Shown here piece after piece: positions 1-64,000 of a DNA stretch of 64,000 nucleotides. The stretch's first letter is position 1. Each line of letters starts with the position of its first letter. Both the position numbers and the translations under genes were made by a program. The stretch comes from Arthrobacter sp. zg-Y20 (GTDB lineage Bacteria > Actinomycetota > Actinomycetes > Actinomycetales > Micrococcaceae). A model generated the notes under the pieces. That model saw only the letters and a list, made by a program, of their open reading frames with translations, did not search any database and had not been told where the DNA came from. The stretch lies in the NCBI RefSeq assembly GCF_030142075.1, contig NZ_CP126241.1, forward strand, positions 2,852,001 through 2,916,000, written 5' to 3'.

Positions 1-452
1 GAGGCGAACGTGGAGTAGAGGAACCGCTTTTTCGCCATCGCGTAGACCTCTTCGGCGGACTCGAGGTACTCCGCCAGGCGCGGTCCGGCGCCGGGTTCAA
101 GGGATTCAAAGAGCGCAATGTTGGCCTCGCGGGTGGCAGCAATATCCACCGGTTCGGGCTCATCCTCGAACAGCACCCGGTAGCCGGGATCCAGCCGGAC
201 CAGGTCCAGCTGCGCTGCGGCGGAGGTCCCGAGCATCCGGAAGAAGTGGTCAAAGACTTCCGGCATCAGGTACCAGGACGGACCGGTGTCGAAGCGGAAG
301 CCGCCGGTTTCCCAGCTGCCGGCACGGCCGCCGGTTTCGGGCTGCTTTTCCAGCACGGTCACCGAGAGGCCTTCGCGTGCCAGCAGCGCGGCTGTGGCCA
401 GACCCGTGATGCCGCCGCCTATTACGACGGCGGTGCGCGGACTCGTGCTCAT
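1..452 (-). CDS. crtI: Phytoene desaturase CrtI, N-terminal part (cut by window edge)
   Basis: Carotenoid biosynthesis: CrtI-type flavoproteins desaturate phytoene toward lycopene at the membrane. About 150 N-terminal residues are visible and the rest lies beyond base 1. The N-terminus carries the dinucleotide-binding motif GGGITGLATA, then GGRAGS and the FDTGPSWYLMP stretch typical of the CrtI family. The ATG at 452 overlaps the crtB stop as ATGA (449-452), so the two genes are translationally coupled. It is third in a leftward crtE-crtB-crtI operon. A related desaturase or carotenoid oxidase of the same superfamily cannot be excluded from the N-terminus alone, but context makes CrtI much the most likely. 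Confidence 0.9.
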   Translation of the reverse strand, partial: MSTSPRTAVVIGGGITGLATAALLAREGLSVTVLEKQPETGGRAGSWETGGFRFDTGPSWYLMPEVFDHFFRMLGTSAAAQLDLVRLDPGYRVLFEDEPEPVDIAATREANIALFESLEPGAGPRLAEYLESAEEVYAMAKKRFLYSTFA

Positions 453-1363
453 GGTTGCCTTCCGTTCGGGGCGGTTGGGGATACCGGCCGGGCGGCCACT
501 TTGCGGGTCAGCAGCGCCCGGGCCGCTATCCGGGCCTTGACCGGATTGGGCACCCGGATGCGGGTGCTGCGCAGCTGCTCGGCCGGGGTGTCCCGGAGCC
601 GGCGGGCGAGCTCGCTGAACAGGTCCTGGGCCAAAGCGACGGCGGCACGGCAGCCCGGCGGCAGCTGCGCCACCGCCGCGCCGGACACGATCAGGTCGGC
701 GTCGATCCCGTCCAGGATCCGGTTCTTGTCCGCTTCGGTGAACGCCGCAACGGTAACGCCGGGGAAATAGCTGCGGCCCAGGGCCTCGAAGTCCTGCGCC
801 AGGTCCCGGAGGAAGTTGACCTTCTGGAATGCCGCGCCCAGCCGCTGGGCGCCTTCCCGCAGCCGTTTGGCCTGGTCCTCGGGCAGGGAGATCCCGTACA
901 GGAAGCACTGCAGGCACATCAGTCCTATGACTTCGGCCGAGCCGTAGACGTAGTCATTGAAGCTGGCCGCGGTGTGCTCTGCCTGGTCCAGGTCCGCCCG
1001 CATGGAGGCAAAGAAGGGGCGCGTGAGGTCCGTGCCGATGCCGGTCCCGCGGGCGGTCAGCGCGAAGGCGTGGACCACCAGGTTGGTGCTGTAGCCGGTC
1101 CGGAGCGCACGTTCTGTGTCCGCTTCGAGTTCATCGAGCAGCACCCCGATCTCTGCGCGCGGAATGTGGGCCGCCGCAGCCACGCCGTCGACGATTTCAT
1201 CGGCCAGCCGCACCAGCGCGTAGATGGTTTCGATTTGCATCCGGGTACGCGCGGACAGCAGCCGGGAAGCCAGCCCGAAGGATGTTGAATAGTTCCGGAT
1301 CAGGACGGCCGAGGTCTGCCGGGACACAGTGTTGTAGAGGGCCAGCCCCTGCTCTGCTGCCAC
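449..1363 (-). CDS. crtB: Phytoene/squalene synthase family, phytoene synthase
   Basis: Condenses two geranylgeranyl diphosphates head to head to phytoene, the first committed carotenoid step. The 304-residue protein has both Mg-diphosphate binding aspartate motifs, DEIVD near residues 55-59 and DLAQD near 187-191 (in NFLRDLAQD), plus the NDYVYGSAEVIG segment around 136-147. Length is normal for CrtB. It starts with GTG, 3 bp after the crtE stop, with a GGGGA ribosome-binding site inside the crtE end, and its stop overlaps the crtI start. Placement between crtE and crtI separates it from squalene synthase relatives. Confidence 0.95.
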   Translation of the reverse strand: MAAEQGLALYNTVSRQTSAVLIRNYSTSFGLASRLLSARTRMQIETIYALVRLADEIVDGVAAAAHIPRAEIGVLLDELEADTERALRTGYSTNLVVHAFALTARGTGIGTDLTRPFFASMRADLDQAEHTAASFNDYVYGSAEVIGLMCLQCFLYGISLPEDQAKRLREGAQRLGAAFQKVNFLRDLAQDFEALGRSYFPGVTVAAFTEADKNRILDGIDADLIVSGAAVAQLPPGCRAAVALAQDLFSELARRLRDTPAEQLRSTRIRVPNPVKARIAARALLTRKVAARPVSPTAPNGRQP

Positions 1364-1366
1364 GTC

Positions 1367-2434
1367 CTAGCGTCCCCGGTTCACGGCGTCGTCAACGACG
1401 GCGGACAACGCGGCGCGCAGTCCAGGCGTCACGGCCGGGCAGTCCAGGTGCTGCCGTGCCCGGTCTGCGTATTCCTGCATCAACTCGCGGGCGTGGTCCC
1501 GGGCGCCGGAGGATACGAGCAGTTCGCGGGCACGGGCGGCATCGCGGACGGTGAGGTCGGGGTTGCCGATCAGCCCGGACAGTTCGGCCCATTCCGGCTT
1601 ATCCGCCACATAGGAGACCAGCACGGTGCGCTTACCCTCGCGCAGGTCGGAGAAACTGGATTTGCCGGTGGCGCTTTCGGCGCCGAACACGCCCAGCAGG
1701 TCATCCACGACTTGGTAGGCGATACCGATGTCCTGTCCGTACAGGCCCAGAGTGGACACAACGTCGTCGGACGCCCCGGCAAGCACGGCGCCGGCCTGCA
1801 GCGGCGCCTCGAAGGAGTACACGGCGGTCTTCAGGCGTTCCATGTGCAGGATTTCGGAAATGGGCGGGGCACCGGGGTGGAAGGAAAAGTCGACGTCGAT
1901 CAGCTCGCCTCCGGCGGAGGCAAAGACGGCGTCATCGAGGATTTCCGCCAATCGGAGCCGCAGGTCCGTGTCCACTCCGGCACTGTCCAGCAGCCGGAAC
2001 GCACCGGTCAGGGCCAGGTCTCCGGCAATAACCCCGGCGGACAGGCCGCGGTGCCGTGCAGCGCCCTCCCCCGCGCCCGCTGATGCAGCCAGGTCCCGGT
2101 ACACACCGGAAACATTGGAGTGGCCCCGGCGGGAGAAATCCAGGTCAATGACGTCATCGTGCACAATCAACGCCGTATGCAGCAGCTCGAAAGCGGCACC
2201 TACGTGCGCAGCGGCGCGGATGTCCGTCCCGCCAAGGTGCAGATAGGCGGTCAGCAGGCTGCGCGGACGCACCCGCTTCCCCCCGGCCGTGGAATCCTCC
2301 AAGGCCTGCCACAGGGACAGGTAGCTGGAGCCGAGCTTGACTGCCCGTTCCTTGGCCTGTTCGAAGAACCGGTTCAGGACTGCCTCTACCTGCTCCTGGC
2401 CGGTGTTCAGCTCGAGCGGGGGGTGCGTCTGCAT
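1367..2434 (-). CDS. crtE: Geranylgeranyl diphosphate synthase (carotenoid type)
   Basis: A trans-prenyltransferase that elongates with isopentenyl diphosphate to make the C20 precursor for CrtB. The 355-residue product has GGKRVRP at about 51-57, the first aspartate-rich motif DDVID at 93-97 and the second at about 244 (VVDDLLG). I place the start at the ATG at 2434. Longer upstream reading is possible but runs back into idi and lacks family sequence. It is the promoter-proximal gene of the crt operon and is divergent from idi with only 17 bp between start codons. It resembles the IdsA/CrtE group of Corynebacterium and Micrococcaceae. A second polyprenyl synthase at 33.0 kb serves menaquinone instead. 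Confidence 0.93.
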   Translation of the reverse strand: MQTHPPLELNTGQEQVEAVLNRFFEQAKERAVKLGSSYLSLWQALEDSTAGGKRVRPRSLLTAYLHLGGTDIRAAAHVGAAFELLHTALIVHDDVIDLDFSRRGHSNVSGVYRDLAASAGAGEGAARHRGLSAGVIAGDLALTGAFRLLDSAGVDTDLRLRLAEILDDAVFASAGGELIDVDFSFHPGAPPISEILHMERLKTAVYSFEAPLQAGAVLAGASDDVVSTLGLYGQDIGIAYQVVDDLLGVFGAESATGKSSFSDLREGKRTVLVSYVADKPEWAELSGLIGNPDLTVRDAARARELLVSSGARDHARELMQEYADRARQHLDCPAVTPGLRAALSAVVDDAVNRGR

Positions 2435-2451
2435 AGGTAAAGTAAACACGT
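2435..2451. promoter_or_regulatory. 17-bp crtE/idi divergent start region
   Basis: Only 17 bp separate the crtE ATG (2434, minus) from the idi ATG (2452, plus), and neither has a convincing Shine-Dalgarno at a proper distance. The spacer is A/T-rich (AGGTAAAGTAAACACGT), unlike its surroundings. TAAAGT on the plus strand and TACTTT on the minus strand lie at distances that fit -10 elements of leaderless transcripts. Back-to-back overlapping promoters are an inference. Confidence 0.4.
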
Positions 2452-2991
2452 ATGGGACGAGTGGAAGAAATGACAGGCCGCGCAGAACTGGTGGTTCTGG
2501 TTGACAATGACGGCCATGCCTTGGGCACCCGGGACAAGGCCGGGGTGCACACCACCGACACTCCACTGCATCTGGCGTTCTCCACGCATGTGTTCAACAC
2601 CCGCGGCCAGCTGCTGGTGACCCGGCGCGCTCTGTCCAAGCTGACCTGGCCGGGAGTGTGGACCAATTCGTTCTGCGGCCACCCCGGCCCCGGCGAACCA
2701 AACGAGGACGCGGTCCGCCGGCGGGCGGAGCGCGAACTGGGCCTTCAGGTCCGCGATCTGACCCTGCGCCTGCCCGATTTCCGCTACCGCGCCGTGGACG
2801 CCTCCGGGATTGTGGAGCATGAAATCTGCCCGGTCTACACCGCGGTTGCCGACGCGGATCCGGTGCCGGCGGAGGACGAGGTCATGGACTGGCAGTGGGT
2901 TGACCCCGTGCCGCTGGTTGATGCGGTGCGGCTGACCCCCTGGGCGTTCAGCCCGTGGCTCGTGCTGCAGCTGCCCCTGCTCTACCCCTAG
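2452..2991 (+). CDS. idi: Isopentenyl-diphosphate delta-isomerase, type I
   Basis: Interconverts isopentenyl and dimethylallyl diphosphate, supplying the starter for prenyl chain synthesis. The 179-residue Nudix-fold protein has the catalytic cysteine segment TNSFCGHP (Cys about 75), the Nudix-like RRRAERELGL and the acidic motif VEHEICPVY. Length matches type I Idi. The start could be the ATG at 2452 or the ATG at 2470, which begins MTGRAEL; neither has a strong ribosome-binding site, so the longer form is reported. Its divergent pairing with crtE links precursor supply to carotenoid synthesis. Confidence 0.93.
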   Translation: MGRVEEMTGRAELVVLVDNDGHALGTRDKAGVHTTDTPLHLAFSTHVFNTRGQLLVTRRALSKLTWPGVWTNSFCGHPGPGEPNEDAVRRRAERELGLQVRDLTLRLPDFRYRAVDASGIVEHEICPVYTAVADADPVPAEDEVMDWQWVDPVPLVDAVRLTPWAFSPWLVLQLPLLYP

Positions 2992-3080
2992 ACGGGATTC
3001 CCCGGGCCTGCGGGCCAGGCACGGCGGCAACGGACTTCCGCGCTTCGCAGGGCACTCAAACCGTCTTCCTCGGTGCCCTT

Positions 3081-3887
3081 TCAGCCCCGGGCAAAGCGCC
3101 TGCCCCAGCGCACCCACGGATATTCCTGTGGCCAGTGGGAGACGAGAGTGTGGAAGGCCCGGCGGAACCGCAGGGCCAGGTTGGCCCTGGTCTGCACGGC
3201 CCGCGGTGCCATCCCGACAACCAGGCTCCGGTCCCGCCTGCAGCGGCGGCCCTGACCCAAATGGAAGCTGAGGCACACGTCGTCGTGCATCTGCGCATCC
3301 TCACGGTGCACCTGCCCGCTGACGTCCTGCCAGGTACGTGCCCGCAGAGCCAGGTTGGACCCGAAAAACGGCCAGTGCGCCAGGGCCGATCCCATGGCCA
3401 GGTAGTAGGAGCCCAGATACAGGCGGGAAACCAGCCGTCCGGCGCGCGGGGACATTCCGTAGAACACCCCGGGCCCGCTGAGCACTTCCAAATCCGGGTC
3501 CGCGGCGAACGATTCAGCTATTCGCTGAACCCAATCCCGGGGAAGCACGCAATCGGCGTCACATCGGGCAATAATCAGGTCCGGTTCCGGGACCGTCGCC
3601 GGGCCGGCTGCGGCACCTGCCGCAACTGTGTCCGCGCCGAGCGGGCCGGACGCGGCGTCGTACCCGGCGCTTGCCGCGGCCGGAATACCGGGCACCGGCT
3701 CAAAGACCACCCGGGCGCCGAAACGGCGCGCCGTTTCAGCGCTGGCATCGGTGCTGTTGTTATCCACCACCACGATTTCCCGCGGCGCGAGGCTCTGTCC
3801 GGCCAGTGACTGCAGGCAGGCTTCCAGCAGCGCGGCATCATTGCGGCATGGGATCACCACGGTAACGGGCGGAAGCACAGTGGACAT
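3081..3887 (-). CDS. Family 2 glycosyltransferase
   Basis: A 268-residue GT-A fold glycosyltransferase. The N-terminus VTVVIPCRND is the usual nucleotide-sugar binding start, followed by VVVDNNSTDAS at about 39-49. RCDADC near residue 110 is the DXD-like metal site, and the HREDAQMHDDVCLS segment near 198 fits the acidic catalytic region. No strong membrane segment is obvious. It converges on idi and lies beside the crt genes, so glycosylation of a carotenoid or of an envelope lipid is possible, but the acceptor cannot be read from sequence. There is a low-complexity Ala/Gly-rich insertion at about 75-100. Confidence 0.8.
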   Translation of the reverse strand: MSTVLPPVTVVIPCRNDAALLEACLQSLAGQSLAPREIVVVDNNSTDASAETARRFGARVVFEPVPGIPAAASAGYDAASGPLGADTVAAGAAAGPATVPEPDLIIARCDADCVLPRDWVQRIAESFAADPDLEVLSGPGVFYGMSPRAGRLVSRLYLGSYYLAMGSALAHWPFFGSNLALRARTWQDVSGQVHREDAQMHDDVCLSFHLGQGRRCRRDRSLVVGMAPRAVQTRANLALRFRRAFHTLVSHWPQEYPWVRWGRRFARG

Positions 3888-3973
3888 GCGCCGAGTTTAG
3901 CGTGGGGCGGCTGTGGTCCCCGGTTCGCGGATCCCCGCGCCCCCTCCTGCCGCAGCCGCGGCCGGGCTACCGT

Positions 3974-4621
3974 ATGAGGATGATCGATGCACTGCTCCGG
4001 CCGCCGGAGACCCGCGGGGAAGTCATTGCGGACGTGGTGCGTGCGCTGGGCATCCTCAGCGTGGCCGGCGCACTCCTGCTGCTGGGACCGGTGGAAACCG
4101 CCCTGTTCCTGCTGGTGCTGCTGGGGCTGCTGGTTGCCCGCAGCCTGGACGTGATTCCGGGATTCGACACGGCGTACGGCCTGGTGCTGCTGCTGGCGGC
4201 ATGGAGCAGCGTGGCGGACCTGTATGCCCGCATCTCCTGGTGGGACCTGGCCATCCATTGCGCGGCCACGGGTGTTCTTGCCGCCATGTCTTACTTCCTG
4301 CTGGTCCAGTTCAACGCGGTCCCGGCCGTACGCCGTCCGCACCGCCCCTCGCGCTCCCTGCCGTTGGTTGTGCCCGTCCTGGTGCTCTCCCTGGGACTGG
4401 CGCTGAGTGTCCTATGGGAGATGGGCGAATGGTGGGGCAACGCCTTTGTCGACGGGAGTATCAACGTGGGCTACGGGGACACCATGGGGGACCTGGCCGC
4501 GGGCGGGCTTGGCGGACTGGTGTCCGGAGTCTGCCTGGGGATGGCGGTCCGCCGGGCGGGTGGACGGATGGCGGCGGCAGGCAGCATCCCGCGGCTGCAC
4601 CGCCAGGAAACGGACCGCTAG
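3974..4621 (+). CDS. Polytopic membrane protein, DUF2238/YjdF-like
   Basis: A 215-residue protein with about six hydrophobic segments: two near 15-55, one near 65-80, one near 85-105, one near 125-145 and a glycine-rich one near 185-205. The conserved-looking core SVLWEMGEWWGNA, then YGDTMGDLAAGGLGG, resembles the DUF2238 (YjdF) family. Function is unknown. Starts at 3974 (MRMIDALL) or 3980 are equally plausible; the 24 upstream codons are Pro/Arg-rich and unlikely to be translated. It is divergent from the glycosyltransferase. Its last codons and stop lie in a 13-bp triplet repeat. Confidence 0.72.
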   Translation: MRMIDALLRPPETRGEVIADVVRALGILSVAGALLLLGPVETALFLLVLLGLLVARSLDVIPGFDTAYGLVLLLAAWSSVADLYARISWWDLAIHCAATGVLAAMSYFLLVQFNAVPAVRRPHRPSRSLPLVVPVLVLSLGLALSVLWEMGEWWGNAFVDGSINVGYGDTMGDLAAGGLGGLVSGVCLGMAVRRAGGRMAAAGSIPRLHRQETDR

Positions 4622-4647
4622 AACGGACCGCCAGAACGGACCGTCAG
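4609..4647. repeat. 13-bp tandem repeat x3 spanning a stop codon
   Basis: Three near-identical units, AACGGACCGCTAG, AACGGACCGCCAG and AACGGACCGTCAG, lie end to end. The TAG stop of the upstream membrane protein is part of the first unit; the second and third have CAG in its place. Confidence 0.85.
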
Positions 4648-4681
4648 GGAAGGCTGAACCGGACCGGAAGTGCCGCCGGGA

Positions 4682-4752
4682 AGCCCCGGAGCCTTGCAGA
4701 AGCCCCGGAGCCGTGCGGAAACCCCCGAGCCTTGCGGAAGCCCCGGGAAGCC
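4682..4752. repeat. 19-bp imperfect tandem repeat, 3.7 copies, non-coding
   Basis: Units begin at 4682, 4701, 4720 and 4739 with consensus AGCCCCGGAGCCTTGCGGA. They lie between the membrane protein stop and the terminator hairpin, in no credible gene. Confidence 0.8.
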
Positions 4753-4756
4753 GCAC

Positions 4757-4796
4757 AACAACGCCCGGGCAGCGGTGTCGCTGCCCGGGCGTTGTT
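4757..4796. terminator. Bidirectional hairpin terminator
   Basis: A perfect 17-bp stem (4757-4773 with 4780-4796) and a 6-nt loop, between the convergent membrane protein gene and terC. There is no long T tract, which is common for actinobacterial hairpin terminators. Confidence 0.8.
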
Positions 4797-4834
4797 GCCG
4801 TCCAGGCGGGTTGGGCCGGGACTGGTGCTGTTTC

Positions 4835-6025
4835 CTAGCGGGAGAGGTAGCGCTCGTGCTCGCTGTGAGCGCGGGCCACGGTTTCGCGGATCTCCCCGAT
4901 GTCCTTGACCTTGTCGCGGTACTTGAGGTCCATCTTCAGGATGTCCTGCTCTTCGTCGCACAGTGCCTTGTACACCCGCTCGCGCTCGGCCGGATCGGCA
5001 GTGTAGGACAGGTCCAGGTAGGCGTCGGCATGGCGGCGGGCGTTGTTGACCGCCGTCATGGCCTTGCCCGCCGGGCTGACCAGGGAACCGATGACGGTGA
5101 CCACCAGCACGCCGATGATGACGGAAAGGGACAGCGTGGTGGTGATTTCAATGACCGGTACATGCTCGCCGCCGTTGATGAACGGCAGGGTGTTTTCATG
5201 CAGGGCGTGCAGGACAAGCTTGACGCCGATGAAGGCCAGGATGGCGGCCAGGCCGTAGGTCAGGTAGATCAGGCGGTCCAGCAGGCCGTCGATCAGGAAG
5301 TACAGCTGGCGAAGTCCCATCAGGGAGAACGCGGTGGCGGTGAAGACAATGTAGACGTTCTGGGTCAGGCCGAAGATGGCCGGAATGGAGTCCAGCGCGA
5401 AGAGGATGTCGGTACCGCCGATGGCCACCATGACCAGCAGCATGGGCGTCAGGACGCGCTTGCCGTTCTCCATGGTGAACAGCTTGTCGCCGTCGTAGGA
5501 GTCCGAGGTGTGGAAGATCTTCCGGGCCAGCCGGATGATGAAGTTGTTGGCTTCGTCGTCGCCCTCGGTGCTTTCGGGCTTGAGCAGGTTTCCGGCGGTG
5601 ATCAGCAGGATCAGGCCGAAGAGGTAGAAGATCCAGGAGAAGGAATTGATCAGTGCTGCGCCGAGGAAGATGAAGGCGGTGCGGGCAATCAGCGAGAAGA
5701 CAATGCCGAAGAGCAGGACCTTCTGCTGGTCCTCACGCGGCACCCGGAAACTCGCCATGATGATCAGGAAGACAAACAGGTTGTCCACCGACAGGGCTTT
5801 TTCGGTGATGTACCCGGCGAAGTACTCCGTACCCATCTGGCTGCCGCCAAGGACAAACACGATGATGCCGAAGACTATCGCCACGCCCACGTAGATGGAG
5901 GACCAGATGGCCGCTTCCTTGAGGGTGGGAATGTGCGCCTTGCGGATGTGGAAGAAGTAATCAAAGGCCAGAAGGGCCAGGATGACCACAATGGTCACTC
6001 CCCAGACCATGGGGGAAACAGTCAT
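4835..6025 (-). CDS. terC: TerC/Alx family integral membrane protein (probable Mn2+ exporter)
   Basis: A 396-residue TerC-family protein with about eight to nine membrane segments. The family acidic signatures within the membrane are seen as ALSVDNLFVFLII (about 78-90) and LFALDSIPAIFG (about 208-219). The C-terminal 50 residues are soluble and charged. Alx and related TerC proteins are linked to Mn2+ efflux and metal homeostasis. The leader immediately upstream folds as a yybP-ykoY riboswitch, which strongly supports a manganese role here rather than tellurite resistance. The ATG at 6025 lies 10 nt past the riboswitch closing stem; the only purine-rich ribosome-binding candidate, GAAAG, is inside that stem's edge, which suggests translational control. 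Confidence 0.9.
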   Translation of the reverse strand: MTVSPMVWGVTIVVILALLAFDYFFHIRKAHIPTLKEAAIWSSIYVGVAIVFGIIVFVLGGSQMGTEYFAGYITEKALSVDNLFVFLIIMASFRVPREDQQKVLLFGIVFSLIARTAFIFLGAALINSFSWIFYLFGLILLITAGNLLKPESTEGDDEANNFIIRLARKIFHTSDSYDGDKLFTMENGKRVLTPMLLVMVAIGGTDILFALDSIPAIFGLTQNVYIVFTATAFSLMGLRQLYFLIDGLLDRLIYLTYGLAAILAFIGVKLVLHALHENTLPFINGGEHVPVIEITTTLSLSVIIGVLVVTVIGSLVSPAGKAMTAVNNARRHADAYLDLSYTADPAERERVYKALCDEEQDILKMDLKYRDKVKDIGEIRETVARAHSEHERYLSR

Positions 6026-6035
6026 GAGATGTCTG

Positions 6036-6165
6036 CTTTCGTAGGGTATGCCAAAGGAGCATAGGTCTCTCCCGCCGACCCTGGCGGGCGGCCGCGGAAT
6101 CCGGCGGAGCGTCGGTGCTCCACGTGTTGACGGATATCTGCGTTTCGGGATACTCCCCTACGAAG
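6036..6165 (-). ncRNA. yybP-ykoY (Mn2+-sensing) riboswitch in the terC leader
   Basis: Read on the minus strand, the leader opens with CTTCGTAGGGGAGTAT (6165 downward) and CGTCAACACG, and closes with GAGAGACCTATGC, a short loop, GGCATACCCTACGAAAG (ending 6036). The outer stem pairs CTTCGTAGGG with CCCTACGAA. An inner stem pairs TATGC with GCATA. The GGGGAGUA and GAGACC-type loops are those of the yybP-ykoY class, which binds Mn2+ and commonly precedes terC/alx and Mn-efflux genes. The element begins only 3 bp after the stop of the upstream nucleotidyltransferase gene, so its promoter must lie in that coding region or it is reached by read-through. A covariance-model scan would settle it. Confidence 0.85.
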
Positions 6166-6168
6166 TTT

Positions 6169-6795
6169 TCAGTCTAACAGGACAAGGTCCGCTTCGCTGT
6201 CTACGTCCCGCCCGTCGGCCAGGTCCGAGCAGTCAATTAAGTCCACCAGGTCCGGATGGGCGGCCAGGAAGTGCCGAGCTCCGGTATCGCCTGCATCGCC
6301 GTCATCAGCGGCTTCACCGGGTTCAAGGCTTCGGGCCGCCAGCGCCGCATCGAACAGCACCGGATGGCCGCGCCGCAGCCGGTCCGATCCCGGATCACGG
6401 TAACCCGCGGCGGTGATCCGGCCTGGCCTCCCGGCGGCCAGGAGCCGGGCGACGACGGCGGCGGTCAGGCCCGGCTGATCCACCAGGGCCACCAGCACCG
6501 CCCCCGGACACAGTGCCAGGGCTGCCGCAACGCCGCTGCGGTAGCTGGTACCCATGCCGCGCTGCCAGTCGGGGTTGAGCACCGGGCGGGCGTCCTGCAG
6601 TCTGGCCGCGGCCAGGATGTCTCCCCTGCCGGCGCCGAGCACGGCCAGTACCGTGGCGCACCCGCCGTCCCGCAGCACCCGCACCTGGTGTTCAATCAGG
6701 GGTCGGCCACGGAACGGCAGCATCGCCTTCGGCCCCAGCCCCAAACGGGTGCCGGCACCCGCGGCAAGCAGCACCGCCGTCGTCGTTCCTGTCAT
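6169..6795 (-). CDS. MobA-like NTP transferase (MocA family)
   Basis: A 208-residue Rossmann-like nucleotidyltransferase. The N-terminal signature LLAAGAGTRLGLGPKAML with FRGRPLIEH, and the VALVDQPGLT aspartate segment, match the MobA/MocA family (molybdenum cofactor guanylyl- or cytidylyltransferases and homologues). The start is the ATG at 6795. Further upstream the frame crosses non-conserved sequence. No molybdoenzyme gene is nearby, so the substrate is uncertain. The stop lies next to the terC riboswitch. Confidence 0.78.
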   Translation of the reverse strand: MTGTTTAVLLAAGAGTRLGLGPKAMLPFRGRPLIEHQVRVLRDGGCATVLAVLGAGRGDILAAARLQDARPVLNPDWQRGMGTSYRSGVAAALALCPGAVLVALVDQPGLTAAVVARLLAAGRPGRITAAGYRDPGSDRLRRGHPVLFDAALAARSLEPGEAADDGDAGDTGARHFLAAHPDLVDLIDCSDLADGRDVDSEADLVLLD

Positions 6796-6877
6796 TACCC
6801 GGCCACCCCCTTTCCAACACGCGGTTAAAGCAGGCAGCCGCCGGACCGGAGGAGGTGCGGCGGCAGGGAGAAGGCGC

Positions 6878-7180
6878 TTAGCCCTCGCAGTCCTTGCAGT
6901 AGGCCAGGCCGTTCTTTTCCACGGCCAGCTGGGAGCGGTGACGGACAAGGAAACAGGAGTTGCACGTGAACTCGTCTTCCTGGGGCGGCACTACCCGCAC
7001 CAGCAGTTCTTCGCCGGAGAGGTCAGCGCCGGGCAGTTCGAATCCTTCGGCCGCTTCGGCTTCATCGACGTCAACTACGGCAGACTGCTTGTCGGTTCGC
7101 CGGGCCTGGAGTTCCTCGATGGAGGAGGTAGTGCCGGCATCTTCCTCAGTCTTGCGCGGTGCGTCGTAATCTGTAGCCAT
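6878..7180 (-). CDS. DUF4193 zinc-ribbon protein
   Basis: A 100-residue acidic protein conserved in Actinobacteria. The N-terminal half is charged and probably disordered. The C-terminal half has two cysteine pairs, CNSC (73-76) and CKDC (95-98), which would form a zinc ribbon. Function is not established. It is monocistronic on the minus strand between the nucleotidyltransferase and the YtxH-like gene. Confidence 0.85.
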   Translation of the reverse strand: MATDYDAPRKTEEDAGTTSSIEELQARRTDKQSAVVDVDEAEAAEGFELPGADLSGEELLVRVVPPQEDEFTCNSCFLVRHRSQLAVEKNGLAYCKDCEG

Positions 7181-7384
7181 TTTCTCGGCTCACACTCCAA
7201 ATCCGTTGTTGTGTTCTTTCCGGGCACTCGATACTAGCCGAACATAACGGACGTACCGTTGCGCGCTATTCCCATTTCCGGTTCCGCAGCGCAATTTTCG
7301 CTGGCGGCTGACGGTTCCGAGGATCCGCACGCGTCCCACGCCTACCCAACGTGCCCGGCACCCTGCGGGTTCCGGAATACACAA

Positions 7385-7428
7385 AACGCAACGGACAGGC
7401 AGACTTTCGTCCGCCCATCCGTTGCGTT
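7385..7428 (-). terminator. Hairpin terminator downstream of the YtxH-like gene
   Basis: AACGCAACGGA (7385-7395) pairs perfectly with TCCGTTGCGTT (7418-7428). The inner part (GGCAGAC with GTCCGCC) extends the helix with one mismatch. It lies 22 bp past the stop at 7450. Confidence 0.75.
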
Positions 7429-7449
7429 GTGCTGCGTTTGGAGCTGAGC

Positions 7450-7821
7450 CTAGGCCTCCGGCTGCGGCTCGGCCGGCGACATCTTGTGCTCGCCGCCGTT
7501 GGTGAAGGAACCGTTGGCTCCGGCCGCAGAGGACCCTGCTGCGGAGCCGGTGCTGCTGGTTCCGGTACTGCTGGAGCTGCTGCCGGCAGTGGATCCGGAC
7601 CCGCTCGAGGAGCCCTTGACCTTCGAAGCAGCGTCCTTAGCGGCGCCCGTGACCTTGTCCTGCAGGCCCGGGGCCTTCTCCTTGGCCCAGTCGGTACCGT
7701 GGGACACGGTGTCCTGAACCTTGGGATCGTTCCAGAGCTTCATCAGCTTCTCGCGGCCGCCCTTGGAGCCGGCCAGGTAGCCTGCACCCAAGCCGGCCAG
7801 GAATACAAACTTCTTAACCAT
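7450..7821 (-). CDS. Small YtxH-like protein with Ser/Gly-rich tail
   Basis: A 123-residue protein. The first 20 residues (FVFLAGLGAGYLAGS) form one short hydrophobic segment, followed by the basic GGREKLMKLW that is typical of YtxH-like envelope proteins. A helical middle (about 30-68) precedes a low-complexity Ser/Gly/Thr tail (70-105). Function is unknown. The tail composition suggests a flexible, surface-exposed or stress-related role. It stands alone with its own terminator. Confidence 0.7.
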   Translation of the reverse strand: MVKKFVFLAGLGAGYLAGSKGGREKLMKLWNDPKVQDTVSHGTDWAKEKAPGLQDKVTGAAKDAASKVKGSSSGSGSTAGSSSSSTGTSSTGSAAGSSAAGANGSFTNGGEHKMSPAEPQPEA

Positions 7822-7924
7822 GGTCTTCCTCTTCTCCCGCCCTCACTGGGCCTCGATAAGTACCGTCCATCTGCACCCTACCGTGCAAAACGGCAGGTTC
7901 AACAGCCAGCTTACTATTTGCCGG

Positions 7925-8320
7925 CTAGCTGAACAGACGGGACCGGATGAGGAACCGTTTACCTTCGGGGGCCTCCACGGAGAATCCGCTGCCGCGCCCG
8001 GACACCACATCCACGGTCAGGTGGGTGTGTTTCCAGTATTCGAACTGTTCCCGCGACATCCAGAACTCCAGTTCGTCCCCGTCCAGATCGAAGACTCCCA
8101 GCAGCACGTCAGCGTCCCCGGTAAGGAACTCCCCTTTCGGGTAACACATGGGCGAGGAGCCGTCGCAGCAGCCGCCGGACTGGTGGAACATCAGCGGACC
8201 GTGCTGTTGCCGGAGGACGCGCAGCAGTTCCTGCGCTGACGGGGTGAGCGCCACCCGGGAGAAATCTTCCCCGGGCAGCGCCGCCGCCGCGTCCAGAGTG
8301 GAGACAGGTGCGGTATCCAT
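7925..8320 (-). CDS. DUF779 protein, aldehyde dehydrogenase partner
   Basis: A 131-residue DUF779 protein, recognisable by its Cys-rich core HQSGGCCDGSSPMCYP (about 50-65) and the FWMSREQFEYWKHTHLTVDV segment. Members of this family sit next to NAD-dependent aldehyde dehydrogenases across bacteria; the biochemical role is not settled. I choose the ATG at 8320 because it overlaps the stop of a 25-codon remnant frame as TGATG (8318-8322), a normal coupling arrangement. The longer frame starting near 8401 has no family sequence. It is the last gene of the aldehyde dehydrogenase operon. Confidence 0.85.
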   Translation of the reverse strand: MDTAPVSTLDAAAALPGEDFSRVALTPSAQELLRVLRQQHGPLMFHQSGGCCDGSSPMCYPKGEFLTGDADVLLGVFDLDGDELEFWMSREQFEYWKHTHLTVDVVSGRGSGFSVEAPEGKRFLIRSRLFS

Positions 8321-8397
8321 CAGTACCCGATCACCACCCGGCCATCGACACTGCCTGCACCCAGCTGGTTCACTACTGCTGCTTGCATGCTGGCCAT
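8320..8397 (-). pseudogene. 25-codon scar of a zinc alcohol dehydrogenase (internal deletion)
   Basis: Between the aldehyde dehydrogenase stop and DUF779 lies a short frame that reads MASMQAAVVNQLGAG, then SVDGRVVIGY, then stop. The first part matches how AdhP-type alcohol dehydrogenases begin (M-x-AAVV), and the second matches how they end (G-x-x-x-GR-x-VIDF-like). About 320 residues would be missing between them. The stop overlaps the DUF779 start, as it would have in an intact adh-DUF779 pair. I infer an in-frame deletion that joined the first and last codons. The frame is short, so homology is suggestive only. Confidence 0.5.
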
Positions 8398-8456
8398 TCA
8401 ATCCTCAATCCGATCGGAGGTAGGGCGTAACCAAGCCTAGGCGGGCCGGCAGGTTC

Positions 8457-9980
8457 CTAGAAGAAGCCCTGCTTGTTTTCGGCGTAGCTGACCAGCAGGT
8501 TTTTGGTCTGCTGGTAGTGGTCCAGCATCATGGCGTGGTTTTCACGCCCAATGCCGGAGGACTTGTAGCCGCCGAAGGCCGCGTGGGCGGGATAGGCGTG
8601 GTAGTTGTTTACCCAGACCCGGCCGGCCTGGATATCCCGGCCCGCCCGGTAGGCAGTATTCCCGTCCCGGGACCACACACCGGCACCCAGGCCGTACAGC
8701 GTGTCGTTGGCGATGGCCAGCGCTTCCCCGTAGTCGGAGAAACGGGTCACCGACACCACCGGGCCGAAGATCTCCTCCTGGAAGATCCGCATGCTGTTGC
8801 TGCCCTCGAAGACCGTGGGCTCAACGTAGAAACCGTCGGCCAGGTCGCCGTCGAGGATCCGCCGGGAGCCGCCAGCCAGGACCTTCGCGCCCTCCTGCCG
8901 GCCGATGTCCAGGTAGGAGAGGATCTTCTCCAACTGGTCATTGGAGGCCTGCGCGCCGACCATGGTGTTGGTGTCCAGCGGGTTGCCCTGCACCATCTGG
9001 GCAGTGCGGGCCAGGGCGTCGGCCATGAAGGAGTCGTACATGGAGTCCTGGACCAGCGCCCGCGAGGGGCAGGTGCAGACCTCGCCCTGGTTCAGGGCGA
9101 ACATGTTGAAGCCCTCCAGCGCCTTGTCGTAGAAAGCATCATCGGCTGCCGCGACGTCGGAGAAGAAAATGTTCGGGCTCTTGCCGCCCAGTTCCAAGGT
9201 GACCGGAATGAGGTTCTGGCTGGCGTACTGCATGATCAGCCGGCCGGTGGTGGTCTCGCCCGTGAAGGCGATTTTGCGGATCCGGTTCGAGGAAGCCAGC
9301 GGCTTGCCCGCTTCCACGCCGAAACCGTTGACCACGTTCAACACGCCTGCCGGCAGCAGGTCCGCAATAAGTTCCATCAGCACCATGATCGACGCCGGGG
9401 TCTGTTCCGCGGGCTTGAGAACGACGGCGTTGCCGGCGGCAAGCGCCGGAGCCAGCTTCCAGGTGGCCATCAGGATGGGGAAATTCCAGGGGATGATCTG
9501 GCCCACCACACCGAGGGGCTCATGGAAATGGTAAGCGGTGGTGTTGTCGTCGATCTGCGAGATCGAACCTTCCTGGGCCCGGATGGCGCCGGCAAAGTAG
9601 CGGAAGTGGTCCACCGCCAGCGGCAGGTCCGCCGCCAGGGTTTCCCGGACGGGCTTCCCGTTGTCCCAGGTTTCGGCCACGGCCAGCATTTCCAGGTTGG
9701 CTTCGATCCGGTCAGCAATCCGGTTCAGGACCAGCGCGCGCTCGGCCACCGCCGTCTTGCCCCATGCCCCAGCGGCCTTGTGCGCCGCATCCAGGGCCAG
9801 ATCGATGTCCTCCGAGGTTCCCCGAGCCACTTCGCAGAACGGCTTGCCGGTGACCGGTGAAATATTTTCGAAGTACTGGCCTTTGACCGGGGCCACCCAT
9901 TCCCCGCCGATCCAGTTCTCGTAGCGCGGTTTGAAGGTGACTTTGGCGCCTTCGGTGCCTGGCTGGGCATAAACACTCAT
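8457..9980 (-). CDS. NAD+-dependent aldehyde dehydrogenase, ExaC/AldB type
   Basis: Oxidises aliphatic aldehydes (acetaldehyde and similar) to acids. The 507-residue length is usual for ALDH. The NAD site contains [20 protein letters not shown] (about 174-193). The general base is Glu263 in LELGGKSPN and the catalytic Cys is 302 in [11 protein letters not shown]. This cysteine context and the DUF779 neighbour place it with the ExaC/AldB group. It is transcribed leftward with the adh scar and DUF779 downstream, and a GAF-domain regulator lies just upstream on the same strand. A direct-repeat operator candidate lies in the 138 bp between them. Confidence 0.9.
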
Positions 9981-10084
9981 CGTTGAGCTCCCTCTTCCGT
10001 GCGGTCAACCGTTGGACGGCGGCCGCGTGCTGGTCACAGGGGCGTAGCGGGCCGCCTGCGGATATTTTGAGGGTAGGCAGCACA

Positions 10085-10104
10085 ACGTTGCATGTACGTT
10101 GCAT
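10085..10104. promoter_or_regulatory. Direct-repeat operator candidate upstream of the aldehyde dehydrogenase
   Basis: ACGTTGCAT occurs twice (10085-10093 and 10096-10104), 11 bp apart centre to centre, about one helical turn. It lies about 105 bp upstream of the dehydrogenase start, a distance suited to an activator. The adjacent GAF regulator is the likely binder, by inference. Confidence 0.45.
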
Positions 10105-10118
10105 AGGCGCGCTTCCAG

Positions 10119-11546
10119 TTACGTTCGGGCCTGGTATTGCCGGGCTGCTGACGAGCCTGCGGCTCTCCCCCATGACCGGACCCCAAGCGGGCCCGGCCGG
10201 GGAACGCCCCGTTCACGGTTCAGCCCCGGCTCACGGTTCAGCCCCAGTTCACGGTCCAGGCGCTCCAAGCGGGCGACGACGGCGGCCCTCCGCGGAGAGT
10301 CCGGCGGCAGCAGGCGCAGCAGAACAGCCCAGCCCTCGACGTCGTCCTCCGCTTCCTCCAGCTTGAGGTACTGGGCAAGGAGGTCCGGAGATGCGTCCGA
10401 AAGCATGGTTTCCCGCAGGACCGACGACACTTCGGCCCGGAGGCCGGACACAGCCGGAGCTTCGGAGCGCGGCAGCACCGGACCGGCATAAATGTTCAGC
10501 GCCAGGCGGTGGGCACCGTGTTCGAGGTAGCTGAGTACCTGCCGGGCATCTACCACCAGCTCCCGGGGCAGGCGGTAGGGCCGGGACTGGGGCACGAGCC
10601 CCTGCGGACCGTCCGCGAACCGCGCCAGCATGGCGCGCAGGCGCAGCATCTCGGCCCGGACCGTGGCTGGCGCTGCGGTCTCCGGATACGCCATGGCGGC
10701 CAACTCGTCGGCGGTGAGCCCCTGCGGGTTCAGCGCGAGCAGGGTCAGCAGTTCTGCGTGCCGGCCGCTGAGCTGCAGTGACGCTCCGCCCACGTTCAGG
10801 AGGGCATGGTCGCGGCCCAGGATCTGCAGGCTGTCACGGTACAACCCAGCGCGGACCGTTTCGAGCCGGCGCAGCCGCCGCCCGCTGCGGCTGCGCTCAC
10901 GGGCTTCCAGCCGCTCGATCCGCAGGTGCGACTGGGCCGCGTCCACAGCGGCCTCAATCAGGGACAGGGTGTGCGGTGCTACGGCGGCCACGCCCCCGGT
11001 AATATCCACGACGCCGATTACCGTCCCCGAGTCCGGGTCCCGGACCGGAACGGCAGTGCAGTTAAAGGAATGGACCCTGCGGTTGAAGTGCTCGGCCCCG
11101 GCAATCTGGATGCCCGTTCCGCCGGCTAGTGCCGCGCCCGGGGCGCTGGTACCAATGGACGGCTCGGACCAGTCGGTGCCCGGCATGAAGTACATGCCCT
11201 CCGCGCGGCGGCGCAGGTCCTCGTCCCCCTCCACCCACAGCAGGCGGCCGTGCTGGTCCCCCACCGCCACCAGGAGCCCGCTGTCCGCAGCAGGCTGCAC
11301 CAAGAGCCGCTGGATTACGGGCATCACCACGTGCAGCGGGTGGACCTTCCGGTACTCCCGCAGTTCTTCCGGTTCAAAGGCCAGGACAGGAGTGTCGACA
11401 TCGGGGTTGCGGGAATAGCCGAGCGAACGCTGCCACGACTCGCGGACCGGCTCGCGCAGGAGGCTGGGTACCGGGCGGCCCGGGCTCAGCTGCTCGTGGG
11501 CGTGCAGGGCGGACTCCTGCCCGGTGACGCCAGCCGAAGTATCCAC
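10119..11546 (-). CDS. GAF-domain transcriptional regulator of the aldehyde dehydrogenase operon
   Basis: A 475-residue regulator with an AcoR-like N-terminal sensor. The GAF domain (about 70-190) contains the familiar GTSAPGAALAGG, GAEHF and DITGG elements. The sigma-54 AAA+ domain of classical AcoR is absent. Instead a winged-helix-like segment follows at about 255-320 (LSGRHAELLTLLALNPQGLT), as in actinobacterial relatives that accompany ExaC-type dehydrogenases. The GTG start at 11546 follows a GGCGGAG site. The C-terminus has a small duplicated stretch (GLNRE repeated), encoded by an 18-bp tandem repeat near 10212-10260. The signal is unknown; an aldehyde or alcohol is likely. Confidence 0.82.
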   Translation of the reverse strand: MDTSAGVTGQESALHAHEQLSPGRPVPSLLREPVRESWQRSLGYSRNPDVDTPVLAFEPEELREYRKVHPLHVVMPVIQRLLVQPAADSGLLVAVGDQHGRLLWVEGDEDLRRRAEGMYFMPGTDWSEPSIGTSAPGAALAGGTGIQIAGAEHFNRRVHSFNCTAVPVRDPDSGTVIGVVDITGGVAAVAPHTLSLIEAAVDAAQSHLRIERLEARERSRSGRRLRRLETVRAGLYRDSLQILGRDHALLNVGGASLQLSGRHAELLTLLALNPQGLTADELAAMAYPETAAPATVRAEMLRLRAMLARFADGPQGLVPQSRPYRLPRELVVDARQVLSYLEHGAHRLALNIYAGPVLPRSEAPAVSGLRAEVSSVLRETMLSDASPDLLAQYLKLEEAEDDVEGWAVLLRLLPPDSPRRAAVVARLERLDRELGLNREPGLNRERGVPRPGPLGVRSWGRAAGSSAARQYQART

Positions 11547-11844
11547 CGCTCCGCCTATCCACTCTGATTGGGAGAACCGCCGCAGGAAACCCGCGGGCCG
11601 GATGGTGGCAAGAGTACCTTCTGGGCCCGGCGGGCTCCACTGGTTTCCACCGCGTAACTTATTCCTGTGCTCCGGCCGGTCGCCGTGGGTCCGACGTCGC
11701 CGTGGGCGGGCGGGGCCGGCGTCGTCGCCGTGGGTCGGGCGGGGATGCGGGGCCGTCGTCGGCAGCGTCGGGGGCCGGCGGGTTGGCGGGCGGGGCCGGC
11801 GTCGCCGTCGTCGTCGTCTGGCAGTGCACAGGGACGCGCATAGA
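11547..11844. repeat. Intergenic region with G/C-rich short repeats
   Basis: No credible gene. GTCGCCGTGGG occurs at 11679, 11696 and 11724, and GGCGGGCGGGGCCGGCGTCG occurs twice (near 11705 and 11787). The long open frames here are by-products of the base composition. The part just upstream of 11546 should hold the regulator promoter, but I cannot pick one out. Confidence 0.6.
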
Positions 11845-11886
11845 CAAAGGAGGGCCGCAGTCCAGCTGGACTGCGGCCCTCCTTTG
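11845..11886. terminator. 42-bp perfect palindrome, terminator of fprA
   Basis: CAAAGGAGGGCCGCAGTCCAG is followed directly by its exact reverse complement, giving a 21-bp stem limited only by a minimal loop. It lies 25 bp past the fprA stop. No T tract follows. Confidence 0.8.
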
Positions 11887-11910
11887 CGGCCGGCTGGGCC
11901 GGCGATTCGC

Positions 11911-13332
11911 TTATTCGCCGCGGGAGATGCGGGTCATTTCCTCGCGGTCAACCACCTTGACGCGCTCGCGGACGAGTTCGGCAGCAGTCGAATCCGGGTG
12001 GATGTAGGAGGCGCCGAGGCTGCGCTCGTAGGCATCCAGCTTCAGCCAGCCCTCCCAAGTGGTGTATTTGACGCCCCGTTCCTCCAGCAGCTCGATGATG
12101 GAGGAGGGATCCGGGTGCGAGGCGGCGGGAAGGTTCAGCCGGTCCTCGAGCAGGAAGCCGATGGTCTCCAGCGCATCACCCTTGGTATGCCCGATCAGGC
12201 CCACCGGGCCGCGCTTGATCCAACCCGTGGTGTAGATGCCCGGGACGGGGGTGCCGTCTTCGTTGATGACGCGGCCGCCCTCGTTCGGGATCACGCCGCG
12301 GCGCTCGTCGTAGCCCACCTCGGGCAGCTCGGAGCCAAAGTAGCCGATGGCCCGGTATACGGCCTGGACGGGGTAGTCAACAATCTCGCCGGTGCCGCGT
12401 ACGTTGCCGGTTCCGTCCAGTTCCGTACGTTCGAACTTCATGCCCGCAACCTTGCCCGGGTTCGCGGCGTCGTCGTAAATCTCCACGGGGCTGTGCAGGA
12501 AGTGCAGGTGCAGGCGGCGGGAGGCGCCGGTGTCCTGCTCCTCCACCAACCAGTTGGTCAGGGTGTTGACCATGGTTTTGGTCTGGTTGTTCGTGCGGAT
12601 CTGCTCATCAGAGCCCTCGTCGAATTCAAAGTCCTCGGGGTAGAGCACAATGTCGACGTCGCGTGAGTGCGAAAGCTCGCGCAGTTCCAGGGGCGTGAAC
12701 TTCACCTGCGCCGGGCCGCGGCGTCCGAAGATGTGCACATCCGTCACCGGGGACTTCTTCAGGCCCTCGTAGACGTTCGCCGGGATCTCCGTGGTGAGCA
12801 GGTCATCGGCGTGCTTGGAAAGGATGCGCGCGACGTCGAGGGCTACGTTGCCGTTGCCAATCACGGCAACTTCCTTCGCGTCCAGCGGCCATTCACGCGG
12901 AACGTCCGGGTGCCCGTCATACCAGGAGACGAAGTCGGCTCCGCCGAAGGAGCCTTCCAGCTCGACGCCGGGCACGTTCAGGGGTGCGTCCTTGATGGCG
13001 CCGGTGGCGAAGATGATGGCGTCATAGAAGTGCCGGAAGTCCGTCAGCGTCAGGTCGCGTCCGTAGTTGACGTTGCCGAGGAAGCGGATGTCGCCGCGGT
13101 CCAGCACCTTGTGCAGGGCGTTGACGATGCCCTTGATCCGCGGGTGGTCGGGTGCCACCCCGTAGCGGATCAGGCCGTAAGGGGCGGGGTACTGGTCGAA
13201 AAGGTCAATGCTGACCTCAAAGTCCCGCTCGGCCTTGGTAAGGATGTCGGCGGCGTAAACACCGGCGGGGCCTGCACCGATAATGGCGACCCTCAAGGGA
13301 CGCTGGGGGCTCTCCGCGGCTGGGTTAGTCAC
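11911..13332 (-). CDS. fprA: FprA-type ferredoxin/adrenodoxin-NADP+ reductase
   Basis: An FAD enzyme passing electrons from NADPH to ferredoxins that serve P450s and other iron-sulfur partners. The 473-residue protein has the FAD motif VAIIGAGPAGVYAAD near the N-terminus, the second nucleotide motif VAVIGNGNVALDVARIL near 150, and the family segments FDQYPAPYGLIRYGVAPDHP and TTGWIKRGPVGLIGHTK. The GTG at 13332 is chosen because AGAAGGA precedes it by about 7 nt; an upstream ATG at 13380 would add an unrelated leader. It is divergent from rarD and is closed by the palindrome at 11845. Confidence 0.93.
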   Translation of the reverse strand: MTNPAAESPQRPLRVAIIGAGPAGVYAADILTKAERDFEVSIDLFDQYPAPYGLIRYGVAPDHPRIKGIVNALHKVLDRGDIRFLGNVNYGRDLTLTDFRHFYDAIIFATGAIKDAPLNVPGVELEGSFGGADFVSWYDGHPDVPREWPLDAKEVAVIGNGNVALDVARILSKHADDLLTTEIPANVYEGLKKSPVTDVHIFGRRGPAQVKFTPLELRELSHSRDVDIVLYPEDFEFDEGSDEQIRTNNQTKTMVNTLTNWLVEEQDTGASRRLHLHFLHSPVEIYDDAANPGKVAGMKFERTELDGTGNVRGTGEIVDYPVQAVYRAIGYFGSELPEVGYDERRGVIPNEGGRVINEDGTPVPGIYTTGWIKRGPVGLIGHTKGDALETIGFLLEDRLNLPAASHPDPSSIIELLEERGVKYTTWEGWLKLDAYERSLGASYIHPDSTAAELVRERVKVVDREEMTRISRGE

Positions 13333-13476
13333 TGATAGTCCTTCTTCTCTTCGAAAGATCCGTAGGTGCGCAATTAACACACAGTTATTTATTCTAAATG
13401 CCGGGTTCCCCGCCGTCTAAACGGTTGCCCAAAGGCAGGCGGGAATAGGATCCGGGGTTGGTGTGTTGATGCCCAC

Positions 13477-14502
13477 GTGCCTTTCTCCAAGCCTGTCCCC
13501 GCCCTCCGCGGCGTGCGTAACGCCGAGCCCGACGCCGCTCCCGCCCGCACTAACGTTTCTGCCGGTTCCTCAGGTTCTGCCGGGACTGGCCGCGAGAATC
13601 TTCCCGGCATCCTGTTTGGTGTTGCCGCCTATGGCCTCTGGGGGCTGCTTCCCCTGTACTTCATGGTGCTCAAGCCCGCCGGAGCGGTGGAGATCGTGGC
13701 CAACCGCGTGGTGTGGTCACTGGTGTTCTGCGCCATCCTGCTGACCGTGATGCGGGCATGGAAGCCCATGCTCGCCGCCGGCCGCAACCCGCGCATCGTG
13801 GGCACCCTGGGTGGCGCTGCCCTGCTGATTGCCGTGAATTGGCTGACCTATTCCTGGGCCGTCCTGAATGAACACGCCGTTGAAGCGGCACTGGGCTACT
13901 TCATCAACCCGCTGGTTTCGGTACTGCTGGGTGTCCTGGTGCTCAAGGAAAAGCTCCGCCCTCTGCAGTGGGCGGCCATGGGCGTGGGCTTCATTGCCGT
14001 CCTGGTGCTTGCCTTGGCCTACGGAAACATGCCTTGGATCGCCCTGGCCCTGGCGTTCAGCTTCGGGTTCTACGGACTGGTCAAGAAAGGCATCGGCTCC
14101 CGGGTCGACGCCGTTTCCAGCCTCACCATTGAAACCGCCGTGCTGACCCCGATTGCCGCCGCCGTCATGATCTGGCTCGGGGTATCCGGCGCCGCCACGC
14201 TGACCACCAACGGGCCGGCTCATATGTGGCTGCTGATCGCTTCCGGCGTCATCACCGCCGTCCCCCTGATCTTCTTCGGCGCCGCTGCCCGCCGGCTGCC
14301 GCTTTCCACCGTAGGACTGCTGCAGTATCTGGCCCCCACGCTGCAGTTCATCCTCGCGCTAACCGTATTCAAGGAAGCCATGCCGCCGGAGCGGTGGGCC
14401 GGCTTCGGGCTGGTGTGGCTGGCACTCGTGATGCTGACCGTCGACATGATCGGCGGACCCCGGCGCAACCGCAAGCTGCGGGCTGCGGCCGCTGCCGCGT
14501 AG
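13477..14502 (+). CDS. rarD: EamA-family transporter RarD
   Basis: A ten-segment inner-membrane permease of the drug/metabolite superfamily. The 341-residue product has two EamA halves (about 45-185 and 190-330). The RarD-like start NLPGILFGVAAYGLWGLLPL and the NRVVWSL segment are clear. Substrate is unknown; the old chloramphenicol-sensitivity label is not functional proof. The reported GTG start gives a 40-residue Ala/Ser/Gly-rich leader, and the true start may be slightly downstream. Its end at 14502 is followed by about 170 bp without a gene before the HNH protein. Confidence 0.85.
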   Translation: MPFSKPVPALRGVRNAEPDAAPARTNVSAGSSGSAGTGRENLPGILFGVAAYGLWGLLPLYFMVLKPAGAVEIVANRVVWSLVFCAILLTVMRAWKPMLAAGRNPRIVGTLGGAALLIAVNWLTYSWAVLNEHAVEAALGYFINPLVSVLLGVLVLKEKLRPLQWAAMGVGFIAVLVLALAYGNMPWIALALAFSFGFYGLVKKGIGSRVDAVSSLTIETAVLTPIAAAVMIWLGVSGAATLTTNGPAHMWLLIASGVITAVPLIFFGAAARRLPLSTVGLLQYLAPTLQFILALTVFKEAMPPERWAGFGLVWLALVMLTVDMIGGPRRNRKLRAAAAAA

Positions 14503-14671
14503 GAAGGCTGTCTGGGCGGGCTCCGAAGACAGGCCGCGTGCAGGACCACAGGTCCGCCCGGACGGCGACTAATCCTCCACAGGGGGGCGTTCCGTTCCGG
14601 GGCAGGGAACTTCGTTCCCAAAGCCAGAGGACCGTGGTGTGTGCTGTGCCGCTTTAGGAGAGGCTGGTTCC

Positions 14672-16213
14672 ATGACGGCGGAACCGGTAGAGCAGGCGGT
14701 GCGAGTGGCGCACTCCTCCACGGTGCACGGGACGGAGCTGGTTTCTGACGCCGAGGCGCTGCTCGAGGCTGCTCGCGGGCTGAGCGAGTCAATGGCCAAT
14801 GACTGGCAGCTTGTGAACCTCGAGGAGGCCGTCGAAGCTGCTTCCGTCATTGAAGACCTGTCACGCATCACGCAATACCTGCAGGTCGTCGTGGCCGGCA
14901 CGGTCGACCGGCACCGTCCGGCCGACACCTATGGTGTCTCTTCGGACGAGCAAGCCGGGAGCGGAAAAGGCACCAACACTAGACGCCGCTTCCGCGAATT
15001 CCGCAGTACCGCCGATTTCCTTCGGGCCCGGCTGCGGATCTCGCGGGCCGAAGCGAAGCGCCGGCTGGGTCTCGCCGCTGCGATTCTGCCCGCGAACACT
15101 GTCACGGGCCGTTCCCTGCCACCTTCCTTTCCAAGAGTCGCCGAGTCATGTGCCGATGGTGTCCTGTCTGCAGCAGGTGTCGAACTCATCGTTCAGTCCC
15201 TGGAAGAGGCGCAACCACGGTTGCAGCCGGATCTGCTCGATTCCATGGAGAAGCAGTTAGTCGAGGTCGGGGCCCAGCAGGATCATGACTTTCTGCTCCG
15301 CACTGCACGGCATTGGCTCGCTCTCATCGACCAGGAAACCCCGCCCGGGGAGGAAGAACTCGCACGGTTCCAAGGGATTTTCGCTGGCCGTCGAAGGAGC
15401 GGACTAAACCATCTGCACGTCTACTGCACGGACGAACAGCATGAGGCCCTCACAACCGCGATGAACGGCGGCGCGAACCCCCGCGTCGCTGCCCGCGAAG
15501 TTCCTTCGGCCGGCATTACGCCGTCGGATACTTCCTCGCGGCCGCCGGAACCAAGCCGCCCTCAGCAACTGTTGGAAGGACTTTTGGGGGCAATCCGAGC
15601 TGGCCTCGCTACCGGCGGGGTGCCCGCTTCAGGCGGTCTGCGCCCGCAGGTGATGGTGACTATCAGCCATGACGCACTGGTGGCAGGACTAGCTACCCGT
15701 TCCGAGGAAGGCATCCCTCCGTCCGATGGCACCTGCAAATCCTTCCCAATCCCTGGAGCAGCAGCCTTCTCCGGCCCAATCCGCGCAGAAGAGGTACGCA
15801 GGCTTGCTTGCGATGCCGATCTGATCCCCGCAGTGTTGGGGTCGGCGGGCCAGGTGCTGGACTTAGGCAGAGCGACACGGTTGTTCCCTCCGCACCTGCG
15901 CAAAGCCCTGCATGCGCGCGACCGCGGCTGTACGTTCCCGGGGTGTACTGTCCCCGGGCCTTGGACGGAGGCACACCACGTCACCTTCTGGGAGCGCGGC
16001 GGGGGTACCAGTATCCATAACGGAGCATTGCTGTGCTCGTTCCACCACCACCTGATTCATCAGGGGAACTGGCAGGTGTCGATGCAATCCGGCATTCCCT
16101 GGTTTCGGCCTCCGGCCTATGTGGATCCGGACCGGGAGCAGCTGAGGAACACCTACTTCCACCCGGAGGCAGGTTCCCAACCCGGTTCGGTAAATAAACT
16201 CCGGGTTCGGTGA
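14672..16213 (+). CDS. DUF222 protein with C-terminal HNH endonuclease domain
   Basis: A 513-residue member of the DUF222/HNH (13E12-like) family common in Actinobacteria. The N-terminal two thirds is the helical DUF222 region. The HNH nuclease near the C-terminus has the zinc-type pattern CTFPGC, then EAHHVTFW, then NGALLCSFHHHLIH. These genes are multicopy in many genomes and their role is unclear. The ATG at 14672 has AGGAGAGG upstream. The last codons and the stop lie within a 20-bp tandem repeat, so the C-terminus (SVNKLRVR) looks repeat-derived. Confidence 0.82.
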   Translation: MTAEPVEQAVRVAHSSTVHGTELVSDAEALLEAARGLSESMANDWQLVNLEEAVEAASVIEDLSRITQYLQVVVAGTVDRHRPADTYGVSSDEQAGSGKGTNTRRRFREFRSTADFLRARLRISRAEAKRRLGLAAAILPANTVTGRSLPPSFPRVAESCADGVLSAAGVELIVQSLEEAQPRLQPDLLDSMEKQLVEVGAQQDHDFLLRTARHWLALIDQETPPGEEELARFQGIFAGRRRSGLNHLHVYCTDEQHEALTTAMNGGANPRVAAREVPSAGITPSDTSSRPPEPSRPQQLLEGLLGAIRAGLATGGVPASGGLRPQVMVTISHDALVAGLATRSEEGIPPSDGTCKSFPIPGAAAFSGPIRAEEVRRLACDADLIPAVLGSAGQVLDLGRATRLFPPHLRKALHARDRGCTFPGCTVPGPWTEAHHVTFWERGGGTSIHNGALLCSFHHHLIHQGNWQVSMQSGIPWFRPPAYVDPDREQLRNTYFHPEAGSQPGSVNKLRVR

Positions 16214-16278
16214 ATAGACCCCGGGTTCGGTGCAGAAACCCCGGGTTCGGTGCATAAACTTCGGTGAATAAACACAGG
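16181..16278. repeat. 20-bp tandem repeat, 4.7 copies, over the HNH gene stop
   Basis: Units start at 16181, 16201, 16221 and 16241, with a truncated fifth from 16261. The consensus is CCGGGTTCGGTGNATAAACT. The HNH stop (16211-16213) is the TGA inside unit 2. Confidence 0.9.
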
Positions 16279-16313
16279 AACGCCGCAACCGGGGGGGAGT
16301 TGCGACGTTCCTG
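16275..16313. terminator. Bidirectional terminator between HNH and permease genes
   Basis: CAGGAACGCCGCAAC (16275-16289) pairs with GTTGCGACGTTCCTG (16299-16313), with one mismatch and a G-rich 9-nt loop. It separates two convergent genes. Confidence 0.75.
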
Positions 16314-16340
16314 CGGACTGTGGGAGTTCCAGAGGAACTT

Positions 16341-17894
16341 TTACGCAAGTTCCGCCGGAACCGGTTCAGCGACTCCCTTTCGCAGTGTTTCACCGCGGAA
16401 GAACCCCGGATTGGCCTTGTACATGATGAACATCAGCACCGCTCCGAGAAGGATTACGCCCATGCCCAGGACGAATACCAGCCCAACCCCGGCCACGGAG
16501 GACCCGGAGCCGTAGGAGGGGTCCATGGAGTCACTCGCGGTCTTGAAAAACATGACGAACAGGATCACTCCTCCCAGCAGCGGGGACAGGAATTTCAGCA
16601 GGAAGCTGCGCACCGAGCTGAAGGCCTCGGCGCGGAAGAACCAGACGCAGGCGAGCGCCGTGATGCCGTAGTAGAAGCAAATCATCAGGCCCAGGGCGGT
16701 GATGGTGTCCCATAGTGCGTTCTCGGAGACCACCCGCGTGAAGGCATAGAACCCTGCTGCTGCCAGCGCGGCCACCACGGTGGCATACCCCGGAGACTTG
16801 TGCGCCGGGCTGATCCTGGCGAACTTGCCGGGAAGCGCCCGGTAGTGCCCCATCGCGAGCAGCGTCCGGGCCGGTGAGACGAAGGTGGACTGCAGCGACG
16901 CAGCGGAGCTGCTGAGAATGGACAGGGACATCAATATGGCAAACGGCCCCATGACCGGACCGGCCAGGACGGCAAAGATGCTCTCTTGGTTGTCCGGATT
17001 GCCGGCCCCGAGTTCCCCCTCCCCCACCCCGGCGAAGGCAAGGGTTGCCAGGGCAACCATCATGTAGATCAGGACAATCACGAACACAGTCACGGTGGCT
17101 GCCCGCCCCGGGGTTTTGTCCGGGTTGCGGGTCTCCTCGTTCATGGTCAGCGTCACGTCCCAGCCCCAGTACACAAAGATGGACAGCGATACTCCGGCAG
17201 CGAATGCGGAAAAGGACTCCACGGCGAAGGGGTTGAACCAGTCGGCGGTGATGGCGGTGGCATCAAAGGCCGTTCCGTTAGCCACGTGGATGAACGCCGC
17301 CACGGAGAACCATCCCAGAACCAGCAACTGGAAACCCACCAGCACGTATTGGAAGGCCTTGGTGGTTTCGATCCCCCGGTAGGAGATCCAGCAGGCACCG
17401 GCAATAAACAGGCAGGTGGTGAGGATGTTCAGCGGCAGGTTGGTGGTCAGGTCCGCCAGGGAGTCGTTCCCCGTGACCTGTGCGACCAGCAAATAGAAGA
17501 AGTCCACCGCCACGGCCGCCAGGTTAGACAGCACAATGATCGTTGCTGCGATCAGACCCCAGCCGCCCATCCAGCCCACCCATGGCCCGAACGCCCGGGT
17601 GGCCCAGGTGAAGGACGTGCCTGAGTCCGGCATCGCGTTGTTTAATTCGCGGTAGCCCAAGGCCACCAGGATCATGGGGATGAACCCGACCAGGAAGACC
17701 GCAGGGAGCTGGACACCCACCTCGGACACCGTGGGGCCCAGGCCGGCGGTGAGCGTGTAGGCGGGGGCTATGCAAGAGATGCCGATGACGACGGCGCCCA
17801 GCAGGCCCACGGAGCCGGATTTCAAGCCCTTGCGGCTCAGTCCATTTCCGCCTTCGTCTCCGCGGGCGGGCACTACTGCACTGCTGGAGCTCAT
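16341..17894 (-). CDS. APC-family amino acid/polyamine permease
   Basis: A 517-residue permease with about 12 membrane segments. The GISCIAPAYTLTAGLGP entry near 38-54 and FVYWGWDVTLTMNEET near 235-250 are typical of APC transporters. It starts at 17894, overlapping the universal stress protein stop (ATGA, 17891-17894), and both follow putrescine oxidase. From that context I infer putrescine or another polyamine as substrate; amino acids remain possible. The N-terminal 25 residues are soluble. Confidence 0.83.
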   Translation of the reverse strand: MSSSSAVVPARGDEGGNGLSRKGLKSGSVGLLGAVVIGISCIAPAYTLTAGLGPTVSEVGVQLPAVFLVGFIPMILVALGYRELNNAMPDSGTSFTWATRAFGPWVGWMGGWGLIAATIIVLSNLAAVAVDFFYLLVAQVTGNDSLADLTTNLPLNILTTCLFIAGACWISYRGIETTKAFQYVLVGFQLLVLGWFSVAAFIHVANGTAFDATAITADWFNPFAVESFSAFAAGVSLSIFVYWGWDVTLTMNEETRNPDKTPGRAATVTVFVIVLIYMMVALATLAFAGVGEGELGAGNPDNQESIFAVLAGPVMGPFAILMSLSILSSSAASLQSTFVSPARTLLAMGHYRALPGKFARISPAHKSPGYATVVAALAAAGFYAFTRVVSENALWDTITALGLMICFYYGITALACVWFFRAEAFSSVRSFLLKFLSPLLGGVILFVMFFKTASDSMDPSYGSGSSVAGVGLVFVLGMGVILLGAVLMFIMYKANPGFFRGETLRKGVAEPVPAELA

Positions 17895-18787
17895 TGGATC
17901 TCCTCTGTTGTGTGTTGTGGACCGCCGGCAGGATGAGCCCCGTCGTCGCGGGGGATAACCACCATGGGTACGGGAAGGCTGCGAAGTACCTTGCTGGCCG
18001 TAGTGCCCAGGAACAGCCGGTGGTTCTGGGCCAGCCGGCTGGAGCCGATAAGCATGATTTCGCCCTTGTCGAAATCCAGTTCGTCAATAGCGTTTTCGAT
18101 GGTCCTCCCGTGGGCTACCACTGCGCTGACGGGACAGCGGCCGCCCGCGAGCGCTTCCGCTTTGGCCTGGGCGGCCTTGGCATGGCGGGACGCTTCCGCC
18201 ATGGCTTCGTCTTTCCCGGCCGGCGCGTCCAGCGCCACCAGTGACACCAGCCGCAGCGGCAGCGAACTGCGTGCGGCTGCCTCCACCGCGGCGTCGAGCA
18301 CGTCCTGCGCGCCGGGACGGCTGCCGATGCCGCAGGTGATCCGGGTCAGCGGCGCAGTGCGGCTGTACCCCTTCGGGGCCAACGCGACCGGTACGGAGGA
18401 AGCATGGAGGAGGGCATTCGCGACGCTGCCGACAGTGAAGCGCTGGAAGATGCTGTTGCCGGCGGCACCCACCACTATGAGTCCGGCATCGAGATCCTCC
18501 GCAGCGTCCATGAGGCCCTGAGCGTCAGAGTCAGCCCGCCGGATCTCTGCATCGGCGTGGACATCCGCAGGCACCAAACCCAGGGCCTCGGTGCGCCAGG
18601 CCTCCAGCTGCTCGTCGAGCAGGTCGGTGTAGCCGCGTTCCGGGGGATAGACGGCGGTGTAGGGCGAGGGTTCAGGAGCAACCAGAACCAGGTCCAGTCC
18701 GGCGTGCTGGGTTCGGGCCAGCACACCCGCGAGGTTCAGCGCATCCCGGCCCTGTTCATTGGCCGTGTATCCGACGACGTAGCGCAC
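17891..18787 (-). CDS. Universal stress protein, tandem UspA domains
   Basis: A 298-residue protein with two UspA folds (about 1-140 and 148-285). Nucleotide-binding glycine motifs are visible in both: VVGAAGNSIFQRFTVGSVAN in the first and IGSSRLAQNHRLFLGTTASK in the second. These fit ATP-binding USPs. It lies between the putrescine oxidase and permease genes, 13 bp after the former and overlapping the latter, so it is cotranscribed with polyamine uptake and oxidation. A regulatory or stress role tied to H2O2 and aldehyde from the oxidase is an inference. Confidence 0.85.
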   Translation of the reverse strand: MRYVVGYTANEQGRDALNLAGVLARTQHAGLDLVLVAPEPSPYTAVYPPERGYTDLLDEQLEAWRTEALGLVPADVHADAEIRRADSDAQGLMDAAEDLDAGLIVVGAAGNSIFQRFTVGSVANALLHASSVPVALAPKGYSRTAPLTRITCGIGSRPGAQDVLDAAVEAAARSSLPLRLVSLVALDAPAGKDEAMAEASRHAKAAQAKAEALAGGRCPVSAVVAHGRTIENAIDELDFDKGEIMLIGSSRLAQNHRLFLGTTASKVLRSLPVPMVVIPRDDGAHPAGGPQHTTEEIQ

Positions 18788-18800
18788 AGTGGTGCCCCTT

Positions 18801-20261
18801 TCAGCCTTGACCGTCTACGGCCAGGATTTTGTGTGCCGTTCCCTGGCCCATTCGCACCGCGCCGTCTACGTGCTGGTAGCCCTCGGCTGCGAGGTCGGAG
18901 CAGGACCAGTAGATGGGGCCCACCGGGGTGAGCTGGTCCTTCCCGTAGCGGTGAAGACCGCCCAAGTCGTAGCTGGCCGCGTAGGCGCCCCGTGTCCATT
19001 CCTCCGAGCCCCAGTCGGACTCGTAGTAGACCTCCGGCTCCAGTGCCTCCTCGCCCAGGAACGCGGCGATGGAGGAAAGAATCGCCCGGCGGCGGTCCTG
19101 GGCTGACAGTTCAAACATTCGGTCCGCCTTTTCATCGGAAACAAAACCGACGAGGGTGCCGCGCGGGTCCTGGTGGTTGGTGTTGTCGTAGACCTCCTGC
19201 ACCAGTTCGCCCGCTCCGAAGCAGGTGCCGGAGAGCCCTTTGTCCCGCCAGAACGGAGTGCGGTATACGGCGTGGACCTTGATGACCAGGCCCAGGGACT
19301 GGTGCTGGTGCATCTGGTGCTGCCGGCGCGGCAACGGCGGTTCAAAGGAGACCCGGGAATAGAGGTTCGGAGGCACGGCCATCACGGCATACCGGGCGTG
19401 GACGGTGACAGATTCGGCAACTGCTGTCACAGCCGTCGTGCGAATCGGGTCCGTAATCGCCGTCGTGCCCGTTTCGCCGTCCTGCATTGTGCCAGTTCCG
19501 CCCTCGTGCGCACCCCCGGCCGTGCCGCTGCTTTCACCGGGCCAGCGCAGGAAACGCACCGGGTTGGACAGGAACACGTCCCCGGCCAGGTCCTCTGCCA
19601 TCCGTTCGGATACCTGCTGCATACCTCCGGCGACGCGGCGGTCCAGGATGAAGTCCTCATCCACCAGGTTCGAGAAGGAACCGGCGGACGCTGCCATGAG
19701 TACTGCCTGCAGAGCGGAGAAAGCGTGGGCCGGTTTCGTCAGCATTCCCCCCGCTACGAACAACCCGATGTTGTTGCAGGCCTCTTCATCCGCGGACTGC
19801 GCCCGCAGCCAGTGGTGGAAGGAAACGGTGTCGAGTTCCCGTGCTCTGGGATGATTCCACGGTGCGGCGGGGTCGGTTTCCGCGGCCAGCGCATCCAGGA
19901 TCTCGATCAGGCGAAGCATTTCCTTTTCGGTCTGCTCTCCCACCGGAAACATATCCCCGGTGTAGGTGCGCCGGGTTCCGTCCGCCGAAATGTAGACCGA
20001 TTCGCCCTCGCGGTGGCGTTCAAAGGTTCCCAGGCCCAGCTCTTCCACCAGCGCGGACAGGGCGGTTTGGTCCGGGGAAATCCACTGGCCGCCGATTTCG
20101 AGCATCGCCCCGTCGATGGTGTCCGTCCAAGTCCGGCCGCCCACACGGTCACGCGCCTCAAGGACTGCCACACTGAGCCCGCCGGCCTTCAGGGCCCGGG
20201 CAGCGGACAGTCCGGACGGTCCGGCCCCAATGATCACAACGTCGCGTTCCAGCGTTTGCAC
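18801..20261 (-). CDS. puo: Flavin monoamine oxidase, probable putrescine oxidase
   Basis: Oxidises putrescine with O2 to 4-aminobutanal, ammonia and H2O2. The 486-residue protein begins QTLERDVVIIGAGPSGLSAA, closely like actinobacterial putrescine oxidases, with the FAD motif at 8-25, ARDRVGGRTW at about 40-49 and GGQWISP. The C-terminal FAD contact region is WSCSDLAAEGYQHVDGAVRMG. I choose the GTG at 20261, preceded by AAAGGAATCT; an upstream TTG is unlikely. A Gly/Thr-rich insertion near 265-290 is unusual. Neighbouring gabT and aminobutyraldehyde dehydrogenase genes fit the next steps. Other primary amines are possible substrates. Confidence 0.87.
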   Translation of the reverse strand: MQTLERDVVIIGAGPSGLSAARALKAGGLSVAVLEARDRVGGRTWTDTIDGAMLEIGGQWISPDQTALSALVEELGLGTFERHREGESVYISADGTRRTYTGDMFPVGEQTEKEMLRLIEILDALAAETDPAAPWNHPRARELDTVSFHHWLRAQSADEEACNNIGLFVAGGMLTKPAHAFSALQAVLMAASAGSFSNLVDEDFILDRRVAGGMQQVSERMAEDLAGDVFLSNPVRFLRWPGESSGTAGGAHEGGTGTMQDGETGTTAITDPIRTTAVTAVAESVTVHARYAVMAVPPNLYSRVSFEPPLPRRQHQMHQHQSLGLVIKVHAVYRTPFWRDKGLSGTCFGAGELVQEVYDNTNHQDPRGTLVGFVSDEKADRMFELSAQDRRRAILSSIAAFLGEEALEPEVYYESDWGSEEWTRGAYAASYDLGGLHRYGKDQLTPVGPIYWSCSDLAAEGYQHVDGAVRMGQGTAHKILAVDGQG

Positions 20262-20337
20262 AGATTCCTTTCCCTGCGGCCGGGAGCGGCCGCGTACCGT
20301 CGCGTGCAGCAACGGATGCGGAGCTGCACGGGTGCGG

Positions 20338-20358
20338 TAAATGAATGGTGTTCATTTA
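20338..20358. promoter_or_regulatory. Perfect palindromic operator candidate, TetR type
   Basis: TAAATGAA, 5-bp spacer TGGTG, TTCATTTA: 8-bp perfect arms. It lies between putrescine oxidase (start 20261) and the tetR gene, in an A/T-rich spot of otherwise GC-rich DNA, where it could control both. The form fits TetR-family sites and the neighbouring regulator is TetR-like. Confidence 0.6.
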
Positions 20359-20447
20359 TTGAGTGGAACTGTAGCGTCCGTCACACGGAAGGGGAAGAGG
20401 TTGTGTGAATATTAAGGGTCAGGGGTTTGCGGCTCAGCCGGTCGTCT

Positions 20448-20558
20448 GGCAGGCAGCGCAGCTAGTCCGGCAGGCAGGCAGCGCAGCTAGTCCGGCAGGC
20501 AGGCAGCGCAGCCAGTCTGGCAAGCAGGCAGGCAGGCAGGCAGGCAAGCAGGCAGGCA
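20448..20558. repeat. 25-bp minisatellite merging into a GGCA tetranucleotide tract
   Basis: Units at 20448-20468 (21 bp), 20469-20493 and 20494-20518 (25 bp, ending GCGCAGCTAGTCC) are followed by ten tetranucleotides, GGCA with two AGCA variants (20519-20558). It occupies the leader of the tetR gene. The whole 20262-20638 gap contains no other gene. Confidence 0.85.
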
Positions 20559-20638
20559 CAGTTGCATGCGGCATGGCAGTGCACGGCAAGAACATTGCAC
20601 GGCACTGCATTTCTTGGGGAAGGACGGAACGGGAGCGG

Positions 20639-21316
20639 ATGACAGGGCAGGTACCCGCACGGCGCGGAGCGGGACGTCCCGCCAACCGCGTGCTGACGCC
20701 CGGGAAAATTACAGCCGCGGCCTTGGCCGTCATCCGCGCCAAGGGCTATGACGGGCTGACAATGTCTGCCCTGGCCCGGCGCCTGAGTGTGGCTCCCTCG
20801 GCCCTGTACAACCATGTGGAATCCAAGGCTGAAGTCCTGCAGTGGATCCAGGACTACGTAATGTCGGGGGTGGACACATCCTGCTTCAGCGAGCTTCCCT
20901 GGGAGGAGGCGGTCCGGACCTGGGCACGTTCCTACCGCGATGTGTTCGCCCGGCACACACCGCTGATTCCGGTGATCGCCGTCCTGCAGGTCCGCGGCGC
21001 GCCCCGGACCCTGTCAATGTACGAAGTCGTCACCGAGGGTTTCCTCCGTGCGGGCTGGCCGCAGGAACACATCGTGCCCGCCATTGTGGCACTTGAGTCC
21101 TTTATCTACGGCTCGGCGTACGACGCCGTGGCGCCGCAGGACATCTTCGACACCGGTGCCCTCGCTCCGGACAGTCCGCTGTTCACGTCCGCGGTGCAGG
21201 AGCAGTTGGGCCGGAAAGAAGGCCGTGCCGCCGATACGGCGTTCGACGCCGGGCTGGATGCCCTGGTGACAGGGCTCAGCCGGCAGGCCGGTGTGGCCTG
21301 CCGGCAAGACCGCTAA
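20639..21316 (+). CDS. TetR-family regulator of the putrescine block
   Basis: A 225-residue repressor. The helix-turn-helix occupies about 20-65 (KITAAALAVIRAKGYDGLTM, then LARRLSVAPSALYNHV). The C-terminal ligand domain has the W-containing helices usual for the family. I place the start at the ATG at 20639. The frame stays open upstream to a GTG at 20405 through the repeat tract, but that part has no family sequence. It is divergent from putrescine oxidase, with a perfect palindrome between, and convergent with gabT, 4 bp apart. A polyamine or derived aldehyde is the likely inducer, by inference. Confidence 0.82.
   Translation: MTGQVPARRGAGRPANRVLTPGKITAAALAVIRAKGYDGLTMSALARRLSVAPSALYNHVESKAEVLQWIQDYVMSGVDTSCFSELPWEEAVRTWARSYRDVFARHTPLIPVIAVLQVRGAPRTLSMYEVVTEGFLRAGWPQEHIVPAIVALESFIYGSAYDAVAPQDIFDTGALAPDSPLFTSAVQEQLGRKEGRAADTAFDAGLDALVTGLSRQAGVACRQDR
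21279..21305. terminator. Hairpin within the tetR 3' end, serving the tetR/gabT convergence
   Basis: GCCGGCAGGCC pairs perfectly with GGCCTGCCGGC (11 bp) around GGTGT. It lies just before the tetR stop and 16 bp past the gabT stop on the other strand. Confidence 0.6.
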
Positions 21317-21320
21317 AGGG

Positions 21321-22676
21321 TCAACCTTGCGCGCGGACCGCTGCCTCCAGTACATCGAGGCCGTCAAGCAGCAGTTCGTCGCCGATGGTCAGCGGCGGCA
21401 GCAACCGGATGACGTTGCCGTAGGTACCGCAGGTCAGCACAATGACGCCCTCGCGCAGGCAGGCCGCAGCCACCGCTTTGGCGGCAGCGGCGTCGGGCTC
21501 CATGGTCCCCGGGATGACGAGCTCCACGGCAAGCATGGCCCCGCGGCCGCGCACGTCTCCGACCGCGCCGGACTCCGCGGCCAGCGCCCGCAGCCGGGGC
21601 AGCACCAGCTCCTCGATGTGCTTCGCCCGGCCGGCAAGGTCCTGGGCCACCATGGTGTCCATGGCGGCCAGCGCGGCGGCGCAGGCCACCGGATTGCCAC
21701 CGTACGTCCCGCCGAGGCCGCCGGGATGCACGGCGTCGAGCAGCTCCGCGCGGCCGGTCACGGCGGATAGCGGCATGCCGCCGGCAATGCCCTTGGCCAT
21801 GGTGATCAGATCCGGAACCACGCCCTCGTGCTGGACGGCGAACCACTCACCCGTCCGGCAGAAACCGGACTGCACCTCGTCGGCAATAAAGACCACGCCG
21901 TTGGCACGCGCCCACTCTGCCAGCCGGGGCAGGAAGCCTTCCGCCGGGACGATGAACCCGCCCTCGCCCTGGATCGGTTCAATCAGCAGGGCGGCGAGCT
22001 GGTCGGCGCCGATTTGCTTCTCGATGGCGAGGATCGCCCGGTCCGCGGCTTCGACGCCGGTGATGGCAGGGTTTTCCTCCCGGTACGGGTAGCTCATCGG
22101 CATCCGGTAAATTTCCGGGGCGAACGGACCGAAACCGGTTTTGTACGGCATGGCCTTCGCGGTCAGCCCCATGGTGAGGTTGGTGCGCCCGTGGTAGGCA
22201 TGGTCGAAGGCCACTACGGCGTTGCGTCCGGTGGCGGACCGGGCAATCTTCACCGCGTTCTCCACCGCTTCGGCACCCGAGTTGAACAGCACGGTGCGCT
22301 TTTCGAAGTCCCCAGGCGTCACTTCGGCCAGCCGTTCGGCTACGGCTACGTAGCCCTCGTACGGGGTGACCATAAAGCAGGTGTGCGTGAAGTGCGCGGC
22401 CTGCGCCTGCACGGCAGCGACGACGGCGGGATCGGACGCACCGACGCTGGTCACGGCAATGCCGGAACCGAGGTCGGTGAAGGCGTTGCCGTCCACGTCC
22501 AGGATGATCCCGCCGTCGGCGTCGGTTGCGTACACGGGGACGCTGGAGGCGACCCCCTTGGCCACCACTGCGGCACGGCGTGCCTCCAGGGCAGCGGACT
22601 TCGGGCCCGGGAAGGAACCGCTGATCCGGCGTTTCTGTTCCAGCCGGTAGCTGGGGGCGATGACGGAAGTGCTCAT
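21321..22676 (-). CDS. gabT: 4-aminobutyrate (GABA) aminotransferase
   Basis: PLP enzyme converting GABA and 2-oxoglutarate to succinate semialdehyde and glutamate. The 451-residue protein has the class III aminotransferase features: the phosphate-binding SGAEAVENAVKIAR (about 133-146), the ring-contact Asp266 in IADEVQSGF and Lys295 in ITMAKGIAGG. The ATG at 22676 has GAAAGG 7 nt upstream. The aminobutyraldehyde dehydrogenase ends 46 bp upstream, so the pair forms an operon for putrescine-derived GABA. No succinate semialdehyde dehydrogenase is in the window. Confidence 0.92.
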   Translation of the reverse strand: MSTSVIAPSYRLEQKRRISGSFPGPKSAALEARRAAVVAKGVASSVPVYATDADGGIILDVDGNAFTDLGSGIAVTSVGASDPAVVAAVQAQAAHFTHTCFMVTPYEGYVAVAERLAEVTPGDFEKRTVLFNSGAEAVENAVKIARSATGRNAVVAFDHAYHGRTNLTMGLTAKAMPYKTGFGPFAPEIYRMPMSYPYREENPAITGVEAADRAILAIEKQIGADQLAALLIEPIQGEGGFIVPAEGFLPRLAEWARANGVVFIADEVQSGFCRTGEWFAVQHEGVVPDLITMAKGIAGGMPLSAVTGRAELLDAVHPGGLGGTYGGNPVACAAALAAMDTMVAQDLAGRAKHIEELVLPRLRALAAESGAVGDVRGRGAMLAVELVIPGTMEPDAAAAKAVAAACLREGVIVLTCGTYGNVIRLLPPLTIGDELLLDGLDVLEAAVRAQG

Positions 22677-22722
22677 GATGCTGCCTTTCAAAAATGTGCC
22701 GTAGGGGTTGGAGACGCGGGAC

Positions 22723-24153
22723 TCAGGCGTCCAAGGCGGTCATCACGTGCTTGATCCGGGTGTAATCCTCCACCCCGTACATGGACAGGTCCTTGCCGTA
22801 GCCGGAGCTCTTGAAGCCGCCGTGCGGCATTTCGGCGGTGAGCAGGATGTGGGTGTTGATCCAGACCGCACCGAAGTCAAGGTCCCGGGACAGGCGCATG
22901 GCCCGGCCGTGGTTGGTGGTCCAGACGCTGGAGGCAAGCGCATATTCGACACCGTTGGCCATTTCCACGGCCTCGTCTTCGCTGCCGAACCGCTGCACGG
23001 TGATGACCGGGCCGAAGGTTTCCTTCTGCACAATGTCATCGTCCTGGCGGGCACCGCTGATAACAGTGGGCTCGAAGAAGAACCCCTTCGCCCCGGCCCG
23101 GCGTCCGCCGGTTTCCACCTTGCAGTGCGCCGGAAGCGCATCAATGACCGCGTTCACGGCGTTGAAGTGGTTGATGTTGTTCAGCGGCCCGAAATAGTTG
23201 TCTTCGTCGTTGTCGCTGCCGGTTTTCAACCCGCGGGCCGCTGCCACCAGCTTCTCCACCAGGGCGTCATGGGCGGAATCTTCCACGAGCACGCGAGTGA
23301 TGGCTGTGCAGTCCTGCCCGGCGTTGAAGAAGGCGAACTCGGCCACTGCCTGCGCGGTGCGGTCCAGGTCGGCGTCGGCGAAGACCACGGCCGGTGCCTT
23401 GCCGCCCAGTTCAAGGTGCGCGCGTTTCAGGCCCTTTGCCGCACCGGAGGCCACGGCAATGCCGGCCCGCACCGAGCCGGTGATGGAAACCAGGCCGGGT
23501 ACGGGGTGCTCGACCATCAGGGCGCCCGTTTCCCCGGTGCCCAGGACCACATTCAGCACCCCGGCAGGGAAGATGTCCTGCACCAGCCGGGCCAGGACCA
23601 GCGTGGATTCCGGCGTGGTGTCGGAGGGCTTGAGCACCACGGTGTTTCCGGCGGCCAGAGCGGGGCCGATCTTCCAGACGGCCATCAGCAGCGGATAGTT
23701 CCACGGGGCCACCTGTGCGACGACGCCGATGGGTTCACGCCGGACAAAGGAGGTGTGCCCCTCGAGGTATTCCCCGGCGGACTTGCCCTCCAGCAGCCGG
23801 GCGGCACCGGCGAAGAACCGGAGCTGGTCCGCCCCCACGGCCACTTCCTCCGCGGCAATCAGCGAGCGGACCTGCCCGGTGTTGCGGTGCTGGGCTTCCA
23901 CCAGCTCCTCGGAATTGGCTTCCAGGGCGTCGGCCAGGCGCAGCAACAGGAGCTGGCGCTCGCTGGGCGTGGTGCGCTTCCAGGTCCGGAACGCAGTTGC
24001 GGCGGCATTCATGGCGGCATCGACGTCGGCCTCCACCGACACCGGTGACACAGCCACCACCTCGCCGTTGGTGGGGTTCACGATGTCCAGCACCTCCGTT
24101 CCGCGGGAGGAGACGAATTCGCCGTTGATGAAGTTCTGCAGTATCTGCGCCAT
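22723..24153 (-). CDS. Gamma-aminobutyraldehyde dehydrogenase
   Basis: Oxidises 4-aminobutanal to GABA with NAD+, joining putrescine oxidase to GabT. The 476-residue ALDH has VWKIGPALAAGNTVVLKPS (159-177), Glu248 in LELGGKAPA and catalytic Cys282 in NAGQDCTAITR. The DCTA context and length fit the PatD/Prr-like group rather than succinate semialdehyde dehydrogenase. The ATG at 24153 follows AAAGGACC. It is divergent from the pucR-type regulator with 148 bp between, which should hold both promoters. Confidence 0.88.
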   Translation of the reverse strand: MAQILQNFINGEFVSSRGTEVLDIVNPTNGEVVAVSPVSVEADVDAAMNAAATAFRTWKRTTPSERQLLLLRLADALEANSEELVEAQHRNTGQVRSLIAAEEVAVGADQLRFFAGAARLLEGKSAGEYLEGHTSFVRREPIGVVAQVAPWNYPLLMAVWKIGPALAAGNTVVLKPSDTTPESTLVLARLVQDIFPAGVLNVVLGTGETGALMVEHPVPGLVSITGSVRAGIAVASGAAKGLKRAHLELGGKAPAVVFADADLDRTAQAVAEFAFFNAGQDCTAITRVLVEDSAHDALVEKLVAAARGLKTGSDNDEDNYFGPLNNINHFNAVNAVIDALPAHCKVETGGRRAGAKGFFFEPTVISGARQDDDIVQKETFGPVITVQRFGSEDEAVEMANGVEYALASSVWTTNHGRAMRLSRDLDFGAVWINTHILLTAEMPHGGFKSSGYGKDLSMYGVEDYTRIKHVMTALDA

Positions 24154-24301
24154 GCCGGGGTCCTTTCGGAAACGGGCCGGGCGTGCACCCGGGATACCCC
24201 AAACGTACTGTGCGGTCCGGATCACATCCAGAGCCATCCGCACAGACAGACTCCGGCGTAACGGTGCAGTTGCCCAACGGCTTCGCTCCTATAGTGGAGC
24301 C

Positions 24302-25711
24302 ATGTCGATCACTCTTCCGGATCTGCTGGCCGCCGGCGGACTGAACCTCACCCGCCACGGTTCCGCACCGTTGTCGGACCGGCCCATCCAATGGGTGGCG
24401 GTGACCGAACTCGAGGACCCCTCCCCGTTCCTTGGCGGAGGCGAAGTAGTGCTAACCACCGGACTGCGGCACAGCAGCGCGGCTGCCCAGCGGCGTTTTG
24501 TTCAGAGCGTGGATAAGGCCGGCGCCCTGGGCATCGGCTTCGGTACGGGGCTGAGCCACGGCACGGTGCCCGGTCCGTTGCTGGCGGAAGCGGACCGCAG
24601 AGACCTGCCCGTTTTCGAAGTGCCTTACGACACCCCCTTTATGGCGTTGGGGAAGCTGGTGGCCGATTCGCTTTCGGCCGAGCATGTGACCCACCTGCAC
24701 CAACTGCTTTCCGCACACCAGGTGCTGGCCGAAGCGCTGCTCAGCGGCAAAGGGCTTCCCCGGCTGCTCACCGAGCTGTCCCGCCTGGTGGGGGCCGAGG
24801 TGGCCCTGTTCCAATACGGAGCACCGGTCTTTGCCACCGCGCAGCCGGACTCGTCCTGGCGCCGGATACCCGTTTCCACCGGGATGCGCGACCGCTGCAC
24901 CCTGGCCATCGCGGAACCCTTTGTGCAGCCCGACGTCGTGGCCTACGCCTCCAGCCTGATTGGTGTGGAACTTAGCAACCAAGCAGCACGCCGGGCCAGC
25001 AGCCGAAAGGTCACCGGGCAGCTCCTGGGCGACGTAGTGGACGGGAGGCTGGCCGGGGCGGACGCCGCCGTCCGGCTCCGGTCCGCCGGCATCGACACGT
25101 CGCAGAGACTGTTGATCCTGCTGCTGGAGGCCGCCTCGGGACAGGTCCGCGGCCTGCCGGCCCTGCCGCTGCCGGCAGCGTTCGACGGCGCCCCCACCGG
25201 CGTATACGGCAAGCGCCTGGCAGTGGTGGTTCCGGCTTCTGACGGGCCCAGCCTGGCCGAGGCGCTCAGCTCCTTCCTTTTTGGCGCCGGACTCACGGCC
25301 AAGGTGGGAGTGGGAGGCGCGTACACGGAACCGGGAGGACTGCGCTGGAGCTACTACGAGGCCCGCGAGGCGCTGCAGCGCGGCGCGGCCGTCAACGAAC
25401 CGGAGCGCCTCAGCCTCACGTCCCTGCTGATGGCAGGCCGGGATGTTCCGCTGGCCGATCTGGCCGCGGAAGCACTGGGCCCGCTGGAAGCCTTCGACAA
25501 CCGGCACGGAGCCCAACTGCTCCCTACCCTGGACACCTATCTGGCCCTCAACGGATCCGTGGCCGCTGTAGCCGCGGATCTGAACCTGCACCGCAACACT
25601 GTGCGCTACCGGCTGGCACAGATCGCGGAACTCACCGGCTACGACCCGGCCGTCACTGCCGACCGCGTCCACCTCTTCCTGGCCCTGAGCGTCCGGCGGC
25701 TGGGCGGCTGA
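24302..25711 (+). CDS. PucR-family transcriptional regulator
   Basis: A 469-residue regulator with an N-terminal PucR sensor domain (about 7-125; ITLPDLLAAGGLNL, then GGGEVVLTTGLRH), a GGDEF-like middle, and the C-terminal PucR helix-turn-helix (about 415-460; YLALNGSVAAVAADLNLHRNTVRYRLAQI). Such proteins often activate nitrogen-compound catabolism. It is divergent from the aminobutyraldehyde dehydrogenase-gabT operon and probably controls it, while the TetR protein is better placed to control the oxidase. The split of control is inferred from position. Confidence 0.85.
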   Translation: MSITLPDLLAAGGLNLTRHGSAPLSDRPIQWVAVTELEDPSPFLGGGEVVLTTGLRHSSAAAQRRFVQSVDKAGALGIGFGTGLSHGTVPGPLLAEADRRDLPVFEVPYDTPFMALGKLVADSLSAEHVTHLHQLLSAHQVLAEALLSGKGLPRLLTELSRLVGAEVALFQYGAPVFATAQPDSSWRRIPVSTGMRDRCTLAIAEPFVQPDVVAYASSLIGVELSNQAARRASSRKVTGQLLGDVVDGRLAGADAAVRLRSAGIDTSQRLLILLLEAASGQVRGLPALPLPAAFDGAPTGVYGKRLAVVVPASDGPSLAEALSSFLFGAGLTAKVGVGGAYTEPGGLRWSYYEAREALQRGAAVNEPERLSLTSLLMAGRDVPLADLAAEALGPLEAFDNRHGAQLLPTLDTYLALNGSVAAVAADLNLHRNTVRYRLAQIAELTGYDPAVTADRVHLFLALSVRRLGG

Positions 25712-25789
25712 AGCTGGCCCGCTGAGCCCTGGCAGCTGGGTCGGCAGCCTGATTCCGGGCAGGTAGGCCCGCACGGTTAACCTGTAGGG

Positions 25790-26419
25790 ATGACCTTAAC
25801 CGCGCAGGCCAGGACTATCCGCTGGCAGGGACTGGATGATCCGGAGCGCACGGACACAGCTGTGGTGTCCTTCCGGGAGCGGGAACTTGCTGCCGCCGGG
25901 ACCTCGGTGACCCCCGGGTACACGGTTACCTGGACGCTCTCCACCATCCCGGGCTGGGTGACCCGGCATCTGTCGGTCAGTGTGAAGGGCAACGGCTGGG
26001 CCCGGACGCTGCTGCTCGAACGCAGCACCGAGGGCCGGTGGACAGCGGAAACCACGGCCTCCGGCAACACCGGCCTGCCCGCTCCGGGGCTGGAGGATCC
26101 GCGCAGCTTGGACGAGGCCCAGGACGCCGATCTGGGACTGTGCCCGCTGACCAACACCATGCCCATCCTCCGCCTGGACCTGCTGAACGGGTCCGCTCCC
26201 CCGGATGAAACGCAGCTGACCATGGCGTGGGTGGAGACCCCCAGTCTGCGGGTGCTGCCCAGCCGGCAGGTCTATTCACAGGTGAGGCCCTATTCACCGG
26301 AGTCCGGGCGCGCCGTCGTGCTCTACAGTTCCGATACCGGCGGGTTCACCGCCGAACTCGAGGTGGACGCGGACGGCGCAGTGCTCGACTACCCGGGCCT
26401 GGCGGCCCGCCTGTCCTAG
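25790..26419 (+). CDS. Putative glycolipid-binding domain protein (DUF1089-like)
   Basis: A 209-residue protein similar in layout to the putative glycolipid-binding family: TIRWQGLDDPERTDTA near the start, the WTLSTIPGWVTRHLSV strand region, and TNTMPILRL near 122 followed by the MAWVETPSLRVLPSRQ region. No signal peptide or membrane segment, so cytoplasmic. Function is not established. It is monocistronic and lies 78 bp after the PucR gene. Confidence 0.7.
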   Translation: MTLTAQARTIRWQGLDDPERTDTAVVSFRERELAAAGTSVTPGYTVTWTLSTIPGWVTRHLSVSVKGNGWARTLLLERSTEGRWTAETTASGNTGLPAPGLEDPRSLDEAQDADLGLCPLTNTMPILRLDLLNGSAPPDETQLTMAWVETPSLRVLPSRQVYSQVRPYSPESGRAVVLYSSDTGGFTAELEVDADGAVLDYPGLAARLS

Positions 26420-26494
26420 CGCGGTGGTGCACGGCCGCCGCCGCGTCCCCGCTAGGATTGGAATACATCCACTCACCGCACGCTTGGAGACCAC

Positions 26495-26923
26495 ATGAGT
26501 GAAATTTTCCTTGATCGATTCCGCGCCCTGGTCCCCAAGTACCTGGAGGACAACTGGCGTGAAGAGGACGGCATCCCCGAGCACGAACTCGATGCCATGC
26601 TCGCCGCCCATGATTTCAACATCCCGCTGGTGCTGCGCGAGTTCTACCTCGCCGTGGGCGGGTGCGAGGACCTCATGGAGGCGTTCCACTTCTTCTGGGA
26701 TCCGGATGAGCTGGAAATCGAAGACGGGTACCTGCTGTTCCTCGAAGACGAGGATGAGAAGTTCGTCTGGGGCATCCGCGAGGACCAGCTGGACGTTCCC
26801 GATCCCATTGTGTGGCGCCGCAACAACGCCCGCGGGGACTGGCAGAGCGAAGAAGGCACCTTGAGCGAATATGTCCTGGACATGTTCGAGTGGATTTTCG
26901 AAGAGGACGAAGACGAGGACTGA
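26495..26923 (+). CDS. SMI1/KNR4-like acidic protein
   Basis: A 142-residue, strongly acidic protein with the SMI1/KNR4-type pattern: LDAMLAAHDFNIPLVLREFY, then GG near 55, and a Trp-rich FHFFWDPDELEIEDGYLLFL core. The C-terminus is a run of Glu/Asp. In toxin systems this fold is an immunity protein, but no toxin gene is nearby and the only partner is the HIT gene 7 bp downstream. It may be a general binding module. Confidence 0.68.
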   Translation: MSEIFLDRFRALVPKYLEDNWREEDGIPEHELDAMLAAHDFNIPLVLREFYLAVGGCEDLMEAFHFFWDPDELEIEDGYLLFLEDEDEKFVWGIREDQLDVPDPIVWRRNNARGDWQSEEGTLSEYVLDMFEWIFEEDEDED

Positions 26924-26930
26924 GGCTTTA

Positions 26931-27419
26931 ATGAAGGAACTGTCGAGCGAAACCGCCTGGACCAGCCACGCACCGGAGGGCTATGAATGCCCGTTCTGTG
27001 ACATGGCCTCCGGGGAGTTCCGGTTTCCCGGCAACCTCTGCGAGCCCGGGGACCTCGTCTACTCGGATGATCTGGTGCTGGCCTTCATCGCCTCCCACGG
27101 TTTCGACCCGGAGCCCGGCCATGTCCTGGTCACTCCCCGCGCCCATTACGAGCTGCTGTATGAACTGCCCGACGACGTCGCGGCCCGGATCATGTTGGTG
27201 ACCCGCGACATGGCGGTCGCCATCAAGAAGGCCTGGCACCCGGACGGCGTCACCACCCGGCAGCACAACGAGCCCGCCGGCAGCCAGCACGTGTGGCACT
27301 ACCACCAGCATGTGCTGCCGCGTTGGACCAATGACGGGCTGTATTTCACCCCCAAGCGGCCCATCGTGCCGCCGGCCGTCCGTGCCCGGAAAGCGGCGGA
27401 GCTGCGCGCCGTCCTGTAG
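26931..27419 (+). CDS. HIT-family nucleotide hydrolase/transferase
   Basis: A 162-residue histidine-triad protein. The catalytic motif is HVWHYHQHVLP near 121-131, and CPFC at 20-23 is the usual N-terminal zinc pair. Substrates in the family are adenosine nucleotide conjugates (AMP-lysine, Ap4A and similar). The ATG at 26931 follows the SMI1-like stop by 7 bp, so the two are cotranscribed. Convergent with the ars island. Confidence 0.85.
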   Translation: MKELSSETAWTSHAPEGYECPFCDMASGEFRFPGNLCEPGDLVYSDDLVLAFIASHGFDPEPGHVLVTPRAHYELLYELPDDVAARIMLVTRDMAVAIKKAWHPDGVTTRQHNEPAGSQHVWHYHQHVLPRWTNDGLYFTPKRPIVPPAVRARKAAELRAVL

Positions 27420-27461
27420 GGAAGGCTGTCCTAGTAGGGGCGCCGGCTTTTGGGGGCCGTC

Positions 27462-28604
27462 CTACCTGCCCGAAATCTTCGCCACAGTGTCCCGTGCCGT
27501 CGCGCCGACGCCGATGAGCGTGGCTGAGGCAGGTCCGGTCCAATCCCCGTATCCCAGGAAGAACAGATCGGGGCCGTCGACTGAGCGGGTGCGCAGCTGG
27601 GCATCCGTAGCCGGAACACCGTTGCGGATAGCCAGGCCGAGGGGCCTCAGGTGCTGCAGGTCCGGCCGGAAGCCGGTGCACCAAATAACCGCATCAGCGC
27701 GGAGCTTCTCCCCGTCCTCCCATTGCACCCCCTCCGGGACAAAGCGGAAGAACATCGGCCGGGCCTTCAGCAGGCCGGCGTCGCGGGCTTTCCGCACCGC
27801 GGGAACGGCAACAATGTCACCTATGTCGGCGATACCGGCTGGTGCAGGCTCTCCCGCCGCGAGGGCTTTGCTGCGGCGTGTGGCGATAGAGAACAATGCC
27901 CGGCCGTCGACGTCGTCGGGCAGGTAGCGCGGCGGATGCCGCGTCACCCAAGTCACCGACGACGTTGGGGCGAGATCCGCGGCGATCTGCGCCCCCGAGT
28001 TGCCGCCGCCCACCACCACTACGTTTTGTTCGGCGAAAGGCTCCGGTCCCCGGTAGCCGGCGGTGTGCAGCTGCCGGCCGGTGAACTGCTCGCTGCCGGG
28101 CACCGCAGGGATGTACGGGGTAGCCCAGCTGCCGGTGGCGTTGATGATCGCCCGGCTGGCCCACTGCCCGTGGTCGGTGTCAGTGAGGTAGCCGCCGCCA
28201 GTGAGGTAGCCGCCGTCAGTGAGGTAGCCGCCGCCGTCGATCCTCCGCACAGCGTCGACCCGGACGGGCCGGTACACCGGCAGGTCATAGCGGGCCTCGT
28301 AAGTGCGCAGATACTGCGCAACATGCTCCGCCGAGGGGTTGCCCTCACCCGTCAAGGCGGGCATCTGGTAGCCGGGCAGGGAGCTGTAGGCAGCCGGGGA
28401 GAACAGTTCCAGGCTCTTCCAGTAGTGCTGCCAGGCACCGCCGGGCTGTCGGTTGGCGTCGAGGATGGCGAAGGTGGGCGCTGGCCCGGACCGGCCGGTG
28501 GCCTCGTCCCGCCGCAGGCGGTTCAGGTATTAGCCTGCAGCGAGACCGGCCTGGCCTCCCCCGATCACCAGGACATCGACATCCCGGGACTGGTTTTCAG
28601 TCAT
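27462..28604 (-). pseudogene. ArsO-like flavin monooxygenase, broken by one stop codon
   Basis: Read from the ATG at 28604, the frame gives TENQSRDVDVLVIGGGQAGL, then AAG, a TAA stop at codon 25 (28530-28532), then YLNRLRRDE and onward without interruption for about 355 more residues to 27462. The second half has the NADPH motif VVVVGGGNSGAQIAADL and the ATG motif CTGFRPDL. In this family the broken position is normally AGYYL, so the TAA most simply derives from a tyrosine codon. It is the last gene of the ars operon. A downstream restart would lack the FAD-binding region. Sequencing error is possible. Confidence 0.8.
28182..28235. repeat. 18-bp tandem repeat x3 inside the broken ArsO gene
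   Basis: Three units of AGTGAGGTAGCCGCCGYC encode a triplicated GGYLT-type peptide. The family has no such insertion that I know of. Confidence 0.8.
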
Positions 28605-28609
28605 AGGGC

Positions 28610-29032
28610 TCAGGCGCCCTCGGCACCGGTGAGGTCGCGGTGCAGCTCACGGACCCTGCGCTGGATGTCGTCGCGGACCAGGCGCATCCTGTCCATTCCT
28701 TCGATGCCGCGTTCGGAGGGTTCGTCGGTGTCCCAGTTCTCGTATCGGGTGCCGGCCGGCACGGTCACGGCTGCTTCGCGGCCAAGGGTCACGACGATGT
28801 CGGCCGCCCGCAGCGCCTCGTCCGTCACGGCCTTCGGGGTCTCGGCGCTGATGTCGATACCGAGTTCGGCCAGCGATTCCGCTGACTGGGCATTCAGTGC
28901 CGTACCGGGTTTGGTCCCGGCCGAGCGCACGTCCACGGTTTCACCGGAAAGGTCCTTCATCAGCCCTGCCGCCATCTGCGACTTGCCTGCGTTTTTCACG
29001 CAGATGAACAAGACGCTCGGTGTACCCGGCAT
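28610..29032 (-). CDS. arsC: Arsenate reductase, LMW-phosphatase fold with GKS-type active site
   Basis: A 140-residue low-molecular-weight phosphatase-like arsenate reductase. The active loop is CVKNAGKSQMA with Cys11; the lysine in place of the usual arginine matches the mycothiol-linked ArsC1 group described in Corynebacterium. There is no second or third cysteine for a thioredoxin-type relay, which also points to mycothiol and mycoredoxin as reductants. It begins directly after the flavoprotein stop (TGA then ATG) and ends 5 bp before the broken ArsO gene. Confidence 0.85.
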   Translation of the reverse strand: MPGTPSVLFICVKNAGKSQMAAGLMKDLSGETVDVRSAGTKPGTALNAQSAESLAELGIDISAETPKAVTDEALRAADIVVTLGREAAVTVPAGTRYENWDTDEPSERGIEGMDRMRLVRDDIQRRVRELHRDLTGAEGA

Positions 29033-30637
29033 TCAGTCCCCCTGTTCCGCGGAGCGGCCATGCTTCAGTCCGGTGGGAATACCCAGGAACGCCGGTTCGG
29101 GTGTGCTGCAGCAGGAGGATGCCGCCGGTGCGGTTTCCTCTGCTGCCGCAATGCCGGCATCCGTCCCGCAGCACGACGCCGAGGAAGACGCCGCGGGGGC
29201 CGCGGAGACAGGTTCCGGTGCCCCGCAGCAGGACGACTCCGCTTCCGTGGCCGGCACAGGCTCCGGCGCGGCTCCGCAGCAGGAAACGGACACGACTGAA
29301 CCCGCAACGGCCGGTGCATCACAGCTTGACGCTGTGTCGCAGCTGCCGTCGAGATCGGTGGAGCAGACTCCGGTTTCGGGCAGGACCAGCTGCACGTCGT
29401 CGGCAGCCTGCTGGTCTCCTGCCAACGCCGCCGCAATGGAGCGGACCTGCTCGTAGCCGGTGGCCATCAGGAATGTGGGTGCCCGGCCGTAGGACTTCAT
29501 GCCCGCAACGTAGAAATCCTTCTCCGGGTGGGACAGCAGCTGGGCGCCGTGCGGTGCCACGGTGCCGCAGCTGTGGAACTCGGGATCGATCAGCGGCCCG
29601 AGCCCCCGCGGGGCCTCAACCGACGGGTCCAGGTCCAGCCGGATTTCGCGCAGCATCTCCAGATCCGGGCGGAAACCGGTGGCCGGAACCAGCAGGTCCA
29701 CGTCAAGCTGCTTCCCGCCGTACGGCGTAGTGCCAACTACCGACAAGGTGTCTGAGGTTTTGAAGCCGGTGATGGTGAAGGCCGTGTGCAGCTCGATTCG
29801 TCCGTCCGCCACGAGGGTACGCAGCCGGCTGCCGAGCGCCCCGCGGGCGGGCAGGCCGTCCAGGTCGCCGCCGCCGTAGACATTGGCAGCGGAGGCGCTG
29901 CGGATGGCCCAGCTGATCCGGGTTCCCGGTTCCTGCTCGGCCAGTTCCCCCAGTGCCAGCAGGGTATTCGCAGCCGAGTGGCCGGCGCCCACCACCAGGA
30001 CATGCTTTCCGGCGAACCGGGACCGGTCGCGGCCAACTACGTCGGGCAGCGGGCGGGTGATCAGCCCTGCCGCGACGGCGTCCGCTTCCCCGACAGCCGG
30101 CAGTCCGGCCTGCCCCAGCGGGTTCGGCGTTTGCCAGGTGCCGGAGGCATCAATGACGGCGCGGGCCCGGTAGTCGGTAACGGTTCCCTCGGCATCTTCC
30201 ACCCGGAGAAGGAACGGGCTGTCCTCCCGGGCTCCCGTGCGCGTTTTGTCCAAGCCTTCTCGGCTCACAGCCACAACCCGGGTGGAGGTGTGCAGCGAAG
30301 CGGCAATCCCGGGGACAGCGGCAAGCGGCCGCAGGTACTGCTCCTCCAGTTCGGCACCCGTGGGCAAGGCCTCGGCATCCGGCTCCTGCCACCCGGTACC
30401 GGCGAGCAGACGGCGGGCGGCGGCGTCGACGTCGTACCGCCACGGCGAGAACAGCCGGATGTGCGCCCAGGACGCAACCGCAGCCGCAGGCGTTGCACCG
30501 GCCTCGAAGATGACCGGCGTCAGTCCGCGCTCAATCAGGTGCGCGGCAGCTGCAAGGCCCACGGGGCCTGCACCGATCACGGCGACGGGAAGTTCGGACA
30601 TCTCAGTGTTGTCAGTGTTCTCAGTGGTGTCAGGCAC
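29033..30637 (-). CDS. ArsO-like FAD oxidoreductase with cysteine-pair tail
   Basis: A 534-residue flavoprotein in the ars operon. The FAD motif VAVIGAGPVGLAAAAHLIERG is near 18-38, the NADPH motif VLVVGAGHSAANTLLALGEL near 210, and VPATGFRPDLEML near 325. This core resembles ArsO-type flavin monooxygenases found in actinobacterial ars clusters. The last 110 residues are unusual: Cys at about 425, 433 and 439, then four Cys-Cys pairs at about 453, 470, 489 and 509 in SCCGAPEP-like repeats separated by Ala/Pro/Glu linkers. The GTG start at 30637 has GAGGAAA upstream; an ATG at 30601 is an alternative. Function of the core is not proven. Confidence 0.8.
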   Translation of the reverse strand: MPDTTENTDNTEMSELPVAVIGAGPVGLAAAAHLIERGLTPVIFEAGATPAAAVASWAHIRLFSPWRYDVDAAARRLLAGTGWQEPDAEALPTGAELEEQYLRPLAAVPGIAASLHTSTRVVAVSREGLDKTRTGAREDSPFLLRVEDAEGTVTDYRARAVIDASGTWQTPNPLGQAGLPAVGEADAVAAGLITRPLPDVVGRDRSRFAGKHVLVVGAGHSAANTLLALGELAEQEPGTRISWAIRSASAANVYGGGDLDGLPARGALGSRLRTLVADGRIELHTAFTITGFKTSDTLSVVGTTPYGGKQLDVDLLVPATGFRPDLEMLREIRLDLDPSVEAPRGLGPLIDPEFHSCGTVAPHGAQLLSHPEKDFYVAGMKSYGRAPTFLMATGYEQVRSIAAALAGDQQAADDVQLVLPETGVCSTDLDGSCDTASSCDAPAVAGSVVSVSCCGAAPEPVPATEAESSCCGAPEPVSAAPAASSSASCCGTDAGIAAAEETAPAASSCCSTPEPAFLGIPTGLKHGRSAEQGD

Positions 30638-30663
30638 GGGTGTTTCCTCTTCGGTGCGGGTGG

Positions 30664-31089
30664 TTACTTCGCGTGGAGCAAGTCTTCGATCAGGGCGGAG
30701 ATCCGGGCCTTGATTTCGTCCCGGATGGGCCGGACCGCCTCAACGCCCCGTCCGGCAGGGTCCTCGAGTTTCCAGTCCTCGTAGCGTTTGCCCGGGAAGA
30801 TCGGGCAGGCATCGCCGCATCCCATGGTGATCACGACGTCGGAGGCCTGCACGGCCTCGGTGGTCAGGACCTTGGGCAGCTCGGCGGACACGTCGATCCC
30901 GTCTTCGGCCATGGCCTCCACGGCTGCGGGGTTGACCGAATCGGCGGGTGCTGAGCCGGCAGAGCGGACCTCGATCCGGCCCTTCCCCAATGTGCGGAGG
31001 TAAGCGGCGGCCATCTGCGAGCGGCCGGCGTTGTGCACGCATACGAACAGGACAGAGGGCTTGGTTTCGGTGGCTTTGGGGGTGCTCAT
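30664..31089 (-). CDS. arsC: Arsenate reductase, three-cysteine LMW-phosphatase type
   Basis: A 141-residue arsenate reductase. The active loop is CVHNAGRSQMA with Cys17, and Cys91 and Cys95 lie in MGCGDACPIFPGKRYEDW, the triple-cysteine relay typical of thioredoxin-coupled ArsC. This differs from the second arsC at 28.6 kb. The ATG at 31089 overlaps the acr3 stop as ATGA (31086-31089). It supplies arsenite to the exporter encoded immediately upstream. Confidence 0.92.
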   Translation of the reverse strand: MSTPKATETKPSVLFVCVHNAGRSQMAAAYLRTLGKGRIEVRSAGSAPADSVNPAAVEAMAEDGIDVSAELPKVLTTEAVQASDVVITMGCGDACPIFPGKRYEDWKLEDPAGRGVEAVRPIRDEIKARISALIEDLLHAK

Positions 31090-32198
31090 CGGTTCGTCAT
31101 TTCTTGAGATGCGGTGACTGGAGAGCCAGCGGCAGGCCAGTATTTCTTCTGCGCCCGGAGCGCGGCGTAGACCAGGGCAACCAGGACGGGAACTTCGATC
31201 AGGGGCCCGACGACGCCGGCCAGCGCCTGCCCGGAGGTCACCCCGTAGGTGCCGACTGCCACGGCGATGGCCAGTTCGAAGTTGTTTCCGGCGGCTGTGA
31301 ACGCCAGCGTAGTGGTGCGCGGGTAGCCCAGCTTCAGGACCTTGCCCAGCAGCATGCCCACACTGAAAACCACCACAAAATAAACCAGCAGCGGCAGGGC
31401 AATCCTGGCCACGTCCAGCGGATGGGAGGTGATTCCATCGCCCTGCAGGGCGAACAGCAGCACGATGGTGAACAACAGGCCGTACAGGGCCCACGGTCCG
31501 AGCTTCGGCAGGAAGGTGCCTTCGTACCAGTCCCGGCCCCGGGCCCTTTCGCCCAGGGTGCGGGTGAGGAAACCGGCCAGCAGCGGGATGCCGAGGAAGA
31601 TCAGGACACTGAGTGTGATGGCCCAGAAGGAGAACCCGACGCTGGTGGTTTCCAGGCCGAGCCAGCCGGGCAGCACCTGAAGGTAGAACCAGCCCAGGGC
31701 GCCGAACGCGAGGACCTGGAACACGGAATTGATGGCCACCAGCACGGCGGCGGCTTCGCGGTCCCCGCAGGCCAGGTCATTCCAGATCATCACCATGGCG
31801 ATGCAGCGCGCCAGGCCCACAATGATGAGGCCGGTCCGGTACTCGGGCAGGTCCGGCAGGAAGATCCAGGCCAGCGCAAACATAAACGCCGGTGCGGCCA
31901 CCCAGTTAAGGATCAGCGAGGTGACCATCAGCTTCCGGTCCGCCACCACCTTGGAGGTTTCGTTGTATCGGACCTTGGCCAGCACCGGATACATCATCAC
32001 CAGCAGGCCGACGGCGATCGGCAGGGACACGTTGGAAACCTTCACCGAGTTCAGTGCCGGGCCGATGCCTGGAACCAGCCGGCCCAAGAGCAGTCCGGCT
32101 GCCATCGCGGCGAGGATCCACACGGGCAGGAAACGGTCCAGCATCGACAGCCGGGCGGTGACCGGGCCGGTTTGGGGTGGTGCGGCGGGGGTGCTCAC
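31086..32198 (-). CDS. acr3: Arsenite efflux permease Acr3
   Basis: A 370-residue ten-segment permease of the Acr3 (BART) family, exporting arsenite using the proton gradient. The essential cysteine of the family is Cys132 in GLARCIAMVMIWNDLACGD, and GPLIEVPVLVAL near the C-terminus carries the conserved glutamate. I choose the GTG at 32198 with GAGGAG upstream; the longer frame runs into the operator region. First gene of the leftward ars operon, divergent from arsR across 110 bp. Confidence 0.93.
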   Translation of the reverse strand: MSTPAAPPQTGPVTARLSMLDRFLPVWILAAMAAGLLLGRLVPGIGPALNSVKVSNVSLPIAVGLLVMMYPVLAKVRYNETSKVVADRKLMVTSLILNWVAAPAFMFALAWIFLPDLPEYRTGLIIVGLARCIAMVMIWNDLACGDREAAAVLVAINSVFQVLAFGALGWFYLQVLPGWLGLETTSVGFSFWAITLSVLIFLGIPLLAGFLTRTLGERARGRDWYEGTFLPKLGPWALYGLLFTIVLLFALQGDGITSHPLDVARIALPLLVYFVVVFSVGMLLGKVLKLGYPRTTTLAFTAAGNNFELAIAVAVGTYGVTSGQALAGVVGPLIEVPVLVALVYAALRAQKKYWPAAGSPVTASQEMTNR

Positions 32199-32228
32199 GA
32201 AACTCCTCAGAGATTTGGGGCGACACGC

Positions 32229-32260
32229 ATCGAGAAATATCGATGGGTATCGATTTCGAG
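32229..32260. promoter_or_regulatory. ArsR operator candidate between acr3 and arsR
   Basis: ATCGAT at 32239-32244 and again at 32249-32254, spaced by GGGT and flanked by AAAT and TTCGA, gives an imperfect palindrome in an A/T-rich stretch. A CATCGA half-site is at 32229. It lies midway between the divergent genes, as expected for autoregulation by ArsR. Confidence 0.6.
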
Positions 32261-32308
32261 TATTCCCGCAGGCATCGACGAATGTCAATCCGAGTGCATA
32301 ATGGACGG

Positions 32309-32704
32309 GTGACCACTGTTCAGACCGCTTTCACCCCTGCGTCCGATGTGTCCGATGTGTCCGATGTGTCCGCTGTGTCCGATGTGTCTGAAGCCTGCTG
32401 CACGCCGCTGACCAAAGAGGCGCTCAGCGCCGAGGACGCCCAGCGATTTGCCCAGCTGCTCAAGGCTGTTGCCGAACCGACGCGGCTGCGTCTGGTCTCA
32501 CTGATTGCGGCGCAGGAGAACAAGGAAGCGTGTGTCTGCGACCTGACTGAGCCGATCGGCTTGGGGCAGCCCACCATTTCCCACCACCTGAAGATCCTGG
32601 TGGATGCCGGAATCCTGCGCCGGGAAAAGCGCGGCGTATGGGCTTACTACTCCATCATTCCCGGCGCGCTCGAACGGGCGGCTGCCGTTCTCGCTCCCCG
32701 GTAG
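32309..32704 (+). CDS. arsR: ArsR-family arsenic-responsive repressor
   Basis: A 131-residue SmtB/ArsR winged-helix repressor. The metalloid-site cysteines CVC (75 and 77) precede the recognition region GLGQPTISHHLKILVDAGIL, and a second pair, Cys30-Cys31, lies N-terminal. The combination could make a three- or four-thiol As(III) site. GTG at 32309 is the start. The first 28 residues are built of SDV repeats from a 9-bp tandem repeat. It is divergent from acr3; the operator candidate lies between them. Confidence 0.92.
   Translation: MTTVQTAFTPASDVSDVSDVSAVSDVSEACCTPLTKEALSAEDAQRFAQLLKAVAEPTRLRLVSLIAAQENKEACVCDLTEPIGLGQPTISHHLKILVDAGILRREKRGVWAYYSIIPGALERAAAVLAPR
32341..32385. repeat. 9-bp tandem repeat x5 in the arsR 5' end
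   Basis: GTCCGATGT occurs five times end to end (the fourth unit has C for A), encoding in-frame SDV triplets, just before the Cys-Cys pair. Confidence 0.9.
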
Positions 32705-32706
32705 GC

Positions 32707-32950
32707 ATGATGCCGTCCGGACCCGGCGCCGTTCCCGGTGCCGTTACCCTCCGGGCCCTCACGGTGCAGGACTGGCCAGCGGTGCGCGGGATCTATGCGG
32801 AAGCAATTGCCGCCGGCCGGGCCACCTTCGAACGCCGGCCGCCGGACTGGAAAAGCTTCAATTCCACCCATCTGACCGAACACACAGGATTCTCGCGTGT
32901 GCCGGAGAAGAGATCGTGGGGTGGGCGGCAGCCGCACCCTGCTCCTGGAA
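32707..32950 (+). pseudogene. Truncated, frameshifted GNAT (phosphinothricin acetyltransferase-like)
   Basis: From the ATG at 32707 the frame gives VTLRALTVQDWPAVRGIYAE and PPDWKSFNSTHLTEH, the start of a Pat-like acetyltransferase. The homology then continues one frame over as RILACAGEEIVGWAAAAP. The switch is at about 32881-32887, where CACACA stands for an expected CACA, i.e. a 2-bp gain. The gene then stops resembling the family at about 32950, before the acetyl-CoA site, and runs into the convergent grcC end. Both lesions make it non-functional. Confidence 0.75.
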
Positions 32951-33000
32951 CGGCGCAGCAGCAGTGCCGGCGCAGACGCCGGCTAAGCCCCGTGGTTCAC

Positions 33001-34056
33001 TTACACCTCGCGGTTCACCACTGCACGGGCAAACGAGACCAGGGCTTCCTTCACCACGGAGTCGGGCAGCGGAGCGAGGGCCGCCACGGCGTCTTCGGAC
33101 CAGCTGCGGGCCACGGCCCAGGACTCTTCCGTCACCGGGCTGTTGCGCAGGGCGGCCACGGCTTCGGCCAGGGCCTCGTCCGAGGACAGGTCCCGCTCCA
33201 CCAGGGCCAGCGCTGCTGCGGCATCGGCATCGCCGGCAGCCGCTGCACGGCGCAGCAGCAGGACGGGAAGCGTGGGCACGCCCTCGCGCAGATCGGTACC
33301 CGGGGTCTTCCCGGACTTTTCCTGCATACCGGTCACGTCAATCACGTCATCGGCCAACTGGAAGGCAATGCCCACCTTTTCGCCGTATTCGACCATGATG
33401 TCAATGACGTCCTGGCCGGCTCCTGAGAACAGCGCACCGAACTGCCCGGAAGCGGCGATCAGCGAACCGGTCTTGTCCGCGATCACGGACAGGTAGTGCT
33501 CCAACGGGTCCTGGCCCTCGGCCGGGCCCATGGTTTCATGCAGCTGCCCCATGCACAGCCGTTCGAATGTGTGAGCCTGGATAGCCAGGGCCGGTCCGCC
33601 AAGCGCGGAAACCAGGCTGGAAGCACGGGCAAAGATCAGGTCGCCGGTCAGCACCGCCACGGAGTTGCCCCAGATCTCATGTGCTGTGGGGGCGCCGCGG
33701 CGGTAGGGAGCCTCGTCCATCACGTCATCGTGGTAGAGCGTGGCCAGATGCGTCAGTTCCACGACGACGGCGGACTGGATGACCTTGTCCCCGGCTTCCT
33801 CCCGGCCGAGGTGGGAGGCCAGCAAGGTCAGCAGGGGCCGGATCCGCTTGCCGCCGGCTTCCACCAAGTGCCGGGAGGTGGTGTCGGCGAACGGATCAGA
33901 GTTCGCAACGGCCTCGCGCAGCCGCACCTCCACCTGTTCCAGGGAGGCGACCATGGAAGGCCCAAGCCTGGGATCCTCCGCCAGCAGCGCGAACCCCGGG
34001 GGCAGTGTGGAAGTGCTCGACCCGGACTCCGGGCTGGTGTTGGTGGATTCAGTCAC
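33001..34056 (-). CDS. grcC: Long-chain polyprenyl diphosphate synthase (menaquinone side chain)
   Basis: Builds the isoprenoid tail (C35-C45 range) of menaquinone. The 351-residue protein has GGKRIRP at 68-74, DDVMD at 110-114 and the second motif LADDVID near 230. It sits with menJ, menG and menF, which separates it from the carotenoid crtE. The GTG start at 34056 has no ribosome-binding site, so a leaderless transcript is possible. The chain length cannot be read reliably. Confidence 0.88.
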   Translation of the reverse strand: MTESTNTSPESGSSTSTLPPGFALLAEDPRLGPSMVASLEQVEVRLREAVANSDPFADTTSRHLVEAGGKRIRPLLTLLASHLGREEAGDKVIQSAVVVELTHLATLYHDDVMDEAPYRRGAPTAHEIWGNSVAVLTGDLIFARASSLVSALGGPALAIQAHTFERLCMGQLHETMGPAEGQDPLEHYLSVIADKTGSLIAASGQFGALFSGAGQDVIDIMVEYGEKVGIAFQLADDVIDVTGMQEKSGKTPGTDLREGVPTLPVLLLRRAAAAGDADAAAALALVERDLSSDEALAEAVAALRNSPVTEESWAVARSWSEDAVAALAPLPDSVVKEALVSFARAVVNREV

Positions 34057-34105
34057 TGTTCAAGACTAACTATTCGTCGGAACGGGTGGGCAAAGAGGCG
34101 AAACG

Positions 34106-35428
34106 TCAGGGGCGCCGGGGTGACAAACGGGAAGGTTCTCCCTGGTTGCCTGCCGCCGGAACGAGCATTTCCAGTAAGGCAATCACTCTATCCTCAATGC
34201 CCTTGGAGTTGCGGTCCGTGAGGTTGGCCAGCATCCGCACCACAAAGCGCATCAGCACGGGGATGGGCATTCCGGTGCGCAAAGCCAGCTTCATGACCGC
34301 AGGTTTGCCGATCATCGAGGCAAAAATGCGGCCCAGGGTGAAGTGGCTGCCCCACTCGTCCCGGATGTGCCTTGCGTAGGCCTGGAGTTCGACGTCGAAC
34401 GCGGCCCGTGAGGAGAGCAGCCCGGGATCCAGGGATGCCCCCTGGCCTTCGATGATGTGTTCGGCCGCGAAGCGGGCGGATTCCATGGCGTAGGAAATGC
34501 CCTCACCATTGAACGGGCTGACCATCCCGCCGGCGTCACCCAGCAGCAGCAGTCCGGGTGAATAGTGCGGAGTTCGGTTGAAGCCCATCGGCAGGGCAGC
34601 GCCGCGGATTTCTCCCACCTGGTTCTCCGGGGTGAATCCCCACTCGGCGGGCATGCCCGCGGTCCAGTCGCGAAGGACCTTGCGGTAGTCCAGTTTCCCG
34701 AATTCCTTCGAGGAGTTCAGGATGCCCAGGCCCACATTGGAGGTGCCGTCCCCCACGCCGAAGACCCAGCCGTAGCCGGGCAGCGGGTTGCCGGCGGCGT
34801 CGGGCAGCTCCAGCCAGCCTTCCATCCAGTCATCGTTGGTGCGTGGGCTCTCGAAGTAGGTGCGGACGGCCACGCCCATGGGCCGGTCGTCCCGCTTTTC
34901 GATCCCGAGGCTCAGCGCGGTGCGGGTGGAGTTTCCATCAGCGGCCAGCACGACGTCGGCCAGGAACGTACGCTCCTCACCGGTACGCCGGCCGTTCTCG
35001 TCCAGGACGTTGGCGACAACACCTTCCACACGTCCGTCCTCGCCGCGGACGGCTGACGTGACGGAGTGGTGTTCAAGGATTTTTGCGCCGGCTGCCTGCG
35101 CGTGCCGGGCCAGGGCTTCGTCGAAGCCGAGGCGGGTGCGGATCAGCCCGTAGTCGGGGAAATCCGAAAGCGCCGGCCAGGGCAGCTCAATCGTCCGGCC
35201 CCCGGCAATCAGCCGCAGGCCCTTGTTCCGGCGCCAGCCCTCGGCTTCCTCATGCGGCAGGCCGAGCAGTTGGATTTCACGCACGGCCCTGGGCGTCAGC
35301 CCGTCGCCGCAGACCTTTTCGCGCGGAAAGGCAGTCTTCTCAAGCACGGTGACATCCACCCCGGCCGAGGCGAGGTAGTAGGCGGCCGTGGAGCCGGCGG
35401 GGCCGGCTCCGACAATCAGGACCTTCAC
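34106..35428 (-). CDS. menJ: Geranylgeranyl reductase family protein, menaquinone reductase MenJ
   Basis: A 440-residue flavoprotein of the geranylgeranyl reductase family, like mycobacterial MenJ, which saturates one isoprene unit of menaquinone. FAD motif [19 protein letters not shown] at 3-21, [12 protein letters not shown] at about 38-49, and the second FAD contact [18 protein letters not shown] near 290. Its ATG overlaps the menG stop (ATGA, 35425-35428). In the absence of menJ the menaquinone would be fully unsaturated, so the gene predicts a dihydro-menaquinone such as MK-9(H2), by inference. Confidence 0.87.
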
Positions 35429-36147
35429 TTCGCCGGAGATCCCCCGGACTTGGCAGCGGGCTTCACGGCGCGGTGCACAGCCACAATGCCGCCGGTGAGG
35501 TTGCGGTAGGCCACATCCTCCCAGCCGGTCTCGGCTATCCAGGCCGCCAGTCCGTCCTGGTTCGGCCAGGCCCGGATGGATTCAGCCAGATAGACGTACG
35601 CGTCCGGGTTGGAGGCCACCTTGCGGGCGATCGAAGGCAGTGCCCGCATGAGGTATTCGGTGTACATGGTCCGCCATACCGGGATGACCGGGGAGGAGAA
35701 CTCCGCAATCACCAGGCGGCCGCCTGGCTTGGTCACGCGGAGCATTTCGCTCAGGGCCTTCTTCGGCTCATTCACGTTCCGCAGCCCGAAGGAGATGGTG
35801 GCGGCGTCGAAGGAGTTGTCCTCGAACGGGAGGTCGGTGGCGTCGCCGGCCACGAACTCGATATCGGGGCGGCGGCGCTTGCCGACCGTGAGCATGCCGA
35901 TCGAGAAGTCGCAGGCCACGACGTCGATCCCGGCGTCGGCGTAGGGCTCGCTGGAGGTGCCGGTGCCGGCGGCCAGGTCAAGGACCCGCTGTCCGGGCAC
36001 GGCGCCGACGGCGTCCACCACGATTTTGCGCCAACGGCGGGTCTGCCCAAGGGACAGCACGTCATTGACGACGTCGTATTTAGGTGCCACGTCATCAAAC
36101 ATGGCAGCAACTTCATCCGGGCGTTTTTCCAACGATGCGCGGTTCAC
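35425..36147 (-). CDS. menG: Demethylmenaquinone methyltransferase
   Basis: SAM-dependent methyltransferase for the last ring step of menaquinone synthesis (UbiE/MenG family). The 240-residue protein begins with the family hallmark [20 protein letters not shown]-type segment, followed by the SAM motif [12 protein letters not shown] at about 55-66, and ends with [20 protein letters not shown] start at 36147. First gene of menG-menJ; divergent from menF by 121 bp. Confidence 0.94.
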
Positions 36148-36268
36148 CCTGTCATTGTCTCAAAGAATAGGGATGCCGCCGAACCGCCCCGCGGCAGTGT
36201 CTCCTTGCTCTCCCCTGCGGGCCGCCGGTAACGGGCGCGACCCGGCGGCGGAGTAATGTGGAATCACT

Positions 36269-37618
36269 ATGACCACCCTGCGTTCTGTGACCGTGCCTGT
36301 CGGTGAGCTTTCCGCCACCATCGGCCTCCTTGAGTATCTGGTTCTTGACGAGCAGCTGTGCTGGATCCGGCAGCAGGAAGGACTGGTCGGCTTCGGCGAA
36401 GCTGCCCGTTTCACCTCCACCGGCCCGGAACGCTTCAGCCTGGCCGAGCAGTGGTGGCGCTCCGTCCTGGCCTCCGCAGACGTCGAGAATCCGCTGTCGT
36501 TTGCGGGCACCGGACTCGTGGCCTTCGGCTCCTTCGCCTTCTCCAAGCGCTCCCCCTTCCAGTCCCGGCTGATCGTTCCCGAGGTGGTTGTGGGGCTGCG
36601 GGACAACGAGTCATGGGTGACCTATACAACCGCGGACCCCGACGCCGAGCTGTCCGAGGAGACGGCGAAGGCCGCCCTGGCCCGCTACCTCGAAGACCTG
36701 CCGCTGTACCGCGAGCATGATCCGGCGGACCGGATTGTGCCCGGAATGCTCAGCGAGTCCGAGTGGAAAAACGCCGTGGCCCGTTCCGTGGCCCACATTG
36801 CCGCCGGAGACCTGAGCAAGATTGTCCTGGCCCGGGACATTGCCGTGGAACTGGGCAGCCCCCTGGTGGCGTCCCAGGTGCTGCGCGAACTCGCCGTCCG
36901 GTACCGCGACTGCTGGACCTACTCTGTGGACGGGCTGATCGGCTCCACGCCGGAGATGCTGATCCGGGTGCAGGACGGCACAGCGCAGGCACGCGTCCTG
37001 GCCGGAACCCTGGACCGGGCCACCGCCCCTGCCGGAGACCCGGATTACGCGACGCGGGTACTGGCCGGATCCGACAAGCAGCAGCACGAGCACCAGATCG
37101 CCATTGACTCCCTGACCCGGGCACTGGAGCCGTTCACGTCCTCCATGACCTCCCACACCGAGCCGTTCGTACTGGAACTGCCCAACGTATGGCACCTCGC
37201 CTCCGATGTCAGCGCCGAACTGGCGGCCGACGGTTCCGGCATGGTCCCCACTCCGCTGACACTGGTGGAGGCAGTGCACCCCACGGCAGCAGTCTGCGGA
37301 TTCCCCACCAGTGTGGCCGGAGAGTTAATCAGTGAGCTTGAACACATGGACCGCGGTCCGTACGCGGGCCCGGTCGGCTGGATGGACGGGGCCGGAAACG
37401 GTGAATTCGGGATTGCCCTGCGCGGAGCCGTTATTGAAAACCCCACCCGGGTCCGGCTTTATGCAGGCTGCGGAATCGTTGCAGGATCCAATCCTGCCGC
37501 GGAACTGGAGGAAACCTGGAGTAAATTCCGGCCCATGCTCGAGGCCCTCAGCTTGGACCGCCCGCGAGCTGTTGCGCAGCGAAGCGGCGACCTGGCAGCT
37601 GCTCCCGCAGCATCCTGA
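36269..37618 (+). CDS. menF: Isochorismate synthase
   Basis: Converts chorismate to isochorismate, the entry to menaquinone synthesis. The 449-residue protein has the chorismate-binding C-terminal domain (about 170-430), with KIVLARDIAV, GSTPEMLIRV, VLAGTLDRAT and GAVIENPTRVRLYAGCGIV. An enterobactin-type EntC would look similar, but menG, menJ, menD and menC nearby favour MenF. Confidence 0.92.
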   Translation: MTTLRSVTVPVGELSATIGLLEYLVLDEQLCWIRQQEGLVGFGEAARFTSTGPERFSLAEQWWRSVLASADVENPLSFAGTGLVAFGSFAFSKRSPFQSRLIVPEVVVGLRDNESWVTYTTADPDAELSEETAKAALARYLEDLPLYREHDPADRIVPGMLSESEWKNAVARSVAHIAAGDLSKIVLARDIAVELGSPLVASQVLRELAVRYRDCWTYSVDGLIGSTPEMLIRVQDGTAQARVLAGTLDRATAPAGDPDYATRVLAGSDKQQHEHQIAIDSLTRALEPFTSSMTSHTEPFVLELPNVWHLASDVSAELAADGSGMVPTPLTLVEAVHPTAAVCGFPTSVAGELISELEHMDRGPYAGPVGWMDGAGNGEFGIALRGAVIENPTRVRLYAGCGIVAGSNPAAELEETWSKFRPMLEALSLDRPRAVAQRSGDLAAAPAAS

Positions 37619-37659
37619 ACCGGCCCGGCAGCACCTTTGAACCATCCCCGGGTGGGGCA

Positions 37660-37705
37660 TTGCATAACCGTTTGGTTCGTTGCATAAATTTGCATTGGGT
37701 AGAAT
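37660..37705 (+). promoter_or_regulatory. Promoter region of the amino acid ABC transporter
   Basis: A/T-rich stretch with TTGCATAA at 37660 and 37680 (20 bp apart), TTGCAT again at 37690, and a -10-like TAGAAT at 37700-37705. The repeated TTGCAT boxes may be a regulator site; which protein is unknown. Confidence 0.45.
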
Positions 37706-37811
37706 AGAAACTCGGAAGCTGCCGTTGTGCCTGTTTCCACCTGCTGCCGCTTCCGGAGACGGTTAGTTTCCCCCTGCGGCTTCAACCCACGACCAAAGGT
37801 TTCCAATCGCC

Positions 37812-38591
37812 ATGCTGCACAAAGCCCGCACCGCCGTCGTCGCCGTCCTGGCCGCCGGCGCGCTGTCCCTGACCGCCTGCGGCGGGGGGACCGAAGAAGA
37901 ATCCGGTCTCGGCCTGGTCAACGAAGGCTCCCTGACGGTCTGCTCCAACGTCCCGTTCGAGCCGTTTGAATACGTGGTCGACGGCGAGTACACCGGATTC
38001 GACATTGACCTCACCCGCGAAATCGCCACCGGAATGGGCCTGGACTACCAGGTGCAGAACGTCGGCTTCGACGGACTGCAGAGCGGCACCGTCCTGGCCG
38101 CCCGCCAGTGCGACATGATCGCCGCCGCCATGACCGTCACCGAGGAGCGCGCGGACAAACTGGCCTTCTCCGACCCGTATTACGACTCCCTGCAGTCGCT
38201 GCTGGTGAAGTCCGGCTCCTCCATCGCGTCCGTGGCTGACCTCGACGGCAAGAAGGTGGGCGTCCAGCAGGGCACCACCGGTGAGTCCTACGCACGGGAC
38301 AACGCTCCCGAGGGCGCCGAGATCATGTCCTTCCAGACGGACGCCGAACTGTTCCAGTCCCTGCAGGCCGGCGGCGTTGACGCCGTGCTGCAGGACCTGC
38401 CGGTCAACCAGGACCACACCGGGGACGGCAAGTTCACCGTCAGCGCCACCTTCGAAACCGGTGAGGTCTACGGCTTCGCAATGAAGAAGAAGGGCACCGA
38501 AGAGCTGACCGCCGAGGTCAACAAGCAGCTCTCAACCCTGCGGGAGAACGGTAAGTACCAGGAGCTCTACGACAAGTACTTCGCGCAGTAG
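37812..38591 (+). CDS. Polar amino acid ABC transporter substrate-binding lipoprotein (first copy)
   Basis: A 259-residue type II periplasmic-binding-like protein, exported and lipid anchored: basic n-region, hydrophobic core, lipobox LTAC with Cys23. The family-3 solute-binding core follows (GEYTGFDIDLTREIATGMGL, then the MTVTEERADKLAFSDPYY segment). Two further cysteines (in LTVCSN and RQCDM) could form a disulfide. It lies 154 bp before a second copy about 60% alike in the visible blocks. Glutamine/glutamate or another polar amino acid is likely. Confidence 0.88.
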   Translation: MLHKARTAVVAVLAAGALSLTACGGGTEEESGLGLVNEGSLTVCSNVPFEPFEYVVDGEYTGFDIDLTREIATGMGLDYQVQNVGFDGLQSGTVLAARQCDMIAAAMTVTEERADKLAFSDPYYDSLQSLLVKSGSSIASVADLDGKKVGVQQGTTGESYARDNAPEGAEIMSFQTDAELFQSLQAGGVDAVLQDLPVNQDHTGDGKFTVSATFETGEVYGFAMKKKGTEELTAEVNKQLSTLRENGKYQELYDKYFAQ

Positions 38592-38691
38592 CTCCACTTC
38601 CGCACCGCAAGGGCCCGGCGGCAAAGTAGCCGACATGTTACCGAAATATGCGGTACGTACGCTCTAGACTGCATCCCAATACCAGCAAAGG

Positions 38692-38720
38692 GTGAGCCGG
38701 GCCACACAGGCCCGGCTCAC
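38692..38720 (+). terminator. Hairpin between the two binding-protein genes
   Basis: GTGAGCCGGGCC pairs perfectly with GGCCCGGCTCAC (12 bp) around ACACA, 100 bp after the first gene and 25 bp before the second. It may end the first transcript or act as a leader/stabilising hairpin of the second. No T tract. Confidence 0.55.
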
Positions 38721-38745
38721 ACCGTCCGACGTAAGGTTGTAACTC

Positions 38746-39543
38746 ATGTTGCGTAACACCCGCACTGCTGCCCTGGCCTTCCTGGCCGTGGGTGCCCTCT
38801 CGCTGACCGCCTGCGGCGGCGGTTCCAATGACGATGCCGGGTCCTCCGACGCCGGCAACGAGTTCAACCTCGTGTCCGACGGCGCGCTGACGGTCTGCTC
38901 GGATATCCCCTATGCACCCTTCGAGTACGAAGAAAACGGGGAGTACACCGGGTTCGACATGGACCTGATCCGCGAGATCGCCACCGGTATGGGGCTGGAA
39001 CTGGAAGTTCAGGACGTGGGTTTCGACGGCCTGCAGAGCGGCACGGTCCTGGCGGCCGGCCAGTGTGACCTGGGTGCCAGCGCCATGACCATCACCCCGG
39101 AACGGGAAGAAAAGCTCGGTTTCTCCGAGCCGTACTACGACTCGCTGCAGTCCCTGCTGGTTCCGGCCGATTCGGACACCAAGGCACTGGAGGACATGTC
39201 CGGCAAGAAGCTGGGTGTCCAGCAGGGCACCACCGGCGAGGCCTACGCCCGCGACAACATCCCCGACGACGTCGAAATTGTTTCCTTCCCCAGCGACGCG
39301 GAACTGTTCCCCGCCCTCCAGTCCGGCAACGTGGACGCCGTCCTGCAGGACCTGCCGGTGAACCTCGGCCACACCGACGACGGTGCCTTCACCATTGCCG
39401 AGAAGTTCCAGACGGACGAGTCCTACGGTTTCGCGATGGAGAAGGAGAACACCGAACTCATCTCCGCGGTGAACGAGCAGCTGTCCGAACTGCGCGAAAA
39501 TGGTAAATACCAGGAGATCTACGACAAGTACTTCACCGAATAA
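38746..39543 (+). CDS. Polar amino acid ABC transporter substrate-binding lipoprotein (second copy)
   Basis: A 265-residue paralogue of the preceding gene, with lipobox LTAC and Cys23, GEYTGFDMDLIREIATGMGL, MTITPEREEKLGFSEPYY, and the closing ENGKYQEIYDKYF. The linker after the lipobox is longer and acidic. It is followed by a strong hairpin and then the single permease and ATPase genes, so both binding proteins would share one membrane complex. Different ligand ranges are likely but not readable. Confidence 0.88.
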   Translation: MLRNTRTAALAFLAVGALSLTACGGGSNDDAGSSDAGNEFNLVSDGALTVCSDIPYAPFEYEENGEYTGFDMDLIREIATGMGLELEVQDVGFDGLQSGTVLAAGQCDLGASAMTITPEREEKLGFSEPYYDSLQSLLVPADSDTKALEDMSGKKLGVQQGTTGEAYARDNIPDDVEIVSFPSDAELFPALQSGNVDAVLQDLPVNLGHTDDGAFTIAEKFQTDESYGFAMEKENTELISAVNEQLSELRENGKYQEIYDKYFTE

Positions 39544-39565
39544 GCCCAGAACCATCAATGCTGTG

Positions 39566-39593
39566 CCGTCCCGGGCGCCAAGGCCCGGGACGG
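39566..39593 (+). terminator. Intra-operon hairpin after the second binding protein
   Basis: CCGTCCCGGGC pairs perfectly with GCCCGGGACGG (11 bp), loop GCCAAG, followed by CCCGTTTTCT. Partial termination here would keep binding protein in excess over permease. Confidence 0.75.
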
Positions 39594-39624
39594 CCCGTTT
39601 TCTCTTCTCCGGAAGGCTCCACAC

Positions 39625-40410
39625 TTGAAACCCTCCACCCGCAGACGCCTGGTCCAAGGCGTCCTGTACGCCGTCTTTGTCCTCGCGCTGGCAGCCGTTG
39701 TGCTGCTGGCCGACTGGGAGGCCATCGGCGAGAACTTCTTCGACCCCGAGGTGGCCCGCGAGGCCTTCCCGACCATCATCACGGTCGCCGTGAAGAACAC
39801 CATCATCTACACGGTGATCGCGTTTGCCGGCGGCCTGCTGCTGGGCCTGGTTTTGGCCCTGATGAAGCTCTCCCCCGTAGCCCCCTACCGTTGGGCCGCC
39901 ACGGTGTACATCGAGCTTTTCCGTGGCCTTCCGGCGCTGCTGGTGATTTTCGGTTTCGCCTTCGCCGTACCCATTGCCTTTGACTGGCGGCCCCCGGGCG
40001 GCAGTGCCGGCGCCGGCCTGCTGGCCCTCATCATCGTTTCGGGCGCGTACATCGCCGAAACCATCCGCGCCGGTATCCAGGCGGTTCCCGCCGGGCAGGC
40101 TGAAGCGGCCCGCTCGCTGGGCATGAGCCCGGCCTGGACCATGGTGTCCGTGACCCTGCCCCAGGCTTTCCGGATCATCACGCCGCCGCTGACCAATGAA
40201 CTGGTCATCCTGATCAAGGACACTTCCCTGCTGTTCATTGCCGGCATGGCCCTGCAGGACCGTGAGCTGACCACCTTCGCCCGCGACTCCGTTTCCCAGA
40301 CGGCCAACGCGACGCCGCTGGTCCTGGCCGCCCTGATGTACCTGATCATTACGCTGCCGCTCACCCAGCTGGTAGCAAAGCTTGAACGACACAACCAGAG
40401 AGGCAGGTAG
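39625..40410 (+). CDS. Polar amino acid ABC transporter permease
   Basis: A 261-residue inner membrane permease with about five segments. The HisM/GlnP-type coupling motif is [25 protein letters not shown], of which [10 protein letters not shown] near 158-167 is the ATPase contact. It starts with TTG at 39625, preceded by GGAAGG at 8 nt; no ATG or GTG is available in a better place. It ends 5 bp before the ATPase gene. Confidence 0.87.
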
Positions 40411-40415
40411 CAGCC

Positions 40416-41183
40416 ATGAGCGTCGAGAAGAACAGCGCCGTCGATAAAAACAGTGCCCCTGCCATCGAGGTCCGCAACCTTCACAAGTCCTTCGGCAGCA
40501 ACGAGGTCCTCAAGGGCATCGACTTCCACGTGGACCAGGGCGAAGTGGTCTGCGTGATTGGCCCGTCCGGTTCCGGCAAGTCCACCCTCCTGCGGTGCGT
40601 GAACCGCCTGGAGGATCCCACCAGCGGCACCATCATGGTGGAAGGGGTAGACATCACCGACCCCGACACGGACCTGGACAAGGTCCGCACCCGGATCGGC
40701 ATGGTCTTCCAGCAGTTCAACCTCTTCCCGCACCTGAACGTGCTGCGCAACCTCACCCTGGCCCAGCGCCGGGCCAAGCGCCGCGGCAAGTCCGAAGCCG
40801 AGCAGGTGGCCAAGCGGAATTTGGCCAAGGTGGGACTGGCGGACCGTGAAGGCGCCTTCCCCGGCCAGCTTTCCGGCGGACAGCAGCAGCGCGTAGCCAT
40901 TGCCCGCGCACTGTCCATGGATCCGGACATGATGCTCTTTGACGAGCCGACGTCCGCCCTGGACCCCGAACTGGTAGGCGACGTGCTGGGCGTTATGCGT
41001 CAGCTCGCCGAAGAAGGCATGACCATGATGGTCGTGACGCACGAAATGGGCTTCGCCCGCGAGGTTGGCGACCGCGTGGTCTTTATGGACGGCGGCGTCG
41101 TGGTGGAGCAGGGACGCCCCGAGGATGTCCTGGGCAACCCGCAGCACGAACGCACCCGTGCCTTCCTCTCGAAGGTCCTCTAG
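40416..41183 (+). CDS. glnQ: Polar amino acid ABC transporter ATP-binding protein
   Basis: A 255-residue ABC ATPase that powers the transporter encoded upstream. Walker [10 protein letters not shown] (about 49-57), Q-loop [10 protein letters not shown], signature [10 protein letters not shown], Walker [13 protein letters not shown] and switch His in VVTHEMG are all intact. The first 16 residues ([12 protein letters not shown]) are a duplicated non-conserved leader. Its stop codon is inside a 17-bp tandem repeat, followed by a classical terminator. Confidence 0.9.
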
Positions 41184-41243
41184 GACTTAAGGGCCTCTAA
41201 GACCTAGGGGCCTCTAGGACTTGGGGGCCTCTGGGACTTCTCC
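41178..41243. repeat. 17-bp tandem repeat, 3.9 copies, over the glnQ stop
   Basis: Units start at 41178, 41195, 41212 and 41229, of the form CTCTAGGACTTNGGGGC. The TAG stop of glnQ (41181-41183) belongs to unit 1. Confidence 0.88.
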
Positions 41244-41266
41244 AGAGCTTCCACTCAGCAGCATCG

Positions 41267-41303
41267 AACGGCCCGCACCTGGAGGTGCGGGCCGTTCTTT
41301 TTT
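41267..41303. terminator. Rho-independent terminator after glnQ
   Basis: AACGGCCCGCACCT pairs perfectly with AGGTGCGGGCCGTT (14 bp, 2-nt loop) followed by CTTTTTTT. It ends the transporter operon and lies between it and the convergent menD. Confidence 0.93.
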
Positions 41304-41339
41304 GTCGTCAGGAGCAGGTCAGTTTGTTCCAGGAGCAGG

Positions 41340-43070
41340 TCAGCGGCGCAGGGACGCCGTGACCGCGTCTTGGACCCGGGCGTGCAGGTTCCGGAGCATG
41401 TCCCGGGCCACGCGCACTTCCAGCACGGACCGGCCGGCCACCGGCGCCGCCAGCGCCGCTTCGAGCTCAGCGGCTGATTGGAGCAGCTGGTGCCGCACCC
41501 CGTAGCCGGCGCACAGTGCGGCCAGGTCGGCCCGGTGCGGGGTGCCGAAGAAACGCTCCACCAGGGCGGTGTATTTCGGGTCCTCGCCCAGCGCGCCGTG
41601 TTCGAGCACCGAGAAGATGCCGCCGCCGCCGTCGTTGAGCACCACTATTTGCAGGTCCGGCTCATCCTCTCCCGTCCCCAGGAGCAGCGCACCGGCGTCA
41701 TGCAGGAAGGTCAGGTCCCCCACCAGCAGGCGGGTCGGGATGCCGCCCGCCAGCGCAATGCCGGTGGCCGTGGAAATGGTCCCGTCGATGCCGGCCAGCC
41801 CCCGGTTCGCGTACACGTCCAGCGGATGCCAGTCCGGGGCAGCAACCAGGTCCATGTCCCGGATGACGTTGGAGGAGCCGAGGACCAGGTTCGCGTCCGC
41901 GGCGTCCCAGACCAAATCGGCCACCTGCAGACCGGTCAGTTCAGCCTGCCCCTCCAGCATGTTGGTGATGGTGTTACGCGCCGCTTCCGATGCTGTCTGC
42001 CAGGCCTCGAGCCAGCCGGGTGCTCCGGCGCCGGCAAATTCGAAGAGCCCGGGAATGTCGTTGATGATCGTTTCAGGCCGCCGTCCCGGCGTGAACCAGT
42101 TCACCGGGCGGGGCAGGTACAGCGCCTTCTCCACGTCGGTGCGGGCCAGCAGGGCAGCCACCGGCCGGGACAGGGTGGGGCGGCCGAAGACCACCACGCG
42201 TTCGATCTCCGGCCCAAGCTCGGCGAGCAACAGCCGGTACGCGGAAACGGCGTTGGGCCCAAAGCGCGCGTTGGAAGACGGTTCGGCGAGCAGCGGCAGC
42301 CCGGCACGCAGGGCAAAGACGGCGGCGAGTTCCCCCGCGCCGTCGCCGGCCACCACTACGGTGCGGTGCGTCCCCGGAACGGGCGGATCGGTGGCGGGAA
42401 CACGGTCCTCCGCCGGGACGGGAGCTACGACGGGCAGCGTTTCCCGGACATCCGGGGCGTTGAGGAACAGCGGGTCGGTGTCGCGGGGGGTCAGCGGGTC
42501 GCGGAACTGCAGGTTGATGTGCACCGGTCCCACCGGGATGCCGGTCCCCAGCCGGGCCAGGGCGGCCGAAATGGCTCCGGCCGGGTCTGTGCCGGCTTCC
42601 ACATCCTGAGCTGCCACGGGGAAGCCGGCAAAGATGCCCGGCTGTACCGTGGTCTGGTTGGCGCCGGTGCCGTGCAGTTCGGCAGGCCGGTCCGCGGAGA
42701 GCACCACCAGCGGGACACCTGCGTGGTGGGCCTCCATCACGGCCGGAACCAGTTCACCCACAGCGGTGCCCGAGGTGGTCACTACGGCTGCGGGGCGGCG
42801 TCCGCCGCGCGCCAGGCCAAGGGCCGTGAAACCGGCAACCCGCTCGTCAATCCGCACGTGCACGTGCATCCGGCCCTGCAACTGCGCTTCGGCCAAGGCG
42901 TAAGCCAGCGGTGCGCTGCGTGATCCCGGGGCAATTACGACGTCGTGCACCCCGGCCGCCGCGAGGGCGGCGACGGCGGAGCGGGCGGCCTGCAGGGAAC
43001 TCAACCCACTTCCGTCAATCGGTTCGGGGCTGCTGGCTGCGGGCTCAGGGCGGTGCGAAGATCCGGTCAC
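41340..43070 (-). CDS. menD: SEPHCHC synthase MenD
   Basis: Thiamine diphosphate enzyme that joins isochorismate and 2-oxoglutarate in menaquinone synthesis. The 576-residue protein has the usual three-domain ThDP architecture: the N-terminal half contains VIAPGSRSAPLAYALAE near 45-61 and ERVAGFTALGLARGG; the C-terminal domain has LVGDLTFLHDAGALLLG and the VLNDGGGGIFSVLEH cofactor-binding segment. The GTG start at 43070 lies just after AAGG. It stands apart from menF, with the ABC transporter between. Confidence 0.94.
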   Translation of the reverse strand: MTGSSHRPEPAASSPEPIDGSGLSSLQAARSAVAALAAAGVHDVVIAPGSRSAPLAYALAEAQLQGRMHVHVRIDERVAGFTALGLARGGRRPAAVVTTSGTAVGELVPAVMEAHHAGVPLVVLSADRPAELHGTGANQTTVQPGIFAGFPVAAQDVEAGTDPAGAISAALARLGTGIPVGPVHINLQFRDPLTPRDTDPLFLNAPDVRETLPVVAPVPAEDRVPATDPPVPGTHRTVVVAGDGAGELAAVFALRAGLPLLAEPSSNARFGPNAVSAYRLLLAELGPEIERVVVFGRPTLSRPVAALLARTDVEKALYLPRPVNWFTPGRRPETIINDIPGLFEFAGAGAPGWLEAWQTASEAARNTITNMLEGQAELTGLQVADLVWDAADANLVLGSSNVIRDMDLVAAPDWHPLDVYANRGLAGIDGTISTATGIALAGGIPTRLLVGDLTFLHDAGALLLGTGEDEPDLQIVVLNDGGGGIFSVLEHGALGEDPKYTALVERFFGTPHRADLAALCAGYGVRHQLLQSAAELEAALAAPVAGRSVLEVRVARDMLRNLHARVQDAVTASLRR

Positions 43071-43223
43071 CCTTCCATCCTAGGGTTCGGCGTCACCGGA
43101 TGCGGTGCGGGCCGTCCACCGTTGACGCGCATCCCGGCCGTTCTTAGGCTGTCGGGCAAGCCGGAGCGGCACCGAACTTAAGCTGCCTCGGGCGTTTTCC
43201 GCAGCTGCCCGAGAAGGGGACCC

Positions 43224-43514
43224 ATGCCGCTCTACTCCTACCGCTGCCCGGACTGTAGGGAATTTGATGTCTTCCTCGCGATGGGCGAAGCCACCGGCTT
43301 CATCCCCTGCCCCATCTGCGGACACGCGGCTCAGCGCCGGTTCACGGGCCCGCATCTGTCGCATGCCTCCGGCAGCGCCTACCGCCTGCTCGAAAAAACG
43401 GAGCGCTCGGCCTCGGAGCCCGGCGTCGTCGCCGTACCCGGGACCGAAGCTGCCGCCCCACGCGCCACAACGTCCGCGAACCCGCTGCACCGCAAACTTC
43501 CCCGGCCCGATTAG
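43224..43514 (+). CDS. fmdB: FmdB-family zinc-ribbon protein
   Basis: A 96-residue protein with the FmdB start MPLYSYRCPDC and a second pair CPIC, giving a Cys8-Cys11-Cys29-Cys32 zinc ribbon. The rest is Ala/Pro-rich and probably disordered. FmdB was first described as a regulator-like protein next to formamidase. Here it lies 28 bp upstream of fmdA, so the pair is kept. Confidence 0.87.
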   Translation: MPLYSYRCPDCREFDVFLAMGEATGFIPCPICGHAAQRRFTGPHLSHASGSAYRLLEKTERSASEPGVVAVPGTEAAAPRATTSANPLHRKLPRPD

Positions 43515-43542
43515 CTGCACCCGCCCACCCCAAGGAGAGACC

Positions 43543-44799
43543 ATGCCAAAGACCGTCTTTTCCCTCGATTCCACCAGGACGTTCGAAGACCAGGAGAGAC
43601 TCGGCCACAACCGCTGGCATCCCGAAATTCCCCCGGTCGCGGTGGTGCGGCCCGGCGATTCCTTCCGTGTGGATTGCCGGGAATGGTTCGACGGCGCCAT
43701 TCACAACGACGACTCAGCCGAGGACATCCTCAACGCTCCGCTGCTCGCCGTCCATAAGCTCAGCGGCCCGTTTGCCGTCGAGGGCGCCAGGCCCGGCGAC
43801 CTGCTGGTGGTGGACATCCTCGACGTCGGGCCCATCCCGCAGGAGGACAACGGCCCGCTGGCCGGACAGGGCTGGGGCTATACCGGGATTTTCGCCCGGG
43901 AAAACGGCGGCGGGTTTCTTACCGACCAGTTTCCCGACGCATACAAGGCCATCTGGGACTTCACCGGCCAGCGCGCCACCTCCCGGCACGTGCCCGGAGT
44001 GTCCTTTACCGGGCTGATCCACCCCGGCCTGATGGGCACCGCTCCCTCGGCGGCGCTGCTGCAACGGTGGAACCAGCGCGAGGGCGCACTGATCCAGACC
44101 GACCCGTACCGGGTGCCGCCGCTGGCGCTGCCGCCGGAGGCCGGGCACGCAGTGCTTGGCGGACTGCCCCAAAGCGAATGGGACAGGGTGGGGGCGGAGG
44201 CTGCCCGGACTGCGCCGCCGCGGGAGAACGGCGGGAACCAGGACATCAAGAACCTCTCCAAGGGCAGCAGGATCTTCTATCCCGTATTTGTGGACGGCGC
44301 CAATCTGTCCGTCGGGGACCTGCATTTTTCGCAGGGCGACGGCGAAATCACCTTCTGCGGGGCCATCGAGATGGGCGGCTTCATAGACCTGCGGGTGGAC
44401 CTGATCCGGGGCGGGATGGACACCTACGGAGTGGGCGAGAATGCCATCTTTATGCCCGGCACCGTGGAGCCCCAGTTCTCCGAATGGCTCGCGTTCTCCG
44501 GCACTTCGGTAACGCTCGACGGAGAGCAGCGCTACCTCGATTCTCACCTGTCCTACCAGCGCGCCTGCCTGCACGCGATCGACTACCTGACCAAGTTCGG
44601 ATACTCCCCCGAGCAGGCGTACCTACTGCTGGGCGCCGCCCCGATCGAGGGCCGGCTCTCCGGCGTCGTGGACATCCCCAACTCCTGCGCCACGGTCTAC
44701 CTACCCACCGCGATCTTCGACTTCGACGTGCGGCCCTCCGCTGCCGGCCCGGTCCGGATCGACCCGGGCATCGGCGCGCCGCATGCGGCCAACCCGTGA
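43543..44799 (+). CDS. fmdA: Formamidase/acetamidase
   Basis: Hydrolyses formamide or short aliphatic amides to acid and ammonia. The 418-residue length is usual. The FmdA/AmdA family blocks are present: CREWFDGAIHNDDSAEDIL near 43-61, LLVVDILDVGPIP, the HPGLMGTAPS segment, and IEMGGFIDLRVDL near 275. AAGGAGAG precedes the ATG at 43543. No urea/amide transporter genes follow. Confidence 0.9.
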   Translation: MPKTVFSLDSTRTFEDQERLGHNRWHPEIPPVAVVRPGDSFRVDCREWFDGAIHNDDSAEDILNAPLLAVHKLSGPFAVEGARPGDLLVVDILDVGPIPQEDNGPLAGQGWGYTGIFARENGGGFLTDQFPDAYKAIWDFTGQRATSRHVPGVSFTGLIHPGLMGTAPSAALLQRWNQREGALIQTDPYRVPPLALPPEAGHAVLGGLPQSEWDRVGAEAARTAPPRENGGNQDIKNLSKGSRIFYPVFVDGANLSVGDLHFSQGDGEITFCGAIEMGGFIDLRVDLIRGGMDTYGVGENAIFMPGTVEPQFSEWLAFSGTSVTLDGEQRYLDSHLSYQRACLHAIDYLTKFGYSPEQAYLLLGAAPIEGRLSGVVDIPNSCATVYLPTAIFDFDVRPSAAGPVRIDPGIGAPHAANP

Positions 44800-44884
44800 C
44801 GCGCGGCCTGTCTGGCAGGATGATGGGGTGCGATTAGCGCGGCCCTACGGGGGCCTTCCGCACGAAGTGAATCAGGATGCTTCC

Positions 44885-45295
44885 ATGACCCTTCCTGCCC
44901 CCGCTCCTTCAGTGGAGCTGCACGTGCTCGCCGGCAACTACGTGATTGCCAGGCTTTCCCCCGCCGCGGAGGCGCCCGCCGGTCTCCTGGCTGCGGCGCC
45001 CCCGGACGGATTCGTTTCGATCACCCGGACGCCGCAGGAGCTTTCGATTGTCTGCCCCGCGGCGCTGGCTCCGGCAGATGCCGAAATTGATGGAACCTGG
45101 GCCGCTCTTTATGCCTCAGGCCCCATTCCCTTCGGCTTGACCGGAGTGGTGGCCTCCCTGGTTGCGCCGCTTTCGGCCGCCGGCTGCCCGGTGTTTGTGG
45201 TCTCGACCTTCGACGGCGACATCCTCATGGTTCCCTCACCGCAATTCGATCAGGCCCGCGACCTGCTGCGGGCAGCAGGTCATACGCTTCCCTAG
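44885..45295 (+). CDS. ACT-domain small protein
   Basis: A 136-residue protein with two ACT-like halves. The second is more recognisable: GVVASLVAPLSAAGCPVFVVSTFDGDILMV, a pattern found in ACT proteins of the CASTOR-related type. The first half has the matching ELHVLAGNYVIARLSP. ACT modules bind amino acids, so a small regulatory or sensing role is likely, but no partner is known. The ATG at 44885 is preferred. Its end overlaps the convergent SDR gene by 4 bp. Confidence 0.7.
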   Translation: MTLPAPAPSVELHVLAGNYVIARLSPAAEAPAGLLAAAPPDGFVSITRTPQELSIVCPAALAPADAEIDGTWAALYASGPIPFGLTGVVASLVAPLSAAGCPVFVVSTFDGDILMVPSPQFDQARDLLRAAGHTLP

Positions 45296-46080
45296 GCCCC
45301 GGCCCCGCCGTCGACCGGGATTATTGCCCCGGTAACGTAGGACGCCCGGTCGCTGAGCAGCCAGGCGGCGACCTCGGCAATCTCCTCCGGTTCGGCCAGC
45401 CGGCCGAGCGGAACCGATGCCACTATCGACTTGACGACCCCGGGAGCAGCCTCCTCCCACGTATCGATCATTTCCGTGGCCGTACCCCCCGGGGTGATCC
45501 CGTTGACCCGGATCCCCTCGGGGGCCAGGTTCACGGCGGCAGTCTCCGTCAGGCTGTTCAGCGCCCGCTTCATGGCGCCGTAGGCGGGGAGGGTGGGGTT
45601 CGCCCGCCGGCTGCCGATGCTCGATGTGTTCACGACTGCTCCGCCGCCGCTTTTCCGCATGAGCGCGGCTTCGGCGTTCAGGGCAATCCAATGTGCCCGG
45701 AAATTTACCGTGTACTGCTCCTCAAGGTCCTCATCGGTGATGGTTTCCACGCTGCCGGGCGGCTGGATGGCGGCACCGTTGTTGAAGGCGCCGTCCAGCC
45801 GCCCATGCAGTTCCCCGACGTGGTCCAGCGCGGCACGGATGCTTGCCGGGTCCGCCAGATCCATCCGAACGGCGTCCGCCACGCCGCCGTCGCGCCGGAT
45901 ACCGGCCACAATGCGGTCCAGGGCTCCGGTGCTGCGGGCAGCGAGCACGACGGCGGCGCCTTCCCGGGCGAAGAGGCGTGCGGCCGCGGCCCCGATGCCC
46001 CGGCTGGCACCAGAAACGAAGACGACCTTGCCGGCAAGCAGTCCGAGGGATGGGGCTTCAATGGTTTTTGTTTGTGTCAT
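45292..46080 (-). CDS. Short-chain dehydrogenase/reductase
   Basis: A 262-residue classical SDR: VVFVSGASRGIGAAAARLF with the GASRGIG coenzyme motif, NNGAAIQ near 105, the catalytic NTSSIGSRR serine region, and YGAMK for Tyr and Lys. The C-terminal SYVTGAIIPVDGG closes it. The substrate is unknown. The ATG at 46080 is preferred over a GTG two codons upstream. Divergent from an XRE-type regulator that probably controls it. Confidence 0.82.
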   Translation of the reverse strand: MTQTKTIEAPSLGLLAGKVVFVSGASRGIGAAAARLFAREGAAVVLAARSTGALDRIVAGIRRDGGVADAVRMDLADPASIRAALDHVGELHGRLDGAFNNGAAIQPPGSVETITDEDLEEQYTVNFRAHWIALNAEAALMRKSGGGAVVNTSSIGSRRANPTLPAYGAMKRALNSLTETAAVNLAPEGIRVNGITPGGTATEMIDTWEEAAPGVVKSIVASVPLGRLAEPEEIAEVAAWLLSDRASYVTGAIIPVDGGAGA

Positions 46081-46166
46081 GTCCACAGCTTTCCGCAGGC
46101 CCGGAGCCGGAAACAGGCACAGACTGTACTACTCTCCACCGGCGTCGGACGGGCACACTTAGGGGC

Positions 46167-47015
46167 ATGGATAAGCAGGAACTTGGAGCATTCCTCCGCA
46201 GCCGCCGGGAGCGGCTCCGCCCGGAAGACCGCGGCCTTCCCCCAGGTCCCCGCCGGCGCGCCCCCGGGCTGCGCCGGGAGGAGGTCGCGGTGCTTGCACA
46301 CATCTCCACCGAGTATTACGCGCGCTTGGAACAGGGGCGGGCACCCCGGCCATCGGCCGAGGTCCTGGCCGGGATAGCCGGGGCACTTGGACTGACGGAT
46401 GCAGAATCCATGCACCTGCACGCCCTCGCCGGCACGGCACCCCTGCATCGCGGGATGCACCGCCGGGACGTCCGCCCCAGCATCCTGGCGCTCCTCGACC
46501 GGCTTCCCCAGACGGCCGGGTTCGTGGTCTCCGCGGCGTTTGAGGTCCTCGCCTGGAACGACCTCGCAGCCGCCCTGATGGAGGACTACGCCAAACTCGA
46601 TCCCGCGGACCGCAACCTTGCGAGGAAGGCGTTCCTTCGTCCCCGGACCGAGGAGGACCTATACGGCATCAGCGACGGTGCGGAATTCCGGCAGACCGCG
46701 GTTCGGCGGCTCCGTTCGGCTCTGACCCGGTATCCGTCTGATCCGTCAGTCAGGGACCTGGTCCGGGACCTGCAGGAAGGCAGCCCCGAGTTTGCCCGGT
46801 TGTGGGACCGGCACGACGTCCAGTATGTGCCCACCCTGCGGAAAACCTTCCGCACCGCCATCGGGGATATCACCGTCGACTGCGACAGCTTGGATATGGC
46901 GGACCGTGACCAACAGCTGGTGCTCTACAGCGCCCCGGCGGGGTCCCGGGATGCGGACAATCTTGCCCTTTTGGGCTTGATCGAAGACCCCCAGCTCCCG
47001 GCCCCCGGGATGTAA
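46167..47015 (+). CDS. XRE-type regulator with MmyB-like ligand domain
   Basis: A 282-residue regulator. An N-terminal helix-turn-helix (about 5-70: LGAFLRSRRERLRPED, LRREEVAVLAHISTEYYARLEQG) is followed by the MmyB-like ligand-binding domain (about 100-275) with GFVVSAAFEVLAWNDLAAALM. This pair of domains is very common in Actinobacteria next to oxidoreductase genes. It is divergent from the SDR gene by 86 bp, so that SDR is the probable target. Confidence 0.85.
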   Translation: MDKQELGAFLRSRRERLRPEDRGLPPGPRRRAPGLRREEVAVLAHISTEYYARLEQGRAPRPSAEVLAGIAGALGLTDAESMHLHALAGTAPLHRGMHRRDVRPSILALLDRLPQTAGFVVSAAFEVLAWNDLAAALMEDYAKLDPADRNLARKAFLRPRTEEDLYGISDGAEFRQTAVRRLRSALTRYPSDPSVRDLVRDLQEGSPEFARLWDRHDVQYVPTLRKTFRTAIGDITVDCDSLDMADRDQQLVLYSAPAGSRDADNLALLGLIEDPQLPAPGM

Positions 47016-47124
47016 CGGGAAGGGTAACGGCACGAGCCGGACCTGCGTGCGTGCACTGTCGGTCCGGTGATCCTGTCGGTGCACGCCCCGGCTGTCAGAG
47101 GCGGCCGGGCAGAAGAATCGCCAC

Positions 47125-48129
47125 CTAGGCGCGTCGGGCCAGCAGCCCGTGCACCCGCTCCAACCGGTCCAGCCACCACCGGGTGCGTTCCGCAGGGGCT
47201 GCATAGCGTTCCAGCAGTTCCTCGGACACCGTCACGTCCCGCACGGCCAGGGCGCCGCCGTCGGGCAGCAGGGATTCCCCGGTGACGTCGCCGGCCATCA
47301 GCGAAAGGGTGCCCAGCCCGCAGGCGTAGGGCAGCTCGGGCAGCGCGGCGGCCAGGGCGACGCCGGTGCGGATGCCCACTGAGGTGTCGATGGCGGAACT
47401 CACCACGGCGGGCAGCCCGGCCTGCCGGACTATGTCCACAGCCCGGCGCACCCCGCCCAGCGGCGCGGCCTTGATGACGATCAGGTCCGCGGCGTCTTCG
47501 CGGGCAACCTTCAGCGGGTCGGTTTCCTTGCGGACACTTTCATCAGCGGCAATAAGCACCGGCACCTCACGGCGGCGCAGCTCGGTCCGCACCGCACGCA
47601 GCCCGTCAATCCCGGCTACGGGCTGTTCGGCATATTCCAGCCCTGCCTCGGCCAGCCGGGTCAAGGTTGCGACGGCGGTGGGAATGTCCCAGCCGGCGTT
47701 GGCGTCCACGCGGATTCCGGCGTCGGGCAGCAGCCGCCGCACCTCGGCCACGCGGGCCAGGTCCTCTTCCGGGGACTGGCCGGCCTCCGCCACTTTCACC
47801 TTCACGGCGGATACCGTGCCGAAGCGGGCCAGCACGGCCTCCACCTGGTCCACAGGCACTGCGGGAACGGTTCCGTTTACCGGCACCGCATTCCGCACGG
47901 GTTCCGGGTAACCCAGCTCGGCGGCTTCCAGGGCCGAGGCCAGCCACGGCACGGCTTCGGCATCCGCGTACTCCGGGAAGGGGGAGAATTCGCCCCAGCC
48001 TGCGGGCCCCTGCAGCAGCAGGGCCTCACGGTGCAGGATGCCGCGGAACTTTACCCGCATGGGAATGGATACCACACGCGCACCGGCGCGCAGGGCAGGG
48101 AAATCGGTACTCATCCAGTTCGGCACCAT
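47125..48129 (-). CDS. menC: o-Succinylbenzoate synthase
   Basis: Enolase-superfamily dehydratase making o-succinylbenzoate for menaquinone. The 334-residue protein has the Lys pair in VKVKVAE (about 110-116), the metal ligands in RVDANAGWD, YAEQPV and IAADES, and the second Lys in IVIKAAPLGG. All family catalytic positions are visible. Start at 48129 or 48114 (MSTDFPAL). Separated from menD by the fmd-ACT-SDR-XRE insert. Confidence 0.92.
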   Translation of the reverse strand: MVPNWMSTDFPALRAGARVVSIPMRVKFRGILHREALLLQGPAGWGEFSPFPEYADAEAVPWLASALEAAELGYPEPVRNAVPVNGTVPAVPVDQVEAVLARFGTVSAVKVKVAEAGQSPEEDLARVAEVRRLLPDAGIRVDANAGWDIPTAVATLTRLAEAGLEYAEQPVAGIDGLRAVRTELRRREVPVLIAADESVRKETDPLKVAREDAADLIVIKAAPLGGVRRAVDIVRQAGLPAVVSSAIDTSVGIRTGVALAAALPELPYACGLGTLSLMAGDVTGESLLPDGGALAVRDVTVSEELLERYAAPAERTRWWLDRLERVHGLLARRA

Positions 48130-48214
48130 GCCAGCCTACGCTTGTGGAGTTTTAGGCCGCCGCGGTGAAGGCAGGCTCAGGCAACGTTCACGATGATGTG
48201 GCAATCTGGAAGCA

Positions 48215-49123
48215 ATGGATACTCGCAACTTGCTGGCACAGCGCTCCCGTGCCCAACGTCCGGCTGCGCATAATCCGGCGCTCTTCCTTTTTGCCGCCCT
48301 TGTATGTGCCGCCGGCGTTGCCGCCACCTACTGGTTCTTCGTCCGCACCACCACCGGCCAACTGGCCGACGAATCCGCGTTCAAGGAAGCCGAACTGATC
48401 GCCCTGGGCAACCATCTGCCGGTCATCTCGTTCCTGGACAACCTGCCGCTCATCTCGGTTTTCATCGCGGTGATAGTGGTGGTTTTCGTGACCATCCTGC
48501 GGCATCGGATTTCCCCTGCCGTGATTGCCCTGGGTACGTTCGCTGCAGCCAACATCAGCAGCCAGCTACTCAAACGCACCGTGCTGGACCGTCCCGACCG
48601 GGGCGTGGTGACCCTTGATTTCAACTCGCTTCCTTCCGGCCACACCACCCTTGCCGCCTCCGCCGCGGCGGCGGTCTTCCTGCTGGCCTCCCCGCGCTGG
48701 CGCCCGCTCGCGGCGCTCTTCGGCGGCAGCTACGCCATCTTGGCGGGGGCAGCCACGTTCCTGAACCTCTGGCACCGCCCGTCCGACGTCGTCGCCTCCC
48801 TGCTGGTGGTGGCGGCCTGGACGCTGGTGGGCGGCCTGGTCATGATGCGCACCAACCCGGAATGGAACTGCTGGCCGGCCACCGGCCCGGCCCAGGGGCA
48901 GGCGAAGGTCATTGCCGTGCTGTGCGCCGTGCCCGGCATCCTGGCCACCGCGGTGAGCCTGGGCCTGTACTTCTACGCCCGGTGGGATTCGGCCCCCGTG
49001 GCCACTGCCGCGCCGCTGTATTTCTGGGCAGGTCTGGCGCTGATTGTCGGAGTCGGTTTCCTGATCAGTGCCCTGGCCTGCTGGCTGTTCAGCCAGCAGG
49101 CGGGGGACCCTGCCCGACGCTAG
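48215..49123 (+). CDS. PAP2-family membrane phosphatase
   Basis: A 302-residue phosphatidic-acid-phosphatase-like protein with about six membrane segments. Domain 1 KRTVLDRPDR and domain 2 SLPSGHTTLAAS are intact; domain 3 is changed, with WHRPSDVVAS keeping the His but not the usual SR before it. Substrates may be polyprenyl or lipid phosphates. Divergent from menC by 85 bp. Its last 35 bp overlap the convergent MFS gene. Confidence 0.8.
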   Translation: MDTRNLLAQRSRAQRPAAHNPALFLFAALVCAAGVAATYWFFVRTTTGQLADESAFKEAELIALGNHLPVISFLDNLPLISVFIAVIVVVFVTILRHRISPAVIALGTFAAANISSQLLKRTVLDRPDRGVVTLDFNSLPSGHTTLAASAAAAVFLLASPRWRPLAALFGGSYAILAGAATFLNLWHRPSDVVASLLVVAAWTLVGGLVMMRTNPEWNCWPATGPAQGQAKVIAVLCAVPGILATAVSLGLYFYARWDSAPVATAAPLYFWAGLALIVGVGFLISALACWLFSQQAGDPARR

Positions 49124-50357
49124 CGGCTGCCCGGGCCTTGCGCCCGGGCACCCAGCGCCACAGCACCGCCGCTCCCAGCAGCCCAAGTACGGCGGTAGCC
49201 CCGATTCCCGCCGACAGCGAGACAAGGGCGGTTACGGCCGCGAGCAGTCCCGGCCCGCCCATGGTTCCAAGGTCCGCGAGCAGCCGCCAGATGCCCAGGA
49301 ACTGCGGGCGACCCGGCGAGGGAGAAAAGTCGGCGCCAAGGGTCATCACAATGCCGGAGCCTATACCGTTGCCAAATCCGATCAGCAGAGCCGCCAGCAG
49401 CAGCCCGGTGGGTCCGCCGGCCAGCGGCAGCAGGCCCAGCCCCGCTCCCATGATCAGCATGCACGGCACAGCCACCGAGCGCCTGCCCCAGGTATCCATG
49501 GCCTTGCCCGCGGGATAAAAGATCAGCATGTCGATGGCGCCCGATAGCCCGTAGATCAGTGCCGTGGCGGTGGGATCCAGTCCAATGTGCTGGGCCCACA
49601 ACGGAATCACTGCCTGTCTGGTGGCCCGGACCGCGGCGATCAGCAGCACCCCGATGCCGATGGTCCGGAACACCCGGGCGTGGCTGCGCAGGATGCCAAG
49701 GACCGTGGGTGCAGGGGCATCTTCCGGTCCGCGGCCAGCCGGCCCGCCCGGCCCTCCGGACCGGCTGGAACCGCCGGAACCGCTTGAACGGAGGGCCAGA
49801 TCCGGGACCTGGAAACTGAGGATGCCTGCCCCGACGGCGGCCACGGCACCCACCCAATAGGCGCCCTGGGTGCCCAGGAAGTGGATGGCCCCGGCAGCGG
49901 CAAACGGACCGATAAAAACGCCGATCCGGTTGACGCCGCCCAGGGTGGACAGCGCCCGGGCACGGAAATGCAGGGGCACCGCCTCGGTGAGATAGCTCTG
50001 CCGGGCCAGGCCAAACACCGAGCCGGCCATCCCGACCATAAACACGGCCACGGCAAAGACCCACAGCACCGGTACGGCTGCTGCCAGGACCATGGCCAGG
50101 GCGCACCAGGCCGAGGCAGCCACAAGCGCCCATTTCTCACCGAACCGCGTGGTGACCACGGTGGCAGGCACATTGGTCAGCAGCGAGCCGACCCCGGTAA
50201 GGGTGATGAGCAGGGCAGCCAGGGCAACGGTGGCGCCGAGGCCGCGGGCGGTGATCGCCACCACCGGCAGGATGGCGCCGGTTGCCAGCCCGTAAAGCAG
50301 GGTGGGGCCGTAGGCAGGAACGGCTATGGTTCGAAGGCTGAAATCTTCCGCTGGCAC
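49089..50357 (-). CDS. MFS transporter
   Basis: A 422-residue major facilitator with about 12 segments, a central soluble loop (about 188-215) rich in Gly/Ser/Pro, and the FGEKWALVAAS and GGVNRIGVFIGP features of drug-type efflux carriers. The substrate is not readable. GTG start at 50357. Its end overlaps PAP2 on the opposite strand. Same strand as the MBL gene 40 bp away and may be cotranscribed with it. Confidence 0.8.
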   Translation of the reverse strand: MPAEDFSLRTIAVPAYGPTLLYGLATGAILPVVAITARGLGATVALAALLITLTGVGSLLTNVPATVVTTRFGEKWALVAASAWCALAMVLAAAVPVLWVFAVAVFMVGMAGSVFGLARQSYLTEAVPLHFRARALSTLGGVNRIGVFIGPFAAAGAIHFLGTQGAYWVGAVAAVGAGILSFQVPDLALRSSGSGGSSRSGGPGGPAGRGPEDAPAPTVLGILRSHARVFRTIGIGVLLIAAVRATRQAVIPLWAQHIGLDPTATALIYGLSGAIDMLIFYPAGKAMDTWGRRSVAVPCMLIMGAGLGLLPLAGGPTGLLLAALLIGFGNGIGSGIVMTLGADFSPSPGRPQFLGIWRLLADLGTMGGPGLLAAVTALVSLSAGIGATAVLGLLGAAVLWRWVPGRKARAAASVGQGPPPAG

Positions 50358-50397
50358 GGCCCCAGACTATCCCCGCACCGGCTGCCGGACAGTGCTG

Positions 50398-51258
50398 TTA
50401 CTTCTTCAGCCACTTCCACCGGGCAAGGGTGCGAAGCCGCGTCAGCAGCGCCCGCGACTGTTCGGGCCCGTACGGAAGGATGGGGATGGCCTTGGTCATG
50501 TCCACCGATGCCTGGTCCATGGCGCTGCGGGTCACGGCGACCGCGGTGCGCATCTTGTTCATCTGGGTGGTCACGAAATCCACCGTGACCGGTGAGCCGT
50601 GACCGGGAATGAACACCGTATACAGGTCTTCCAGGGCGGTGATCTTGCCCAGCGTGCGGATCCAGTCCTTGGGGAAGGAATCCTCGAACTGCGGGTCCGC
50701 TCCCTGCTCCACCAGGTCTCCGGTGAACAAGACGTCGCCGGCTCCGACCAGCAGGTCGTGGTCCGTGTGTCCACGGCCCAGGTGGAACAGGGTGACGGAG
50801 ATGCCGCCCAGATCCAGGTCCACTGGGGCCTCATCCACCAGCTTTGTGGGCTCGGCAATTTCCGTGTGTTCACCCATCCCGGCAGCCATCTCGGGCTCGG
50901 CGTCGGCCGCCTGGGACCGGTGGGTGTTGCCGTTTTCGCGAATGCTCGCGGCGCAGCCGGCGGTGGCCCAAATGTCCTCCACACCGTTGGCCAGCATCAG
51001 GGCGTTGCCGAAATAGTGGTCGAAGTGCGCATGCGTGTTCACCGCCGTCAGCGGCAGGTCCGTCAACTGCCGGGCGGCGTCGTAAATTTCCTGTGCCATG
51101 CCGGGGCCGGCTCCGGTGTCAATGAGCAGGGCCCGCTCGTCGCCCACCACCAGTCCGGTGTTGACGCTGTAAGCGGTGTTGCTGCGCACCCAGATGCGGG
51201 GCGCAACCTCCTGCCAGCCCAGCTGGCCGGTTAGATGCTGCTGCGGTGTTTCGGTCAT
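50398..51258 (-). CDS. Metallo-beta-lactamase-fold hydrolase
   Basis: A 286-residue MBL-fold protein. The metal motif THAHFDHYFGN is near 75-85, the downstream His appears in HLGRGHTDHDLLV, the bridging Asp in LFTGDLVEQGADP and the last His in PGHGSPV. All five metal positions are present, so it is likely an active hydrolase; the substrate is unknown. Lies 40 bp upstream of the MFS gene on the same strand. Confidence 0.85.
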   Translation of the reverse strand: MTETPQQHLTGQLGWQEVAPRIWVRSNTAYSVNTGLVVGDERALLIDTGAGPGMAQEIYDAARQLTDLPLTAVNTHAHFDHYFGNALMLANGVEDIWATAGCAASIRENGNTHRSQAADAEPEMAAGMGEHTEIAEPTKLVDEAPVDLDLGGISVTLFHLGRGHTDHDLLVGAGDVLFTGDLVEQGADPQFEDSFPKDWIRTLGKITALEDLYTVFIPGHGSPVTVDFVTTQMNKMRTAVAVTRSAMDQASVDMTKAIPILPYGPEQSRALLTRLRTLARWKWLKK

Positions 51259-51331
51259 GTCAGGGATCCCTTCGCCGGCCCTACCAACCTATCGCGGACG
51301 GGTTGTGCGCGGCACGTATTACGGGGCAGTG

Positions 51332-51373
51332 GTTACAGGCCAGTCGTTACAGGTCAGTCGTTACAGGTCAGTC
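51332..51373. repeat. 14-bp tandem repeat x3, intergenic
   Basis: GTTACAGGYCAGTC three times end to end at 51332, 51346 and 51360, followed by a partial GTTTCGG unit, between the MBL gene start and the E2 gene stop. Confidence 0.88.
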
Positions 51374-51388
51374 GTTTCGGATTGGCAG

Positions 51389-53134
51389 CTACAGGTCGGC
51401 CAGCACCCGGGCCGGGTTTTCGACGGCGTCGGCCACGTACCGCAGGAATCCGCCGGCAGTGCCGCCGTCGCAGACCCGGTGGTCAAAGACCAGGGTCAGC
51501 TCCGTCATTTTGCGTACAGCCAGCCGGCCGTCAACCACCCACGGTTTGTCGATAATGCGGCCTACGCCGAGGATGGCCGATTCGGGGTAATTGATGATGG
51601 CGGCGCTGCCGTCCACGCCGAACACCCCGTAGTTGTTCAAGGTGAAGGTGCCCGAGGTCAATTCGGCAGCGGTGGCGCGTCCCTCCTGTGCCGCAGCGGT
51701 CAGCCGGCGGATTTCGGTGTCCAGCTCGCGCGTTGACAGCGAATCGGCGCGCCGTACCGCGGGCACCATGAGCCCCCGCGGAGCCTGCACCGCTATGCCC
51801 AGATTCACTCCGTCGAAGGCCTCGACCGCCGCTTCGGCTCCCCCGCGGAACGCTGTCCCTGAGGCTGCGCCCGGGCGGGTGCCGGACTGTCCACCGGGAC
51901 GGGCGCCGGCGCCTGCAGATTCCGCAGCCGCTTCCCCGGCCGGAACGTAGCGGGTATTCAGCTCCGGGTAGCGGGCCAGCCCGGCCAGGGTGAACCGGGC
52001 CAGGAAGGACAGCAGCGACGGAACGCCCTGGCCGTCCCGCGCCAGGTCGGCACGCAGTTCCACCAGGGCGGTCGCGTCCACGTCCACCCAGACCGTGGCC
52101 TCGGGGATCTCGGTGCGGCTCCGGCTGAGGGTCGCGGCTGCCGTGCGGCGCAGACCCCGTAGAGGGGTGCGGCTGGTGATGGCCAGTCCGGTCCGGGGAT
52201 CCCGGGGTCCGGCCGGTATTGTGGCCGCCGTGCCAGCCGCAGGGGCCAGCGCCGGGGCCGGGGCAGGGGCCAGCGCCGGGGCCGGGGCAGGGGCCAGCGC
52301 CGGGGCAGGGGCCAGAGCAACCGCCGTCGGGGCAGCAACCGCCGCCGGGGCAGGGGCCACGGGCACTGAGGCGATGATGCCCGCGACAGGACCGTTGGCC
52401 GGCATCCCGCCCGGAACAGACTTGGCTGCCAGGGCCGATTGGACGTCGCGTCGCAGGATCAGGCCGTCCGGTCCCGTCCCGGTGAGACCCGTCAACCGCA
52501 GACCTGCGTCCCGGGCCATTCGGCGCACCAGCGGCGAGATGCAGCGCGGAGCTTCAGCGCCGGGATGCTGCTGCGCCGATCCGCCGGCGGCGCCGCGCTC
52601 CGCGGGGTTCGGCCCACCGGCTCGACGCTTGGGTGCGCGGGTACGCCGCGGCGCCCGGTCTGCTGCCGGGGTGCCGTAGCCGATCAGCACGTTTCCGGAA
52701 CCGGCCTTTTCCTCCTGCCGGTAGGCCTCCCCCGCTGCGGAAGCCGCCGCTTCCGCAGTTCCCACCGCCGCAGCGGTTTCCAGTCCGGCAGCAGGCGCTG
52801 TTTCCAGTCCGGCAGCAGGCGCTGTTCCCAGCCCGGCTGAAGCGGCATTCGCGGTGTCCCCCTGCGACGGCTCTGCGGCCAACCGCCCCGCAGGAGCGGT
52901 ATCCACCGAAATCAGGGGACGGCCGACGTCGACGCTCTCTCCCGCGCTGCCGTGCAGCTGCGCCACCCGCCCGGCGAACGGGGACGGAACCTCCACCAGG
53001 GACTTGGCTGTCTCCACCTCCGCCACTGGCTGGTCCACCGCCACGGTGTCGCCAACCGCAACGAGCCAGTTGACCAGCTCAGCTTCGGTAAGGCCCTCGC
53101 CCAGGTCCGGCAGCAGGAAAGTACGCACACTCAT
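51389..53134 (-). CDS. bkdC: Branched-chain 2-oxoacid dehydrogenase E2 (lipoyl transacylase)
   Basis: E2 core of the branched-chain 2-oxoacid dehydrogenase complex, moving acyl groups from E1 to CoA. The 581-residue protein has one N-terminal lipoyl domain with Lys44 in VETAKSLVEV, an E3-binding domain at about 205-240 (SPLVRRMARDAGLRL), and a C-terminal catalytic domain ending with DHRVCDGGTAGGF (His552). The two linkers are long and repetitive: an LETAPAAG-type repeat near 105 and an APAPALAP-type run near 275-300. No E3 gene is in the window. Confidence 0.92.
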   Translation of the reverse strand: MSVRTFLLPDLGEGLTEAELVNWLVAVGDTVAVDQPVAEVETAKSLVEVPSPFAGRVAQLHGSAGESVDVGRPLISVDTAPAGRLAAEPSQGDTANAASAGLGTAPAAGLETAPAAGLETAAAVGTAEAAASAAGEAYRQEEKAGSGNVLIGYGTPAADRAPRRTRAPKRRAGGPNPAERGAAGGSAQQHPGAEAPRCISPLVRRMARDAGLRLTGLTGTGPDGLILRRDVQSALAAKSVPGGMPANGPVAGIIASVPVAPAPAAVAAPTAVALAPAPALAPAPAPALAPAPAPALAPAAGTAATIPAGPRDPRTGLAITSRTPLRGLRRTAAATLSRSRTEIPEATVWVDVDATALVELRADLARDGQGVPSLLSFLARFTLAGLARYPELNTRYVPAGEAAAESAGAGARPGGQSGTRPGAASGTAFRGGAEAAVEAFDGVNLGIAVQAPRGLMVPAVRRADSLSTRELDTEIRRLTAAAQEGRATAAELTSGTFTLNNYGVFGVDGSAAIINYPESAILGVGRIIDKPWVVDGRLAVRKMTELTLVFDHRVCDGGTAGGFLRYVADAVENPARVLADL

Positions 53135-54270
53135 CGCGGCCCTCCCGCCTCTGCGCGGGTTTCCGTCTCGACGGCCCCCTCGTCACCGGCGTCCCCCTCG
53201 TCCCACTGCAGCTCGTCCACGGCCTCCAGGATCCGGTCCACGCCGGGCAGGAACCAGTGCTCCAGCTTCGGCGCAGGGTAGGGCACGTCGAAACCGGTCA
53301 CCCGCAGCACCGGGGCGGCAAGGGAGTGGAAGCAGCGTTCCTGCACGCGCGCCGCAATTTCGGAGGCGACAGACGCGAACCCCGGTGCTTCGGCAATCAC
53401 CACGGCCCGCCCCGTCCTGCGCACCGAGGCATCCACGCTGGCGTCGTCATACGGGACGATGGAGCGCAGGTCGATCACTTCCAAGGACCGCCCTTCCGCT
53501 TCAGCGGCAGCTGCGGCGGCCAGGGCTGTGGAGACCGACGGCCCGTAGGCAATCAGGGTGGCGTCCGTTCCGGAACGTGCAACGGCGGCCGTGCCGATGC
53601 CGCCGGCTGCCTCGGTCCCGGTCCGCACGGCATCATCGGCGGCGCGGCGCAGTGCCGGCAGATCAACGGTTTCCTTCGCCCAGTAGAGCTTTTTGGGTTC
53701 CAGGAAGACCACCGGGTCGTTGAGCCGCACCGCGGCGCGCAGCAGCGAATACGCGTCCGCGACGGTGGCCGGGGCCACCACGGTGAGGCCCGGGGTGTGC
53801 GCATAGTAGGACTCGGAGGAATCGCAGTGGTGTTCCACTCCGCCGATTCCGCCGGCGTAGGGAATCCGGATCACCAGCGGCAGCTTTACCTTGCCGCGGG
53901 TGCGGTTGGACATTTTGGCCGCATGGCTGACCACCTGCTCAAACGCCGGGTAGGCAAAGGCGTCAAACTGCATTTCCACCACCGGCCGCAATCCGTTCAT
54001 CGCCATGCCCACGGCCATGCCCATAATGCCGGATTCGGCCAACGGGGTGTCGAAGCAGCGGTCGGTGCCGAAGCGGGCCGTCAGGCCGTCGGTGATCCGG
54101 AAGACCCCGCCCAACGGACCCACGTCCTCCCCGAAGACCACCACCGCGGGATCGGCGGCCATCTCGTCCGCGAGCGCCGCGTTGAGCGCCTTCGCAAAGG
54201 TCAGGGGGCCGCCGTCGGTCTCCGGTGCAGGCACCCCTGCGGGCCGGGCCTGCGTGCTGGTTGCTGCCAT
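53131..54270 (-). CDS. bkdB: Branched-chain 2-oxoacid dehydrogenase E1 beta
   Basis: Beta subunit of the E1 decarboxylase. The 379-residue protein has the transketolase pyrimidine-domain features VVVFGEDVG, TPLAESGIMGMAVGMAMNGLRP and VIDLRSIVPYD. Its stop overlaps the E2 start (ATGA, 53131-53134). The ATG at 54270 follows AAAGGCG and lies 16 bp after the E1 alpha stop. Order E1 alpha, E1 beta, E2 is the usual bkd operon. Confidence 0.91.
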   Translation of the reverse strand: MAATSTQARPAGVPAPETDGGPLTFAKALNAALADEMAADPAVVVFGEDVGPLGGVFRITDGLTARFGTDRCFDTPLAESGIMGMAVGMAMNGLRPVVEMQFDAFAYPAFEQVVSHAAKMSNRTRGKVKLPLVIRIPYAGGIGGVEHHCDSSESYYAHTPGLTVVAPATVADAYSLLRAAVRLNDPVVFLEPKKLYWAKETVDLPALRRAADDAVRTGTEAAGGIGTAAVARSGTDATLIAYGPSVSTALAAAAAAEAEGRSLEVIDLRSIVPYDDASVDASVRRTGRAVVIAEAPGFASVASEIAARVQERCFHSLAAPVLRVTGFDVPYPAPKLEHWFLPGVDRILEAVDELQWDEGDAGDEGAVETETRAEAGGPR

Positions 54271-54286
54271 GGTGTGCGCCTTTCGG

Positions 54287-55435
54287 TCAGCCGCGGTCAA
54301 GTTCGCTGCGCAGCAGCCGGGCCTGCTCGGCCAGTTGCGGGGTGCGCCGGGTATACACGTGTTCGAACAGCTCCTGCGGGTCGGGAACGACGTCGGCGTT
54401 CAGGCCGTCGCGCATGGCGGCGGCAACCGCTTCGGCGTCGGCCGCGAGCTCGGTTTCCCGTGCATCGTCCAACAGCCCCAGTCCGCGCAGGTAGGTCCGG
54501 GTCCGGGCCAGCGGGTCCCGGGGCACCCAGTCCTGCACTTCTTCCGCGGTTCGGTACCGGGTGGCGTCGTCAGCATTGGTGTGCGGCTGCATCCGGTAGG
54601 TATGCGCTTCCACCAGGGCCGGGCCGCCGCCTTCCCGCGCCCGCTCCACCGCTGCGCCCAGGACGGCAAGGAGGGCCGCGACGTCGTTGCCGTCCACCCG
54701 CTCCCCCGGCATCCCGTACCCCACGGCTTTGTGCGCCAGGGAAGGTGCCACGGACTGGTTCCGCAGCGGCACCGAGATGGCGTACTGGTTGTTCTGGATA
54801 AAGAAGACCACGGGGAGGTGGAATACGGCGGCGAAGTTCAGGGCCTCGTGGAAGTCCCCCTCGCTGGTGGCGCCGTCTCCGCACAGTGCCAGGACCACAG
54901 TGTCCTCGCCCTTCAGCTTGGCTGCGTGGGCAACACCGACGGCGTGCAGCAGCTGCGTGGCGAGCGGGGTGGCCTGCGGTGCCACCCGGTGTTCATACGG
55001 GTCGTAACCGCTGTGCCAGTCCCCGCGCAGCAGGGTCAGCACCTGCAGCGGGTCAACGCCTCGGGACATGACGGCGACGCTGTCACGGTACGTGGGAAAG
55101 AGCCAGTCCTGGTCCCGAAGCACCGCGGCGGCGGCAACCTGGCATGCTTCCTGCCCGTGCGATGAGGGGTAGACGGCCATCCGCCCCTGGCGCACCAGCG
55201 CGTTGGCCTGGTCATTGATCCGCCGTCCGGTCACCAGCTGCGCGTACGCGTCCAGCAGGGCGTCTCCGGCGGGCAGAAGGTAGCTCGGGTGCACAGAGGC
55301 AGTGCCGTTGGCGTCGATCAGCTGCACCGGGGTGTCCGACGGGAGCAGGTTCTGCACAGCGGCGCCGGATGCGGCGTCGGGCACGCCGTTGGAGGAGGGG
55401 GCCGCCTGGGGCGGACGTCCGGGAGAGATGGTCAT
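54287..55435 (-). CDS. bkdA: Branched-chain 2-oxoacid dehydrogenase E1 alpha
   Basis: Alpha subunit of E1, binding thiamine diphosphate through ALCGDGATSEGDFHEALN with FIQNNQ following (about 195-225). The 382-residue length and SSHGQEACQV start of the core fit the family. The ATG at 55435 has GGAGG upstream. It heads the operon and is divergent from an Lrp-type regulator gene across 178 bp, which should contain both promoters. Confidence 0.92.
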   Translation of the reverse strand: MTISPGRPPQAAPSSNGVPDAASGAAVQNLLPSDTPVQLIDANGTASVHPSYLLPAGDALLDAYAQLVTGRRINDQANALVRQGRMAVYPSSHGQEACQVAAAAVLRDQDWLFPTYRDSVAVMSRGVDPLQVLTLLRGDWHSGYDPYEHRVAPQATPLATQLLHAVGVAHAAKLKGEDTVVLALCGDGATSEGDFHEALNFAAVFHLPVVFFIQNNQYAISVPLRNQSVAPSLAHKAVGYGMPGERVDGNDVAALLAVLGAAVERAREGGGPALVEAHTYRMQPHTNADDATRYRTAEEVQDWVPRDPLARTRTYLRGLGLLDDARETELAADAEAVAAAMRDGLNADVVPDPQELFEHVYTRRTPQLAEQARLLRSELDRG

Positions 55436-55613
55436 TACGAGCCTCCGTCCTTCAGTGCCCGCAGCGTCATTGCACGCGGGAACTTCTGTCTTGCCAGTAT
55501 GCTGACCGGCGCGCAGGCATAGCCAGCATCCGCGGAAATCTTGGACGCATTGGACGGCCGGGAGTAATCTGATGGACACCTTGCAAATGTGACGCAGATT
55601 ACTTGGGGAGAGC

Positions 55614-56099
55614 GTGGACATTATGGCAGCTACACCGGCAACCACAGCAACACCGAAGCCAACACAGGTGCTGGACGATATCGACCGGAAGATCCTGGCC
55701 GTCCTGAGGTCCGACGGCCGGGCGTCTTTTACCGCCGTGGCCCAGGCCGTGCACATTTCCCGGGCGCACGCCTATTCGCGGATCGCACGGCTCACCGACA
55801 CCGGTGTCCTCAGCCGATTTACCGCCCTGGTGGATCCGGAAAAGGCCGGACTGGGCTCCTCCGCCTATGTCACCCTGAAGGTCCGCCAGCATGCCTGGCG
55901 GGAATTGAAGGACCGGCTCGTGGATATCCCGGAAATCCACCACATCGCGCTGGTGGGCGGTTCCTTCGACGTCATTGTGCTGGTCCGGGCCGAGGACAAC
56001 GTCCACCTGCGGCGGGTCATCTTCGACCAGCTGCAGTCCATGCCCGGGGTCCTGGATACCCAGACGTTCCTGGTCTTCGAGGAACGCGACACCCGCTAG
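55614..56099 (+). CDS. Lrp/AsnC-family regulator (BkdR-like)
   Basis: A 161-residue Lrp/AsnC protein: N-terminal helix-turn-helix (about 20-68, DDIDRKILAVLRSDGRASFT, ISRAHAYSRIARL) and a C-terminal RAM/AsnC ligand domain with LVGGSFDVIVLVRAEDNV. Branched-chain amino acids are typical ligands. Divergent position next to bkdA makes it the probable activator of the bkd operon. GTG start with GGGGAGAG upstream. Confidence 0.9.
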   Translation: MDIMAATPATTATPKPTQVLDDIDRKILAVLRSDGRASFTAVAQAVHISRAHAYSRIARLTDTGVLSRFTALVDPEKAGLGSSAYVTLKVRQHAWRELKDRLVDIPEIHHIALVGGSFDVIVLVRAEDNVHLRRVIFDQLQSMPGVLDTQTFLVFEERDTR

Positions 56100-56138
56100 G
56101 ACAAACGGCCCGCCGCCGGGACGCCTTACGCTGGGCGG

Positions 56139-56996
56139 ATGACTTCCGCTGCCGTACCGTCCGCTGTCCCGTCCTCCGCTGTCCCGTCCTCCGCTTTCCC
56201 GTTGTCCGGACGGACCGCCGTCGTCACAGGTGTCAGCAGGCGCAGGGGCATCGGCTACGCCATTTCGTCCCGGCTGGCCGCCATGGGTGCCAACCTGTTC
56301 GTGCAGCACTATGCCCCCAACGACGAGGCCCAGCCGTGGGGTGCCGATTCGATCGACGACCTGCTGCGGGAGCTGCGCGGAAAACTGGTCGGTGATGCCC
56401 GGCTCGACCATGCGGGGATGGACCTGGCCCCGGCCGACGGCGCCCGGCAGCTCGTCGACGCTGCCCGGGACGCATTCGGACACGTGGACATCCTGGTCTG
56501 CAACCATGCAATGAGCGGCAGCGACGGGCGCCTGCTGGAGATGACGCCGGAGAAGCTGGACGCGCACTGGCAGGTGAACACGCGCTCCACCCTGCTGGCC
56601 ACGCGGTACTTCGCCGAACAGCATGACGGACGCCCCGGCGGGCGGGTGATCTGGCTGACCTCGGGACAGTCCCAGGGGCCCATGCCTGCGGAAATCGCCT
56701 ACGCGACGTCGAAGGGGGCACTGGCCGGGATCACGGCCTCGGTGGCTGACGACTTGATTGGCCGCGGCATAGTCCTCAACACCGTGAATCCGGGACCGGT
56801 CAACACCGGCTACCTCGACGACGCCACCAGGGACCGGCCCTCGGAGGAACTGGAGGCCGTGCTGGCCCACTTCCCGGGCGGCCGGTTCGGGGAACCCGAC
56901 GATCCGGCGCGGCTCGTCGCCTGGCTGGTGAGCGACGAAGGCCGGTGGATGGTCGGCCAGGTACTGAACACCGAAGGCGGCTTCCGCCGCTGGTAA
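56139..56996 (+). CDS. Short-chain dehydrogenase/reductase with repeat-built N-terminus
   Basis: A 285-residue SDR: coenzyme motif VVTGVSRRRGIGYAIS at about 28-43, LVCNHAMS, the WLTSGQSQG serine region, and YATSK for Tyr and Lys. The C-terminal GQVLNTEGGF is usual. The first 24 residues contain PSSAVPSSAFPLSG, encoded by a 15-bp repeat (56160-56204, three units of TCCGCTGTCCCGTCC type), so the N-terminus is repeat-derived. The substrate is unknown. Starts 40 bp after the Lrp gene. Confidence 0.82.
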   Translation: MTSAAVPSAVPSSAVPSSAFPLSGRTAVVTGVSRRRGIGYAISSRLAAMGANLFVQHYAPNDEAQPWGADSIDDLLRELRGKLVGDARLDHAGMDLAPADGARQLVDAARDAFGHVDILVCNHAMSGSDGRLLEMTPEKLDAHWQVNTRSTLLATRYFAEQHDGRPGGRVIWLTSGQSQGPMPAEIAYATSKGALAGITASVADDLIGRGIVLNTVNPGPVNTGYLDDATRDRPSEELEAVLAHFPGGRFGEPDDPARLVAWLVSDEGRWMVGQVLNTEGGFRRW

Positions 56997-57011
56997 ATGT
57001 TGCGCTCAAAC

Positions 57012-57330
57012 CTAGACGGGCTGGCGCCCGGCAGAGGCAACCGCCGTGGCCAGGACTGAGTTAACGACCGTTTCGGAGCGGACAGATCCCAGTTCCTGCC
57101 GGAGTGCAGGGTGCTCCAGCAAATAGCTGAGGACATACGCGGACCCATACGGCTCAATGCACCTACACAAAGCCGCAGAATGAGCCATCCGGCACCGGGG
57201 CGGAACGGCGGCACGGGCGCCTCCGGGTGCCGTTCCACCAGTTCAAGCCGGTCTGAAACGGCCCGGTCTACCAGAGGGTGGAGGCAAACATGGCCGCGGC
57301 ATACGACGGCGCCGGCAGCAACTGCTGCAG
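57012..57330 (-). pseudogene. Decayed orphan gene read in three frames
   Basis: The 57.0-57.35 kb gap between the SDR and DUF6480 genes has no intact gene, but the minus strand shows coding-like pieces that switch frame: RRLQQLLPAPSYAAAMFAST ending at a TAG, then VDRAVSDRLELVERHPEAPV one frame over, then IEPYGSAYVLSYLLEHPALR, with SETVVNSVLATAVASAGRQP and a stop at 57012-57014. The joins look like two small indels. I do not recognise the family. The last piece alone could be a 58-residue frame from an ATG at 57188, without a ribosome-binding site. Confidence 0.35.
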
Positions 57331-57355
57331 GCGCCGTGGTGCCGCGGGGGCGGGG

Positions 57356-57604
57356 TCAGTTCTCGTCGTGGCCCTGATCGGTGCTCATCTGGTCTTCTGC
57401 GGGAGGGGTTTCTCCCGGGGGAACACCGCCGCCGGGCTCCAACCCGGTGATGTTGCCATCCAGGGGATCCGGGTTGGTGCTACCGGCTTTCGCCTCGCTG
57501 TGCTCATGGTTGCCGGTGCCCTCCTGGGTCCCGGCGCCCTTTTGCGCGTCCTTGGGCTTGTCCGGATTAGCCGGATCGTTGTTCGGGTTGTAGCTGTCGG
57601 CCAT
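57356..57604 (-). CDS. DUF6480-like small acidic protein
   Basis: An 82-residue hydrophilic protein rich in Asp, Pro, Gly and Asn. The [20 protein letters not shown]-type segment, followed by PPGETPPAE, resembles the actinobacterial DUF6480 family. No catalytic residues or membrane segment; probably disordered. The ATG at 57604 follows AGGAGGCGG, a strong ribosome-binding site that decides against a start further upstream. Confidence 0.68.
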
Positions 57605-57759
57605 GTTCCGCCTCCTGGTCTGTTTCCTGGTCCCGGCAAGCACGGTTGTAAGCATGCTTACGAGTTCTCTTCCAACCTAGCCCGGTGCGTGCCGCATCAC
57701 AAGCCGGGACGCAATCCCCGGTGCTTCCGTGCGCTTCCGGACGGGATCCGGGACGCCGC

Positions 57760-58527
57760 TCAGCGCCGGAACACCGGCTTGCGCTTCTCCTTGAATGCTG
57801 CGAATCCCTCAGCGTAATCCGGTGTCCTGCTCAACCGCTCCTGCACCTCGTTTTCGGCATCGAGCGCCTCCCAGAAGCCCAGCCGCCGGTCCCGGATCTC
57901 CGCCACCAGCGCCTTGGAGGCCAGCAGCGCCCGGGCGGGACCGGCCGCTGCCCGCGCTGCGGCTTCCCGGGTTTGTGCGAGCAGGCCGGCAGGTTCCAGG
58001 GCGCGGCTGAACAGGCCGCCCGCCACTGCTTCGGCGCCGCTCATCAACTCGGCGGTGTAGATCAGGTCCAGGGTGCGGTGCGGGCCGAGCCGTTCGGTGA
58101 AGAGCCAGTGCCCGCCCGAATCCAGGGCCGCCCCCAGGTTCGCGAACGGCGAGCCGATCTTCGCGTCGGCGGCTACGTAGACGACGTCGGTGGCCGCGAG
58201 CAAACCCAGGCCAACCCCGAGGCAGGCGCCCTGCGCGGCAGCGAAGGTTGGCGCCGGGAAAGCGGACATTTTCCGCAGCAGCGGTTTTACGCCCTCCACC
58301 AGGTAACCCCGCGCATCATCATCCGCAGGGTTTACCCCGGAGATGTCCCGGCCGGCACAGAAACTGCGACCCTCCCCGAGCAGCAGCAGTGCGCGCACAC
58401 CGGCCGCCGCGGCGTCGTCGTAGGCCCGTCCCAGCTCACCCAGTGCCTCGAAATCCAAGGCGTTGAGTTTCTGCGGGGCGTTCAGCAGGACCTCGGCCAC
58501 CCCGTCCCTGATGCTCAGCTCGATCAT
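57760..58527 (-). CDS. paaG: Enoyl-CoA hydratase/isomerase, probable PaaG
   Basis: A 255-residue crotonase-fold protein at the end of the paa operon. The oxyanion segments GRSFCAGRDISG (about 52-63) and AAQGACLGVGLGLLAATD are clear, and ALDSGGHWLFTERLG has the Asp position used by PaaG-type 1,2-epoxyphenylacetyl-CoA isomerases. PaaG makes the oxepin from the epoxide formed by PaaABCE. A PaaF-type hydratase role cannot be excluded. It starts 9 bp after the paaE stop. Confidence 0.78.
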   Translation of the reverse strand: MIELSIRDGVAEVLLNAPQKLNALDFEALGELGRAYDDAAAAGVRALLLLGEGRSFCAGRDISGVNPADDDARGYLVEGVKPLLRKMSAFPAPTFAAAQGACLGVGLGLLAATDVVYVAADAKIGSPFANLGAALDSGGHWLFTERLGPHRTLDLIYTAELMSGAEAVAGGLFSRALEPAGLLAQTREAAARAAAGPARALLASKALVAEIRDRRLGFWEALDAENEVQERLSRTPDYAEGFAAFKEKRKPVFRR

Positions 58528-58536
58528 CGGTGCCTC

Positions 58537-59706
58537 CTAGGCGTCGTAGTCCACGTTGACTTCGGTGCTGGTGGGCCGGCTCTGGCAGGTGAGCACGTAA
58601 CCGGCTGCAAGCTCTTCCGGTTCCAGCGCGTAGTTCTCTTCCATCTCCACGGTGCCGGCCACAAGCTTGGCGCGGCAGGTCCCGCAGACGCCGCCGGCAC
58701 AGGCGAACGGCACGTCCGGGCGCACCCGAAGGGCTGCATTCAGGATCGATTCCCGGGCATGGACCGGACTGGAGACCGACCCCTGCAGCCCGTCCAGCCG
58801 GAAGGTGATGCCGTAGTTTTCGCCCGAGCTGTCCGGCACAACGGGACGGCCGGATGAGCCTTCCGGCCGGTCCGGACGGCCGGTGGTGAACAGCTCGAAC
58901 CGGACTTTGGCCGGATCGACTCCGCGTGCGGACAGGGCATCGCGGCACTGCTGAACCAGCTCGAACGGCCCGCAGAGGAACCATTCGTCCACAGCATCGG
59001 CCGGCAGGACCGTACCGATGAGTGCCGTGAGTTTCGCGGCGTCGATCCGGCCGGAGAGCAGCGGAGAAATGCGCTGTTCACGCGACAGCACGTGGTGCAG
59101 CGCGAACCGGGACGGGTAGCGGTCCTTCAGGTCCGCCAGCTCTTCGAGGAACATCACGTCCATGGCGGCCTTGTTCGCATAGACCAGGTCAAAGCGGGTG
59201 GTGGCCGAAGAGGCCAGGATGGTCCGGGCAATGGCAATGACCGGGGTGATGCCGGAGCCGGCGGCCACGGCGGCAAACACCTGCCCCTCAACCTGCTGGT
59301 GTGCCGGCATGTCCGCCCGGCCGCCGCTGTATGCCGCGGAAAGGGCGGCGGGCAGGGAGCGCGAAGTGAAGCTGCCGGCCGGACTCATCACGTCCAGCAC
59401 ATCCCCGGCCAACAGGTGCTCGTTGGCCCAGGAGGAGAACAGTCCGCCCAGGTCCCGTTTGATTGCCACCCGCAACTCCCCCGGGCGTGGCTCGGCGCAG
59501 ATGGAGTAGCTGCGCCGCAGTTCGGTGCCGTCCAAAACCTTGCGCAAGGCAACATACTGCCCGGGCAGGTAGTGGTACGAATCCACCAGGTCCGGCGGCA
59601 CCGCGAAAGTGACCTCGACGGCGTCTTCAGTCAGCCGGTGGACGGCCGCGACGGTCAGCGGATGGAAAACGGCACGCCGGGCGGGGGCGGCGGGAAGGAC
59701 GGACAT
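58537..59706 (-). CDS. paaE: Phenylacetyl-CoA epoxidase reductase PaaE
   Basis: Electron-transfer subunit of phenylacetyl-CoA epoxidase. The 389-residue protein has an FAD-binding RRSYSICAEP (about 64-73), an NAD-binding AAGSGITPVIAIA near 170 and a C-terminal plant-type 2Fe-2S domain with CAGGVCGTCRA and the last Cys in LTCQSRP. It begins 2 bp after paaD. A proline/serine-rich linker (about 278-295) joins reductase and ferredoxin parts. Confidence 0.93.
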   Translation of the reverse strand: MSVLPAAPARRAVFHPLTVAAVHRLTEDAVEVTFAVPPDLVDSYHYLPGQYVALRKVLDGTELRRSYSICAEPRPGELRVAIKRDLGGLFSSWANEHLLAGDVLDVMSPAGSFTSRSLPAALSAAYSGGRADMPAHQQVEGQVFAAVAAGSGITPVIAIARTILASSATTRFDLVYANKAAMDVMFLEELADLKDRYPSRFALHHVLSREQRISPLLSGRIDAAKLTALIGTVLPADAVDEWFLCGPFELVQQCRDALSARGVDPAKVRFELFTTGRPDRPEGSSGRPVVPDSSGENYGITFRLDGLQGSVSSPVHARESILNAALRVRPDVPFACAGGVCGTCRAKLVAGTVEMEENYALEPEELAAGYVLTCQSRPTSTEVNVDYDA

Positions 59707-59708
59707 CT

Positions 59709-60224
59709 TCAGAGCACCTTGAAGTAGTCGAACGGTTCACGGCAGTCGCCGCAGACCCACAGCGCCTTGCACGAGGTGGACCCGAAGCGGGTCAGTTCGC
59801 GGGTATTCAGCGAGGCGCACTGCGGACACTTCACGCTCAAGCCCACCCGGACGGGGCCGGCCGCGGCGCGTCCGGACGGCGGGGCGATGCCGTAGGCGTC
59901 CAGCTTCGCCTTGCCGGCACTGCTCATCCAGTCGGTGGTCCACGCCGGGGCCAGCTCCAACCGGACCTGCACTCCGGTGTATCCGGCCCGGTGCAGGGCT
60001 GCGGTGACGTCCTCTGTGATGGCGTCCATGGCCGGGCAGCCGGAATAGGTGGGGGTGATGGCCACCTGGACCCCGGCCCCGGAAACCTCCACCCGGCGCA
60101 GGACCCCCAGGTCCTCGATGGTCAGCACGGGAATCTCCGGATCACACACCGTGGCGGCCACATCCCAGGCCGCCGCTGCGGCGGGGTCTGCCGGGCGCAG
60201 GGCGGATTCCATCACGCTCACCAC
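59709..60224 (-). CDS. paaD: Phenylacetate degradation protein PaaD
   Basis: A 171-residue MIP18/DUF59-like protein thought to help mature the iron centres of the epoxidase. The N-terminal domain has VCDPEIPVLTIEDLGVLR and the cysteine in TPTYSGCPAMD; the C-terminal zinc ribbon has KCPQC, the TSCKA cysteine and WVCGDC. The start may be the GTG at 60224 or the ATG at 60212; both overlap or abut the paaC stop. Confidence 0.92.
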   Translation of the reverse strand: MVSVMESALRPADPAAAAAWDVAATVCDPEIPVLTIEDLGVLRRVEVSGAGVQVAITPTYSGCPAMDAITEDVTAALHRAGYTGVQVRLELAPAWTTDWMSSAGKAKLDAYGIAPPSGRAAAGPVRVGLSVKCPQCASLNTRELTRFGSTSCKALWVCGDCREPFDYFKVL

Positions 60225-61036
60225 GTGGCACCCGGGTGTTCACGGGCCAGGACCTGCATTTCCGCGAGCATATAGCCGAGATGCTCGCTGTGCCGGCCCT
60301 GCCGTCCGCCGCCGGGCGCGGGCTGGACCATGGGCACCTCCAGCTCGGCCTCCCGGAGCACGGCGGAAATGTTGCGTTCGAAGGCCGGTTTGAGGGTGGA
60401 CGGCAGCACGGCCCGGTCCCCCAGGGCGGTAACCAGGGCGTCGTCGTCGAACAGTTCACCCACGTAGGGCCAGGTCAGTTCCAGCGCCCGGATCATCCGG
60501 CGACGGGACTCGTCGGTGCCCAGCCCCAGCCGCAGCACCCACTGGGCACTGTGGTCGCGGTGGTAGTCCACTTCCTTGACCGCCTTCGCTGCGATGGCGG
60601 CCAGGGTTGCGTCAGCACAGTGCTGCAGGGCGCTGTACAGCTCAAACTGGTAGACGGAGACGGCGAACTGCCGGGCAATGGTCCGGGCGAAGTCACCGTT
60701 GGGCTGCTCCATCAAGTGCGCAGAGCGGAACCCGGATTCCCCGCGCCAATAGGCCAGGTCATCCTCGGTCCGCCCGTCGGCGCTGCCGGCGTAGGTCAGG
60801 AAGGATCGGGCATGGCCCATCAGGTCCAGGGCTATGTTGCCCAGCGCCACGTCCTCCTCAAGTTCCGGGGCACGGGAAATCCACCAGCCGAGCCGCTGGG
60901 CCAGCACCAGCGCGTCGTCGCCCAGCCGCAGCGCATATTCGGCCACATCGGCGGGTGCACGGGTTCCGGCGGCGGCAATGTCTTCCGGGCGCAGGGCGTT
61001 GCCCGGGGTAATCCGGGTGGCGCTGTCCGAGCTCAC
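60218..61036 (-). CDS. paaC: Phenylacetyl-CoA epoxidase structural subunit PaaC
   Basis: Non-catalytic ferritin-like partner of PaaA. The 272-residue protein has the helical bundle pattern EEDVALGNIALDLMGHAR near 68-85 and VKEVDYHRDHSAQWVLRLG near 155-173. The GTG at 61036 overlaps the paaB stop as GTGA, so the four genes paaB-paaC-paaD are coupled. Length is normal. Confidence 0.92.
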   Translation of the reverse strand: MSSDSATRITPGNALRPEDIAAAGTRAPADVAEYALRLGDDALVLAQRLGWWISRAPELEEDVALGNIALDLMGHARSFLTYAGSADGRTEDDLAYWRGESGFRSAHLMEQPNGDFARTIARQFAVSVYQFELYSALQHCADATLAAIAAKAVKEVDYHRDHSAQWVLRLGLGTDESRRRMIRALELTWPYVGELFDDDALVTALGDRAVLPSTLKPAFERNISAVLREAELEVPMVQPAPGGGRQGRHSEHLGYMLAEMQVLAREHPGATW

Positions 61037-61476
61037 AGGTGCTTCACCCCTTCGGATTCCGTGTAATAGGTGGCGTGCCGGTAGTCCTTGCCCTGCGGGG
61101 ACTCGAAGAACTGCCCCTTCGCGTCCGGGTCGCTGGCAATGATGGCCGACGCCGGGACCACCCAAAGCGAGACGCCCTCGTTCCGCCGGGTGTAAAGATC
61201 GCGGGCGTTCCGCAGGGCCATCTGGGCATCGGGGGCGTGCAGGGACCCGGCATGGACGTGCGACAGGCCGCGGGAGGAACGGACAAAGACTTCCCAGAGC
61301 GACCACGCACCGGCCGGGACGGCAGGCTGCGGGGCAACTGGAGCCGCGGCGGCAGGCTGCGGGGCAACTGGGGCCGCGGCGGCTGCAGTCTCAGTCGCGG
61401 GGGCCGCCTGAGTCTCCGTGGCAGCCTGAGCGGCGGGACGGGAGCCGTCGTCGCCGGTTGTTGATCCACCAGTCAT
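61033..61476 (-). CDS. paaB: Phenylacetyl-CoA epoxidase subunit PaaB, extended N-terminus
   Basis: A 147-residue PaaB. The usual protein (about 95 residues) begins near WSLWEVFVRSSRGLSHVHAG, at residue 58 here; RNEGVSLWVVPASAI and the DYRHATYYTESEG end are typical. The first 55 residues are an Ala/Pro/Gln-rich extension containing two APVAPQPA repeats. Whether the extension is translated is uncertain, but no start codon with a better site lies nearer the domain. Confidence 0.9.
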   Translation of the reverse strand: MTGGSTTGDDGSRPAAQAATETQAAPATETAAAAAPVAPQPAAAAPVAPQPAVPAGAWSLWEVFVRSSRGLSHVHAGSLHAPDAQMALRNARDLYTRRNEGVSLWVVPASAIIASDPDAKGQFFESPQGKDYRHATYYTESEGVKHL

Positions 61477-61478
61477 GG

Positions 61479-62492
61479 CTATGCCGCTCCTTCCCGGGAC
61501 TGCCGGGCCGACTGCCGGGCGGCGTAGGCCGCAGCGGCCTCACGGACCCAGGCGCCGTCTTCGTGCGCTTCGCGGCGGCGTGCCAGCCGCTGGGAGTTGC
61601 AGGGGCCGCGGCCGGCGAGGACCTCACGGAACTCGTCCCAGTCCAACGGTCCGTGCTCCCATTTGCCGCTTTCGTCATTGAGGCGGATGTCCGGGTCCGG
61701 CAGCGTCAGGCCCAGCACCTTGACCTGTTCCACGATCATGCCCACGAACCTGGAGCGCAGTTCGTCGTTGGAGAAGCGCTTGATGTTCCAGGCCATGGAC
61801 TGGCGCGAGTTGGGGGAATCGTCGTCGGGCGGGCCGAACATCATCAGCGATGGGGCATACCACCGGTTGATCGCATCCTGGGCCATTTCCCGCTGGGGCT
61901 CGGTGCCGCGGGCAAGTTCCAGCAGGATCTCGAAACCCTGCCGCTGATGGAAGGATTCTTCCTTGCAGATCCGAACCATGGCCCGGCCGTACGGTCCGTA
62001 GGAGGCGCGGCATAGCGGGACCTGGTTGCAGATGGCCGCGCCGTCCACCAGCCAGCCGATTGCCCCCATGTCCGCCCAGGTCAGAGCGGGATAGTTGAAG
62101 ATCGACGAGTAGCGGGCCTTGCCGGCAATGAGGCCTTCGGTCATCTGTTCCCTCGGCGTGCCCAGGGTTTCAGCTGCGGAATACAGGTACAGTCCGTGTC
62201 CGGCTTCGTCCTGGACCTTGGCCATCAGGATGGCCTTGCGCTTGAGCGAGGGCGCCCGGGAAATCCAGTTCCCTTCCGGCTGCATCCCAATGATTTCCGA
62301 GTGTGCGTGCTGGGAGATTTGCCGCACGAGGGTTTTCCGGTATGCATCCGGCATCCAGTCCCGCGGTTCCACCCGTGTGTCGGCGGCGATCAGCCTGTCA
62401 AAGTGTTCTTGCCCGCCGGAACCGCTTCCGGTCTCCGCACTGAGAGCTGTCCGGCCCATATTTTCCCCGCTCATCATCCCGACCCCGCTCAT
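61479..62492 (-). CDS. paaA: Phenylacetyl-CoA epoxidase catalytic subunit PaaA
   Basis: Di-iron oxygenase subunit that epoxidises phenylacetyl-CoA. The 337-residue protein has the iron-ligand helices [18 protein letters not shown] (about 91-108) and [20 protein letters not shown] (about 174-193). Several ATGs (62492, 62477, 62474, 62459) are possible. The first three lie in a short tandem repeat, and the conserved part begins only after residue 28. It heads the paa operon; two ACCGACCG boxes are upstream. Confidence 0.92.
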
Positions 62493-62542
62493 CCCAACCG
62501 CACTCGTCCCAACCGCGTTCGTCCCAACCGCACCCGGTGCAA
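62468..62542. repeat. 15-bp imperfect tandem repeat over the paaA start
   Basis: Units of the form CCGCNYTCGTCCCAA start at 62498 and 62513, with weaker copies at about 62470, 62485 and 62528. On the minus strand the repeat repeatedly gives GGGA followed by an ATG-like triplet, so it builds several alternative starts. Confidence 0.75.
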
Positions 62543-62589
62543 CGCGCCGCAGGCATTGAATCCCCGCCTCAGTGGACGGCAGTATTGCT

Positions 62590-62620
62590 ACCGACCGTAT
62601 TATTTACCGACCGTTCGTTC
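62590..62620. promoter_or_regulatory. ACCGACCG boxes, PaaR-type operator candidate
   Basis: ACCGACCG occurs at 62590-62597 and 62606-62613. The second continues into TTCGT, giving the imperfect palindrome ACCGACCGTTCGT. Sites of this general form are bound by TetR-type PaaR repressors of phenylacetate genes in related bacteria. It is 98 bp upstream of paaA. No paaR is in the window. Confidence 0.5.
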
Positions 62621-62698
62621 AGAATATGGAGAGTGGATACGAGGGTCAAGACCCTATGGAAAACTGAACACAGAGAGTTCAACGCGGAGAGGATTGAC

Positions 62699-63370
62699 AT
62701 GGGTACCCCCGAACCCGATGCCGGGCGCCGGATACCGGGCGCCCCTGCAGGTGCTGCTCCGGGCGGTGTTGGTCCGGCCGGTGCTGACCTTGCCGGGGCT
62801 GACCCGGCCGGTGTTGGTCCGTCCGGTGCTGCCCTTCCCGGACCGCGGCCCGAGGACCGGGAGGAACGGCCGGCCGTTCGTTCGGCAGCGGTGGTCATTG
62901 TGCCAACGCTCCTGGGACTGCTGGGCTTTTTCGCCGTGGCGGCCGCGGTGACCTCCGATGCCGCTACCGTCAACGTCACTGCGCCGGGCCTGCTGCTGGC
63001 CTTCACCGCCCTGGTTGTTGCCGGGGTCAGCCCGCTCTACGCACGCAATCCCACCTGGCGTTCCCTGCGGCGTCCGGCCCTTCTCCTGGCAGCCTGCCTG
63101 GTGGTGGAAGCCGTCCTCCTGCTGGCTGCACCGCACTTGGTCCTGTTCTCGCTGCCGGCACTTCCGCTGGCCCTGGCAGGGGGCACCGTCCTGCTGGGCA
63201 CCAGCCTCTGGGGGCAGTTCCGCAAGGGCCCGGCGCCGGAACCGGCACTGCTCCCCCGCCGCGAGATGCCGCCGCGGCCCTTCACCTCGACCCTCCTGGT
63301 CGTGGCGGTGAACTGGCTGCTTTTCCTCAGCGTGGGAGCGCTGTGCGCTTGGTTGCTGCTGGGCGACTAG
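62699..63370 (+). CDS. Small membrane protein with Gly/Ala/Pro-rich N-terminus
   Basis: A 223-residue protein with a disordered N-terminal 60 residues built of PAGA/GAGP-type repeats, then about four hydrophobic segments (near 63-85, 97-117, 125-150 and 200-220). I do not recognise a family. The ATG at 62699 follows GGAGAGG. It is divergent from paaA but probably unrelated. Its stop overlaps the XRE gene stop on the other strand (63367-63370). Confidence 0.65.
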   Translation: MGTPEPDAGRRIPGAPAGAAPGGVGPAGADLAGADPAGVGPSGAALPGPRPEDREERPAVRSAAVVIVPTLLGLLGFFAVAAAVTSDAATVNVTAPGLLLAFTALVVAGVSPLYARNPTWRSLRRPALLLAACLVVEAVLLLAAPHLVLFSLPALPLALAGGTVLLGTSLWGQFRKGPAPEPALLPRREMPPRPFTSTLLVVAVNWLLFLSVGALCAWLLLGD

Positions 63371-63561
63371 CCCCCGGGCAGGAACAGGTCTTCAATATGC
63401 CGGCCCAACACGCGGGCCAGGCTAAAGGCCAGCGGCAGGGACGGATCAAATTTGCCCTTCTCGATGGAAATCACCGTCTGCCGGGAGACCCCCAGGCGTT
63501 CGGCCAACTGCACCTGTGATAGTCCCAGGCGCAGCCGCTCCTGGGCCACGCGGTTCTCCAT
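63367..63561 (-). CDS. Small XRE-family regulator
   Basis: A 64-residue Cro/CI-type DNA-binding protein: NRVAQERLRLGLSQVQLAER, then GVSRQTVISIEKGKFDPSLP, the complete helix-turn-helix and nothing else. The ATG at 63561 lies 2 bp after the stop of the upstream membrane protein gene. Such single-domain regulators often pair with a small membrane protein, as here, and may control the pair. Confidence 0.85.
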   Translation of the reverse strand: MENRVAQERLRLGLSQVQLAERLGVSRQTVISIEKGKFDPSLPLAFSLARVLGRHIEDLFLPGG

Positions 63562-63563
63562 GC

Positions 63564-63986
63564 CTAAGAATTCCGGTGCCGGGCAACGGCATAACGCAGT
63601 GTCCAGGCCCCCAGCCCGGCCGCACAGTACAGCGGCAGCGGCGCGGCCCAACCTGCCACTGCCTGCACCACCACTCCGGCGGCCAGCAGCACTATCAGGT
63701 CCGTGAATGCCGCAGCTGCGGCATCCCGCGTCCAGGAGCGTTCGACGTCGGCGGCTGAGTCCGTGTCCAGCCGGCGGGTTTCCCCGGCGTTCAGCACCAG
63801 CATCCAGAACGCCGCCGCCGCCACCGGGCCCACCGCCGCGGCGAAGACCGGCACATACAGCGCCGGGTCCCCACCGGTCCGCAGCGCCGCGGCCCAGCCA
63901 AGGAGCGCACCGGCGGCCGCACCACTTGCTGCAGCCGCACCAATCGTCAGGAGGCGGGTGCGGCCGCCCTTCGTCTCGGAAGTCAT
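63564..63986 (-). CDS. Four-segment membrane protein paired with the XRE regulator
   Basis: A 140-residue protein with four predicted membrane helices (about 12-32, 43-63, 91-110 and 112-130). The layout resembles small DUF2178-like membrane proteins that accompany YozG-type regulators, but I do not recognise it firmly. Start at 63986 or 63998. It forms a two-gene operon with the XRE gene downstream. The window ends 14 bp further. Confidence 0.68.
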   Translation of the reverse strand: MTSETKGGRTRLLTIGAAAASGAAAGALLGWAAALRTGGDPALYVPVFAAAVGPVAAAAFWMLVLNAGETRRLDTDSAADVERSWTRDAAAAAFTDLIVLLAAGVVVQAVAGWAAPLPLYCAAGLGAWTLRYAVARHRNS

Positions 63987-64000
63987 GGCCTGGAGCATGC

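Follow-up and report, generated by a model that had tools for sequence, protein, structure and literature searches.

The window, the whole 64,000-nucleotide stretch of Arthrobacter DNA analysed here, holds a run of arsenic resistance (ars) genes that includes a gene for an FAD/NAD(P)-binding flavoprotein. The genes of this neighbourhood are as follows.

27471..28580, minus strand: true ArsO-family flavoprotein, downstream of the second arsC-type gene (NF040505, 479.6 bits)
28610..29032, minus strand: LMWPc/ArsC-type gene, directly downstream of the flavoprotein gene
29033..30637, minus strand: FAD/NAD(P)-binding flavoprotein gene, 534 aa (Pyr_redox_3, 48.3 bits)
30664..31494, minus strand: LMWPc/ArsC-type gene, upstream; the match lies in residues 148-268 and the true start inside the ORF
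31086..32288, minus strand: Acr3 arsenite efflux transporter, upstream (TIGR00832, 422.7 bits, cut-off 282.8)
32177..32704, plus strand: ArsR-family regulator, divergent, true start inside the ORF (NF033788, 88.6 bits, cut-off 55)

The flavoprotein gene has a GTG start with a purine-rich stretch immediately 5′ of it, and its stop codon is directly followed by the start codon, ATG, of the LMWPc/ArsC-type gene downstream. An earlier note on this DNA had placed it between two arsenate reductase genes and downstream of acr3; the arrangement stands, with both ArsC-type neighbours scoring under NCBI's ArsC cut-offs. The ArsR of the window has a cysteine pair of its own (EACCTPL). The frame of the true ArsO is broken by one in-frame TAA, which may reflect a pseudogene, readthrough or a sequencing error; among 120 genomes of the family, no internal stop is found in the other 20 places that score above the ArsO cut-off.

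In an AlphaFold2 model of the flavoprotein (56 sequences; 533 residues, numbered one lower than the gene product) pLDDT is at least 90 at 333 of the 533 residues and below 50 at 423-467, 469-506 and 508-533. The folded core stops near residue 423 and, because nearly all of 423-533 falls below 50, the C-terminal tail is predicted to be disordered. Core and tail contain the following elements, all on the minus strand.

29567..29569, minus strand: C357, sole core cysteine (HSCGT), invariant in 56 aligned sequences
29036..29365, minus strand: cysteine-pair tail, residues 425-534, predicted disordered
29363..29365, minus strand: C425 of LPETGVC, invariant in 56 aligned sequences
29339..29341, minus strand: single C433 (GSCD)
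29321..29323, minus strand: single C439 (SSCD)
29276..29281, minus strand: CC pair 1, C453-C454
29225..29230, minus strand: CC pair 2, C470-C471
29168..29173, minus strand: CC pair 3, C489-C490
29108..29113, minus strand: CC pair 4, C509-C510
29051..29101, minus strand: terminal motif PEPAFLGIPTGLKHGRS

The stretch from C425 to C510 runs from 29365 down to 29108, exactly the extent that the earlier note had assigned to the tail, and its description of a core ending near residue 420, followed by three single cysteines (C425, C433 and C439) and four CC pairs, is borne out. The pairs are spaced by 17, 19 and 20 residues, and pair 4 together with the terminal motif resembles the lone unit of many actinobacterial relatives. 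No tandem array was found in the DNA of the window tail, its units having diverged, and four flavoprotein tails searched at E up to 10 matched no known Pfam domain. Four CC in the tail compare with 0.82 expected by shuffling (p 0.0048).

The same holds for the family at large, for which 217 loci were gathered; 213 match at E ≤ 1e-60 (the four unmatched were left out), 205 are full length with the TGVC anchor (eight of the 213 were left out for a missing anchor or an open end), and removal of 12 duplicates leaves 193 distinct relatives, the frame-shifted L075 retained. At least one CC occurs in the tail of 182 of these, with none in 11, one in 105, two in 47, three in 24 and four in 6, so that the tail is not special to the window gene, as had been supposed; with numbers from 0 to 4 across the family, the window tail is an expanded form of an old feature, and it is the copy number alone that has grown. 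Cysteine makes up 7.6% of the tails (818/10700) and 0.34% of the cores (276/80189). The CC tail is real and not due to chance. Such pairs were absent from the last 70 residues of all controls: 30 ArsO or ArsO-like proteins (drawn from a longer list, 20 of the 30 loci scoring above the ArsO cut-off) and, from the loci of the flavoprotein family, 101 Acr3, 38 TrxB, 23 MFS and 21 ArsN proteins and the ArsC ends found with two overlapping queries (162 and 158), the cysteine content of the control ends being 0.06-2.9% (ArsC 1.7-2.8%, TrxB 2.9%).

One could regard the tail as a non-functional, low-complexity extension that drifts, and its linkers do vary freely, its length spans 4-116 residues, with 192 in a single frame-shifted tail, and CC is missing altogether from 11 of the 193 relatives. 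The cysteines behave otherwise. Nine close pairs with no shared member were taken from the genus; their 71 tail Cys codons show 14 synonymous and no nonsynonymous changes, as opposed to 112 synonymous and 98 nonsynonymous changes at 640 other tail codons (Fisher p 0.00034), a test in which two further Cys fell in gap columns and the aligner's preference for placing CC on CC may help the result slightly. None of 14 changes at Cys codons thus alters the residue, versus 98 of 210 elsewhere in the tail, and the 193 tails hold 295 CC where 1000 shuffles average 54 and never exceed 79; drift is scarcely credible in view of these figures. By the evidence of the codons, the tail cysteines are under purifying selection. 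A TG..HG motif of the PEPAFLGIPTGLKHGRS kind, present in the tail of 109 of the 193 relatives, is a further conserved element and a possible docking site.

The number of pairs is labile. A FastTree phylogeny of the 193 core sequences requires 46 or more changes in it, a count made without a shuffled control, and within the genus it ranges from 1, in a frame-shifted tail, to 4. In the window's clade 24 of the 25 rows have two to four pairs, and the remaining row is the frame-shifted tail. In L063 the extra pairs form a 48-bp, 16-codon tandem array of 4.1 copies, which makes in-frame duplication one route by which pairs are gained. L042 and L075 share one frame-shifted tail.

The flavoprotein itself was found in every one of the 29 genus genomes scanned (E ≤ 1e-30) and in 185 of 295 genomes drawn from the family (E ≤ 1e-60); the named relatives closest to it (L002-L007, L010 and L042), with 73-83% in the best segment, are from Arthrobacter. 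A scan across GTDB species genomes yielded 60 loci, some in Actinomycetota and Alphaproteobacteria and some in MAGs labelled Acidobacteria, Chloroflexi or Gemmatimonadales. The family also reaches plasmids, those of Bacillota included, with 125 of 72,556 records matching at E ≤ 1e-40. In another genome of the genus there is a second copy of the gene, with a broken frame (L090 and L253).

What kind of flavoprotein this is can be narrowed down by elimination. The earlier note had called it ArsO-like, an identity that the profile does not support: the protein scores 53 bits with NF040505, the curated cut-off being 425. Since all 56 aligned members give a weak match of this sort, the family is a relative of ArsO that stands apart from it. 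No NCBIfam model among the matches listed gives the family a name, and none of those models is ArsV. Assignment to YpdA/Bdr (TIGR04018) was rejected as well (39 bits, cut-off 339.9); the aligned chain 7a76 has GGGPCG, the cysteine of which we take to be the YpdA cysteine, where the window flavoprotein has GAGPVG. ArsD gave no Pfam or NCBIfam match to the flavoprotein at E up to 0.001, nor did the tail alone in Pfam. Finally, a protein of the thioredoxin or mercuric reductase type would have a core dithiol; with C357 as its single cysteine, the core contains no CxxC or CxxxxC centre, which renders a disulfide reductase less likely.

Genomic context was evaluated in 144 loci with at least 2.5 kb of flank on each side, counting neighbours within 3 kb. 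An ars gene is found in 135 of them, most often ArsC (116), ArsR (100) and Acr3 (77), followed by an ArsK/ArsW-like MFS (35) and TrxB (34), more rarely ArsN (16), an aquaporin (16) or ArsO (6). The other nine match no ars query; three of these have an MFS, and one, L112, has an annotated ArsR missed by the query. This count, the purifying selection on the cysteines and the occurrence of a like module on ArsM and on an ArsR-linked DUF6428 protein (below) lend indirect support to the view, in part that of the earlier note, that a thiol tail has been conserved in connection with arsenic. The order arsR, flavoprotein, MFS occurs in Ensifer, Rhizobium, Nitrobacter, Bosea and Hydrogenophaga, the Ensifer MFS being ArsK by NCBI's model (513 bits, cut-off 400), and an MFS also lies 3′ of the flavoprotein in Rhodococcus, Streptomyces, Mycolicibacterium and Roseomonas. 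Other plasmid contexts are arsD and arsA in Pseudomonas, acr3 in Kocuria and mer genes in Staphylococcus. In several loci (L017-L026, L034, L049, L051 and L053) an ArsR-type regulator lies downstream on the opposite strand; it has an internal CC and another at its end or close to it.

The frequency of ArsC (116/144) and TrxB (34/144) near the gene would suit a redox arm, by which CC pairs pass electrons from the flavin to ArsC, thioredoxin or mycothiol, the tail swinging as in mercuric reductase or thioredoxin reductase and the enzyme serving as a reductase that recycles arsenate reductase. CC tails are known on disulfide reductases, so precedents exist. Such a relay nevertheless appears improbable, as the core offers C357 alone and no CxxC or CxxxxC, and GAGPVG in place of the GGGPCG of 7a76. 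An arsenite chaperone that supplies Acr3 with As(III), much as ArsD supplies ArsA, the main idea of the earlier note, could likewise be envisaged, since acr3 belongs to the gene run of the window and is near the flavoprotein gene in 77 of 144 loci, and ArsD has two CC pairs (according to a passage of PMC2440759). We hold this to be quite improbable: in 67 of the 144 loci no Acr3 was recognised within 3 kb, 35 have the ArsK/ArsW-like MFS, the ArsD searches returned nothing, and the role needs no flavin.

The order of genes known for ArsV is arsR, flavoprotein, MFS exporter. ArsV, attributed to Zhang 2022 and Chen 2021, is reportedly a flavin monooxygenase of trivalent organoarsenicals and antimonite. 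In a passage of PMC10080717 methylarsenite is oxidised by arsH or arsV and then extruded by arsW, arsP or arsK; excerpts of PMC11719878 and PMC9144182 count ArsV among the organic arsenical oxidisers and mention it by name, respectively, and the title of Zhang 2022 has it 'widely present in soil bacteria'. The tailed flavoprotein is perhaps ArsV-like, a comparison drawn from gene order and published descriptions, not from sequence. As the gene order of several relatives and the FMO/ArsO-like profile fit ArsV, oxidation of trivalent organoarsenicals or antimonite would be the likeliest reaction, and for the same reasons the tail is taken as a substrate-catching arm. It would be unusual for an oxidase to lie next to arsenate reductases, save where it acts on organic arsenic or antimony. 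The link to reduction and export that had been proposed for the protein is not supported, the core having one cysteine and the possible counterpart, ArsV, being reported to oxidise methylarsenite.

Whether the tail occurs on other proteins, a search that the earlier note had called for, was addressed with two profiles, A2 for the terminal actinobacterial motif and A3 for the proteobacterial/acidobacterial module (consensus about CCGGPAPxxxDACCxxDxxAKxxGxxGCGCG); the actinobacterial tail and A3 are likened by their CC pairs and their place after LPxTGVC alone, not by homology. A2 matched 90 of 197 genomes of the family, and its strong matches, judged by eye, are at the ends of flavoprotein places. 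Seven odd places were looked into: five (L248, L249, L250, L252 and L253) are copies of the flavoprotein, several of them frame-broken; at L254 a helicase-like protein matches weakly; and L251, a short segment next to arsC and arsR, does not match the flavoprotein and is possibly a remnant.

A3 was found in 27 of 297 genomes of the order of Sinorhizobium americanum, in 15 of 398 of its phylum and in 5 of 297 of the phylum of an Acidobacterium MAG. These three overlapping scans give 37 distinct places, of which 33 are on the flavoprotein. The search did turn up the module on other ars-linked proteins. It forms, with further CC pairs, the N-terminus of an arsenite methyltransferase, ArsM (L338:1465-2499, plus strand), ahead of the NF008823 match (356 bits, cut-off 263) at residues 83-344. 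It also forms the C-terminus of a DUF6428 protein (L324; Pfam match at 26-171, module from about residue 169) that adjoins an ArsR itself ending in CC pairs. A free ORF of 61 residues (L325:4236-4421, plus strand), between genes for an M23 peptidase and a release factor, consists of the module; its peptide has no Pfam or NCBIfam match, and within 8.5 kb the queries used recognised no ars gene. A second module ORF, of about 68 residues (L326), is flanked by a PadR regulator and an MFS/arsH/arsC cluster; it occupies the spot expected for the flavoprotein and so is perhaps a remnant. What is new is this portability, with similar tails seen on ArsM, on DUF6428 and by themselves. DUF6428 (PF20001) was matched in 17 of 199 genomes, and all 17 C-termini have CC pairs, at least two in 15 of them, a sequence feature that suggests a role in connection with arsenic.

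Among plasmids, a 55-residue rhizobial tail matches 14 of 72,556 records by tblastn, each match covering 80% or more of its length; five of these are annotated there, all as FAD- or NAD(P)-binding proteins, and nine are without annotation. The 33-residue module alone matches three records (best E 2). The window-type tail has no plasmid match by tblastn; as Arthrobacter plasmids carry the family and their tail still goes unmatched, tblastn is too insensitive to prove absence. Among the openly licensed PMC articles that literature searches brought up, a collection that does not include the primary ArsV papers, no title or abstract opening describes such a tail.

At the loci of relatives, 106 ORFs outside the flavoprotein gene have close CC pairs or an HG motif; many of those with GC3 over 0.7 are probably shadow frames. 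Two short frames on the strand of the flavoprotein gene, about 70 and 110 bases upstream of it, end in MDENCCTETGCCTNGTGCC (L100:3093-3149, minus strand) and MEENCCTGHTGDGQDCGCGCC (L102:3026-3088, minus strand), respectively, and are possible tiny cysteine-pair peptides of the operon. CC-rich C-terminal tails are also seen on proteins that, judged by eye, resemble cation transporters (L047:4373-4453, plus strand; L122:2217-2294, plus strand) within about 600 bases of the flavoprotein gene.

The occurrence of the module beyond the flavoprotein bears on two of the readings. A like module on a methyltransferase and free-standing, where no flavin could reduce it, speaks against electron transfer through the tail. 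The two stand-alone modules (the one of L326 possibly a remnant) and the variation in CC number within the genus would both accord with a passive buffer, a metallothionein-like sponge or, in the earlier note's term, thiol reservoir that stores As(III), or Zn or Cu, and plays no part in catalysis. The invariance of C357 and C425 and the concentration of 33 of 37 module places on one enzyme, on the other hand, suggest a catalytic link, and we regard mere buffering as unlikely, if a serious contender.

To judge from its sequence, the window flavoprotein likely carries a thiol tail for trivalent metalloids, and to this extent the earlier note's interpretation is half right. The reading preferred here, whose chances we put a shade above even, is that the enzyme oxidises trivalent metalloids and that the CC tail is a flexible thiol arm capturing As or Sb for the flavin; metalloid binding, the oxidation and hand-off to the flavin are what we infer. 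The protein would be an NAD(P)H/FAD flavoprotein that belongs to an FMO-like group, though not to ArsO, and acts on trivalent metalloids. Its reaction would probably be an oxidation as reported for ArsV, of methylarsenite and, going by the title of an ArsV paper, also of antimonite. The disordered C-terminal arm would offer its CC pairs as bidentate thiol ligands, catch methylarsenite, arsenite or antimonite, keeping the metalloid off other proteins, and present it to the flavin pocket, perhaps via the invariant C357 and C425. A CC pair provides two thiols, which suits methylarsenite, while a pair plus another cysteine suits arsenite. More pairs would mean more docking sites, and they may be gained through in-frame duplication. 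Counted against the thiol arm are the 11 of 193 relatives that lack a CC, the cysteine that the control ends do contain, the limited likeness between the actinobacterial tail and A3, and the neighbours in the window, which are arsC-type genes and acr3, not an MFS.

In a wider and more tentative form, to which we give a little less than an even chance, vicinal-cysteine arms would be a portable disordered metalloid device, borne by such unrelated arsenic proteins as the flavoprotein, ArsM and DUF6428 or occurring free, which feeds As(III) or Sb(III) to whichever enzyme bears it and whose capacity is tuned by tandem duplication of units of about 16-20 residues. A countable, evolving CC arm would, if this is true, offer a generic means of channelling a toxic, thiol-reactive metalloid; on the arm reading, capacity should rise or Km fall as pairs are added, and DUF6428, of unknown function, would gain a likely role in arsenic handling.

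Set beside known proteins, the tailed flavoprotein has features in common with several. DUF6428 proteins share the C-terminal CC pairs but have no flavin domain. ArsO is likewise an NAD(P)H flavoprotein of ars operons, yet 0 of 30 ArsO or ArsO-like C-termini contain a CC, compared with four in the window tail. In mercuric reductase a flexible C-terminal CC hands a soft metal to the active site of the flavoprotein; it shares this flexible CC with the protein described here, but has a CxxxxC centre and one pair, whereas the latter has no CxxxxC and up to four pairs. With ArsV it would share its neighbours, namely arsR and, as several relatives show, an MFS of the arsK/arsW type; the window has arsC-type genes and acr3 instead of the MFS. 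Vicinal cysteine As(III) sites are already known from ArsD and ArsR; such pairs, there for trivalent metalloids, are described for ArsD and the A. ferrooxidans ArsR (in a passage of PMC2440759). ArsD and the CC-type ArsR are, however, small proteins with one or two pairs, whereas here the pairs, up to four of them, sit on a predicted disordered arm of an enzyme.
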